Shown here one piece after another: positions 1 through 64,000 of a stretch of 64,000 nucleotides of DNA. The DNA lies in contig NC_092673.1 of the NCBI RefSeq assembly GCF_964355755.1, positions 33,055,648 to 33,119,647 of the forward strand. Direction: 5' to 3'. Position numbers and translations under genes: made by a program. The DNA is from Antedon mediterranea. Lineage: Eukaryota > Echinodermata > Crinoidea > Comatulida > Antedonidae. The notes under the pieces were generated by a model. That model saw only the letters and a program-made list of their open reading frames with translations. It searched no databases and was not told where the DNA came from. Within the stretch, counting starts at the first letter, position 1, and every line of letters starts with the position of its first letter.

Positions 1-44
1 GTATGATCAATAGAAATGTTTTGCCTGCACCTGGCCTTTAAACC

Positions 45-209
45 TTGTATACTCTATCAAACTTAATATGATGTGCCCATATATGGACATGATGACGTCA
101 TATCACAACCATATTTGAGCATATCACAACCATATTTGAGCATATCACAACCATATTTGGGCACATACTTTATTTGTAACAAGTCTGATAATGTGTAGAC
201 AAAGCCTTA
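45..209. mobile_element. palindromic MITE, family A (degenerate copy)
   Basis: Contains the family core GATGTGCCCATATATGGACA and ends in a GTGTAGACAAAGC right terminus. The middle carries three direct copies of a roughly 21-base piece (CATATCACAACCATATTTG) at about 110-165. Same family as 797, 4558, 20371, 37092, 38187, 42091 and 61270. Confidence 0.6.
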
Positions 210-796
210 CTGTTTGGTGATTGACAATTCATCCACCAAAAAACTGTTGCTATGAGAAAATTTTACTCCACAGTATAGAAATCATTGTATTAATAATTTG
301 TTATTTATATAAAAGTATTAATTAGCATATGTGGGACAGGAAGTTAATTTCCCCTCCTCCTTTAAAAAAAATAAATAAATTTCAGGTCAACATTAACCTT
401 TGACACATCAGAACACTTTAATACAAATCGTGACTTTGATTCCTGGTTACTCTAAAAATTGCTTCTGTGCCCTGAATTTTCAATACCTAATCAATATTAG
501 ATTGTTTGCATAGCAGTTTTATCTATTTCAGCCCTTGTAGAAGATAAGAATGAGGCTGTATTATATTAAATTATATTATATTAGTGTTAAAACATGGGAA
601 GGTATCACCTTAATTGGGAATTCCCCAGAATAGGAATATCCCAAAGGATCCGTTCCACTAGTATCATTTCTAACAAAGCAGAATTTTAAAATATGACCAC
701 TATACAATAAAATACAAATACACTTTTACATCAATGGTTGAATGAAACCTTTAAATACTATTGCAATTGATTCAGTGTTAAAAGTATCATTAGTCT

Positions 797-955
797 AAAG
801 CTCTGTCTAATCACACTTTATGTGTCAAAAAAATGTGATGTGCCCATATATGAACATGATAATGTTATATAACTACCATATTTGGGCATACCACTACCAT
901 ATTTAGGTACATTACACTTTTTTGTCAAACTAGTTTGATAGTGTAGACAGAGTTT
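797..955. mobile_element. palindromic MITE, family A
   Basis: Left end AAGCTCTGTCTA and right end GATAGTGTAGACAGAG are inverted copies of each other, with the paired inner motifs ATGTGATGTGCCCATATATG and CATATTTAGGTACATTACAC. No coding capacity. Confidence 0.75.
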
Positions 956-1445
956 TTGGTCAAATTAATTGAATATCTCAATTGCTCTCTCAATCTTAGG
1001 AAACAGACTTAAAAATGAATCACATGATCAAAGTACAGAGTCCATGGGTGTACCCTGTATCAATGTTATCACGGCCAGCTCACATGCATATTGTCACGTA
1101 GTTTATTTGTTTTGTACTACGATGCATAGATTAGTAATTGTGGTATTATCATTATGGTATAGTATAGTTTGATTTTGAGAGATGGAAGAGAATAAAGAAA
1201 TTAAAGATCATTTTTATTACAAATGGATAAACGCTGTAGGCCTACACAAAAGACAGTGAAAAATATAAGAACGAAAAAAGTCACCCCAACCATTACCTCC
1301 ATGAAGATATAGTTGGTTTTGGTTCATAAATTTTCATTTGTTATAGTATAAAAAAAGTGCCATAGAAAAAATGATTTCACTGTCCTTACATTACATAAAC
1401 AAAAAGAGTGTTATGTTGTGGGGTTTTTTTTCCCATGAGAAAAAA

Positions 1446-1531
1446 TCCTGATATCTGACAGGATTTGAACCCCTGACCTTGAGATGGGAAGCCAAGCATT
1501 TTAACCACCAAGTTACAACTTCCACTCTTTA
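1446..1531 (-). repeat. tRNA-like sequence, SINE head or tRNA pseudogene
   Basis: Read on the minus strand it shows an A-box-like stretch TAACTTGGTGGTTAAAATG, an anticodon-arm-like region and a B box GGGTTCAAATCC at the expected distance. The acceptor ends do not pair, so it is unlikely to be a working tRNA. A SINE head or decayed tRNA copy is the best reading. Confidence 0.5.
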
Positions 1532-2422
1532 CACTTACAGTATATTAATTGATTAAGAATGTATTTATTTATTATACATTATTGATTATAGACAATTTAT
1601 ACTTGTATATAAAATATAATAAATCATTTTCTGCCCTCCAACTGCATTAAATCAATTTTATATTAACGGATATTCATTCATAATAATCAGAAGTAAAAAT
1701 AGGCTAAACCCCCGAACATATACTGCACTCACTCCATATTACAATACAGTAAACAAACAGTTAAAATATACAACAACATTTAACAATTGTAATACAATTT
1801 TAATTAAATCTTCGCAGGAATAATAACTCATTTCTTCTATTAAATATACAGTTAGGCTACAGTATAGCTTGGAGTAACCATGAGTATAGGATGGTATCTT
1901 ACAGATGTTTTTACTGTATTTATAATTTGTCACTACAAGATGGTAACACCTTTTGTCTGTGTATTTTTAATTAGATATAAATAATGTATACGATTAATGT
2001 TATTGGCAGGGAATGATATTAATGGTCATGTACAGTATGTTATAAATTATATTTAATATCAATTGTCAATATGGCATTGGTCACAGACATCACCTCTGTA
2101 AAATGACATTTTAAAATAAATTTAGATTTTTTGTCACAGATTTCTTTTATAATTGTTCAACATAAAGAGATTGAAATAACTAGCAGACAGGTCAATTAAA
2201 ATATATATATATATATATATTATTTTTGTATAGTTTTGTGTAAAGTTGATAAACATTTTGTTTTCCAACCATTATTTGGACCTCATGGTTATGTCAATGT
2301 GCCATTACGAATATTGTTTGCTGAATATGTGTATTTCTATTTCTGACTATTTTGCAAATATTATTTCATTTTACATCTAGAAATTACTAATATTAATTTT
2401 GTTCTTATTTATTTACGTACAG

Positions 2423-5400
2423 GAGAAGAGCTAGCTGTGTATAGGGGTGAGGATGGAAAAGCCCATGTTGTCAATGCATATTGCCCACATCTTGGAGCTA
2501 ATTTAGGGGTCGGAGGTCAAGTGAAGGGTAACTGCATTGAATGTCCATTCCATGGTTGGAAATTCAGGGGAGAAGATGGAAAGTGTGTTGACATACCCTA
2601 TGCAAGTAAAGGTAATGTTTGAGATATTGATAGAGAATACCAAATATGGCTCAAGTATAGTCCCAGGGGGGCTGGGTATAAATTTGTTCATACTTCTCAG
2701 GCTAGATGCAGTTTAAAACAGTTGATACAGGACTGCATAATGTGTAATAGTAGCCAGGAAGTGTGTGTTTTTTAAATCTTTCCTCTGAAAAATGTGAATT
2801 AACTTTATTAAAAATAATTATTATAAAAATATGATACATTATTAAAACAGTGTGTTTTTGTTTTGTTATTTTGGTATAACTCATTTCTATGAGTAACTAT
2901 AAAACCGTTACAATAACAAAAATTGTCTGGAAAAATGTAAATTATCTGTCTTTTTAATAAGTCATGTTTTTAAAATAATATTTGTGGTATTTCTGTTTCC
3001 AAATAAAAGGTTTTATGCTAGACATCTTGTGGCTAAACATTTTTTTTGGACGACAAGAATACGTGCTTTATCCTCATAACATCGTTGTAGAGGGATAATT
3101 ACCATTGATATAGACATGATATTATTGCTATTATGGTTATTAGAAATACCTTTTTCTCAGGCTTTTTTGCTCCAGGGTAAAGTTTTTTCATCCCTGGGGT
3201 AACAGCTGAGTAAGCAGACATCATCCAATACTTTTCAATACATATGTTTTTAGGTTTTAGTCAAGTTTCGGTTTATTTAGGTTTACTGTACTGCTCCATG
3301 GTATTGCTATATCAGATGGCATTATGTTAATGATCGCTTTTATTAGGTTTGTTAGTAAGAAGCTTAGAAATAAGAAACTACAAACTTCATGTTTTTTATT
3401 AAATTAAACTTGCAACCAGTATTGGGAACATGATGTCATAGAACCGTTACAGTATAAAAGGGATACTTTCTATTCAAACAAACAGGTAATATATGTCTCA
3501 ACACTACAACTATCCTCTATTCAGGGGACACCTACAGTATTATGAGTCACTTTGTTTTGTTCCAAAGATGTCTCTATTAAGTGTATCATATATGAATTAT
3601 ATACACACTTGATATCAGTAGCAATGTAGACATTATTATATGCTAGCAAGCATTTATACATCTAAATGAACCATAACAACCATTAAACAAGGGATGTATG
3701 TATTATAGCTACCAAAAGATTAAGATCTGGGCAAAAGTTAATTTGTAAATGGCAATTGAAGGCCTAATTGATTATACTACTTTAACTTGTATGTAATAAA
3801 TACCTTTCTTAGGGTTAGTGTGCTATAAGGTGAAAATTAAGTGCAAGGATTTAAAGTAAACTTCGATGAAATTAGATGGAAGAAATATAGGTCTTTACTG
3901 TGCAAACTAAAGCTCTTTGTCTTTTGGTAAGGGTTTACTTAGATTTGAAAACTTTCGTGACATGCTCCCTCCTTGCCGCGAGCAGACAAGAACCCGAAGT
4001 CTAATATTTATCAATAAGCTTCATGTGCCAAGGTTTAGAACAGAGCCATATAGAAAGTCTGCCATACCAATAATTATTAAAGCGATAAACAAAATGTGAT
4101 ATATTCGAGTCTCGGTTGGGGCGACTTTTTCTCATTCTTACAGATTTCCTCATCTTTATCGTTTTAAATTAATTAATTAAATTTCACCGGGCGGTTTAGA
4201 ATTAAAGTTCTTTGCCTGATGTGTTTAAAATTCAAAGGAAAATTACTGAAAAAATTACAATGCTGTGGGTATCAGTGACTGGATCTCAATGGAGATACAA
4301 AAGAAAAAAGCGAAAGCTAAATCAAAATGAAAAGTAAAACAGCCAGAAAAGTTAATTTAAATACTTTAATTAATTTTCACCTGGATCCTTTCAATTCAAT
4401 ATAGGCCTAGGTCTTATAATGAAAAAAAGGTAAAAATCTGTTGTGTATATTTATGTATAAATGTTAACTTTCTTTTAAACCTGCAATATTATATGTTAAC
4501 GTTTTCAACCTTTAAGTACCGACTGTTTTGTATGTTTTTTTATACCAAAATAAATAAATGTGGTAGTGATATGACATCATCATGTCCATATATGGGCACA
4601 TCACATGTTTTACTCACATAAAGTTTAATTGTGTAGACAGAGCTTTCCAAATTAGAACTCTTTAGTTTAAAATTGCACAAAAAGCAGTAAACAAACATAG
4701 CATTATATCGCAATACGGGTCAGATTTATCAAACGCATCTTTACTTTGTTTTAAAAATAACTTGGGCCATATTTAGAAAAAATATATAATATTGCTTAAG
4801 TTAAGCAATTTTGTTAAATCGAAAATTTATTTTACACGTAAAGGATCAATTTTCACTTAAACATATATCAACAATTTTCATAATTTTAAAGTTTTAGCAA
4901 TAATATTTGCCAGTATGTGACCAATTCAGATGCAAATATTAATAATTATTGAAAACTTTAGAAAAGTCAATATTACAATGTTTATTTTGTAGTTCCAGAG
5001 TTTGCAAAAATTAAGTCTTGGCCGTCAATTGAAATCTATGGACTTGTTTTAATGTGGTATCATGCGGAGAACTCGGAGCCATTATGGTATCCACCAGAAA
5101 TTCCAAACTTTGACAAAATGAGATATCAAGGGTACACAGAACATCAGGTCAATGCTCATATTCAGGTAAATAATTCTTTTTGTTTATATGGCTCGATTGA
5201 AATACCGGTTCTCATCAGATCATTAAAGTTATGAAATGTTGGGCCGGGTTGTGTTCTTGAATGGGTGGGGGGGGGGGGGGAGTATTTGGTATTGTACAGT
5301 TATAGACCAGATGTGAATGCTAGGGAATCGGATTGTTGGTATGTGATAGGCAGGGTTTGAGCCTGTCTGTGTCATATTGATTGTATCCCTTAAGCAAGAT

Positions 5401-8400
5401 GCTTTACTCTCATTGCCTTATCGATCAGGGGATCATCTCATCTCTCTCGGTAGGCACTACACGGCTTAAACACCAGTGGGTTGTTTTACTTCACAAAATT
5501 CTCCAAAAACATCTAAATTAAAATAACGATACAAGCGATACAAGCAAAATATATGATTTTTCTATAGGAATATCAAGCTCTCCTTTTAAGGTCAATTACA
5601 CAAGAAATTTATTTTTTATATAATTCTATTTACGTTTGTTCAACAGGAAGTTCCAGAAAATGGTGCAGATATAAATCACCTAACTCATCTTCATACGCCG
5701 TTCATATTAAGTGGGACAGATTTGCGATATTCAGCACACAGGTACTGTATAAAAGTTTTTACTCATGAATTATATATATATATATATATATATATTCATC
5801 ATTCATATACTTTTATTCATCTTTTATTGATCTGCTGTTTTTAATCTTGCAAGCCTGAATTGTAAAAGGGCCCGTTTCTTATTAATTCCCCAAAATGTAT
5901 GTATGTATGTTAGGAACCAGCAGGGACAAGTGGGTTAATGGTTAAAGAGAATTTTTAGATGAAATTTGCTTTGAATAGAAGAAAGTAAATTTGGCCAAAA
6001 ATTGTGAATAGTGATGAACTAGGCCTATTTTACCAGTACAGTGGTTTCTCTGCTGATCTCATTTTAAAACCCAAATGACCACAGGCTTGATAAACGCCCT
6101 AGTCATTTTGAAAGTTTTTTTTAGTATAGAATCTAGTTTAGTTTTCCCATGACCTAGAGGATGTTAGGAGCGTAGCAGATGTGAAACAAGTCCTTCCATA
6201 CTGTATATGGGAATTAGTAGTTGTACTCATCATGATACGATACACATACATAAGCCATATCTTCCAGTGGTGCTATCTCCTCTTCAGGCTGGCAGACTTT
6301 TTGCTGGATTGCCATAATAATACCACATTTATATAGCGCCCTTTTCATGAGTAATCATGCTCAAAGGCGCTTTACAAGCATTATTACCCCAGTATTTTTT
6401 GGGATCAAACACGTATGGAAACATACTCCCATCAGCCGGTAACCAGCGCAAAGTTGTGTCTAGATCTAACTGGGTACCCATTTATACACCTGGGTGGAGA
6501 GAGGCAACGTAAGTAAAGTATCTTGCCTACGGATACAAGCAATGCGGCAAGAGTTGGATTCGAACCTAGATCTGACGATCGGTAGTCCAACGTCCAACAC
6601 ACTGCGCCACACGCCCTCAGAATACACTGTTAAAATTGTTACCAGGATTTGCTCAATTAGTGTAGTATAGTCTGTTTTCTATCTAATGCCAGTTTTCGTG
6701 AAACTGGGTTCATCATATCTAGTTCTATATATTGGTCAGAAACACCTTCTCATCTGTTATTAATTTACAATGTGTATTGCATCCTTTTATTGGTTAGCCT
6801 GTTCAGCCATCTGCACTGTATAGGTTGTATGATTGTGGTTATTGTCAGACGTCATTTCACAATACCTGGTATTACAAATATGTAAACACTACTTTGTTTA
6901 GAGAAAAAATATACACCAACAAAAAAAAACAGATAAAGATTGCATAGGATTAAAAAGAAATTCTGAGAATGTAACAAAAAAATTGATAATCATCTTCCAT
7001 TCAACCATACAATCAATAGATTCTCAAGGTCTAACTTTGTAAAGAAATAAATACTAAAATAGTGTATTTTTTTCTGCTTTATGGTACAATTCTGAAAACC
7101 AGGTTTTCCAGAAAGTTGTAAGCAGGGAGTTTCAGGATACTTATTATTGTGCAAAAATAAAATGGCAGAAATGGAATCCAAAAAATGTAATTGTAATAAA
7201 ATAGATTATGTAAATTCAATTCCTGAAAACATGACAATGGTTAAATCTCAATGGAGATTCAAAAATATAATCAAAACGATAAAATAAAGTAAAACCACCA
7301 GAAAGAGATGTATATAATGTAAAATAATGGTAAATGCCAAAATAAATGTAGATAATTTAAACTGTGAATTAAAAAATAGAAAATGTATCTATGGTCCATT
7401 ACCATCAGACTTTAACTGGTCTCAAGTAATGAGAAACCAAAGTCCATTGGGTAAAGATGGCCCAGCAAATGCTGAAACAAGTATAAGTAAACATCCATTT
7501 TAGGTTTAAGTACAATTTCTGATTAACTTTAATTATAATAAACAGAAGCAGCACCACATCCTGGGGTATTGAATAATCATCAACCTGTTGCTGTTCCTTG
7601 GGGTGGGGTAATCGACCACAAACACTGAAAGTTCCTTAAAACCTAAGTTCATCCAAACCACTAAGACGCATGATTGGTTTTACCATGAAAAGCATAATAA
7701 TTGCTACACTTGCTTTAGCGGGAAATAGCAGGATATTTGTTTAGTATACACGTGCTATTGGGGGAAATAGGGACCAAATAACTTATGTGTGGTAGGGTAG
7801 GGTTCAGTGGAAATATGTCCGCAATTTCTAGCTGGTATAGCAGAGGAATACTATCAAATATATTGCTAATCTAATCATACTAATTAATAAAGGACCTATT
7901 CGACTCCTTTAACTAACAGTTAACTTGACACACCCCTTCAACCTATTAACCTTCAACCATAACCTGGGCCAATCATATTCACAGAAAACTTGGCAGAACA
8001 TCATTCAATGCATCACAATATATTTGTAGATGATTTTTATCACATGTTTTTAATAGAAGATAACTATGACCTTAACATTATAAATTCCAAAAATATTTAA
8101 GTTCTCTCCTGAGACAAACTTGTAATGTATTTATGGACAAGGTCAGTGTAAGAAATTCATTTCTGGTTTAAGAAAACATACATTAAATTTTAATGATATC
8201 AATATGCAATAGAGAATTTTTTACTACAACATTTTCCTGTTTTTTCTCTCCTCCACCATCCCACAATGGATCAGCGAGGAAATCCTCACCCTGCCCCATA
8301 ACATAAAAAAAAAGACAATGAGAAAATAGAGAAAATAAAGTAAAACCAAATTATTATCTAGGCCTGTTAGTTTCCACGATATATGTGTGCTTATGATACC

Positions 8401-11400
8401 CAATGAGGAAATTAGTTTTCAGACTAGTTTTACCAAAACTAAATTTGTCCATGCTTTTATATTTTACTTAACATTTCTATATAGTTTTTCGTAATTAATA
8501 GTTTAAATTATTTATATTATTTAGATACAGTGCACGAGCGTCTCAGTTTTAATTTTATCTGTAACAGTGTTCAACAGGTTTTGGAATATCACGTGAAAAA
8601 TAATTCAATTCATTTTTTTTTCAAGGTCCTGGAAAATAATTAAATATATGAACTGTGAACTTCAGCATACATTTATAAGCATTATAGAAACTATAAACCA
8701 CCCAGTGGTGATACTAGAAATTAATTTTTAAAGCAATATGTGTGTACAATGGACTAGCAAATGACTTACATGTACCACAATACTTTGTCTTAAACCACAA
8801 AATCAATGTACAAAAGGTGTTTAATGTGTATGTACAGTGAATTGTAGCTGATTGTTTATCTAAAAGTTTGTTCAAAGTTGAAGCCAGTGAACAAAGTCCT
8901 TTATAGCATATTACAACAGCAGTACTAATATTAATTGGTAAAGACCGTTTTATTCAGTTTTGTCTTTTAATCCAGTCTTTAAAGACTAAAATGCATTAAA
9001 ATGCAACTTTATTAATTTTGATATCACTTTAAATAGCAAAGGTTAACTTTTTCCTATACAAACTTTAATCGTCAGATTTCACTTGATATAATATACAAAC
9101 ATTTCCACATAAATATTTAATCATTCTCCACTTTAAAGACTGTTTCATTCTCTTTTGTCTTCTTATAATCCAGTGTAAATGCAACTTGACCGATTTATAT
9201 CAAATTTTAAATAGCAAATGTTAACCTTTTCCTTTACAAACTTTAATCCTAAAATTTCACTTTATATATACAAACTGCCCACATAAATATTTGATCATAA
9301 ATTCTACCACAGTCAAAGGTAAAACATGCCAATTATAATGTGATAGGCTACTATCCTCCATGGTGTACAGATTGAGGTGCTCAGCATAAACCCACACAGT
9401 TTTAAATCCAACCAGAGGTTGTTATATCATTTTATAGCTACTTTTCATAGCAGATTTAAGTTTGAAATGGCATTAACATTGAATGTTCCAAATTGTCCTA
9501 TAATATTATTGATTTAAGAAGAATAATAACAATGTTTATTTAATGTGTATTTTAACACTTCAATTGTACGTTACACAAATATTTTCTTAATAATGATTTA
9601 TGTGTTTTATAGCATGTGTCAATTATGAAAAAGAGCATATATTTACATTAATTTTATATGACTCAGTTTATTAGGGATTTGCGTGAACATGAATGAAGTT
9701 CAATATTCAATATTCTTTTGGTTTGAAATTGCAGTGTTATGACGTCATACGTCCACTCGTACTCATATCAGAGGGCGAACGCCGGATGCCACTGTACAAG
9801 TGCTCAAATATGCCAGTCAACGTGCTAGTCACCTACCGCATGCACATATAAAAATGACCTAATAGGGTAGCAGTCTAAAAGTCCATGTGTACTGTCGATA
9901 GACAACTTTTGTATGTATTGGGATAGAGGGAATTAAAGAACATTTCTGCAACAGAAGCTCTAAGCCAACCGAGATAGTCCTGATCTATGTCATTGACCCA
10001 GATACAGCACTCATCACTCCCTCCCCCACACAAAAATAAACCTCCTTACTCCAACTGTGCATGCTTTAAAAAAACATTGGTTTGTTTTTTCCTACCTGCC
10101 ATTCAAATGTACTAAATCAAAAAATTTACATTTAGATATTTTTTTTTTATTTTTATAGTTTTTGGGATTGGATAACACACGGCTGGGATGGCAATTGGAA
10201 ACAAGATGAAAATGATAAACACATAGGAGAACTGACTCTGCTACACAAACTAAGCTTGTTTGGTATTGAAATTAAAAAGTTAAACTTGAATGTTACAGCA
10301 ACTCAGGTTAGTATTGCGTATACTTAGAACAGGCTACCTTCATTTGTCTAAAGGGTCTTTCAACTGTGTTCCGGCAAGATTCTGGTCCGGCGCCATCAAA
10401 TAAGACATCAATGTTTTGATTTCACACAGCTACGCGCATGCTGATTGGCTTGTAGCCGCATGGGGCATTGTCGAAAACAAACATTGACGATCCGATTTGC
10501 CGGACTGGAATAGGTGTGTGCTATTATGCCAATATAAACTTGACTGAAGTGGACAGAAACTTAATTTGAGCTGTAAATTTTATTAATTTATTTACTCAAA
10601 AAGTGCTAGAGCATTAGTACGACAACTTTCTGATTGAAAACTGAGGATGCAAGATACAGTAGATATGTGAATACTGTAATATGGATTTAATAACATGCTT
10701 ATATAGCGCCCTCTATGAGGTTTGCATGATTTTTGTTATAACACATTGGCTGCTAGACCCTTTACATTATTGTCTAGATGCATCTTCTCAGCACTACCCC
10801 GTGAAATTGTGATGTTCTATGACGTATACATTCATTTTTTTTTGGGACAAAAATTATTGTTCACAGCACCCTGGGCAAAACCGATATACCTTCGTGTTAA
10901 CAAGTCGGGAGAAAAAAAAACAATTTAGCCAGTTACTGTTTGCTAGTTGGTTAGGTAATGTTAATAGAATACAAATTAATAGAGGGCGCCATACATTCAA
11001 CCTAGGTTTTTGCTTATGTTAAGGCAATCTTATTTTAATTGTTTTTTGCAGGTTGGCCCGTCAATTGTCCACCTCACTTTCAAGACGTTCTTAGGTACGG
11101 CATGTATGGTTCATTCTATCACACCAGTGGAGCCGCTCGTACAGAAGATTACGCATTCCATATACGTGACTGGCTTTATTCCAACTATTGTTGGTAAATT
11201 CTTACTGTGGGCCGAAGCAGTGCAGGTTAGTTTGGGTTAGCATCTTTAGCAGTAAAGAAAAGATGTTTTTTTTTATAAAACCAAATACAGTTTGGCTGTG
11301 TGTAAACACAAAACATAAAAAAAAAATTACAATTTGTGTTTTTAGACCAAATCATTTATCATTACCATATATAGCAGTATTACTGTAGAACCATATTAAA

Positions 11401-12302
11401 GGCTGTTCACACTAGGACGCAACGCAATTTAAGTGCAACACAAGTGAGTTGACCAATGACAAGCGACAGTTAAAATAGTTCATTACTTGTGATTGGTCAA
11501 TTTATTTGCGTCATACTTGTAAGTCCCTGTACTTCATCCTACTGGGAACATTTGGGATCCAACATACTGTCCCCTTAAAATAGGTGTTTGTATTGTTAAA
11601 GATTGCTCATTTCACAGGAAAGTGTCCTCTGAATAGCCGTGTACCAATTTTACACTATTTAACAGCAAAGAGGATAAAAAAGCTGAAAACAATTTATGAT
11701 CTTGTGATTTTCTTTTATTATTTATAAAAGCCGAAATAAATGAAATGAAATGAAAAAAATTGAATTGAAATTTATATTTATACTGGGTAACCTCTTCAGT
11801 CAAAGACTGGTCTCCCAGAGGGCCCAGTTGGTGATCAGTGGCTGTGATGTACTAATACACCGGGGTAACCCCCTACTCGTCTCGAAAGATGTACTAGGTT
11901 CTTTAAAGTGCACACAAGCTAGATGTGTACACTGGACCTACGGTTTATAGTCCTTCATCCGAGAAGACTCGTTTTACCACCAGAACCATGGAGTGAGTGA
12001 GCCTCGAACCCCTGCCAGTGTTATGGCTACGTAATTACGGTTCCACTGTCTTAACCGCTCGGCCACTCACTCACTCACTCTTTGAAAATGAAATGAAAAA
12101 AAATTTATTGGATTTGACATAATGGACGTTTCTGTTTCAGATTGAACGAGATGTAATGATATGGAACCATAAAACGTATGTAGACAAACCGTTACTGGTA
12201 AAAGAAGACCATCTGATAGCTAAGCATCGACGATGGTACTCGCAATTCTACTCTGAAAATAGCCCAAGACTTAAACTTCAAAAAGACACCCTAGATTTTT
12301 AA
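2423..12302 (+). CDS. nvd: cholesterol 7-desaturase (Neverland/DAF-36), 5' partial
   Basis: Six exons: 2423-2611, 4993-5165, 5647-5741, 10159-10306, 11052-11225, 12141-12302 (TAA at 12300-12302). Phases 1, 0, 2, 0, 0 match at every junction and give about 313 residues; family members are about 430, so the N-terminal membrane anchor is missing. Exon 1 carries the Rieske [2Fe-2S] site, CPH then CPFH in the AYCPHLGAN and CIECPFHGW contexts. Exon 3 carries the mononuclear iron site [12 protein letters not shown]. The C-terminus has the family-typical [14 protein letters not shown]. Family enzymes convert cholesterol to 7-dehydrocholesterol at membranes, the first step towards ecdysteroid or dafachronic-acid type steroids in ecdysozoans; the role in this animal is inference. 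Key metal ligands are intact, so the gene looks functional. Confidence 0.93.
4258..4330. repeat. dispersed repeat, 'CTGGATCTCAATGGAGATAC' family
   Basis: Inside the first visible intron of the desaturase gene. Shares the piece CAATGCTGTGGGTATCAGTG followed by a CTGGATCTCAATGGAGATA motif with the three-unit array at 18690-18890 and, more weakly, with 7222-7300. Confidence 0.6.
4558..4647. mobile_element. MITE family A, truncated copy
   Basis: Only the middle and right arm remain: ATGACATCATCATGTCCATA, TATGGGCACATCACATG, then AATTGTGTAGACAGAGCTTT. The left terminus is gone. It lies in a desaturase intron. Confidence 0.7.
6318..6620 (-). mobile_element. tRNA-derived SINE, family 1
   Basis: On the minus strand the 5' head shows an A box TGGCGCAGTGTGTTGG and a B box GGTTCGAATCC, followed by a body that ends in GGGCGCTATATAAATG. 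A second copy sits at 52265-52541 in the same orientation. It lies in the 4.4-kb desaturase intron 5742-10158, which otherwise shows only AT-rich sequence to me. Confidence 0.8.
10353..10522. mobile_element. MITE family B (CTGTTCCGGCA termini)
   Basis: Left GGGTCTTTCAACTGTGTTCC and right TGCCGGACTGGAATAGGTGT are imperfect inverted repeats. It is related to the copy at 14369-14502, with which it also shares the inner ACGCGCATGCTGATTGG-like and CATTGACG pieces. It lies in a desaturase intron. Confidence 0.6.
11403..11550. mobile_element. MITE family C, decayed copy
   Basis: Starts CACACTAGGACGCAACGCAA and ends CATCCTACTGGGAAC. It shares AAGTGAGTTGACCAAT and the inverted GTGATTGGTCAA inner parts with the better copy at 15297-15452. 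It lies in the last desaturase intron. Confidence 0.65.
11772..12080 (-). mobile_element. tRNA(Leu/Ser)-derived SINE, family 2
   Basis: On the minus strand the head reads GTGGCCGAGCGGTTAAGAC (A box of class-II tRNAs) and later GGGGTTCGAGGC (B box). The body contains GGTAACCCC and TACACTGGACCTACGG motifs (plus-strand sense) shared with the copy at 60757-61050. It lies only about 60 bases before the last desaturase exon. Confidence 0.8.
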
Positions 12303-12323
12303 ATTCAATGAAAAATATTTTTT

Positions 12324-12329
12324 ATTAAA
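12324..12329 (+). terminator. possible ATTAAA polyadenylation signal of the desaturase gene
   Basis: The variant signal ATTAAA lies 22 bases after the TAA stop. No canonical AATAAA is visible close by. Weak evidence from position only. Confidence 0.4.
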
Positions 12330-13298
12330 AATGTCACTTCCAAATTGAAACGTAATTTAGATATTGCATGTCAGGAAAATTCTCAGAAAGAGGAGGCGAG
12401 TTCCCTTCCTAGTATTTGCTGGGGTCTGGGTACAAGTTACTTGCAACTGTGTAATTTGCATAGTGGGCTAAGGAGTTCACATTCGGTAAGCATAGCGATG
12501 AACAAACAAAACATTTGCATGCAGATAGCGATAAGCAGGATTTATTTGCTATCATCTTAATTTACCATTGTCTAGAGGAATTGTTTTTCTTTTGGACAAA
12601 TACAGAGAAAAAGTAAACCACACTGGTTTTTTACATAAGTTATTTAATTTTAATTTGATTAAATGAGCTCCTCTTTTTTCTCCAATTAAACCAGTTCATC
12701 GTTTCTATAATTACTACAGTACAGTATTTCAGTTAAATCATGAGAATTATTAATCTGAAATATTTTTTATAATTTAAAAATTTCAAAGCATTTCATTAAT
12801 GTAGATGTTTAGTCTGACCATTTTGGTTTTGTCATTTTTATATGTTTGTAAATTTTGTTGTGAATTTTTTAATGTGCTTTTTATAATTCATAAATAACTT
12901 TCCAAAAATAATTGATTTTAAAATTGATCAGCAAATGGTTTATTCTTTAGAATATTTGTTATCAATATAGAATTATGCAACATTTCTTTGCTGTAGATAA
13001 AGATTTAAGATAAGGTTGCTTTATATGGAAATATTGTTTTCCTTCCAATCCCTTTAAAATTTTCCTTTAAGAGGTACCATAATGGGTAAAAGTATGGTAT
13101 GATAATTACCTCATTTGGTGGTATAATATAATAGTTTAATTGAATGTTTGTGAATAGTTTGCGTGACTATGTTATTTTTAATCAACGAAAAATGTAATTA
13201 TAGTTATTTATAAAAACTAATCTGGATATTCTAACACCCAATTATTGTATTAAAATATTTTATCGGTGTATTGATGGCAGACGTGGATATAGACCAGT

Positions 13299-13405
13299 TC
13301 CTAGGCAATATACCTATTATATTGATCAGACAGGGCAATTTAACATTATTATATTGACCAGACAGGGCAATATAACCAATTATATTGACCGGACAGGGCC
13401 ATATA
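13299..13405. repeat. tandem repeat, about 31-32 bp, three to four units
   Basis: The piece ATATTGACCAGACAGGGCAA recurs with a spacing of 31-32 bases (CAGGGC at 13331, 13363 and 13394), with point changes between units; a degenerate fourth unit precedes it. Confidence 0.75.
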
Positions 13406-14368
13406 CTGTACGTTGTCGTATTTACAATTATGTGCATCATGCAGGGATAAAATTGAGATTATGTTCCAGGAATATTCCAGAAATTCATTAGTAATACAAT
13501 ATGTATTGTTTATTCGGTTAGAACCACTGTATATAAACATTTTAAATATCCTATTCCTGGTATTTCTAAAGATTTATATAGATTAGAAATTCCTTGAAAA
13601 TCGAAGAATCGCAGTTGATAAACTAAATCGATACGTTATTTCCACACTGAAAACTGAAAATACTCTTCCCTGGTTTAAATAATTTTTTTTTTTAACTGAC
13701 TCAAAAAAGCATACCGCCAGTCGGATATTTAAACATCGGCCGCGTGTCATAGATTATGTCGTCATCGGGAATGATATGTGACGTGTATTTTTTCATTGCT
13801 TGTTGGTGAATTTATATATACCATAAACGATAATAATGTAACGGATTAATTCATTATAACCTCTTTGGTGTGTATGCCTACTTATTTGTTGTTAACCGTT
13901 TGGTTTTATAGCTCATATTTTTATAAATAATACTTTTAATACAATTTTTAACTCGTAGATGACAGCGAGATAGAAATTACAAAACTGCGAAAATTGCCTA
14001 ATTTTGAATATTTTTAACAAATGCCAAAATACGAGAATGTATTTCATTTTTTTTCACATATATTTTTGCACAAATTCTCGTTAAAATTGCAATTGACTTT
14101 GCTCTCATCATATTTAAATATATCATATTATATATAAAACCGGCAATTCAGAGTGACGTGGCTGAAGGTCAGTCTATAATGACTGAACTTCAGTCTTTAT
14201 AGAGTGAGTGACTGATGACGTCACTTCACATTCATACACAAAAGAATCAACACGTAAACGTACATAATCGTCAGTGACGACAAGAAGACGTACAGTCTGA
14301 CGCGCGCATTTAAATGTTGATCATAGTAGAACGATTTGTCTACGCACGTGCGTATTTCTTATAGTTAT

Positions 14369-14502
14369 GGGTTTTTAACACCTGTTCCGGCACGGTTTCG
14401 CGACGCTCCACACGCTTATGCGCCAATCAATATGCGCGTAGCCGAGTAAAAACGAAACATTGACGTTCGTCCGGAATCATGCCGGAACAGGTGTGAAAGA
14501 CC
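14369..14502. mobile_element. MITE family B, good copy
   Basis: Left terminus GGTTTTTAACACCTGTTCCG and right terminus CCGGAACAGGTGTGAAAGAC are inverted repeats; the element is about 134 bp and has no coding capacity. The target duplication is not clear to me. Confidence 0.75.
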
Positions 14503-15296
14503 ATTTAATAGCGTATCAGTCTTTCGAAACTTCCGTTTTTATTAATAGTTATCCACCATTTCTTATGGTTTACCGTTTCATCATTAATCTTCCGATTCAC
14601 TGGGCATTCGAAAGCCGACTTATTTCACGATAAATATATATTTGATTTCAATGACTGGGAATATAATTGTTAATGGATTGATTGTTATGTGTCAAAATGT
14701 TCTAATCATATTTATATAAACTTTTTGTATAATTGAGAAATGAAAATTAATGCAATATATATTATATCTTTTATATTTATCGAATCATGACAAATCAGCT
14801 CCAATTGTTGAAAACTATATTTATATAAAATAATTATTGTAAGGCTTTTGCAGTTAGATGGATCACTAATTTTAATGCAAAACTGAATAGTTCTATCTGT
14901 TTATTGGTATAAAAGGTGGTAAAATGTAGCTTGTGATTTAGAATAATAAAATTTACTAAAAGAATATCAGTTCTGTTAAAAATGTTTTCGGGCATCGTAC
15001 GTCAGAAACGGCGCTAGTTCCCAACTTTCCTTGAATGTGCGTCCAAGCCTCCAATCATCCGTTCAGGCTTACTTTATTTACCTGATAAGGTTTAAGGACC
15101 AATTATCGCTAACTGGGGCTGTGTTTCCGCAGCCAAAAATTAACCAATAAACTGCCTGTGGAAACGGGGTTAAACCGATTCCACTTGAAAACAATTAATC
15201 GGTAATTATCTCATTCAAATCAGAATATTATCGGATAATTATTGCGATGTGATTGCGTCTCTGGTTTTTTGGTAATGACTGATCATGCGCACTTTA

Positions 15297-15452
15297 TTGG
15301 TTTCCACTAGGATGCAACGCAAGGACGTACGTAGACAAAACGTAAGTGAGTTGACCAATCACAAGAGATGGATTATTCGAACTGTCGCTTGTCATTGGTC
15401 CGCATGCTTGCGTTGCGTTTACGTCTTTGCGTTGCGTCCTAGTGGGAACCAA
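15297..15452. mobile_element. MITE family C, good copy
   Basis: Left TTGGTTTCCACTAGGATGCA and right GCGTCCTAGTGGGAACCAA are inverted repeats. Further inner palindromy (GTTGACCAATCACAAG against CTTGTCATTGGTC) makes the whole 156 bp foldable. Confidence 0.8.
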
Positions 15453-15526
15453 GCTTTATGCATACAGCCCACACTATATCGGTATCAAACAATAAAGTAA
15501 CTACTGTTTACTGAATTAAATTATGA

Positions 15527-15532
15527 TTTATT
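15527..15532 (-). terminator. AATAAA polyadenylation signal of the lectin gene
   Basis: Plus-strand TTTATT reads AATAAA on the minus strand, 22 bases after the lectin stop codon. The position fits a short 3' UTR. Confidence 0.6.
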
Positions 15533-15553
15533 ATCACTTTTTTTTATAATATT

Positions 15554-16396
15554 TTAACATTTTAAGTTACTTTTGTATTTTAATACAGATAGTAATATAT
15601 TAAAGGCTTGCTTGTCCTTGGCTTTTGACTTGCAGATAAATGGTAGGCGGTTGCCGCATGGTGCAGCATGCCATACACCTCCATGACTCTTGAATATTGC
15701 CGTGCATTCAGTAGGCGTGTGGAACAAGCCTAGCACGTGTGTAGGTTGCGATTTGTCCCAATAAGCGAACGTATACAGAGAGCCGTCAAGCCAAATGGTC
15801 CACTTATTTTTTTTACTATATTTCATTCCAATCCAGTAGAATCCAATTTTAATTATTTTTTTCAGTAACACGTTCTCTTCCATCGAAGTAATGGACGTTA
15901 ATTGCCCGTGTAATTTCTAGAAGTTGGAAAATATGTTAAATCATTAGACGTGGCGTAGTACTATACACAGAACAAATCGAGGCTGTTGGGGACATCTCTA
16001 TCAAGATGACAACAACGTACAACGAGCAATATAAAATTAATGTTTTAACACTATGTCAAATCCTTATTTATCAATATAGGGACACTTGGTTGGTTCGTTG
16101 GTTCCTAACTAACGGTGTCCCCTCCCGTGTCCCCTTAATAAGGGTTACTGTACATAGATTCAGTCTGTTTTAGTTTTATGATTCTCATATATTTTGGTCG
16201 ATGGTGATTTTTTTAAACTTAGCGTGTGTTGTTGATGCCTACTTACCGTTTCACAGTGTTTCTTCGCGGCAGAAAATGTATGAGCAGTTTCAACTACAAC
16301 GTAACAGTATCCGTTTAACTCGGCATCACAAGCAAACGAAATTTCTAGAGTGGACAATACAAAAATAACCCCGATAATTTGTCCAACAACGACCAT
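15554..16396 (-). CDS. secreted single-domain C-type lectin-like protein
   Basis: Two exons on the minus strand: 16396-16247 (50 codons, donor GTAAGT) and 15916-15554 (120 codons plus stop, acceptor TTCTAG), joined in phase 0, giving 170 residues. Residues 1-22 are a hydrophobic signal peptide ending ISFA. The CTLD follows: CDAELNGYC (long-form cysteine pair), AAKKHC, LTSITSMEEN, FYWIGM (the conserved WIG), TEC, PCGNRLPFIC. All six long-form cysteines are present. The EPN/QPD calcium-site triplet appears as QPT, and the usual WND is replaced around WHAAPC, so calcium-dependent sugar binding by the classical site is doubtful. Likely extracellular; ligand unknown. An AATAAA lies just downstream. 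Confidence 0.9.
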
Positions 16397-17409
16397 GATT
16401 GTCTGATTCTGTTGAATACAGTATCTATCTGGTTAGACACGAGCTAGTAGGACGGAGCTGTTGGAGAGTATACAGGTGTCAAACATACAAGCCGTGTATT
16501 TCTTAAATTTGCATATTTGTATATATCCACGGGGTTATCCACGGACGCGTAGTGTATTGATCGAAATATTTGTTTGTTGAATTATGGAGGAATCCTCCAT
16601 GGTCGTTGAATAAAGTTTGGAAAGAAAAATTGGATTGTCTGCAAAGTAGCATATGCTCTCGGAAGATTCATTGCACTGCTTTAATTCCTAATAGACAGGT
16701 AGGTCTTGTAATTTTATAAGTCATTTAAAAATGATTATTGTGTAAACTTGTAATAATAGTATTTCATGCCTGACTGACTACAGGTAGTCGTCACGCTCCG
16801 ATTATTTGTCATTTACAGATACACATTAAACCCCCTTCCCTACATGTAAGGGGGTTGGGGATATTCGACGCTTTCTCTTGAAAGGAACGAGTGAAAATAC
16901 AGGTTTAGCACACCAACCCCTCACCCTAGTGGGACATTTCTATGAGAGGGACGCTAATGTGTCCCATTAATAGGCTACGTATTATAATAAGACTTTGTTT
17001 ATGTAGAGCATCTCGTGTATATGGTTGTCTGTGATCGGGATTGCCACCTTTGAAAAGGATAGCGAATGAATTCACGTGGACATTTTCCTGAAATGAGAAT
17101 AAATAAATAAATGAAATAAATAAATGCAATAAGACAAAAAGCAAAAACATTTTCTAATTTAGGCCTCATATGAAATATGTTAATTTATTAAGTCGAATTA
17201 TTGTTTTTTTAACATCTTTTTCCTTTGAGCGGATTACAAAAATACTATTATGAATTATATTGTACTACATACAATTCAACAACTGTCATACATTTTATTT
17301 TTTTGGGGGGGTGGGGGGGGGGTTGCATTCTTTTTTCTAGTCGCATGCTAGCAAATAATTATATTTTGTTCATAACATTTTGTTTACTATGCCTATACTT
17401 ATTAGATAA

Positions 17410-18630
17410 GTTAAGATTTATGGTATAAGAGGAGTTCCGCTAAACTGGTTCTCAAACTATCTTAAAAAAAGACTACAATACACATTTATTTTTAATACTG
17501 CATCTAGTAAAATGACAGTAAACACTGGAGTTCCTCAGGGATCCATATTGGGTCCATTATTATTTCTTATATTCATTAATGATATTAGTCTAGCATGTAA
17601 CCATGTAGACATGATTATGTATGCAGATGACACAAATGTGTTTTATAGTCACAATGATATTACTCAAGCTTTTGATACAATGAACCAGGAGTTATCTATA
17701 CTTTCGGACTGGTTTATTGCTAACAAATTAACGCTAAATGTAAACAAATCAAAATATGTTATATTTAAGGCTAGAAATAAGTCAGCTGACACTACCTCAC
17801 TAGAATTGAGGATGGGAAATGAATGTATAGTAAAAGCTACTGAAGTTAAATTTCTAGGCTTATTTCTGGATGAAACTTTATCGTTTAATTTTCATGTAAA
17901 TGAGGTAGCAAACAGTATTTCTAGAATAATTGGTGTCTTAAACAAAGTGTTAACGGTATACAATGCACTTATATTACCTAGAATATCGTATGCTATCACA
18001 GTATGGGGTGCTACTTCTGCTACAAACCTAAACCGTATACATATTCTCCAGAAAAAAGCACTTAGAAATATTTGTCATGTTCATTTTATGCATCCTTCTG
18101 ATCCACTTTTTATTTCAACCCAAACATTAAATATTTTTGACCTTTATACGAAACACACTGCTATATTTATGTATCAATATAAACATAATCTATTACCTGA
18201 ATCATTTAATAACTTATTTAGTACATCTGCCTCATTCCATAATTACTCAACTAGAAACAGGTCAAACTACTGTCCACAACTAAAACGCACCAAAGTCGGA
18301 CAGCAATGTATTTCCTACCAAGGAACACATATTTGGAACAATTTAACAGACTATAATAAAACAATCCCCCACTTTAAGTTTGTTTAAACAGAGATTAAAG
18401 CAATATTATAACAATAGAAATATTTAAGTTAAGTAAATCACATTATGTTATTTTGGTTTGTTCTTTTTGTTTGTACTAATTGTTTGATCTTTTTGTTAGG
18501 GTTACATGCTTAAAGCACTTGTGCTTATTTTGTATCCCATTCCATTATCTTATTATTTGTATTGTATTTGTATATGTTTTTATTTTGATTATGGAATAAA
18601 AATGTCGATGAATTGAATTGAAATTGAATA
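17410..18630 (+). mobile_element. 5'-truncated non-LTR retrotransposon with reverse transcriptase fragment
   Basis: An open frame runs from about 17410 to 18387 (ATG-initiated part 17512-18387, 291 residues). It starts inside the RT domain (GIRGVPLNWFSNYLKKR), contains VPQGSILGPLLF and the catalytic YADD at about 17620, and continues through the thumb into a C-terminal region with HIWNNL. The endonuclease and ORF1 parts are missing, as expected of 5' truncation. The 3' end has a short GAATTGAATTGAAATTGAA tail near 18610. The frame is intact over nearly 1 kb, so insertion is fairly recent. The type is CR1/jockey-like; the exact clade cannot be set by eye. Confidence 0.88.
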
Positions 18631-18689
18631 TTTAATGTTTTTATTAAGATAACATTATATATTTATCCAAAGAAAAATTATTAAATTAA

Positions 18690-18890
18690 TGTACAATGCT
18701 GATGTCGATATCAGTGCCTGGATCTCAATGCAACGGAGATATAAATAAAATAAGCAATGAAAAAAATACAATGCTGTGGGTATCAGTGGCTGGATCTCAA
18801 TGGAGATACCAATAAAATAAGCACTGAAAACATGACAATGCTGTGGGTATCAGTGCCTGGATCTCAATGAAGATATAAATCGAATAAACA
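18690..18890. repeat. tandem repeat, about 68 bp, three units
   Basis: Three units each contain CAATGCTG, a GTATCAGTG and CTGGATCTCAATG block and an A-rich spacer with AAATAAAATAAGCA. The same unit occurs singly at 4258-4330. It lies between the LINE and the first coiled-coil gene. Confidence 0.75.
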
Positions 18891-18957
18891 GAAACCTAGA
18901 TTAAAACAGCAGCAGAAAGAAGGTGCTTTCAGAAAAAACTTTCTTCGTCAGCACTAA

Positions 18958-18963
18958 TTTATT
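18958..18963 (-). terminator. AATAAA polyadenylation signal of coiled-coil gene 1
   Basis: Plus-strand TTTATT reads AATAAA on the minus strand, 35 bases after the stop codon of the gene at 18998-19858. Confidence 0.5.
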
Positions 18964-18997
18964 TTTATTTCTATATTCACACAATTTTATTATTAAG

Positions 18998-19858
18998 TCA
19001 TCTTCCACTTTTTGCATTAGCAGATATTTCACCAGTTTCATCAGTCATTTTCCGAAACTTTTTAAAAACGTGTTTCAATTCCTGTTGCTCCTTTTGTTCT
19101 ATAGACATCACGTGTTCAATTTCTTCCATGTCGTGCGTAAATTCATCCTGCAGTTTTCTAATCGTTTCCTTCTTTTCTCCATCTTTCATATTTCCAACAT
19201 GTAAGTTCTTCAGCTTGTGTTCCATCTCTTTTTCTGTCTCGTAGACGTCCCTCATGCCTTGCATTTCTTGATGGTTCCTTTTGTATTTGACACCAAGACG
19301 TTGGCGTAACAAAGACATGCTGTGACTCTTGTCTTTCTCGGACAAATCCGAGCTTTTGATTCGTCTAATCTGTTCTAACACGTGACTGCGGAGGCCATGT
19401 GCCACTCCAGCATCGCCCTAAAATGTCAAGAAAATAATGTGTTACCCGAAGTGTTTATGGGTTTTAAAAAAATACAGCATAAATACGTATTCTACCAAAC
19501 TACTGTAGTTGAATCTTCATAAAATAGTGGCAATTGATGCGCGCGTTAATAAGCTGTTGATAATGGCACGTATCTTGCACGCGCGCGTTAAATGTGTGTC
19601 TCGGTACGTGTGGTCTCTTTGTGCGCACTCTGTGTGCGTTATGTTTTAAATTGTTAATAATCAAAGACTTTAAAGCGCTATATGAATCTTTGATAATAAT
19701 AGCAGAATTATTTCCTCCTTGGTAATATCAAACAATATGACATTTAACAAATAAGTCTTGTAATAATAATTGTATGTAATCGTACTTACCACAGTTTCTG
19801 CATGTACAGATATTATAACTGCAAACCACATAAACAAAAACGCAACTTTAATATGCAT
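18998..19858 (-). CDS. small secreted coiled-coil protein, paralogue 1
   Basis: Minus-strand exons 19858-19790 (23 codons, donor GTAAGT) and 19417-18998 (139 codons plus TGA, acceptor TTTTAG), phase 0, 162 residues. Exon 1 encodes a signal peptide (AFLFMWFAVIISVHA, cleavage likely near HA-ET). The mature chain has no cysteine or tryptophan, is rich in K, E, M, Q and L, and is predicted by eye to be long helix/coiled coil, with key stretches YKRNHQEMQGMRDVYE and KLKNLHVGNM. It is clearly homologous to the neighbour at 20624-22347, with the same 23-codon signal exon and the same intron position and phase. I recognise no named family; a secreted structural, matrix or immune role would be speculation. 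Confidence 0.85.
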
Positions 19859-20370
19859 GTTTAGTGGTGTAACATAAAGAAATGAATGATGTATATTTTC
19901 ACCTCGAACGATGATCTTTTAAAACCGTAATGAGCCCGAATCAATAGGGTCGATTGTAGCATTCGTTTCTATAGGAACCACTGGTGTTGTATAACCTGTC
20001 CATTAAAATTACTTCAAATCGATATGAATAATTTACAATGGACGTGGTTGGTATCTAGGATATTTGAAAGGGGCATTGTCATAATTATTTATAACCACAA
20101 TACTTTTTCACTAACAATAAAAGAAAAGCTGTTATTGTATTTTATTTATTGCCTTAAAAAACATACAAAAGTAAGTAGAATTAGAATGTACAGTATAAGA
20201 TTAATGTAATATGCTAATACTGTATTTAAATTCAAATAATGACACAACTCACTCTAAATAGTGTTATTTGTTGAATGAACAATCACAATGCATAGAATAC
20301 ACATGCAGTAGACAGTGTGTGTATGATTACCAAACAGCTTGCTGAACATGGTTTAAAGAAACAAATGTAT

Positions 20371-20508
20371 TCTACACTATCAAAATAGTTAGACAAAGTG
20401 TGACGTTCCCGAATAGAATAATGATTTGACATCATCATGTCCATATATTATGGGCACATCACATTAATTTTTCTTGACACATAAAGTTTGATAGTGTAGA
20501 CAAAGCTA
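20371..20508. mobile_element. MITE family A
   Basis: Begins TCTACACTATCAAAATAG and ends AAGTTTGATAGTGTAGACAA, with the internal GACATCATCATGTCCATATA and GGGCACATCACATT motifs. It lies between the two coiled-coil genes, just past the 3' end of paralogue 2. Confidence 0.75.
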
Positions 20509-20601
20509 CGGTATAGAGTTTATTGGAACTTAATTGTAAATAACTGCAGTACGTAGGCCATAGCGTGTGCTTCTGGGATTAAGTGTTTAATTGATTTGTT
20601 T

Positions 20602-20607
20602 TTTATT
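20602..20607 (-). terminator. AATAAA polyadenylation signal of coiled-coil gene 2
   Basis: Plus-strand TTTATT, 17 bases after the TAA of the gene at 20624-22347. Confidence 0.5.
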
Positions 20608-20623
20608 TGGCCTAGCTCCTCGT

Positions 20624-22347
20624 TTACTCTTTTTGTGATGCTGCCTTCTTCTTTCCGATGGCACCTTTACTCTTTATTTTCTTGAAGAGTTCTACCAACT
20701 CATGATGTTCCTTTTCTTCGGCTGACAATAGTTTCTTAATCACTTCAGTCTCCTGCGTGATTTCTTTCTCTAGATTTCCAATTGACATTGTCTTATCTTC
20801 TTCTGGCATATCGTCAAGCTTTACGTTCTTCAGTTTGTCTGCCATTTTCTGCTGTTTCTCATAGACAACTTTGAGACCTAAAATCTCTTTGGTAGTTCTT
20901 TTGTACTCATCCTGAAGATGTTTTCGAATCTTATTCAATTTACCCGGTTTCTGCAAAATCAATAAAAACAACATGTCTTTATTTTTAGGCCAAGATAATT
21001 CCAGATTAATTTGTTAACCCTGGGTTATTTTTGGTTCCATGTCGTTGCGCCGACAAGGTTTGAAATGCATAGGCAGGCTTCTAGCTTCTAGCAGAGCTAT
21101 TGTATTTTTAAGATTTACTTTAAGATTGATTAATTGTAAGTGATAGGCCTATTCTCTAATTAAAATTTATAATGAATCTCTACCAATTGAAATAAGTTTC
21201 AATATTTATTATTTATTAACTATTAACAGAATATTTATTAATACTGGATAAATATAAAACGTAACTTAACTAAATCGTACCGTAATCCGAATAATTAAAG
21301 TTGGTGACTACAGTATAATAAAACGATGAAACGAATTTAGACTTGTACAATAAAAATAATGGGTGTCTCCAAGTTAAAAAGAAACACGACGCTTGGCAGT
21401 GATCCGTTCCTACAGCCTTTGTGAGGAGGAATTAACGCCATTCTCTATCTGTCTCTAAACTCCTTTTAGTCATCAAGTTGAGCCGCCGACAAGTTGAGCC
21501 GCCACCAGAAAAACGTTATTTTTTATGGAACGCCAAATGCTAACTTTCGCCGGTGCTCGTTCTATTTATATTATTAAGGGATTGATGTACATTCAAAAGT
21601 TTATATATCATGGTTTTTAGTATATATATTATAAAATATTATAATTAAAGAAATAATTATGAAAATCTGGCTTGTATATTCCAAAATATAAAACATCACC
21701 GAAAGTGATCGTTTTTAGCCAAAAATGACGTAAACATGTTGCCCCTCAGTCGGCAGTTGTATGAACTAGGCTTACTCCATTTTTCGGTAAAATAATTACA
21801 TAAAATCACGTTTTTTAGTAAAATATTTTGTGTATTAACATTGTAAAATTCAATAAAATATGATATTAAAAGATTAGTAAATAAAAAATAATATTTATTT
21901 AACCTCATTCGAAGAATGTTAATACTCTATTAATTAGTCCTGAGAGAGGACAACGTGACTTTACGTGGTAGGCCTACACGTGGCGAGAAAAATTATGAGT
22001 GCACTGAATTTTTTCCTCGAAAGATTAAAAACAATTACATTATTAAATATTACTACTTTCCTTTGCTGTGTTGTTAATTATAATATGTAATTATATATTA
22101 TTTATTTTCATGACACAATAAACCAAGACCATGAACTTATGTACTAGGACACCATCCTAATCACTACGCGAAATGTCGTAAAAGACGCATGCACTGGGCG
22201 TTTCATAGAAATCACCGGCGGCTCAACTTGTCGGCGGCCCAACCGGTCATATCCCAAACAGAATTGTTTTTAACTTACGAATGCTTCAACTTGTAATGTT
22301 AAAATCACTATAAATGTCAGGAAAATAAGTCCAGTTTTGGCGTCCAT
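20624..22347 (-). CDS. small secreted coiled-coil protein, paralogue 2
   Basis: Minus-strand exons 22347-22279 (23 codons, donor GTAAGT) and 20950-20624 (108 codons plus TAA, acceptor TTGCAG), phase 0, 131 residues. Exon 1 is a signal peptide (GLIFLTFIVILTLQVEA). The mature chain is lysine/glutamate-rich and helical with no cysteine or tryptophan. It aligns with paralogue 1 over almost its whole length: YKR, then VYE, KLKN, DDM, then S-EEKE-HEL-FKK at matching spacing. The C-terminus is very basic (KSKGAIGKKKAASQK). The intron (1.3 kb) has gained an inverted-repeat element at 21480-22240. It is probably a lineage-specific family that arose by tandem duplication; the function is unknown. Confidence 0.85.
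21480..22240. mobile_element. inverted-repeat DNA element in coiled-coil gene 2 intron
   Basis: CGCCGACAAGTTGAGCCGCC near 21483 is exactly inverted as GGCGGCTCAACTTGTCGGCG near 22214. Weaker inverted similarity continues inwards (TTTATGGAACGCC against the complement of GGGCGTTTCATAGA). There is no transposase frame, so it is a non-autonomous element about 760 bp long. Confidence 0.7.
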
Positions 22348-23745
22348 TTCAACGGTTATTTTCTGAACGAAGATGTTGTTTCAAGAGTCGAGTTCACACA
22401 ACCTGTTTCGAGACCTCCAAGTTTGCTAATGGGATTTAACATTGATGTGAATCGATGAAAACAATTCCATTGTGACATTCATTTTCTATGAAAACAATCA
22501 AGTGTTATGTAACATTGAATGTCGATTCAAGCTAGGCCTATTCACTACATTGTGTGAAGGATGCAAAGACAAAGAACTCCCCCTGTAAACGCCCTTGGTG
22601 CGTGCATGGTATTTTGTCACCTCCCTCCTGCTTGGTGGCTTGGTGTTTTATTTTGAATCATCGTATTGTTACGTCAGTAAGAACTGTAACTTTTTCTTAG
22701 AATGTAAAAAACCTGCACAAGAATTAATTCATTTCAGTTGAATACGAATAATTATACTAGATATATTGTCTTAAAAAATAATTTCATTTTGTTGTTGAAT
22801 GTTATTTTAATGTTACATAATAGTTATTCACTTTGACCAACAAAAAACAAGATGGAAAAAAATTGATTTATCTGAAAGAAATGCAATTTAGGCTAAACCA
22901 AAAAATACTTAAATTTAGACAATGAGTTAAAATTAACCGTTTATTTTTGTCTTTTTATAAGTGAAATTATTATTTTTTTATTCTACAGAAGTGAATAACT
23001 TGATTAAAACTGCAAAATGGCCTATTAAAGGTCTGATTTTAAACTCATGTTTTTTATTTGTGAAATGTTTCGATCATTTTTAAATTTACTTTTTATCGGC
23101 AGTTTATAACCAAAGATTTCTGTTTGAAAATAATTACTACATATCCAGGTAATGTATCCGCCTACTGAATCTACGCCCTCTAATATTACAGACAGACGTA
23201 TAACTTGTTGGCTTAAATAATATTTCGACGTTCAGTAGGCCTACCCGGTGAAGTGTAGGTGCATGGATATTTTACACACTATAGTATACATTTTCTGTTT
23301 CTTCTATTTCATGCATTTTTTATATACTATCAATATACATAATATCAGGTGTTATCATACTATAATAAGATAAAACTTTATTGAACAACGCAGTTTGTAG
23401 GCCTATCTGTGTGGTGGTGGTGCGTTCATTAAATAACAAAGCAATAACAAACTAAAAGAAAGAAAAAAAAAGTATAAAAAATAATATATAAATCTTAAAT
23501 AAGAAAGGAGCGAAATACAACTTAAAACTAAAGAGAACTTGTTACTGAGTAGGCGCGCCTATATGCATGGGACCAAAGATACGGACGACTCGAGAGAGTT
23601 ACAATTGGTCTCTGGCACTTGAGGGCGGCCTAGCAAATTTGCATCGCCGCAACTCGCGCAACACAACAAAATCTGTGATGTTGTATTGTAATAACATAAC
23701 AAATTGAAAATTAAAATGTGTAAAAGCACTTGATAAGTTTAAAAG

Positions 23746-26700
23746 ATGGATAACGAAAATTTTAAATCAAGCTATGCGAAACTATCATCAGGGTCAGGTG
23801 AGTAAAGTGTACAGTTAACCCAGAAACGCATTTTTATTTAGGAAACTTTATTTCATCAATTACTTTTGATTCACCTTTTTAGGCCTTACCTTTTCGGCAG
23901 TGGTAGGCCCGCCTCCGCCGTGTGGTCCCCACAAAAGAAACCATTTCCCTGGTGGTGGTGATTCCGGAAACTCCCAAAGGTCATACGTTTTTGGAGCCCT
24001 ATCACATTTTGAAGCGGCTTAGTACAGTAGGCCCTAGCGAGCAAGTCAGAATAAAATGAACAATACCCTCCTAACTAGGTCCTAGGTTACAATTGTAAAT
24101 ATTGTTGAGTAGGCTAGACTAGAAATGTTTTTTTTTATAGATTTTTGTTGTTTTATTGCTTGTCACTATAAATAGCTAGGCTAGCCCTAGGCCTAGGTAT
24201 ATACTGTAGGCCCACATACAGTCAGTTTAAGCCTATTAAATTATAAAAAGTATTTACTCGCATAAGATATTTAGGTTGAGTGCTGGTCATCTCGTCATAT
24301 CCAACAAGCTAACCCGTACCTACTGTGCTGTATACCATCTCATACTCAACTTGGAAAACCTGTATATAATCAGCTATCAATCTTGGCAAACTTGTAGTTG
24401 TAACCAGGCCAACTCGTTTTCTTTTGCAGCACCCACACTCTGGAATTCACTCCCCCCACAAATTAAACACTGCTCTTCTGTTGCCTTATTTAAAAAATTG
24501 CTCAAAACTCATTTTTTCGACCACTAACATGCCCAGCGCCTTTGATTTTGTACCTCGGTCTTTGAATTGACGCTTTATAAATTTTGATATAAATAATAAT
24601 AATAATAATAATATTATAATTGGTACAGTACCAACTTTTGCAAGGGCTTATTCTAGCCACTATTTGGCGAACTTGTACCACAATTAATAATTGAATGCTG
24701 TTTTATATTTTTCTGTATTCAACTAAAATGTTTTGTCTGGTTAAATGGGGTTTGTTTGCATCCAAATAATATTTTCACCACATTTGATCCAGTTAGCCTA
24801 CAATGTAAACATGTAAATTTACAAATAAATTCTTCCGAATTACATAAAAACATTACAACCAAGGACTATTGCAATTAATCCGTCAATTATGCGTTTGACT
24901 GAAGCATCTGGAACGAGGACAAGTGTTGATTATTAAGCGACGCACTAACGACGCACTAAATAATAATATCAGGTAGAGTATGACAACATTAGACTGTGTG
25001 CTACACTGCTACTAGATGATTTTTCTATAACAATTAATTTAAGAGCACAAATTCTGAGTGTTATAGTGATGTCTGTTTTAAAATAAATATGTGTCAGTGT
25101 TAACTGTTATTAATCGGCCTCAATAAAACTGGAGGTCCTACTATATGTATCCAACCACAGTGTGGTGCCTAACACTATCCCTGTTCTTTTCTATCATCAT
25201 CTCTTACAAACATTCTTTATCGTTTATATCCTATCCAAAAGATTAAACATTACGCCATGATTGCTATCTTTATTCACTCACATTAATTTAAAACAAGAAT
25301 AACAAGGACAAGGACAATCTTTTCTAGAGTATGCTAGTTGGTATCAGCATGGAGTAACTCCATGGTATCGGTCCTTGTCTTTTAAGGCAAGCGAGTGCGA
25401 TCACTCACCTAACACACTCCTAAACTGCCCTTAAGGAGTGCGATTTACAACACACCTAAATTTGGTAAACTTCTACACACCAAAATACAAACAGCACACC
25501 TACAGCACCCCTGAATGTATTGAGGAGTGCAATTGTAGAACACCTATAATTTTCAAAAGACAAGGCCTGTGGTATACTCTCTTTTAACACCATGCCTTTC
25601 TTGATAGTTTTGATAGTTGATCATTTTCCTGGTTTTTCTAAATTTTTAATCCCCTGCCACCATTGGTTTCAGTCTCATAATGGTTAATTAGTCTAAAACA
25701 ATGTGCGTGATGTATCCGTTTTCATTATCGTATTCGTAAGATTGCGAAACCTCTCTATTGTGTACTTTATTAATTGTTGTAACAACTAAAACCAAAACCA
25801 TTCAACCTCTGTTTCTTATTCACTACAGTACATTATCTCAGAAAAGTACTGTACCTTAGATGATTTATTTATCACTTTTAATTCCATCGTTCTATTTCGA
25901 TTAATATTTTCTAAAGTGAATTGTATTTGTAAGACTGTTTCATAAATCATTTAATGTACCGAAAGCAAAGATGTTGCTTGCGTCAGGAACTTAATGAAAC
26001 ATGTTTTTGAGTTATTAGTTATTATTGTAGTTTCACTTCTAGACCTTGGGATCCAGTCACATGATTTCACTTCCTGATTTTGAATCGATCTCCGTTTATA
26101 ATAGTCACATGGAGAATTACCCGGCAAAGTATGGGAAGTATAAGAACAAGGAGAATCCCTGTCTGTCATGCACATGGCAAGCCAATTGAATCATACTTTT
26201 TAAATTACTAACTGTATAACTGTATTGAGGTTATTTTCGGACTAATTAGGGAAATCCCCTTCAGCAAATTTTGATGCTTTTATACACTGTGAACTTTAAA
26301 GATGACTCGTACGCTGTTAACTGTTAATAGGATTTTACTGACTGTAATTGGATCAATTTTTCTTGAGGAGCTTTCACATTTATAATTGATATTTCTGATT
26401 GACCTTTTATTGTCTATTGTTCTGTTGGCTGAAAACTAAGCACTTCTGGATGTGGTTAAACTACGACCGTCACACTCAGAGTTTTTGGACGATCACTTTA
26501 AGATTGTTAAACCATGTTGAGACAGTACTTTACTGATACAGAGTAGAAATTGTCTTAATATTTTTTTTTACGGAATCGCCAATTCGGTCACAAATTGTTC
26601 ATTTTGCTGGTTGATTTTTTATACGTATTAAAGTTCAAACTGATACAGGATGTATTGTATGCTATTGTTCCTGTTAAATTAGACCAACTTCCTAAAGATT

Positions 26701-29700
26701 TGGATCTGTTTACAAGACCTGAATACATTGCTATTGTCATACAGTCTGATATCATCTCTACAGTATTACTGATTGTAAGCCTAGCACTCAAACAAATGTA
26801 GGTCTGAAGTTAAGTGATTTACCAATTCTAATCTTGAATTCGTTCTACAACTATTGTACAGTAGGTTTACTTATATTTATCAGTCGTTTCATTCGTATAT
26901 TGCTGGAAGTTTTTTTTTTCTTGGAAAGATGAAACAGGCTGTTGCTAGGAAATGTTATCTTGACTTATGTAGTAGCCATTTTGGATCATAATGTTGTTTT
27001 TGAATTTCATTGATGTCTGGAGGATGATAAACATTCATTGGTGTTCAACAAGAAGTCAAGCTATGGACGGTTCAGTATTTCACAAGTTTTGTTGAAAATC
27101 ATCTTAAAAGTTAAAGAGTTGACGATACTACTTAGAATGTCGGCTGTTACGCATTTTAGTCGTTTTTATAATGATTCGACTGAAGTTCTACAGACGACTG
27201 GTCCAGATTCACCAATATTTCATGGATCGTATGAATACGATAATGATGTTGACCTGACCTCGCCAATTGGTGACGATGATATTTTGTTTTTAGGGTTTGA
27301 ATTGTCCACAGGTAAGGTTAAAACATTTATAAGGTTAAAGGTTGAAGTTAGTACTGTAAAGTCTCCATGGGTAAGACGTATTAGTATTACGTAGCAAACA
27401 TTATACATGGTTTATTAAGTTGAATGGGTTGAAAGCCTTTAGTGCACAAGGGACAGTGCCTTATTGTATGGTATGAAGCCAAACACAATGTTGACAGTAC
27501 CTAAAGCACTTATAGTATTCTATTCAAGAGGTTGTCTTTACCCGTCTTTTGTATGTACTCCAGTTTGAACCCATATCCGATCTTAACATTTTTGAACAAA
27601 AGACATCTTAACAATTGGAACACAATATCACATGTGCTTTTGTATAATTTACACTATGAAGAAAGTTCTACGACCTTAACCTTATAAATGCCATGCTAGA
27701 ATAAATATTACATGCTTACACAGCTCATGTGTGTAGTGAAATCAAATAATAGTACGTACTTAAAAATTAGGGAAATTATTTTATTATATGATAACCATGC
27801 CATTGTTGTTCCAACAAGAGTGCAAGATAACATCAAGGCCTACAGTACGCTACAGTATCTTTGGCAACAAAAAAATATAAAGAAAAGAGAAGAACTAGAA
27901 ATTAAACCAGACCCATTAGGCAAACACAACAATTTTTGAAATAAATTTCCATTTACTGCAGTATTACCAAATTAACTGTTGGCCTACAATATTTATAGTA
28001 TGTCTGGTTTTCTAAAAATTCTGGTATTCCAAATGTCCAAAAAATGGGAGGAACTTTTGGACATTTTCCTGTGTTTCAGAAAGTCGGGATAGGAGAGTCA
28101 ACTGTAAAATTACTTTTGAATCAGGAATGGATGAACAATTTGCTGTTTAGTTCTAATGGCCTGTTTGTTGTCATTACAACATTGTGGTTTCAATAATTAA
28201 TAATACACTTACAGATGGATTTCATTGCCATATGTCTAATATTATGAATAATAGTTAGTAAATGGTTGAGCACAGATTGCTGTAATAATTCAAGTGGAAC
28301 TAGGCTTCATATTAATCCACAACTTCCTGTCAGAGACGATAATATTATTATATTCTTTATAATATTATGTCGCTATTAATACAGTACAAAGTACAATGTT
28401 TTGATGCAGTTAGTTACTACAGTATAATCCATATTAAAGGCCAATTTACACTGATGAGCGCTAACTGTAATAAAAATATAGAATCTACAGTATGTTATTA
28501 CTCCTTTGACCGTTTACAGACAATGCGGAGTGGACGGGTAGTTTCCGCTATTAAGGATATATACCGATTCTACGTAGGACAAACTGACGCGGTTTTCTCC
28601 TTACTGTTACCACTTGTATGTGTATAATTGTCTTTTAGGGGACACCTTCGGTAATAGGGGTGGAATTTATTTATAACAATACATGCAAATTTGTTTATTT
28701 TATAATAGTTTTTAAAATTTTGATTAATTCACTAGAATAGTTTTTACAATGGTTTTAATTGTTTCCGTAGTATTACACTAATAGCTTCCTATTAAATTTG
28801 CTATTTTAATTGATTTACTAAAACCTACTGACAACCAAGTTTATTTAAACAAACGATCAATTTTGCAATTCCTACCATGTGACCCACCAGGTCAATTAGC
28901 CTCCAAGCAGGATGTTCTTTTGTTGCAGCTACAAAGAAATTACCATAGTTACTTAGTAATCTAAGATGCCTCTTGTTTTTTATATTTAGATATTTCACAT
29001 TTCATTAGCTTAATACAAATTACTAAATCTGTTAAGTATACAACGACCTAGACTAGTTAACATAACCCTTTTTGTTTAGTGTGACTGATTTACAGTATAT
29101 AGAGGATAATAATTTCTGTAGATGTCTATATAGCCACGATCATACTAGACTAAGTTTAGTTACATTAACAGAGTCGCCGGCTATTGTGACCAAGAAAAGT
29201 CAAATCTGAACACTGGCTACAATTTCTACAGGGGTTAAATTATTCAAGTCCAATAGTTACGTTTACCGACTACTACCTGCCCAGTAACTAACCATGCGGC
29301 CAAAAAGTCCAATCCAAACGTGTGACTCGTGTTAACAGTCAGTTGTTGTTTTTAACATCATCGTTAAATTTTGGTATAAAATATTCATTATGTGAAAATA
29401 TTCAAGTGCGAACGATAATCAAATCTTCCAATGACATTGGGTAAAGCTACCGGTGGTTAAATTTACCATTTTTCAAGTTCAGTGAGAGCAAGATTTATGT
29501 GTACCACCTTGGCTTCAAAATTAAACTAAACAAAAAAATCATTAGAAAAGAAAAAGCAAAGTTGAATGTTTAAATTTAAAATAAATTATTTATTTTTACC
29601 AGCCCATACAGTACATAAACAACATCTCAATGTAAAATTATAAATCTTTATTAACAAAATTTAATCATTTAATTTTAAAATCATGCTTTATTATAAAAAA

Positions 29701-32700
29701 AAATGAAAGAAGAAAAAGTTTCAATGTTTTAGCATAGAAAAGCGATGATATATTTTTGTATTTTATTGATGGTAGCCATTATGATTAAGAAGAATTAAAA
29801 TTAAATTTATTACTTAAAGCATTTTAAACGTTGTTTATGTTTAATAGCTAGTTTTACAGCATCACCATCATAATCATCATTTTTTTTATGCTGTTCTCAT
29901 CACGGTTTACAAGTTGAGTTTTTACACCTCATGTTGTGAGTTGAGTTTTTACACCTCATGTTGTGAGTTGAGTTTTTACACCTCATGTTGTGAGTTGAGT
30001 TTTTACACCTCATGTTGTGAGTTGAGTTTTTACACCTCATGTTGTGAGTTGAGTTTTTACACCTCATGTTGTGAGTTGAGTTTTCACACCTCATGTTGTG
30101 AGTTGAGTTTTTACACCTCATGTTGTGAGTTGAGTTTTTACACCTCATGTTGTGAGTTGAGTTTTTACACCTCATGTTGTGAGTTGAGTTTTTACACCTC
30201 ATGTTGTGAGTTGAGTTTTTACACCTCATGTTGTGAGTTGAGTTTTTACACCTCATGTTGTGAGTTGAGTTTTTACACCTCATGTTGTGAGTTGAGTTTT
30301 TACACCTCATGTTGTGAGTTGAGTTTTTACACCTCATGTTGTGAGTTGAGTTTTCACACCTCATGTTGTGAGTTGAGTTTTTACACCTCATGTTGTGAGT
30401 TGAGTTTTTACACCTCATGTTGTGAGTTGAGTTTTTACACCTCATGTTGTGAGTTGAGTTTTTACACCTCATGTTGTGAGTTGAGTTTTCACACCTCATG
30501 TTGTGAGTTGAGTTTTTACACCTCATGTTGTGAGTTGAGTTTTTACACCTCATGTTGTGAAGTGATTTTACTATTTCTTTCTACTGTTTCTCATCCAGCA
30601 GTGCAAATCCTATTAAATTATCAATTTGACCCAACATATATACAGTGGGACAGCCAGTCGACAAATCGTGTCAAATTTCGACTCGGAGAGGGCGCCCTAC
30701 TTTTCTAATTTAGTTCAAAATTGCTAAATTTTAGGGTGTTGGAAAAACACAATATTTGTAAATTTAGCTGATTATCGGAAAAATATTGTTAGTGAAATAA
30801 ATTCATAAATGGTTTTAATATATTGTCATACAAAATTAAATGTATTTGAACAAAACGATAATGTGTAATTTAACGGCAAAATCAACCAATGTCTTTTTTC
30901 CGAAATTGTACCCTAGAAAATCGTTAAAATAAAATATTTAGAAAAATTGAACAGTCCTGAATTTAAAATCCCTGTTAGAAAAATTAATAATCTACAGAAT
31001 ACGATATTGAGATACAAAATTCGGTGGTTGGGATGCAGCTCCGACTATTCAAACTAAAGGTACCACTATTTGTTCCATCGAAAACTAGCGAAACCGCCAT
31101 TTTGTAAACACATCGTCATCGTGTTTATGAATTTATTTATAGCGAACGATATACGCGATGTTTATAATTGTCCGCGTATAAGAATTCATAAAAATAAATA
31201 CATTCCAATACAACGTATATTATTACTTGTTTATTTATCACAGTATACATTTTAGTTGAGGAATATTTATCATAACTATTATAATAGCTTTTATACGAGT
31301 CCGAGGCCTAGCCCTATTAGCGAGCGATTGTTCCAGGGGCGGAAAGTCACTTAGTGACGTTGTGATCGGGCGCGTCGGGCCTAGCTAATATTAATAATAT
31401 GACCTGAAATAAGCGGCTAACAAGAACTGTTATATACTTGCTTACAATTGTTTTGTTATTGATGAACAAACAAGCAATTAGATTGAATAACAAATTATTT
31501 ATTAATTTTTTTTGGGTAAAAACATGTACAAACTAGTACTGTATAATATAAATTAATAGTAATATTAAACTAATACAGTATTAATAAAATATAAAATAGG
31601 CCTAACATACAATAAATATTCAATTTTTAAGGTCTACCACATGACAATAACATAATTTACAGAGTATAAGTGTAGTAGGTTTGCATTCAACATAGATATT
31701 TGTATTGTAATTCATCTAAATCCTCTGCAACATATATATATTTGTAATTCAACATTTTGTTTTAAATAATTTAATTATAGTTTGGGTATGACAATGTCGG
31801 TAGGTACCGGTGTCATCTTTTTATCCACTTGAACACTCTCAGTTTGAAGTCACAACGACAAAGAACTCTGCATCATCACCGATTCCTGAAAGTGTCAGAA
31901 AAAATAATAAATATTATTTAAAACAAATTGTAATGTCTGGTTGTATATATAATTATAATATTATATGATGACATAAAAGTAAGGCAAATGGAAGCTGTAT
32001 TTTATTAATTAATATTACAGTATTTGCTATTATTATTTATATAATCTAGGCCTAATAGTAGCCTAGCTAGGCATCTATTGAGCCTAATAAATCAAATAAT
32101 AAATGAAAAATAAAATAATAATATTAATACTGATTGAAAAAAAGTATTTTGGGGGGGGGGGGGGATCAGATCACCAGGCTAGGCCGGCCAGGACCAATGA
32201 TACTCGTAATCAGTACAACTTAACGACTATCGGATCAGCATCAACACAGTACAACACAGTACAACACACGTCTCGCTATTGCCTATACTGACACACGTGT
32301 CTCGCGTTGCCGAAACCACGCTCACAGCTAGAAAATGTACCTACCTTTCGAGGCCTGAGAATACACCAACAAATTTTGAACAGGATAGAAATATATCATA
32401 CTCGATTAAACTAATATTATTCTTGATAAAACAATTGATTATAATTTTTTTAATTTGTTGGGATGCACCTCCGACTATTCAGAAAATGGACAACAAAACA
32501 GTAGTCAAATCGTACCACATTTATAAATTTCACGAGTCCCGACTTCAGTCGCCGAATGTATTGTATTAGCTTCGGTTTCTTTGAAGGAAACCGATTGGTT
32601 ATTCAATTATACTTATTAGGAAATGCTTTTACCATAATAGGTAATGTTGGGCGGTTCTTAAATATTCATGAGAGCTTAAAATAAAACAGCACTTATTTGC

Positions 32701-35700
32701 TAGGCGACGAAAAATCGTGGTTTCAGTTTTCAACGATAGGTGGCGCTTCAAAATCGTCAATGCGGAAGTAAGTCGATTTTACACGATTTAACGGTCAAAA
32801 CGCGAAGTGGCTTTCCCACTGTATAAAATCCATCACTTGTTAGATTTTCATCTAGGTCAGCTTTTTATCATAGTTACAGCAAGTGTTGTTTAGGAGTGTG
32901 GATGTTTTCCTCAAAACCAGTCCAAATAATTTTTTCACTTTTAAAAAGCGGAGCTTAATATGTCGACTTTGCCCTCATAGAATCTACCTTTGCTATGAGA
33001 GTGGCTGAATTTTCTTTAGTACATTAAATAACCAATATTAAATCATGTTTATTTTTTTTTTATTTTAGAGGACCTTATAGATGATTACACAACGAGTAAA
33101 CTAATGGATTGGGAACCAGATGGGAGTATACACGATGACGATACCGTTTTTCTATCGGATCATGGCAATGACGACAAATCAGACAGTTCTGTTGTCCAAA
33201 TGGACTGCCAATCGTCCGCAGCCACAAGTTCAGCGGCAACCACACCTTCCGGGATAGCGCCCCCACTCGTTGATGAAGAGACGAGCCACGCTTTTTTCTG
33301 TTATAATAAAGAAGATGACGAGTGGGCAATGAACGTTATGCGTAACCTTGAATCGCCGTCGTACGGTTTTCGATTCGTGAATCACAATCATGAACTAGAC
33401 CCACATCAAACACGGATGGATGCCATTGTAAATGCCATGAGTACCGCCAAGAAAATCGTAATTGTATTAACGCCGGGATTCATGCAGAGTATCTGGTGTC
33501 GCCACGAAAACTTAAAAGCCTTGCGGCCTTATTTTGCCGACCCACGAAAGGTCATTCCAGTTATACTTACAGAAGTTGATTTACCAGACTTTTTAGAAGG
33601 AATTACGACAATAAATGCTTTATCAAAGAACTTTTTACAAAAATTTGTTGCTACTCTGAGCCAAGGTTTGTTTTTATAATGTAGATTTTTTAAATACTAA
33701 ATATTTAAATTTTCAGTGATTTTTTTTTTATGTAGATTATCGGCATGTTCAATTGTTGCTGGTACTGTAGTCTATTATTCTCTATCGGCACGGTAATGTT
33801 TTATCCACATGGTTGATCTTAGGGTCTGTTTCTGCTGCATAACGCAATTTAACCGGTTATTTTTAAATAGATTAAAAATAGATAACAATAACAAGACCGC
33901 GTTTCTGCTCAATTTGTGCTCCGAAATAACCGGTTAAATCTATGGGTGGTCATCGAGCAAAACGTCATCATTACCCAAAATGCAATACACTCAGACGGAA
34001 GTAGTAAGTTGGCTGTTTGTTTACATCGACGTCGTGAGTACACACGTGTGTATATATCGCCGAACATCTCACTCAAACATGTTAAAAAAATAAAATGTTG
34101 TCTCCAGGTCTACAAGTTTTGTTTTTTGTAAAGCCTACTTACATCGCTAATAAAATTAATTCTCATGGCGCCTTCAATAACATGATGGGGAGGGTCGTGC
34201 AGCGCCCGATCGCCTAGGATAATTTTTATCCTCAACAAAGGCGATGAAATACGGCCCTTCCCACGTGAACGACTGTTGTCTTTCGCGAGCGCGGTCCTAC
34301 AAAACACCAAACGGAAACAAAAACGAGACTCAGATTGTTGCAATACTTACCAAACAAGAGTAGATAATTGTTAATTAATTATGAAAACCCAACTTTTATA
34401 GCAAAAATCGTCCGAATTTATGTTAAAAACGATGAGTTTAGCCACAAAAACTTAAATAAAACGAGAGTATCCAAGTCATAGAATATCGCACGCACATAGT
34501 GCCTTTAATAAAGTAATGAGTATTGAACATTATTTCCTATATTTATGTACTAACATAAATAATAACACATTTCTATGCCTAATAAAATCATATTTAATAT
34601 ATTATCAAAGGCTCTGATTGGTTATCCGCACTTGGCGGATAACCCCTTGTTATTGTCAGGATCTTTTTTTTTTTCTTTTTTTTTTTCTTTTTTTTCTATT
34701 TTCTTCTTTCTTTCCACGAATTTTGTTGCACGCATATCTCTAATTCTGGCCAACATAAGATTTTGTAACTTTGTCATAATATTGACCTGTAGCGGTAGAT
34801 GTGCAGGACGTTCGTTTTTTTACTTTAGAGTCGCGCAGCGTAAGTTACGCGCGATTTTACGAATTTCAATGATTGATCATAGATTAAAAACTAAAAGTCA
34901 TTTTGTATTGAAACTTGGTGAACATTTAAGTCATATCATGCGCAAACTTTCTATGGATTAAAAATGGCATGTTTCACATAAAGTTACGCGTGCACGCGAG
35001 TTTAAAATTTCAAAATGCGTAAAATCAATTTCTAATCAACTTTCTACGCGTTTCAGGTCATTTTGAGAATTTCAAAATTTCCCAAGGGTGCGCAATTTTT
35101 TTACGCGCGCGTGCGCACGTAGCGCAAAAACATCTTTTTTTTGCTTGATTTTTGTTTTTTCAGTCTTTTATAGTAAATTTACCAATTTTCAATCAATTTC
35201 GACTTCAAATCACGTCATACGAGCACGTAGAATTGAACAATTTGCGCGCGTTTTTGATGAAAAAGTTCAAAAATTCGTCAAAATTATGCCTTTTTTAAAA
35301 CAGTCATAGATTCTAAACTACGTGGTGAACTTTTTTATAATTACATATTCTGGTAGTAGATAAGTTGCAGATATCAAATCTTGCATCAATATGGCTAACC
35401 GGACATTGTGACGTCATCGTATGGCCACTCGAATATAAAATATAGGATTTTTGTCTCTTTCCTCGTAGCTCGTCACATTTAATATAGCGCATCTCCACTT
35501 ATTTGTATTCCATTTCCCCCCATTTTTTTATGTTGTCTAGGTCAATCAATTATCTTTCGCACGATTCACCATTTTAAAAATTGTGATAACGTCATCATGT
35601 TCAAAAGCGTCAATAACTTTGGTCACTTATTTTCACCTATTCTGCACTGTATGTAGTACGTATACAGTATATAGTGTATACCGTATATACTTAGACGTGA

Positions 35701-38700
35701 CGAAAAATAGAGAGCACACTGAAATTGTTTCAATGCCTTAATCGTTTTTCTGCGCGCAATATTCCAACGTACGACGTGCACGTGGCCTTTGCGCTGCGGA
35801 TAACCTAACTCGTCCGTAGTGACGAGTTCAAATCTAGTTACCTTTGTTTTTGGTCGATGTGATGTTTTTCTAACAAATGATATTATGTAAAACGATCAAA
35901 GTAAGAATGTTCATTGTTCTCCTATTAAAGGCACTAAGGGCGTGCCATAAATACGCTCGTTTGGATTAAGTTTTTGTTGCTAAATTCATCGTTTATAACA
36001 TAAATTCGGATGATTTTTGCTATAAAATTTGGGTTTTCATAATTAATTAACCATTATCTACTATCGTTTGGTAGGTATTTGCAACATTCTGAGTCGCTTT
36101 TTTGTTTCAGTTTTGGTGTTTATATAGGACCATCCATACCCTTTGCGAGCGTGTACTAACGCCTCAAATTGCTTAGCTTGGGTAGTCCCCGAAACTCCAC
36201 CCCAAACTCCTCTTTTACTTTCGCAATGTGATTCTTTTCTATTGCCTGCCATCCTTCCCCGTACTTTCTCTCCCCCCACAACTGAATAACATATCTTGTG
36301 ATTTCATTCATCCACATACATGTTCACTTCTTCGTTCGACTGTCAAAACCACGAGGAAAAGACACATCGTATGCGACGGTATCTGACCCGTGGTCACAAC
36401 TGTCAATCAAATAACCGTTATTTCGTGTTGCAGCTAAGAATTGCTCAGCGATAACCGGTTAAACGGCGTTCTAACACCGATTTAAATTGGTGTTTTTAAC
36501 CGGTTATTTTGCGCTGCCTTTTAACCGGTTACCACAAATTTGTCCTGTTTCTGCTGCCAAGAAAATGGAGTTAATTTATTCACACCGATTTTAATTTATT
36601 CACACCGATTTTAACCGGTTATTTTTGATGCAGCAGAAACAGGCCCTTATACCTAGTTCTCAGCCAATAAACAACAGACTGATAAAGATGCACTTGACGT
36701 AAACAATACTGTACAGTCATTGGACGTCTGGTTCACCATGACAATAAGAAACTTTAAATGATTTTCCAGATTGACCTTGCCAATAGCCTCAATGTTTTTT
36801 TAATAATTAAAAGTTTTATTTTTCTATTAGGAAGTTCTAATGGAACATTGTTAGGTTTGCGGAGCAGTAATCGAGTGGGTAAGACAAATTTTTCTAATTT
36901 GTAAAATGAAAAAAACTTTTTTTTGTGTAGTCATGCAAACTTTGAACATAGGAAATCAAGAAGATAAACATTTGAAATGTCATAATATTATATTAATTTT
37001 TATTAATAAATGACAGTATGTTTTGATAATTTTATATCATCACACACTGAGAAAATGTCAACATCATTATTAAGCTATGCTATTTAACCTAAAGCTCTGT
37101 CTACACTATAAAACTTTATGATTGTGACAAAAAAAATGTGATGTGCCCATATATGGACAGGATGATGTCATATCACTACTACCATATTTAAGCATATCAC
37201 TACCATATTTGGGTACAGTACATCACACTTTTTTGTCACATAAAGTAGTTTGATAGTGTAGCCACAGCTTAAGAAGTCCCACAAAAAATGTAATATATTT
37301 ATAGAACTTTTTCCATAATTCTGTAATGAAATAGATTTATTTAATAATATGGCGAAACTATAAAGAAATCTTGCTTTTGTATAATATTAATAATGTCTGC
37401 TGTATTATTTATTCATGAATATGTTAAACTTTCCATGAATATTATATCAATGAGTCTTAACATAACAAACTGCATTGACTAAACCTACAATAATATACTT
37501 AGAAATATATACTAAATGGTTTGATATTTTGATAACCTGTGGTTTTAAAATTTTATCAATATATGCAGACCAGCTGACTACAGTATACAGTATGTAAATT
37601 CTGTTTTAATATCCCACACGCAATGTAATAATAAAGAAGTGAATTGCTCGGGTCTCACCAGCTACTCTATGTACAGTACAACCAGTTAGCATAGCGAGTA
37701 TAAACAATTGACCACTCTACGGGCCTGTTTCTGAAACATTTACCACTCCATAGGCCGGTTTCTGAACTAATGACCACTCTGTGGGCCTGTGAACTGAATC
37801 CATATCTCAATGGGCCTATTTCTGAACTCCGTAACCTCTCTGTGGGCGGGCCTGCTTCTCTAAATCTTTGACCACCTTATACTGTAGTTCCCCTTTTGAA
37901 CAGTATGCTTTTGAACACTATACGATTATTTCAGAACCATTGATCAAATCTAATGGTTTTAAATTTAAATTTTAAAATGGCCCTGTTTTTAAATCATTGA
38001 CCACTTTTATGGGCCTACAGTATTTCTGAACCATTGACCATGCTGTGGGTCTATTTCTGAACCATTTACCACTCTATGCTTTGGCTTGTCTCTACCACAA
38101 AGTATAATTGCACACAACATCACCAGTAACCACTCCATGAGAAACCTGAAACTCAACGCAGTCAGAAATATTATTTTCAATTGCTTAAGCTCTGTCTACA
38201 CTATCAAACTTTGTGACAAAAAAATGTGATGTGCCCATAGAAACGATGATGTCATATCACTACCATATTTGGAAACATCGCATTTTTTTTTCAAACTAGA
38301 TTGATTTTGAGAGTGTAGACAGAGCTTAAGATGTTAATACCACTCTTGTCGTTTTTAGTTAAACTTGAATTAGTTTTTGCTGTGCATTTTGAGTAAATAT
38401 ACAGTTTTAGGATTTTGAAATTTTAATTCATTTTATTAATTATGAAATTATTTATATAAAAAGAAATTAAAAATGAATATAATTATTTTGAAAATATTTT
38501 ATTCAAATAAGTTGCTACAATCGACAAGGAAATATACGACATATTTCACAACCCGAATGGTAAGGTTAAAGTAATGTTGTAACAATATCGTGAAATGTAA
38601 ACAATTCAATTATGAATATTGGTTGTTAATTATGCATGCTTCAATATGGTCTATTTTCCAGCTGTGTTTGATGTTAGCTGTCAAAATTGTTTTTTAATGT

Positions 38701-38879
38701 TGTATGAATTGGTGTATTCGCTTGGGAAATCTCAAGTCAAGGGTGCAAATTCATTAAAAAAAATTGTGACGACAGTCACCAGGCAATCGAGAAGCAAAAA
38801 AAAATCCCCAGGGTTCCGGACAATGCTGCTTTACAAATTGTATCGTTTGTTGAAGAAAAGTTGGGTACTATCTACCTAA
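23746..38879 (+). CDS. TIR-domain cytosolic protein, probable innate-immune adaptor
   Basis: Exons 23746-23797, 33069-33665, 36831-36878, 38512-38559 and 38662-38879 (TAA). All four introns are phase 1 and the sum is 963 nt, or 320 residues with an in-frame stop, which supports the model. Residues 1-89 are acidic and Ser/Ala-rich, likely disordered. The TIR domain spans about 90-200: box 1 HAFFCYNKEDDEWA, BB-loop region NHNHELDPHQ, then VIVLTPGFMQSIWCRHE, where W-C-x-x-E retains the glutamate at the position used by TIR NADases. Two 48-nt exons follow, then a basic, partly hydrophobic tail (SRSKKKS, KLYRLLKKS) that could bind membranes. No signal peptide, TM segment, LRR or death domain is seen. 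By family knowledge, TIR proteins relay Toll/IL-1 signals or cleave NAD. The last exon is the least certain. An alternative first exon lies at 27137. Confidence 0.8.
24276..24615 (+). mobile_element. relic 3' end of a second non-LTR retrotransposon
   Basis: A short open frame ends with FSFAAPTLWNSLPPQIK and FKKLLKTHFF, the typical C-terminal tail after the reverse transcriptase of CR1/L2-like LINEs, followed by a simple-repeat tail (ATA)n at about 24588-24613. No RT core remains. It lies in the first intron of the TIR gene. Confidence 0.75.
25373..25565. mobile_element. possible MITE with CCTTGTCTTTT termini
   Basis: CCTTGTCTTTTAA at 25373 is mirrored by TTTTCAAAAGACAAGG ending at 25565. Inside, two related blocks GGAGTGCGATTTACAACAC and GGAGTGCAATTGTAGAACAC repeat directly. 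The terminal repeat is only about 11 exact bases, so the call is tentative. Confidence 0.45.
27137..27311 (+). CDS. alternative first (or cassette) exon of the TIR gene
   Basis: ATG at 27137 opens 58 codons plus one base, ending at 27311 before GTAAGG. The phase (1) and acidic content (SYEYDNDVD, GDDDILFLGFELST) fit joining to the TIR exon at 33069, giving a 361-residue isoform. The frame is open upstream to at least 27038, so a start further upstream or use as an internal exon is possible. It carries the motif DDDILFL, similar to DDDTVFL in the TIR exon. Support is from frame, splice site and composition only. Confidence 0.55.
29913..30560. repeat. minisatellite, 27 bp x 24 copies
   Basis: Exactly 648 bp, that is 24 units of 27 bp built from GTTGAGTTTTTACACC plus TCATGTTGTGA. 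Units are almost identical; units 7, 17 and 22 carry T-to-C (TTTTCACACC). Because 27 is divisible by three and the unit lacks stops in some frames, it is open on both strands (SFYTSCCEL repeats on plus, MRCKNSTHN on minus). I take it as non-coding intronic DNA. Confidence 0.97.
30643..32821. mobile_element. non-autonomous DNA transposon with CAGTGGGA termini
   Basis: Left terminus CAGTGGGACAGCCAGTCG and right terminus (complement) CAGTGGGAAAGCCACTTCGC are inverted repeats that continue inward with AAATCGTGTCAAATTTCGAC against AAATCGTGTAAAATCGAC. TATA flanks both sides, compatible with a TA or TATA target duplication. No transposase frame is seen in the 2.18 kb. It contains a poly-G run at about 32151-32163. 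Confidence 0.72.
33822..36646. mobile_element. PIF/Harbinger-like non-autonomous element, 2.8 kb
   Basis: Starts GGGTCTGTTTCTGCTGCAT and ends with the complement of GGGCCTGTTTCTGCTGCAT. Both sides are flanked by TTA (33819-33821 and 36647-36649), the PIF/Harbinger target duplication. AACCGGTTA recurs near both ends (about 33852, 33929, 36452, 36497, 36521, 36612), like subterminal transposase sites. An extra inverted copy of the terminal motif lies at about 36543. No transposase frame is seen. A second, longer inverted repeat is nested inside. It occupies the intron 33666-36830 of the TIR gene. Confidence 0.8.
34276..36150. repeat. long nested inverted repeat, arms about 250 bp
   Basis: The left arm, about 34276-34530, matches the complement of the right arm, about 35924-36150. 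Both contain TTAATTAATTATGAAAACCC, TTTTATAGCAAAAATC and GTGCCTTTAATA, and outward GGTCCTA with ACACCAAA and GACTCAGA. Arms look about 80-85% identical by eye. The 1.4-kb loop is T-rich and has ACGCGCG-rich patches. Either foldback termini of the surrounding element or an insertion within it. Confidence 0.75.
37092..37270. mobile_element. MITE family A
   Basis: Starts AAGCTCTGTCTACACTATAA and ends TTTGATAGTGTAGCCACAGC, with the internal GTGATGTGCCCATATATGG and its inverted counterpart. It lies in the TIR gene intron 36879-38511. Confidence 0.8.
37715..38085. repeat. degenerate tandem repeat, about 35-45 bp units
   Basis: Blocks resembling GGGCCTGTTTCTGAAC plus CATTTACCACTCTATG recur about eight times with many changes. 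The units are too diverged for an exact count by eye. Intronic, in the TIR gene. Confidence 0.65.
38187..38327. mobile_element. MITE family A, TTAA-flanked
   Basis: AAGCTCTGTCTACACTATCA at the left and TGAGAGTGTAGACAGAGCTT at the right. Counting the terminal AA bases, both sides read TTAA at the border, so a TTA/TTAA target duplication is possible. It lies in the TIR gene intron before exon 38512. Confidence 0.8.
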
Positions 38880-39200
38880 TCGCCTCCTCCTAGCCAGCCA
38901 TTTACCCAAGATCGGCATCAGTATAAAACCCTCTGCCAATATTCTCTGGAATTTGCCTTTGCTCTTATACTTACTTGAACACAAATTCACTCAATGCAGA
39001 ATGTAATTACCTTTGAACATTTATTCTCTCTATACTAGATTGTCATATCCCATTATGCATGATGCTTTCACTGTGTAATATGACAAAAAAAATTAAATAT
39101 TTGTTTTTATATGTTTAATTATACAAAAATTATATTTATACTGTAGTTTGTGACAGTCCTTTTATCCATGTTCTCTTACTGTATGCACACGCATACTGTA

Positions 39201-39240
39201 CCCCACCCCACCCCACCCCACCCCACCCCACCTCACCTCA
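39201..39240. repeat. (CCCCA)n microsatellite
   Basis: About seven pentanucleotide units, the last two with CCTCA. The minus strand is (TGGGG)n with several runs of four G, so it could form a G-quadruplex. Confidence 0.9.
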
Positions 39241-42090
39241 ATCAAGATTCTATATCCAATCTTCTCCTCTGACCCAAGCCTGTAGCCAGGGTGAGTTTGG
39301 TGGTTCAAAATGAACCCAGTTTTTCCTGAAGTGCCCTTTTAAAATTACAGATCAGCATTAAAGTTTTTATAAATGCTTATAGCCTACATTAGCTCATGTT
39401 GATGCAAAAGAACAAGTTGCCTTGTAAAAATCCTCGCTACGGGCTTGTGAGCAAACCCTTTTTTTTATGTTTATTGCGCACTATGTTACTCAACTAAAGC
39501 ACCACTCTACCACACAATACACGCACATAAACAGCATGATGTCTGTCACGCAATAACATTATAAAGAGCATGTACAATTTGTTATATTAAATGAATGTTA
39601 TTAATCGTTCACGATTAAAGTGAAAATGCATTTGGCAATTTTCGTTGCATTATCATTTTTTGAAGAGTCTATTAATGTCATTTTTTATCATGGTTGAAAA
39701 TAGAGTAATTGACATATTATATGGATAGTTCTCATATTAATTTCATTTTGACATGAAATGAAAGGGATAGCTACATAATAATAAATTATTATATTATTAC
39801 ATACAACATTTATTAATGTATACTATAGATTGTTTAATATTAACTGTGTACTGAAGATTTCATTTTAATATTTCTAATGGTTTATGATAGTACAGTATTT
39901 TAATATCCTTAAACCAGGTGTACAGTATGTACTGAAGTGATAGTATTTGGGAATAGGTTATACTGTAGGCATTCAAATTAAGAATTTAGTTTTTAATAAA
40001 AACTACAGTAACTGTATAATGAATAGGAAGAATGTTTGGTTTATTATTTAAATTTTGAGGAAATGTATTTTTCTTTTGTTGAGAACACCATGGTAATTGT
40101 ACTATATTCACAATAATAGCTTGTGTTAGTAAGTACTATCATAATGCACTGTTCTCATTGACTTTTGTGCCCAAAGCTTTCCATCTATGCAATGCATTGA
40201 AATGATTTATCAATACTACTGTATATACCTTTTCATAATACTGTTATGTATTTATATTACCAATGCTGTTTAATATTTTTTGTCTATAATTATTGTAATG
40301 TCACAATATCAGCATTACTCTACTCAAACACAATCCATATTATCTTGGGAAGACCGGTTCAGTTTGCATAATTTCATTAATATGCTGGTACCCTTAATTT
40401 CAACCAATAGTACTGTTTCATACAAATTTGATTTCATTTGGAAAATGGAATATTATGTTAACATACATTACTGTTAATGTAAATCTCATCTTTGTTTTGT
40501 TTGTTTCTTTATTTCCATTCACAACAAAATAAAACCATTAACATACATAAATATTCATTACAATGTTAAATATTCTGTGTGGGTTTTTTTTATACTAGTA
40601 CTAATTAATAGTAAACTGTTTTTTCTAATGTCAGAAACCAAATTAGTGATAAATTAGCTTGTGAACAAATAATTTCTATAAAGTCTCTCGCCAGTCAGGG
40701 TTTTTTATTTTTAAAATTTAATAATTTTTTTATGGCATTTTTTTATTAGTTTATTAAAGGTTTTTTTTTAAATTTGATCTTTATTATTATTTTTGTTTTG
40801 CATTGTGCGATTTTAATAATTCAACGTTATTCTCTGGATTGAATTTATTAGCCAAATGATGCGTGACATGAACATTTATTGATCAAAGTCCTTTGGTAAT
40901 TACTATAGTCCCATCCTAGAGGCAACAAACTAATAATCCAATCAAAATTATTTTGAAATTCAAGTAGAAGCAAGTGTAACCAGAGACTTTAGATCAGAAT
41001 GACTGTCACATCTCGGTGTTCAGTTATCTTTTAGAATATTTATTGTGTTTCCTATTAGACAGATCTCCAGCATTTTGGATTGTTATCACTGCCATAACAA
41101 GCAGTTTAAATTTAATAGAAAATGCCATATTTGATCCAATTGCACATTCATTACTACCGTAAAGGTTTTTAATCAAGTTAAATTTAGTGGGTTACATTAT
41201 ACAAACTCTTCAGAATGATTGATATGCTGGTAGGCAAATATTAATTTGTAACTCTAGGTTTAATTTATTTTATTTCAAACCCAACAAATACATTCCATAC
41301 AAATATAAACAATAAAAAGTATAAATAAATATCTATAGTTTATATGTAATTTTTTAATTATAATATATTATTTATTAATAAAGTTATTTACCTCCTTATT
41401 AAAAAAAATGGTACAGATATTAGATTAGAAAATATACACTGTTAAATTTAACCCGAAAAAGGACTTTGGGTTGACGATTTTTTTTTGCTTTTATTTCGAG
41501 TTTTTTCAGGTTAATAATTCCACCGATCCAATTATTATTAGACCATTAAATTGACATATTCAACAAATAATATGTAAAAAAATGGGGGTTTTTTTAGGGG
41601 GGCAATATTTTAATGTTTAAAAACTGCTATTAAATATATAACCCAAATTTGGGCATTAACATAATGTTATTAAAGGAAGGAAAATTACTGATAAACCCAT
41701 AAAAAAACTATAATAAAATCTTTCATTTTGTTATAACTTTATCTTATTTAATATGAAAGTGTGTTATAGAGTTATTTTGTATTTATCCAAATCTATTATT
41801 AACAATACATTTCATAATTTATAGATATGAGTGTACACTAAAAGCTTTCAAATGAATATTTAAGAGCGTGGTTCGCAATTGAGTGTTTCGGAATACTGTA
41901 CATTTCAACTGATATTAATGTTTTACTGAGGTTAATCCAACAAATAGAGACGTGATATTATTATCAGGAGTGGCTACAGAATATTAATGTTGCTACATCA
42001 TCATAGTGGTATTTTAATTAAAATTATTAAATTTGAAATATTAATTTTCATTATTAATGTTGAGTGTATGGCCTGTGTTGTATACTTTTG

Positions 42091-42257
42091 AAGCTCTGTC
42101 TACACTATCAAACTATATTTGACAAAAAAATGTGATGTGCCCATATACAATACAATATGGACATTATGATGTCATATATCACTACCATATTTGGACATTA
42201 ACATTTGGGCACATCACACTTTTTTGTCAAACTAGTTTGATAGTGTAGACAGAGCTT
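42091..42257. mobile_element. MITE family A, near-intact
   Basis: AAGCTCTGTCTACACTATCA at the left and TTGATAGTGTAGACAGAGCT at the right; inner arms TGACAAAAAAATGTGATGTG and CACATCACACTTTTTTGTCA pair almost perfectly. One of the best copies for defining the consensus. Confidence 0.85.
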
Positions 42258-43814
42258 TAGATGTTACTGTATAGTATTCAATGAGTTCATGTACATAGTA
42301 TTTTAAAAGAAGTCAATCAGTTTTGTAAACATGACCTAAAGGTCGTTTATTTTGTTTGTATAACTTTCATAGTAGTCTGCAAGTAAATAAAGTATACCTC
42401 ACTATTTCACTTATTTTCTTGTTCAAATAAATTTAGTATTTAAATATGCCAGAATGCAAACATACAGAATAACCCATACAAAATAATTTACCAAAAGAGT
42501 ATTCATAGTTTGGGGCTCAATTCACCAAAACTAGAAATTTGCCAGTTGCAGGGCGTAAAAATAATGAAATGAAGCCCGGTTGAGCTTAATTTGATGTCCT
42601 ATCTTTTGCATTCAAAATTGCGAAATTTAGGAGGCCCCGGGCCTGCTTGGATCCGCCTCAGTTTTCTAGTAGTTTTTCTATAAACTGTTGAAAATGTCCA
42701 AACAATTTTAATGTTTGCTGATTTTTAATTTTTTTTTAAAATAAGTACATTCAATCTAGGTACTTTAGGCTTGATCTCTACTGATTTCTGACATTTTAAT
42801 TCTTGTAGTTCAAATAATTAATTTCATCATTGCTTGCTTGGGGTTAAGTTGGGGTGCTTGGTTTGCAAGTTGTACAGTATGTTAAAAAAAAAAAGGGTTG
42901 CTAGTGGATATTTTTAGCCCTGGTGGTTGGTCTTTATTATCATCAATATCTCTTCCAAATTACTTTGAATTCTCCAGAAAATTGCAAGATGGTTTTGTTT
43001 TTAAATGAGAAATCAAGATTCCTTTGCTATTTATTAAATTAAACTGATACAGCGTTTCTTAAACCATTCATGTTTTTAAATTAAACAGTTATTGTTTCCC
43101 CTATTGTCCATAAATATTTCATTTTTAAATTTGAAATGTTTTTTTTCCATAAATTTTTCAACATTTATTGAAAGGCTAATGACTTCCCTAGACTCTCGTA
43201 TAATTTAATAGGAAAAACATTTAATGTTATTAAAACGAGTTTTCATACTTTAGAATTAATATCTTGGGAATCCTGATGGATTTAACATGAAATGTACAAT
43301 GTCAAAGTGTTCACATTTGCTAGATGTGTTTCCATAACTACACAATGCAGTGTGTGATGCAAAACCATTACATTTTATATTTATGTGTTGATATTGTCTA
43401 TAACAACAGTTTATACCAAAGAATTATTTGGACTGTAGTTTGTAGAAAGAAAGAAATAATTATTGATTTTTTAAAATTTAGAAAAAAGGACAGCTACAGT
43501 ACAGTAATATTGATACTCTATTAGTTCTGTTTGCCATTTGGCTTCTCTTCATCACTTTTTGCCAAAGAGAATTTAGTAGTTTGTAGTATAATATTTGAGA
43601 ATATCCCAAGATTTTCTTTATTCGAAAGCATTTTAGTTGAGAAAAGACGATGATCCCTGTAAGAAGTGAATTGTCTGACTACAATCAAAATAATAAAAGC
43701 CAGAATGCTATGCTAAACTCACTTCATTAGAAGGTGGATTAGGTTGGATAAGGAAAGAATACTGATAAACTTATAAAAAGGTTATTGAACATTCAGTACA
43801 CAAAAGTGTTATTA

Positions 43815-43935
43815 GACAATAGTATGAATAGACAAATGTAAGACTAGACAATGATAGGAATAGACAAAAGCAGGAATAAACAAAAGTATGAATAGACAAA
43901 AGTATGAATAAACAATGGTGTACACGAACAGACAA
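43815..43935. repeat. short tandem array, AGACAAAAGTATGAAT units
   Basis: About seven or eight units of 15-20 bases based on (A)GACAAAAGTATGAATA with variable spacing. No coding potential. Confidence 0.7.
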
Positions 43936-45578
43936 TCTGTATAGGTAAAAACTGGTTTTTAAAAAAATATTAAAAGAATTGTAATAATCATTTTACTTAA
44001 TGTTCAACCAGAACAACCATTAATATTTAACATTGCAAATAAAAAGTATGTCAAACCAGTTCAAAACATCGGACGGAAATTTATTTGTTTTTTTTTACCG
44101 TTATTTCAAGAACACACTGGTTATATTAATTATAACAAGTACACATACAGTACAGAAAACTTTAAAAGTCTATTATGACCAAAATAATGTTGAAATATTA
44201 TGCATATAATTTTGCAAATTGTATGCTGGTGAGTTGTGTAGACATGCTCATAAGCCTATGACTTACACTGCAAGGTTAACTATCTATAAAGTTGTAAACA
44301 AAGCAATAAATATATATTACATCTATAAACACATTAAACAGTTGTTACACTATGCTATTATAATAATTAGAGAAGGGTATACATTGCAATACACACTTTT
44401 TTGTTTCTTCTTTATCTGCTGAGACTACAGTATATGAATGAACATTTGCAGTTGGTTGAGACTGCTGTTTGTCTACCTCATAAATAGCTAGAGAGCTTTC
44501 GTTTTGCGATGACAAACTATGTCAAGTTAATTCATTGTGCGTATGTAAAGATATTGTCTTCTTGCTCCTCACCTCGAAAACAGTTTTGATGGTTTTTAGA
44601 CCAAGACGATGACTGACGACGCATTGCTTGACGTGACATAGCTTGATCGCCAAAAGTAAAAAACTCGGTAATTTAGAAAAGGATGTATTGTAGAAATACA
44701 GGGTGAGTGTGAAATAATAGAAGAAAGCAACATTTTAAGGGTGTGTGGGTAACAAATAAAACGGTACATTCAAATAATTTTTTAAGTGGCGTGTTGGGTG
44801 AATTTAAATTAAAAATTTTAAGGAAGGTAGAAGGGTGCGGGTTCCTGCCCACCTCGACCAGCTGTAGTGTAATTAAATTGCAAGATGGATGACATTTTCA
44901 AAACTATAAAAACATTGTACTGCAATTATCCAAGCTGCTGTTTTAATTTATAATTTCATAATAAATTATGGAAAAATTTTATGATCATTGGTTGAGCACT
45001 ATTTTCAGACTATTACAGTAAATTTGATTTCATGTTTTACGATTATATGAAAAATGGTTTTATCATTATGCAGATTGGTACTTATACCAAAAATATGGAC
45101 AATTATAACATTCATTTGGTGTGCACTGGTGTCCGATTATCACATTTTTCAGTCTTTGATATATACTCGTCTTTTAAATAGAATTGTATGGCTTTAAAAT
45201 TATTTGTCTTGTGTTGCTAGTTGCTTAGCAATGTGCATCAATGGGAAATGTATGGCTTTTTTTTTATCCTCTCATGACAAGATGAATTTGTATTTAATTT
45301 TCTGATGGTATTATGTAGGCTTTAAAATGGCCATCAAATATCAATCACGTAATATATTAAATCTATGTGTCCAATCTATTATTATTATTTAGGTTGATGT
45401 TTCTCAGAAAGACTATGTTATATGACCTTTATAAATTTAAATAAATTATTCAAAATTTTTTCCCCAATTTTATGCCTGCATCATTAGAATAAAATTGTGA
45501 TATTCATTATGCTATGTTTAAAATTCACATTATAAAAAAAGATATAATATTAATACTGTATTTTTTAATTTCATTTAG

Positions 45579-48500
45579 CTTTGTACAATGGCGTTAAACT
45601 TGGTGATGTTAGGTCGACAACAAATGGTTGCAGATCTAGGTTTGACACGATTTATTGTCCAGACGAGATTGCGAGGAGAGGCGTAAACGTAAGTATTCTT
45701 CAATATTGTTGTTGTTTGGAAAATCCCAATCTGTTTGGATATCGCAACACTAGTTTTTTAGTGCACATGAGCTATATGCTTAATACACTGGACTAATTTT
45801 TTTGTTACAATGGATTGCAGCACCTCCGCCTTAACCACTTGACATACTGCCCTCTATGGTTTGGCCACGCTTTTGTAAAATCTCCCGATATTTTATTTTG
45901 TCAGGACCTCTGTACTTGATGTATCAATGATATGTTAAGTACTGTGGCCGTGTTGAGCCTACATTTCCTCAATTTAAATTGAGGACAGTTAATAACATTA
46001 ACTTTCCTTTATGTTCTCATTATAAAAATAATAATTTATTTTACAGATTCCACAAAGAGATTACACAGCAGCTGTGTCATTGATGATTGATGACCCCAAA
46101 ATGAAATGCTACACACTCTGGTATAACCAACCATTCGGTTTACTAATGACTTTAGTCCTCTGCAGTCTTGTCATTGTCGGTATCATTGGTAACCTTAGCG
46201 GGTTTGGTGAGAGCAATGGACCGTTACATATTGGTGTGTCAACCGTCGTCGCTATCGTACTCTGTCTTGTCATAATTGGTTTATTAAGTCTGATTGCGCA
46301 TTACGAGAAAATTAAAGTGAGTGAATTTTAAAGACATCATTTCATTTCAATATTTAATAATATAATTGTTGATTTAGCATTGTATTCAGCGGGGTATTCA
46401 GAGTTTTGTTGTTTCAACGTGCATATAGTGAAAAGCTAAAAAAGCAGCTCAATCACAATATAGGCTTGCTACCTGATAAACTAGAGTATTTCTGTAAAAG
46501 TAAGCTGGTATTGTAACAGTTTACCTGTTTTACCCATATACACAATAACATAGTAATATGCCTCTAAAAATAAATGGGCACTGTGAAAATTACTATAGGC
46601 TATATGGACACCTTGAAGTTCAACAAAAACAATGCCATTCTGATTTCTCCCCTTGCCTCCGGCCTTCTCTCCCACCAACTCATTTATAGAGCTATAGCTA
46701 TATTTAGAGATATTTGTATTCAAACATCTTTGTTGTTGTTATCTTTATACTTAATCAGTAATTCAAATGTAATTATCATTTATTACCGAAGGGAATTTCA
46801 TTAAGCATTATGTATGTTTGATTAAGGTTAATTAATAATTAGATTTTATCATCAGAATGGCTTAATTATGCATATCAATACAACCACAATATAGATCTTG
46901 AATTGCGACACAGTAATTAATTACATATTACCTAATGACTTTCATGTCATACATTCATCATTTTTTAAATTATCATGTGTTCGTCGGCAACGACAAAGCT
47001 AAGCCTGTGAAATTATATATTGGTAACATCCTTTAGTTACCAATCCCAGAATTCCTTTTCTGTCACATGTCAAGATTTGTTCTCGTGCAGTAACTTTTAA
47101 AATTACTGTTTTGGGTTTAATCCCACCCCCTACTTTATTGATTATATTTTCAAAAACAGGCATATCCCTGGGTATAGTCCAAGTATTGACTTTTAGTCTG
47201 GATGGAAGCCTCTCTCTAGCCAGTTCAGATGACAGGCATATCCCTGGGTATAGTCCAAGTATTGACTTTTAGTCTGGATGGAAGCCTCTCTCTAGCCAGT
47301 TCAGATGACAGGCATGTCCCTGGGTATAGTCCAAGTATTGACTTTTAGTCTGGATGGAAGCCTCTCTCTAGCCAGTTCAGATGACAGGCATATCCCTGGG
47401 TATAGTCCAAGTATTGACTTTTAGTCTGGATGGAAGCCTCTCTCATAGCCAGTTCAGATGACAGGCATATCCCTGGGTATAGTCCAAGTATTGACTTTTA
47501 GTCTGGATGGAAGCCTCTCTCATAGCCAGTTCAGAATGACAGGCATGTCCCTGGGTATAGTCCAAGTATTGACTTTTAGTCTGGATGGAAGCCTCTCTCT
47601 AGCCAGTTCATATGACAGGCATGTCCCTGGGTATAGTCCAAGTATTGACTTTTAGTCTGGATGGAAGCCTCTCTCTAGCCAGTTCAGATGACAGGCATGT
47701 CCCTGGGTATAGTCCAAGTATTGACTTTTAGTCTGGATGGAAGCCTCTCTCTAGCCAGTTCATATGACAGGCATGTCCCTGGGTATAGTCCAAGTATTGA
47801 CTTTTAGTCTGGATGGAAGCCTCTCTCTAGCCAGTTCAGATGACAGGCATGTCCCTGGGTATAGTCCAAGTATTGACTTTTAGTCTGGATGGAAGCCTCT
47901 CTCTAGCCAGTTCAGATGAGTTTTTACAGGAAATGCAATACCAGGGTTTCCCGGGTATAGTCCCAGGGTTTCCCCGGGTATAGTCCCACCCCCTAAAGTT
48001 GATTATACCAGAGGATATACGGGTAATAAATACTGTACAGTACATTATTTTGATTTGATGAATCTCCCTCATTCTAACTACCACATAGTTAGTGGCCATT
48101 GTATTAAAATTTAATATTCCTATATTCCTAATCAGAGACACACTCGATACTAATTTATAATCTTAGGCACATATGAATCTACAATAGCTTTCAGTATATG
48201 CAGTGATGTAGCCACTGGAAATAAAGTGATCTGGTTTTCACAAAAAAAGGGAACATAATCTCTGTTCAAGCCACTAGGTTGTCAAAGCCCTCTGTGAAAA
48301 TGTGATCAGGTTGAAACCTTACCAACTATACTGGGGGCTATGGACCTGATATGACTGTAGAAATCAACCAGATTCGTAACTTGTAATGATACATTAAAAT
48401 ATTATTTTATAATAAATTGTTTTTAAATACTAGTTTGTTTATTTCTTATAGTTAACAACACAAATGGAAAAACCAATCGCAAAGGCTAATGGATATTTTA

Positions 48501-51500
48501 CAAAACACAATGTCTTGATTGCTATGTCAGACAATCTGATTGGTTGCTGGAACAGAGCTGTTGTATCCTTTATAACAATATAATTATAGCATCTTTATTT
48601 TGTGATACTACACTAAACTACCGAGTTATAAAGATTCGGGACACCCCTATTCCGGGGACACTTTCCTAAAAAATGAACGAAAAGAAATATGTAAAAATAA
48701 ATATAATATTTAAATATTAAATAATAGAAATATGAATTATTAAATAGTTTATCCATCTTGTAATTGGTGAGTTACTCGCAAAAAAAAAAACAAATAATAA
48801 ATAAATATGTTTATGTCGTATTGAAGATGTATTGTCCAAAAAGATGAAAAATGAAGATTAATTAAATCAGACTTTGAATAGGTTATTTTGTAGTTTTAAT
48901 AAAGTGAATCACTTCCGTCCCGTGGAAAAAAAACGGAAAAAAATAATGTTTCTACTTTTCGAAGTCAATAACTATTATGTGACATTAAAATGGCATATTC
49001 AACAAACAAAAAACAAACAAAAATTTTTCAGGGGACAATACATCTTTAAAGAGACACTTTGTTGGATGCTCTATTGTACCTAAATGAGCATTTTACACTT
49101 ATCAGGGATTTTCATGAGAGGGTGACCAGAAGTAGCACTATGTGTAACTTCCGTATCCCAATAATTAAAGGATGTGCTGGCAAAATATTTTATTTTAAAA
49201 TGGACCTGAAATGGAATTTCGATTTTCAAGAAATTCACACATGTTATTTAAATGTATCAAATTAACACAAACCCATACAAATAAAAACAAAATGTATAGT
49301 ATTTTGAGTAAAAACGAAATTTTAAGATACCATGGTAAATTAGCGAAAATTACTCACGCCATTGCAATATTCTATTTCAACGGCCGTCGGAAGCCTCTAT
49401 ATTCACGACGTCACATATACACACGATGATATCGAGAGCGTGTATGCCGCCCGATAGTCAGTGAATGATCGACGGCCTGGAAAGATACGCGAAGCGTTGA
49501 CACTAATACTAATTTATTCAATATCTAATGTTGTTGAAATATAGGTCCCTAAAATGTACTTCGTTTGTTCTAAAACCCGAATTTAGAAGGCCTACCTCCC
49601 AAACCTTTACTAGGCCTAGGCCCCCAATCCAGCACGCGGAGTCGATCCACCACCCACATCATGCGGCGAGGCTCCGTTTCATGTGCATCCAAGGACCAAA
49701 GCGATATCAACAACTTGCTGCGCTCATTGTCAAGCCAAAGTAAAATATGAATAAAATTCGTTTTCGAACTGCCTGATTCGTGACAAATAAATTATCATCT
49801 CATATTATTAATTTAATTCTGCTAAACTAAAAACTAAAGAAACTAACAAATTTTAGCAGTATAAATTATGAACGATATACAAAATACACGAACGGAAAAT
49901 ATGGATACGCATCATTGCGCACGGAGCTGTATCCCGGACAACGTTGCCAAGCCAACTTCGGTATTGCCAGAAAAAAATCGTTGATTTTAAGATTTTAAAT
50001 CGTCATTTACTCGATGAATAACCGTTTATACGGTAATAATTTTATCTAAAAAAATTCTAAATACGTTTCTGCAAATGCACAAGCATTTTTTAGAAAATAC
50101 TCCATATATTTCAAAAGTTATAGCCAAAAAACTGCAAATTGTCCATTGGAGGGATAGGAATATATTCGCAAAGTGACGTCACCCGCGAATTTTTTTGATT
50201 TTCAAATGGGGATTTCCCCAAAAGGGCCAATTTATATTTTGTAACAATATACATTCTAGCAACACCTAATAGCCCCCAAAACATCATTCTAAAATGAAAA
50301 AAATCGAAAATCCATTTCAGGTCCATTTTAACGCTATTAAAGCATGGAACAATCTTCCTCTTTATATTAAGAAATCGTTGCAAATATTTTAAATTTTGAG
50401 GTACTTGAGACCTTATTGGTTTTTTTTCCATAGTATATATTGAAATGATAAATTATTATTAAATTATGTTTTGATGTTTTCCTTCAATCTTCTTATCATT
50501 AGCTGCATTTTATATATTATAATCTTGATGACTGTAAGGTAAGAACCATTTCCACTACATACTGACTGTAGTACATTATTTTTACATTTTGGCAAGTTAT
50601 ATGTACTGTAATTTTGGTTTTCAATAAAGTCTTAAGAGAAACCATAGATTGTACAGATAATCAAAAAATCGTTCGTAAAGATATCACATTCAAAATTTCT
50701 ACATGGAGATATAATTATATATTTCTATATGGTACATTAACTAGAATAAAAACCACAAAAATGAAAAGTATTTTTGCATATTGTTATCAATTATGTTTAA
50801 TAATCTTTCACACATTATTACAAACTACAAAAAAAACCACTTTAGCCTTGTCCTAATTCTTAAATATAAAAATGAACAAATTCAGAAGAAAAATAATAAT
50901 TATTATATACGACAAAGCTTTTTTCAGAACAGAATAGAAGGACAATTCATTTTAGTATCATCTGTATCAAAAAAGCATTGGCATTTTTATTTGATACATT
51001 ACACTAATTTGAAATATATGATTATTTGACCAGGCTTCTTGAGTCCTGCATCCTCTGACGGAGTCTGCTTCGACGCCATCACATCAACAGGGGTGCCGCA
51101 AACTGCCCCAATAATTGCGTTACAAAACCAAACCTGAAATAAATACAGAACCGTTTGAAAATGAAGAAAAATATATAACGAAAGAAAAACTAATTTCTAA
51201 ACACTAATATAATATCCAGTAAAGAAATTAAAAGTACTATTTTACAAGGATTAAATAGAATTGAAAGATGGTCAGCACCTCAACAAATTAGTACTATCAG
51301 TGGGAACTGCACATCAGCAATGAACAAGATAGGATAATTATAAAACATGTCAATGAAACTGTAATGACAACTGCTGGTAGTATATGAATAAAATATAAAG
51401 GAAAACAAATAAAATAAATTCATATTTGGATTAAAGAGTACCAGTATTTTGAAAAAATGCTGGTTAGAGTGTAATTTGGTATAACACGTTATGGTGATTT

Positions 51501-54250
51501 TCAATGAATTTACATAAAAATAAGTAAACATGTAAATTACAATATATTGTATCAATATGATTGTCACTCAGGGGTGGACTTGATAATTATAGATTAATTA
51601 AAAATGAAATTAGATGGTGGGTAACCTAATCAATATTAATTAAAAATGAAGTTATTACACATTTTCAATTAAAGATGTATTGTTCCCCCAAAAACATGAA
51701 AAATGAAGATTGATTAAATCCGACTTTGAATACTGGTTATTTTGTAGTTTTAATCAAGTTAATCACTTCCGTAGAAAAAAAAAGGGGAGAAAAATGTATC
51801 TTCAAAGTCCAATGATAAATGTATACATTTGTGTTGTTGTTATAAATGCCTTAAAGGTGTATTATGATAATTATAAAATCAATAATGATTAGTATTAGGA
51901 AATATACAAATATGGATTTGATATTTCCGTAATAGATTCCATTTTTTGAAGGGCATGGGTTACGTTTTCAATTTTTCCTGAGGATATGTTGGTGGCCTAT
52001 AAAAATGTAATTTAAACAACATTAATCATGAAAAGCGGTTTTGTCAAAGACGGTTTGTCATGAGCTTTTAATCTATTCGGCGCCAAAGGAATTCAAATCT
52101 GCATATGCTATCAATTCTTATTGGTTAAAAACCTGATTCATGCAAATATTCCAATCCTTAAATTGATATAGTGGTGTGAACTTCTAATAACAAAAATATA
52201 GGATAATAAACATCTAAGCAGAAGGTAGTTTTGTCTGTTTGCTATGCTACACTGATGAAAAATAATAGTTGATATAGCGCATATAAGCAAGCTCTCAGTG
52301 CCATTTTTGTTTATCAAACACGTACTGTATGGAAACATACTCCCATAATGCAGCTAGTAATCAGCGCAAATTTGTGTCTTGATCTTACCGGTGCCCATTT
52401 TATACACCTAGGTGGAGAGAGGCAAATGTAAGTAAAATGTCTTGCCTAAGGATATACAAGCAATGTGGCGAAAGTTGGATTCGAACCACGATCTTACGAT
52501 CCGTAATCCAACGTCCAACACACTGCACCACACGCCCTCACAAAAAAATTATTCTCTGACACATATATGCTCATTTACTGTAGTCATTGTGATATACATG
52601 ATCAGTTTGGTGTAGTCACAGTGTGCTATCACAACACTCATTAGTAAAATAATGTTCAATAAAGCTCCAATTCCCTTGGTCAATAATTGAAAAATTATTT
52701 AATTTAATAATGATAATGTTTTATTTACAGGAACATTTTAAACGATTTCTTAATGAGTTGAAGTCAAACCAACGAGAATACAACCAGGTAAACATTTTAT
52801 GTGACACCCCTAGGGGACACTTTCTCATGATAACAAAGAATGGAAAATGTTTTTTAACACGTCCAAACACTTAAAATAGTTATAGAAATGCTTAATATTC
52901 TTATTATTTTATTTACTTAGGATGTAACTGTTGGTATCGATCTAAATGGCAGTAGAATAATGGAAAATCCCACAGAAAGTGAAGATACAACTCGTTTAAC
53001 CCTTGACCCACGCAGGGCGATGTTGACGGCAGACACAGAGCCACGGAACTTTGAGGTCAGTGTAGAAATATGATTTGGTTTATTTACTTATTTTCTTATT
53101 TGTACTTATTGTAATTATGATGTAATTAATGCGTCATTGCTTTGATAATTGTGAAATTTGGACTTCCTGGTTTTAGTATGTGACCTATGATGGAAAATCA
53201 ATTCAGTATACATATCTTTATTCAATCAGACCAAATGTCTTGAGAGAGAGAAAAAAACCTGCCAAACAAAGGTCCCAAATAGTATAAAATGAAATAAAGA
53301 GACTATAATTTTCTCAGATACATCCAGAGGGTGCTATTTAAAACATAACATAGTAAAAAAAGGGCACAGTGTAGCAGGAGTTTTTCTCAGCATGGTGATG
53401 TGCATCATACAATATGCATGGTCTGCACATTTTTGTCTTTATATGTACTCGGGATAAAAAAATAATCTGAAGAAATTGCACCTTTAGTGTGAGACATAAG
53501 ATCACAAAGTATTATCATGAGATTTCTAGTACTCTATTAAAGATGTATTGTCCCCCAGAAAAAATAATTCTTGATTATTATTTTTTTTAATACGTCATTT
53601 TGTCATCCACTTTGACCTAAACAAAACTGTAAATTAAAGCAAAAAATAGTCAAATTTGCTGTCGAAATTAACCATTTATTTTGTCATTTTATAAGCGAAA
53701 ACATGTTTTTTTTCCAGTTTTTTTTTCTACGGATGTGATTAGCTTGATTAAAACTACAAAATAATCTTCAAATATATTTAGGAAGTAGGTTAGCTATTTT
53801 TAACAGATAATATTTAATCTCATAATTCATGATTTCTGTCTGAGACTGAGAAATACAAATTTCGCGGCTTGCTTAAAGCCGATTTTCCACTAGGCTTATA
53901 CGCATGTGTATTCATGCTTCCATCTTCCTCTCTATTCATGCGTATAAGCTGAGACTTTTGATTCGCGCAAACAAATTCGCCTAGTAATGGAAAATAGGCT
54001 TTAAGGCAGGTCACAAACTCATGTATCTTGTGTGCCAGTTCATTGAATATGAATTTTGTTATAATATTAATTTGTCTTTTTTTTTTCTCTACAGGAAGAA
54101 GTTGAACTAATATTATTACAACACAGTGCTGTTTACACTAAGTTACTCATTAAAGGAAAATTACCAAAAGGACAAAGAACATTACATTGCAAGAAAGGAA
54201 TGTGTCTTTGTCAGTTTGTGGCACGAGTCATATACAACAAAAACATTTGA
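45579..54250 (+). CDS. TMEM268: transmembrane protein 268 (DUF4481), lacks first exon
   Basis: Seven exons: 45579-45688, 46047-46316, 48452-48562, 50503-50538, 52731-52787, 52921-53055, 54095-54250 (TGA). The first needs one base from an upstream exon; all others are phase 0. About 290 residues are visible against 342 in human. Exon 2 holds two membrane helices (LLMTLVLCSLVIVGIIG and VSTVVAIVLCLVIIGLLSLI). Family landmarks follow: AKANGYFTKHNVLIAMSDN, IYYNLDDC, a helical FLNELKSNQRE, an acidic linker, and a C-terminal domain with LLIKGKLPKG and CLCQFVARVIY. By family knowledge this is a two-pass membrane protein of poorly known role (the human protein has been linked to integrin beta 4). The frame is intact and the gene is probably functional. 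Confidence 0.9.
47156..47919. repeat. tandem repeat, 76 bp x about 10 copies
   Basis: Each unit runs from ACAGGCATRTCCCTGGGTAT through TAGTCCAAGTATTGACTTTT and GTCTGGATGGAAGCCTCTCT to AGCCAGTTCAGATG. R is A in units 1, 2, 4 and 5 and G in the others; units 4 and 5 share CTCATAGCC. Flanking GGGTATAGTCCC pieces at 47945-47990 and 2655 are related. It lies in TMEM268 intron 46317-48451. Confidence 0.95.
48821..49049. mobile_element. MITE family D (AAAGATGTATTGTCCCC termini)
   Basis: GAAGATGTATTGTCC at the left is mirrored by GGGGACAATACATCTTTAA at the right. Left-end-like partial copies occur at about 51669-51800 and 53540-53800, sharing CACTTCCGT and TTAAAACTACAAAAT blocks. It lies in TMEM268 intron 48563-50502. 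Confidence 0.7.
49197..50335. mobile_element. possible inverted-repeat element in TMEM268 intron
   Basis: AAAATGGACCTGAAATGG followed by ATTTCGATTTT at 49197 is inverted near 50300-50335 (CCATTTCAGGTCCATTTT). The intervening 1.1 kb includes CpG-richer sequence (about 49400-49700) unlike its surroundings. The boundaries beyond these arms are not clear. Confidence 0.5.
52265..52541 (-). mobile_element. tRNA-derived SINE, family 1, second copy
   Basis: Same arrangement as 6318-6620: minus-strand head with GGTGCAGTGTGTTGGACG and B box GGTTCGAATCC, body with CTCTCTCCACC, and end GCGCTATATC. It lies in TMEM268 intron 50539-52730. Confidence 0.8.
53873..54004. mobile_element. MITE with TTAAAGCC termini
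   Basis: TTAAAGCCGATTTTCCACTA at the left is mirrored by AGTAATGGAAAATAGGCTTT at the right; CGCATGTG and CATGCG give inner pairing. The CCACTAGG part recalls family C. It lies in the last TMEM268 intron, 90 bases before the final exon. Confidence 0.7.
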
Positions 54251-57200
54251 AGAAGAGCCTATTATATATTTTAATTCCACTGACACAGATAATGAACTCG
54301 TGAAATAAGTTATTTTCATCCAAAATTTCATCATATCCAGAACCGTGATGCGAAATCAGAAATTGGTTGCTACTACCTGTTCTGGAAAACTTTTTAGGCA
54401 ATTCCATTTTTTACACTCTCAATATCACTTGGGGTTCTACATCTGAGATGAATTTAACTCGGAACAAACCAACAGTTTTGTAACTGTGTGGGTTAATGAA
54501 TGAGTTGATGGAGCTTGTAGATGTTAGCGGTCGACCATTCATAACATTTAATTAGTACACATGCGCAAATTCAAGAAGAAGATGGCTCCCTCTATAATAT
54601 GAACTCTGACGGCCTGAGAAATGCAGTATAAAAAAATGCTGCTACATGTTCAGCCACAGCTATTTAAATAAGTCTTCTATTGTTACAATTCATACCAATA
54701 TTGATATTTTATCAGCAAAAAATCGATAAAAATATCAATATAATTTCTAAAACTAATTTGCACTTGTTCGGTTTCATGGAACGGAAGACAGTGTCATATG
54801 ATTTCCATTTGAACAAAACATGCCATCTTCTATTATTGCGTTAAACGGAATCCGTGCGAAGGTAGTTTTGCTCTTTACAAAAGTTTTAAACTTAAAATTT
54901 ACACAATAAGAAAAAAATAGCAATAACAATAAAATTGAATTTCTCGGACTTGTAAATAAGAGATTATTTTATGAAAGATGTAACATAGGTTTTTGAATGG
55001 TGACATATATAATACTGAAATAAAATAAATTCAGAATAATTGTAAATTAGATATATTCTCTTTGTAAAAGAATGTAATATTTACAATTAGAAAAATTATT
55101 TTACAATTGCTGATTAGGAAATTGGTTATATATTCCTTTGATACAAGTAAAGACATTTAAACATAGTAAAGTAAATTATTTTGTTTTCTCTTTTACAAAA
55201 AAGTTTTAATGTAACAAGTCCTCATTTTGTATTTTTCTCATAATATTCTTCAAATTAGATTCTGCTTATTTTATCTTTTCCCCATCTCTCCACATGTCAT
55301 CTTATTTGAACATTATGCTCTACATTCAACTTCTAAATTCCAATCTCTCTTTGATTTATCATTTCATAAATGTCCATCCATCTAAACCGATCTAAACTAC
55401 TTAATTTTCTTTGATCCTTTCTTCTCCACTGTTAACCATATTTCCCACATAACTCCTCTTATTTTTAAAACAAATTTGCATATGTAAATAAGTTTTGTAC
55501 ATCCAACTATGGAAAAAAAACAATACTTTATCCAACAAGTCTTTCACGTGTAGATATACTTATTAATTAATGGCACAAGTTATGTTTTCAAAATGGGTTT
55601 TACGTTACACAGAATGTCAATGTGACAAATCCATATATAGTCATTTAATGCTAAATATGGGCATACTATAGATTGACTTATCACATTATTTTTAGCTTAC
55701 ATTTTTTTATCTAGTTTTGGTGTTAAAATATTTCCATTGCTTTTATAAGAACCACGTTTCATAGTGTATAGGAATTAAATTATTGTTACAGTACGGTTAA
55801 TTATGTATATTTTGTAAAACTGTACTGAATTTTATTGTTTAAAATGCTTAAAAGTATTTATTAGATAACTAGGCCTAGATTGAAGCAATAATCTTTTTCC
55901 ATCTTAAAAGTTGTCGAATCATTAGTTTTTCTTTTCTATATTTTTTTATATTATATTTTTATTACAATATTTTTACCCAAACTTGTTTGTAAACCCTTTT
56001 TTCTACTTTATTTATGCTATATCCCCCATGTTGCCTTATTCTTAATGTTCCTGTTCATTTATTTACCTCTTTTATCTATTATAATTTTGTATTTGTAAAG
56101 TTATCCAATGTTTAAAATTTTTACGCTACATTTTTTTTCTGGCAATACTTCAGATCTTGGAAAAATCCTCTATGTTTTGAGCTACAATGAAGTAGGCTCT
56201 AGACCTGCTACATATATTGATGTATGCTACAATAAGAGATGCCACAACTACTAAATGCTACAAGTATAGTACTAAAGGTACATAGGTCTAGCATAAAAAT
56301 AAATACACAATTCTACATATGTACGCTACAAATATTAGTTTTAAGGATAAATGCTACAACTATCTGCTACACAATTCTACATTAATGTAATAGAATGCAG
56401 GTGTGGGGAAAATGTCATGTCAATGTCTGCTACACGTACAAGAACATGCTACAATACGATGCTATAATGTATCATGCCACAGATCTGTAGCAATACAGAT
56501 GTTGGAAGCAAATGTCATGTCACAGTGTCACACAAACATGCTACAAATGCAATAATGTACTGCAACTATTAAAACAACTATGCTTTAATACAATATCGTT
56601 TAACTTAAAAAACACGTTGCAGTAAAAATATCAATACTGCCCTACATAAAACCAGTGCTACAATTATTAACAGAAACAAATGCTACAGGTGATCTCTATG
56701 CTGTTGCACTGGTCACTTAATAACTGTAGGTCTAACTGTATCAATTTCAAATGTTTATGCAGACGATATTTTTAACAAATCAAACTTTTATATTTAACAT
56801 TAAAATGTCTGTCATTTGTTTTAAATTATTTATCAGTGCATTGTGTCCGGGGATATTCTCATCCAAGGAAAATACTCTCATAACAGAAACACGATATTTA
56901 AAATATAGCTATACTGTTATATATTTAGACATTTGTTGTAATGTGTATTCAATACATTAATAATATTATTTAATACTTTGGTAGGTTTGTAAACTCCGGA
57001 ATATCTTCTCATCATCACAACTCGTACATCTTGACGTCATAGAAATTATGAAATGGTAAAAAAATGTTTTAATAACAACGCAATATAAACGGTATATTTT
57101 TCTTGTGTATATTTTAAAAAATTACAATGTAGATCACACGTGTCAAGATAATATTATATAGATGAATTATTACTTGCATTTTTAATGATATACATTCTTG

Positions 57201-58229
57201 AAAATGTTTTGTTTCTTTTTGAACGTGTTTAATAAAACGTACGGGGCTACTATTATTGATTGTTTGTATTTATGTGTTTTATTTATTGGGTTGATCGACT
57301 AATCGAGTTATTGAGGATAATATTGGATCCAATTTCCATCGGCGATCGTTAATCCTACGCTGTCTATACACTAGCAAAAAGTTTGCAAATTCGAAGTCTG
57401 CAACAAAAATAGATAAAAAGTAAACGTTTTAGTATAAGAGTAGGTTTTACTAGGACCTTTTTGATTATTGAACATTTATTTTGATAACAGGTGTCTAGAA
57501 AACTCAGATCTAAGATGTATCCGAGTTTAATGATAACGGCATAAAGGGCGTAAAGAACAAAAAGTATAAATATACGAAGAATAAAAACTATAAACTTGTG
57601 ACGAGTTCGCTTGTGTTTTCAAAAGTTTATATAAATCGGGGGGAAGAGCGAATTATTTCTCCTGGTATAAATATACGATTTGTTTGTCTTACGTGGGTTC
57701 GGCCCACTTTATTTCCATAGGCCTATACAGTTTTTCTCTGTATGAAAAAAGGGCAGTATATTCAATTTAAAAATGACAAAAATGCGTTTGTCTCGGAACC
57801 AGCAACCATTATAATAAAGAAGACCTACCATGAGTGATGGAAGAATGAAAACAGAGGGCACGTTCTAAATATTTTAGCATGTCCTAGCATTTACCTCCTT
57901 GGTCTTAGAATTGAATGGTATGAGAAAAAGATTCTCAAAGAAAAGACTTCGATCTTCTCTATTAAATCCATGGAGTAAAGAATGGCACGACATCCTAAAA
58001 CTACTAAACAAAAGATAATCTCATGAATTCTCCAAGACATTATTTAATTATTCAGTTTAATACAAAACACTAACATTCCTACTAAAATATCTAACTTCTA
58101 AATATGCATTTTATTTTTGCCTATTCCATAAAAAAGGTGATACTGTATTAAGCTACGTAACGCATTCAGATGACACCATGATAAAATGGTCAATATTATC
58201 GATATTCTGGCAACCGTAATTATTGAAGA
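54251..58229. other. TMEM268 3' flank and intergenic DNA
   Basis: 4 kb, AT-rich. No coding exon is supported. The 3' UTR of TMEM268 probably uses one of several AATAAA motifs (for example about 55020). The TGCTACA-rich tract at 56160-56700 is the only distinctive structure I see. Confidence 0.55.
56160..56700. repeat. irregular TGCTACA-rich tract
   Basis: GCTACA occurs about a dozen times in 540 bases, mostly as TGCTACA, nearly all on the plus strand and with irregular spacing of roughly 10-100 bases. It is not a clean tandem repeat; the inter-motif DNA looks unrelated from unit to unit. Confidence 0.65.
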
Positions 58230-58247
58230 TTTCGCGGGAAATGGCGG
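58230..58247. promoter_or_regulatory. E2F and YY1-like sites at the Polycomb-like gene promoter
   Basis: TTTCGCGGGAAA (58230-58241) is a complete palindromic E2F consensus, overlapping by one base ATGGCGG (58241-58247), the YY1 core. A plausible non-coding first exon follows and ends at 58275 before GTAAGT, so these sites would sit at or beside the transcription start. The reading is from motif and position only. Confidence 0.6.
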
Positions 58248-59089
58248 AATTTGAGAAGTGATTGAATGAGATCGAGTAAGTTCAACTATGTTTTTTTGTG
58301 TTAATTATGTACTTTGAAAGTAATTTAGTTAATGCATAGAACATTACTATAGTTTAAAAATAATTTTTAGATGTGAACTATGTAATTATTCTTATTCATT
58401 AATGAACTGTACGTAATTTTACTACCACTAAGCTAAGCCAGGGCAAGCCAGTAAAGTCTGCACTGACTACTGTTGCATGCTGAAACAAAACTGGTAGGCC
58501 CAGTGGTAGGGAGTGTTCAGTCTCTTAACGTGTAGGCCTAGATCAGGCTAGGCGATAGAAGGTAGTTAAATATATGATAAGTGCTCATTTAATTGGAAGA
58601 TTTTCATGCTAATTAGTAGATGAACATTAATTCATGATTGAAAATGTATTTCAATTGATTGTATTAATATAATAAATAAATTATTATTTTTATTATTGAC
58701 ATTTTTAGGACACGTTTACACCGTACAGTATACTACTACTAGGCCTAGTACTTACTAGGTAGGCTACTCTACACTACACTAAAAGACTAGCTATGAAGCC
58801 TACTACTAGTACTAGGCCTACCCTGTCTTTCGGTCTTCTTTATGATATAAGAAAACAAATAAAAACAAATCATAAACTTAGTACAGTATTACTAACTCTA
58901 TATGCCCTACACAGCAAAAACCCAGTGGCAAATATTTGTGTATTACATTAAAATTCTAGGCTAGCCTATATATACTATGTAGTACAATAGCCATGATCCA
59001 GTCATGGAGTTATATGATCAACTAAGAAACTCTTCTTTACATTCAAATTTTTTTAGATAACAAGAACAAACATTAAACAAGAAAAGGTA

Positions 59090-62000
59090 ATGATGGCTGA
59101 AATTGAAAATGTTGATGAAACAGTAGAGGAACCAACAATAGAAGGACCAACAAAAGAGGATTTAACGAAAGAGGAAGCGTCAACTAGTCAAGCTCAATCA
59201 CCCACATCATGTACGTACTCTGAAGGAATGGAAGTGTTAGCAAGATGGACGGATGGCCTATCATACCTTGGTACAATACAAAAGGTACGCCTACCACAAA
59301 CCTGTAGAAGTGTACACTACTAGAATCTCTGGAAACCAAACTTTTCTTGATGTCAGATAGTCCCCAATTAATTGTTACTATTTAAAACATATTCAGCAGC
59401 ATTCTAGATCCCACAAGACATAGACCAGACCAATGGTGACATTGGAAGATTTGACTTCCAACCCCAAGAATAATTTGTTTTATTCATGACTCACTTCAGA
59501 TACCATATGATGTTTCCAAACACCCTTTCAATTTATTATCACTCACACTAGTATGGGTATTCCACCAGGCAGCAAAATACAGTAAGAGTACCCCTAATAT
59601 ATACTGAATACTGAAATGCTTTATTTGTCCATCATCATCATAAAATAACAACAGAAATTCTTCTTGAAGATTGACAATAATAAATAGATATACAATATAA
59701 TATATTATGTACACACACATAATTGCACAAAAAATATAAGTTATGAAACACGGTGTAAAAATGACAAGGTATTAAAATTGAATAGCATTCAGGAGATTAA
59801 AATAGTTTAAAACAGCTTTAAAAGGATTAAAAACAGCTTTAAAAGGATTCAAACCATTAGAATGTTCCTAAAACCTTACAATTTATAAATTGCTAAAATT
59901 TCAATTAGACTAAAAATGTTAAAAACGTTTAAAAATATTAAAAATATAAAAACATTTTATAAAGTTTCATTGTTTACATAGTCTTGTATAACATAACATT
60001 TTATCGATGGTGACATGAATTAATTATATGAATTTTCAAGAAAAATCTGTACATACAGTACCATTAGGATAACAACAATAATTCAATCCTTTTTTGAGTG
60101 TAAGCTCTTCCTCCAAGCTTCACCCTGTTTTAATTCAAGTGCCGTAATAAGATAATTTAACATGTTTTTTTTTTTCATAGGTGGAATCCGACCTTGGCAA
60201 ATGTTTTGTTACTTTTGAAGATAACTCTGAACATTGGGTTCTATATAAAGATCTACAAAAAGGTTTGTGATGTGTTGTTGCAGTTGCTGAATCTACTTCA
60301 AAGACTAATCTTAAGGGGTAGCTCCAGGACCGTTAGGACTAACCTTAAAGCGTAACTCCGTGACTTTTAGGACTAATCTTAAGGGGTAGCTCCAGGACCA
60401 TTAGGACTAACCTTAAATCGTAACTCCGTGACTTTTAGGACTAATCGAAAAGGGTAGCTCCAAGTTTAACATTTAATACTGTTTTTTTTTTTAAATATAA
60501 ATCTTTGCAACAACATTAATAATCATAACTTTACTTATTTTCACCAGGTGTGCAGATGGGAGAAATCACATGTACGTTGTGTCATAGTGGTGAATCTGTT
60601 TTGCCAAATGAAATAGTCCTCTGTGATCACTGTGGTCTAGGTAAGAAACTTATAGGCCTTGAGAATAAACTTAAACAAAGGTTAAATAGGCTTAGATGTA
60701 CACATTGGCATTGGTAAGTTAGACATAGGCTGAACCTATGTTAAATGGACCTGAGTGAGTTATTTATTTATTTATTTATTTTATGTCTTTAGGCAATGTG
60801 GCCAAGGATTACCAATAGTGAATTAATCACTGTCCTATCAGATAGGTGGTAATCCCCCTGATACAGGGGCTATTGTGTGAACCAGTTCACCGGGGTAACC
60901 CCCTACTCTTTTTCGAATAATGAACTGGGTTTCTTTAAAGTACACACAGGTTATAACTGTGTACACTGGACCTACGGTTTATAGTCCTTATCCGAGAAGA
61001 CTTGTTCCACCACCAGAACTAGGAGCGAGTCGGCCTCGAACCCTTGTCCTCAGATAGTAAGTGTGATTAGCTTATGTTGGGAAGTGCCATTAATGGTAAT
61101 GTGTTTTTTCTTTATCAGGTTATCATCAGAACTGCCATCAACCTACAATAGAGCATAAGGTGTTGCTATCAGAGGATGAACCATGGATCTGTCGTCAGTG
61201 CGTATTTGTCACTTCACAGAAGGTAAACAATATGTCTAAGTTTCTCAAATAGAACAAATCCCCTTTAACAAAAAAAGTGTGATATGGTAGTAGTATGCCC
61301 AAATATGGTAGTGATATGACATCATCATGTCCATATATGGGCACATCAAATTTTTTTTGTCACATAAAGTTTGATAGTGTAGACAAGGATTTAGCAACAG
61401 CTTGGTAAAATCAACTGGCTGAATGATTGTAGACCAGATAATATGAATAATATCTCAAATGCAAATTATCTTTATTTATACTTCCAATAAATTCATTGCT
61501 CATTCACATATAAATATAAATATAAAAATGTACAGAACAAAAGAAAAGAAACAAACAATAACAAATCCAAACAATACATATTATTGAGTTCCATATTATT
61601 ATTATGATTAAATTTTGATTCAGAAAGTTTTTATGTTATAAATAAACTAATATCCTTGTAATGGCAACAGAGTCTGCGTGTATGTCACATTTTACTGTTT
61701 TGTTTTGTTTACTACATGTATATTTTTATTTAAATGTCAATGTATAACACAAGTTCAGTTACGTCTTTTAATACATTTTTGTTTTACTCATTAGGTTGGT
61801 GGCGCTACACGTAGGGGATCAGCAGGCAAGTCAATATTGCAATTCTCGAATTTTTATTTTTACAATTTTAACTTTTTAGTTTATTACTTTAAAAAATGGA
61901 TATTTCACTTTTTAAATCTTTTTAAAATTTAGCAAAAGTATTTCAAGAAATGAAACGGTCTTTGCCATATAGGGTAAGATTTTATTATCATCGTCATCAT

Positions 62001-62974
62001 TATCAGCATGATTCATTATTGTATCATCATTCCTATCATCTTCATTATTATCATTGTTATCATTATCAACATGATTCATTATTGTTATAATCATTACTAT
62101 CATCATTATTATCAGCATGATTCATTATTGTCCTCATCATTACTGTCATCTTCATTATTATCATCGCCATCAATATCAACATGATTCATTATTGTCATTA
62201 TCATTACTATCATCTTCATTATTATCATCGTCATCAATATTAACATGATTCATTATGGTCATTATCATTACTATCATCTTCATTATTATCATCGTCATCA
62301 TTATCAACATGATTCATTATTGTCCTTATCATTCCTATCATCTTCATTATTATCATCGTCATCAATATCAGCATGATTCATTATTGTCATTATCATTCCT
62401 ATCATTTTCAGCTATGCACTAGCTGTCTAGTCACACATAATATTCAAAAGCAATTTTTGTTTACAGCTTGGCTCTCTTCACTGGGATAGTAACCATCGTG
62501 TGAACACAGAACAATGTTACTGTTATTGTGGAGGGCCTGGAGAGTAAGTACTAAATGTGTAAAAGTTAAAAGTATTTGTTTTTGATATTGTATTTTTTTA
62601 TTTTAATTCAAAATACCAATACAAATATGTGTATTTCTGAAAATAACTGTTGATAACATTACGATCGATATGCTTTGATCGTATTCGTGCAAAGTATTAT
62701 ACGAATGCTAGCTAATAGTATTGACTGATTTTTCTACTGCCCTCTATGTAATGTTTTAGCCTGAATATACCATATTTATTTGAATGGGCATTTATTTCAA
62801 AAGATATTTTATTGTGGGCGTTTATTTCAAAGGGTAATTTATTCAAACTGGGATGTTTAAATAAATATGGTAGTTTATCTATCGATGTTTTTTCTATTTT
62901 TTTTCCACTATTTTTTTTTAGCTGGTACTTAAAAATGCTGCAATGTTGCCGATGTAAGCAGTGGTTTCACGAAG
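59090..62974 (+). CDS. Polycomb-like protein (PHF1/MTF2/PHF19 family), 3' partial
   Basis: Coding exons 59090-59284, 60181-60262, 60548-60640, 61119-61222, 61795-61825, 61933-61973, 62467-62543 and 62922-62974, all phase-consistent (about 225 residues), continuing past the window. A non-coding exon near 58242-58275 splices to 59057. The ATG at 59090 is followed by a second ATG. After an acidic N-terminus (residues 1-40) comes the Tudor domain ([13 protein letters not shown] to [10 protein letters not shown]), PHD1 with all eight C4HC3 ligands (CTLC, CDHC, YHQNC, CRQC), the linker EMKRSLPY and the start of PHD2 ([18 protein letters not shown]). Family members are PRC2 accessory subunits; Tudor binds H3K36me3 and the complex deposits H3K27me3. 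Intron 61826-61932 uses a GC donor. Confidence 0.95.
60313..60465. repeat. tandem repeat, about 77 bp x 2
   Basis: The block GGGGTAGCTCCAGGACC, then TTAGGACTAACCTTAAA and CGTAACTCCGTGACTTTTAG, occurs twice with a partial third. It lies in intron 60263-60547 of the Polycomb-like gene. Confidence 0.85.
60757..61050 (-). mobile_element. tRNA-derived SINE, family 2, second copy (5' truncated)
   Basis: Shares CCGGGGTAACCCCCTACTC, TGTACACTGGACCTACGGTT and ATCCGAGAAGACT with the copy at 11772-12080, and ends at the B-box region CCTCGAACCC. The A-box half is missing. It lies in intron 60641-61118. Confidence 0.8.
61270..61391. mobile_element. MITE family A, left end lost
   Basis: GTGTGATATGGTAG and ATGACATCATCATGTCCATA followed by ATATGGGCACATCAAAT and AAAGTTTGATAGTGTAGACA. 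It lies in intron 61223-61794. Confidence 0.75.
61980..62405. repeat. ATCATT-rich tandem repeat, about 47-64 bp units x 7
   Basis: CATGATTCATTATTGT recurs about every 47-64 bases (near 62008, 62070, 62117, 62180, 62244, 62308, 62372), separated by trinucleotide-like ATCATC and ATTATC runs. It lies in intron 61974-62466 and makes up most of it. Confidence 0.9.
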
Positions 62975-63271
62975 GTGAGAATTTTTTCATATTTAATTTG
63001 TAGTTTGACCTATCATAATCGTGGAGCTTATCATTATATACTCAGTTTCCATAGATAAAAATGGAAAGTTCAAACTGCTAAACTTGTTCCTAATTCATGA
63101 CTCGTTTTATAATTGACATATAAAATGACATTACATAAGGACTGTACATTATTCATTTTGTTGGTTTTAAATTTAATTCACATTTTGTTTGCCTATTGTG
63201 GAATTTTATCAATGATGGCTAAGAAAAACGTTTGAATTCAGTTACTGTAAGTCCACTTTATATAACAAACA

Positions 63272-63951
63272 CAACTAGAAAGCCACTCCGAGAGGGCATA
63301 CCTCCGCCTACTGTAAAATTCTCCTACATAAGATTTCTCCGGTAAATAAAATATATATATATATTTGTGTGTGTCTTAATGCTGTTTGTGATTTATGCTA
63401 ATTTCATTACAAGCATGTGTATGCGAGTTTGGTGTAATGGTTATGTAACAAGTCTTTCAGTTAACAATAGCTTCAGTTGACTAACAAAAGAACAGCAACG
63501 CAAAAATCAAACGAGTGAATTTGAAAAGAAATAGGTTTTTTAAACTACTCGCATCAAAAAATGTGCCCATTAAATCAAATTATGTTTTAAAATTACAAAT
63601 CACAAATTATAACTCTTGCCTCTTGTTCAAAAATTAAGTTTTTTGGACAAGTAGTTCTCGAGAAAATGCAATTTCAGTTTACTTGTTACTTTAAGACTGC
63701 TCGCCGGCTTTTGACAAATTCTGTCCTATCTTTTAACACTAGCAGGTCTAAAAAAGTATACTAAAAAGTGGTCCAGAATTGGGACTGTGGTCCCAAATGG
63801 TCCCAAAATTTAATGGAATGGTCCTTGACCACATATCTATCTGTCTATTCATTTTGGTAAAGATCTTGTAATTACTTTTTGAGTAATCCTGCTAACAAAC
63901 AAACAAACAAACACACGCTACCGATTACATATACCTCCTTGGCGGAGGTAA
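63272..63951 (-). mobile_element. dispersed 'CTCCGCCAAGGAGGTA' invertebrate repeat
   Basis: Ends with ACCTCCTTGGCGGAGGTAAA; the other end has GAGAGGGCATACCTCCGCC. On the minus strand it starts TACCTCCGCCAAGGAGGTAT and includes GTTAGCAGGATTACTCAAAA and GGTCAAGGACCATTCC. This resembles a repeat I know to be common in aquatic invertebrate genomes. It lies in the intron after the last visible Polycomb-like exon. Confidence 0.65.
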
Positions 63952-64000
63952 AATATACAAATACAATTTGTTAAATAAAAATATAATCAACTAAATACTA

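Follow-up and report, generated by a model that had tools for sequence, protein, structure and literature searches.

Two adjacent minus-strand genes of the crinoid Antedon mediterranea, which we call gene A and gene B, are real-looking genes at the sequence level, and the explanation that we favor, with slightly less than even confidence, is that they arose by an old tandem duplication and encode secreted coiled-coil hairpins whose action is extracellular protein-protein packing. What the DNA and its translations show directly is the homology of the two chains, their hydrophobic leaders with splice donors, the absence of cysteine and tryptophan from both mature chains and a conserved hydrophobic pattern.

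Gene models, leaders and surroundings

The stretch of DNA that was analyzed (the window, 64,000 nt) is placed at C4:33055648-33119647 of the assembly (354 Mb, 18 contigs). COX1 gave 0 matches in this assembly, which therefore probably lacks the mitochondrial genome. The span given for the pair in the first-pass annotation, 18998-22347, was exact, with both genes fully inside it (gene A, 22347-20624; gene B, 19858-18998). The features are as follows:

22279-22347, minus strand: gene A exon 1, 23-codon leader with ATG start, hydrophobic core and phase-0 donor GTAAGT
20951-22278, minus strand: gene A intron, 1328 bp (~555 bp if the inserted element is left out)
21474-22246, no strand assigned: inverted-repeat (MITE-like) element, ~770 bp, with arms at 21477-21503 and 22217-22243
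20624-20950, minus strand: gene A exon 2, 108-aa mature chain and stop codon; predicted helices 2-41 and 50-104
20519-20607, minus strand: gene A candidate polyadenylation signals, AATAAA from 20607 and 20524 and ATTAAA from 20591
19790-19858, minus strand: gene B exon 1, 23-codon leader with phase-0 donor GTAAGT
19418-19789, minus strand: gene B intron, 372 bp
18998-19417, minus strand: gene B exon 2, 139-aa mature chain and stop codon; predicted helices 9-22, 27-71 and 80-127
18958-18991, minus strand: gene B candidate polyadenylation signals, AATAAA from 18991, 18969 and 18963

Both genes thus have the shared 23-codon leader exon and the phase-0 intron at the same place that had been described for them, each with a GTAAGT donor. 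Exon 2 of either gene is preceded by an acceptor AG with a pyrimidine-rich stretch upstream, as read from the sequence, and splicing from the leader to exon 2 is predicted. Both stop codons are trailed by AATAAA signals. Neither mature chain has a Cys or a Trp, again as described, the single Trp of gene B being located in its leader, and the predicted proteins are basic (pI 9.46 for A and 8.75 for B).

We scanned both strands of 264 kb of contiguous DNA for stop-free stretches of 15-35 codons that run from an ATG to a phase-0 GTRAGT donor. This yielded 28 stretches, two of which reached the hydrophobic-core threshold, and these were the leaders of A and B. The scan is a strong but post hoc check of the two leaders, because the threshold was picked after they had been seen, from the weaker one. 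On the basis of this hydrophobic-core scan, the products of both genes are probably secreted. The leaders are equal in length and architecture and have little sequence likeness (7 of 23 residues identical, counted by eye).

Most of the gene A intron consists of the ~770 bp element, a multi-copy sequence with inverted repeats of 27 nt (96% complementary) near both ends. A DNA search of the assembly returned 44 matching rows for it, corresponding to at least 40 places, itself included, after two second-piece rows and two short inverted-end rows had been left out; this count is a lower bound, because 40 of the 703 candidates were scored. Among the matches listed, the closest other copies are 98-99% identical, and the sequence looks like an inverted-repeat element that was active fairly recently.

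The surroundings of the pair contain several other features. Just downstream of gene B lies a LINE-like remnant with a reverse transcriptase ORF (17410-18387, plus strand; Pfam RVT_1, E 8.7e-18), and a 67 bp tandem repeat of 2.6 copies is found shortly downstream of the gene (18709-18887). On the minus strand there are an ORF with a leader-like start and no Pfam match (16160-16432) and a C-type lectin ORF (15554-15916; Pfam Lectin_C, E 1.2e-9). Splicing of gene B onto this downstream lectin was set aside by reading, because the ORF adjoining the lectin starts with a leader-like stretch of its own. A TIR-domain ORF (33032-33679, plus strand; Pfam TIR_2, E 1.5e-13), a 27 bp minisatellite (29912-30560; 24 copies, 99% matches, one open frame per strand) and a 76 bp tandem array (47156-47919; 10 copies, 98% matches) are also present, as are a Rieske [2Fe-2S] domain ORF (2347-2622, plus strand; E 1e-19) and an ORF without a Pfam match (4962-5234), which together, we presume, may represent a Neverland/DAF-36-like oxygenase.

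Homology of the two chains and copy number

The mature chains had been proposed to be homologous, with aligned YKR, VYE, KLKN and FKK motifs, and this was borne out: the motifs align gap-free over 93 residues, of which 33 are identical (35%) and 59 positive in BLASTP (57.8 bits). The alignment score of 164 was reached by none of 5000 shuffles, the maximum of which was 91. Hydrophobic residues occupy 23 columns of this block in both proteins, 5 in A only, 4 in B only and 61 in neither (Fisher p = 3.5e-13), so that 23 of the 32 positions that are hydrophobic in either protein are hydrophobic in both. Because the hydrophobic columns coincide, the hydrophobic pattern has been kept while much else changed; the 33 identities include 12 hydrophobic and 17 charged residues.

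Among the 93 codons, A and B differ at 39 first, 25 second and 53 third positions, the kind of pattern expected of two constrained coding sequences rather than a measured selection ratio. In the NG86 calculation, dN was 0.47 and dS non-finite (saturated). The older duplication suggested by the first-pass annotation is supported for a homologous, leader-bearing, helical pair, and the continued selection that it also proposed is compatible with the codon-position pattern but not measurable from two sequences with saturated dS. There is also a weak, unproven hint of an internal repeat, as the score of the N-terminal part of B against the C-terminal part of A, one of three comparisons, was reached by 32 of 5000 shuffles; that of the N-terminal against the C-terminal part of B was reached by 1909 of 5000.

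Searches of the whole assembly with the single proteins, at E up to 10, returned only A and B for each query. For the neighborhood, in which further copies had been thought worth looking for, we used an unfiltered search with a profile of the pair over the 6061 ORFs contained in the 264 kb, and found no convincing copy within 100 kb on either side (next full-sequence E 0.71; best other BLASTP match in the 264 kb, E 0.15). More diverged copies elsewhere in the assembly could have escaped detection, the assembly-wide search being of the single-protein kind. Outside this genome, 376 pattern matches in viral contigs and 559 in bacterial and archaeal genomes included no confirmed relative.

Gene architecture and copy number both bear on the idea that A and B are humoral immune effectors like SpTransformer (185/333) of sea urchins, flexible chains that turn helical on microbial or lipid targets. 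According to PMC5491942, SpTransformer genes have two exons, the first encoding a hydrophobic leader and the second the whole mature protein, and are tightly clustered. This plan of a leader exon and a single mature exon is matched by A and B, which are also tandem genes for basic, charged helical chains, and the same window holds the C-type lectin and TIR-domain ORFs, a weak piece of evidence. However, two divergent copies were found here instead of a large cluster of an estimated ~50, and the Gly-rich, RGD and His-rich features of SpTransformer are absent (no RGD; Gly 4.6 and 5.6% and His 2.3 and 6.8% of the full chains of A and B). As to the mosaic of repeat elements in the second exon of SpTransformer, what A and B show is the weak, unproven hint of an internal repeat given above. 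AlphaFold2 furthermore predicts ordered helices for both proteins, at odds with SpTransformer-like flexibility, and we regard this mode of action as rather unlikely.

Known families and the predicted fold

No family had been recognized for the pair initially, and none emerged from our searches, in which Pfam, NCBIfam and PDB sequences gave no significant match; the pair may, as had been suggested, belong to an undescribed family. The best Pfam entries were DUF5638 for A (E 0.083, 13.8 bits against a cut-off of 39.8) and Cap4_nuclease for B (E 0.0091, 16.7 bits against 26.2), from lists for which the HMMER filters discard most weak matches. The best NCBIfam matches (E 0.11 for A and 0.014 for B) fell far under the cut-offs, and the best E values against PDB sequences were 1 (A), 0.25 (B), 0.48 (pair profile) and 1.1 (helix 1 of A alone). 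The pair is not named in the extracts returned by a literature search, which we do not take as a claim of absence from print.

AlphaFold2 was run on the two-sequence alignment with five models per protein. Helix is the sole secondary structure in the best models, consistent with the helical mature chains that had been proposed: two long helices in each protein (2-41 and 50-104 in A; 27-71 and 80-127 in B), a short N-terminal one in B (9-22) and a low-confidence Lys-rich tail in A. The mean pLDDT of these best models was 80.4 for A and 79.5 for B (pTM 0.60 each), within a wide spread over the five models of 63.4-80.4 and 59.6-79.5, respectively. Superposition with VIA-align placed both on antiparallel hairpins over ~100 residues, with best Z scores of 10.7 (B) and 11.6 (A), in a range below roughly Z 13 in which a match of long helices may reflect the common arrangement alone. 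The PDB hairpins, among them CT398, LSD1, p85 of PI3K and prefoldin, share the two long antiparallel helices with the A and B models at 5-16% identity among the matches listed, and we take those named not to be secreted animal proteins. Foldseek gave no match at E 0.001 among 503 for B and 525 for A, and no secreted animal family was prominent among the best 50 rows of each fold search. A and B have a predicted hairpin fold together with the features of a generic secreted helical hairpin (a hydrophobic leader and two long predicted helices, antiparallel by superposition), which says little of function, because helical hairpins are very common.

One function that the predicted fold bears on is that of small helical signaling proteins, either cytokine-like or processed from a prohormone-like precursor, with YKR as a possible cleavage site. 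The small size, the leader, the helical prediction and the KR conserved in both chains would fit; yet the KR is located inside a predicted helix with a pLDDT near 90, there are no disulfides, and no cytokine or hormone family appeared in the Pfam or NCBIfam lists. A furin site has R four residues before the cleavage, whereas a cleavage at this KR would have E (A) or K (B) at that position. It is unlikely, in our judgment, that A and B are such signals.

In helix 2 of B, hydrophobic residues recur with a period of 3.5 residues, which was matched by none of 1000 shuffles and corresponds to a heptad (power 1.91, against 0.42 for a hendecad). Periodicity in the other four helices was not significant at the 5% level (53, 78, 110 and 123 of 1000 shuffles reached their values), and the strongest period of helix 1 of A was a non-helical 2.0 residues. 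These four helices speak against the explanation that we favor, as do the basis of the AlphaFold2 models in two sequences and the wide differences between them. Heptad power exceeded hendecad power in 4 of the 5 helices, with helix 2 of B as the only one to beat the shuffles. An improbable alternative, that the proteins are exchangeable lipid binders like apolipophorin III or apoA-I, draws on the leader-bearing, Cys-free, Lys/Glu-rich helical chains, but the one significant periodicity is of the heptad and not the hendecad type, and apolipoprotein families were absent from the Pfam lists.

We also compared the pair with RAP (LRPAP1), which chaperones LDL-receptor-type proteins. By eye, B resembles RAP domain 3 in the motifs S-x-x-L-S/T-D/E-K and K-x-N-H at equal spacing. 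The helices of RAP domain 3 run in the order short-long-long, as do those predicted for B, and RAP domains are devoid of Cys, as are the mature chains of A and B. The link was pursued because of the spacing-matched motif and this helix order, and rat RAP was found in the Foldseek list (rank 33, E 0.91). However, each of the 12 scores obtained by aligning A and B with six RAP domain sequences was also reached by 250 to 1499 of 2000 shuffles, and a profile comparison gave a probability of 0.2% over 11 columns. Neither protein was among the best 12 rows when the 264 kb were scanned with a profile of RAP domain 3, and PF06400 and PF06401 were absent from their Pfam lists. RAP ends in an HNEL-like ER-retrieval signal, which is missing from A and B, the chains of which finish with SQKE and KSGR, and the genome has matches to a separate RAP gene elsewhere, on contig C6. 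With the shuffle tests, the profile comparison and the profile scan all negative, RAP is unsupported as a detectable homolog, and we consider kinship with it extremely improbable. The genome's own RAP gene (C6:9667520-9671762) has two PF06401 matches over the cut-off, one of them reading through a TAG, in addition to a weak third PF06401 match (E 0.398) and a weak PF06400 match (E 0.489).

A putative mode of action and its meaning

The explanation that we favor, a pair of secreted coiled-coil hairpins, would start from an old tandem duplication that gave rise to two genes, each encoding a small secreted protein. Its leader exon would route the chain into the secretory pathway, with cleavage near the exon junction, and the mature chain would fold into an antiparallel coiled-coil hairpin of two helices of ~40-55 residues, to which B would add its short N-terminal helix and which would end in a flexible tail, Lys-rich in A. 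As hydrophobic residues are few and arranged in stripes, pairing with a second hairpin (A-A, B-B or A-B) is the most likely next step, which would produce a four-helix bundle, the charged surface of which may bind an acidic extracellular partner. For oligomerization, the partner and the site of action of A and B, we infer these steps from the chains and their predicted fold. A further-reaching version, to which we give little credence, is that A and B represent an undescribed, lineage-restricted family of secreted, disulfide-free coiled-coil proteins that assemble into an extracellular four-helix complex of A with B; a factor of humoral recognition or of the matrix that other animals lack would be one example.

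Animal genomes contain many unassigned secreted proteins, and as it stands the pair is an ordinary kind of find to which no striking function is tied. If confirmed, A and B would constitute an orphan family that is small and cleanly defined. Its genes would be easy to test, as they have two exons and encode short proteins without disulfides, and the family would be useful for understanding how lineage-specific secreted proteins arise and then diverge after duplication.
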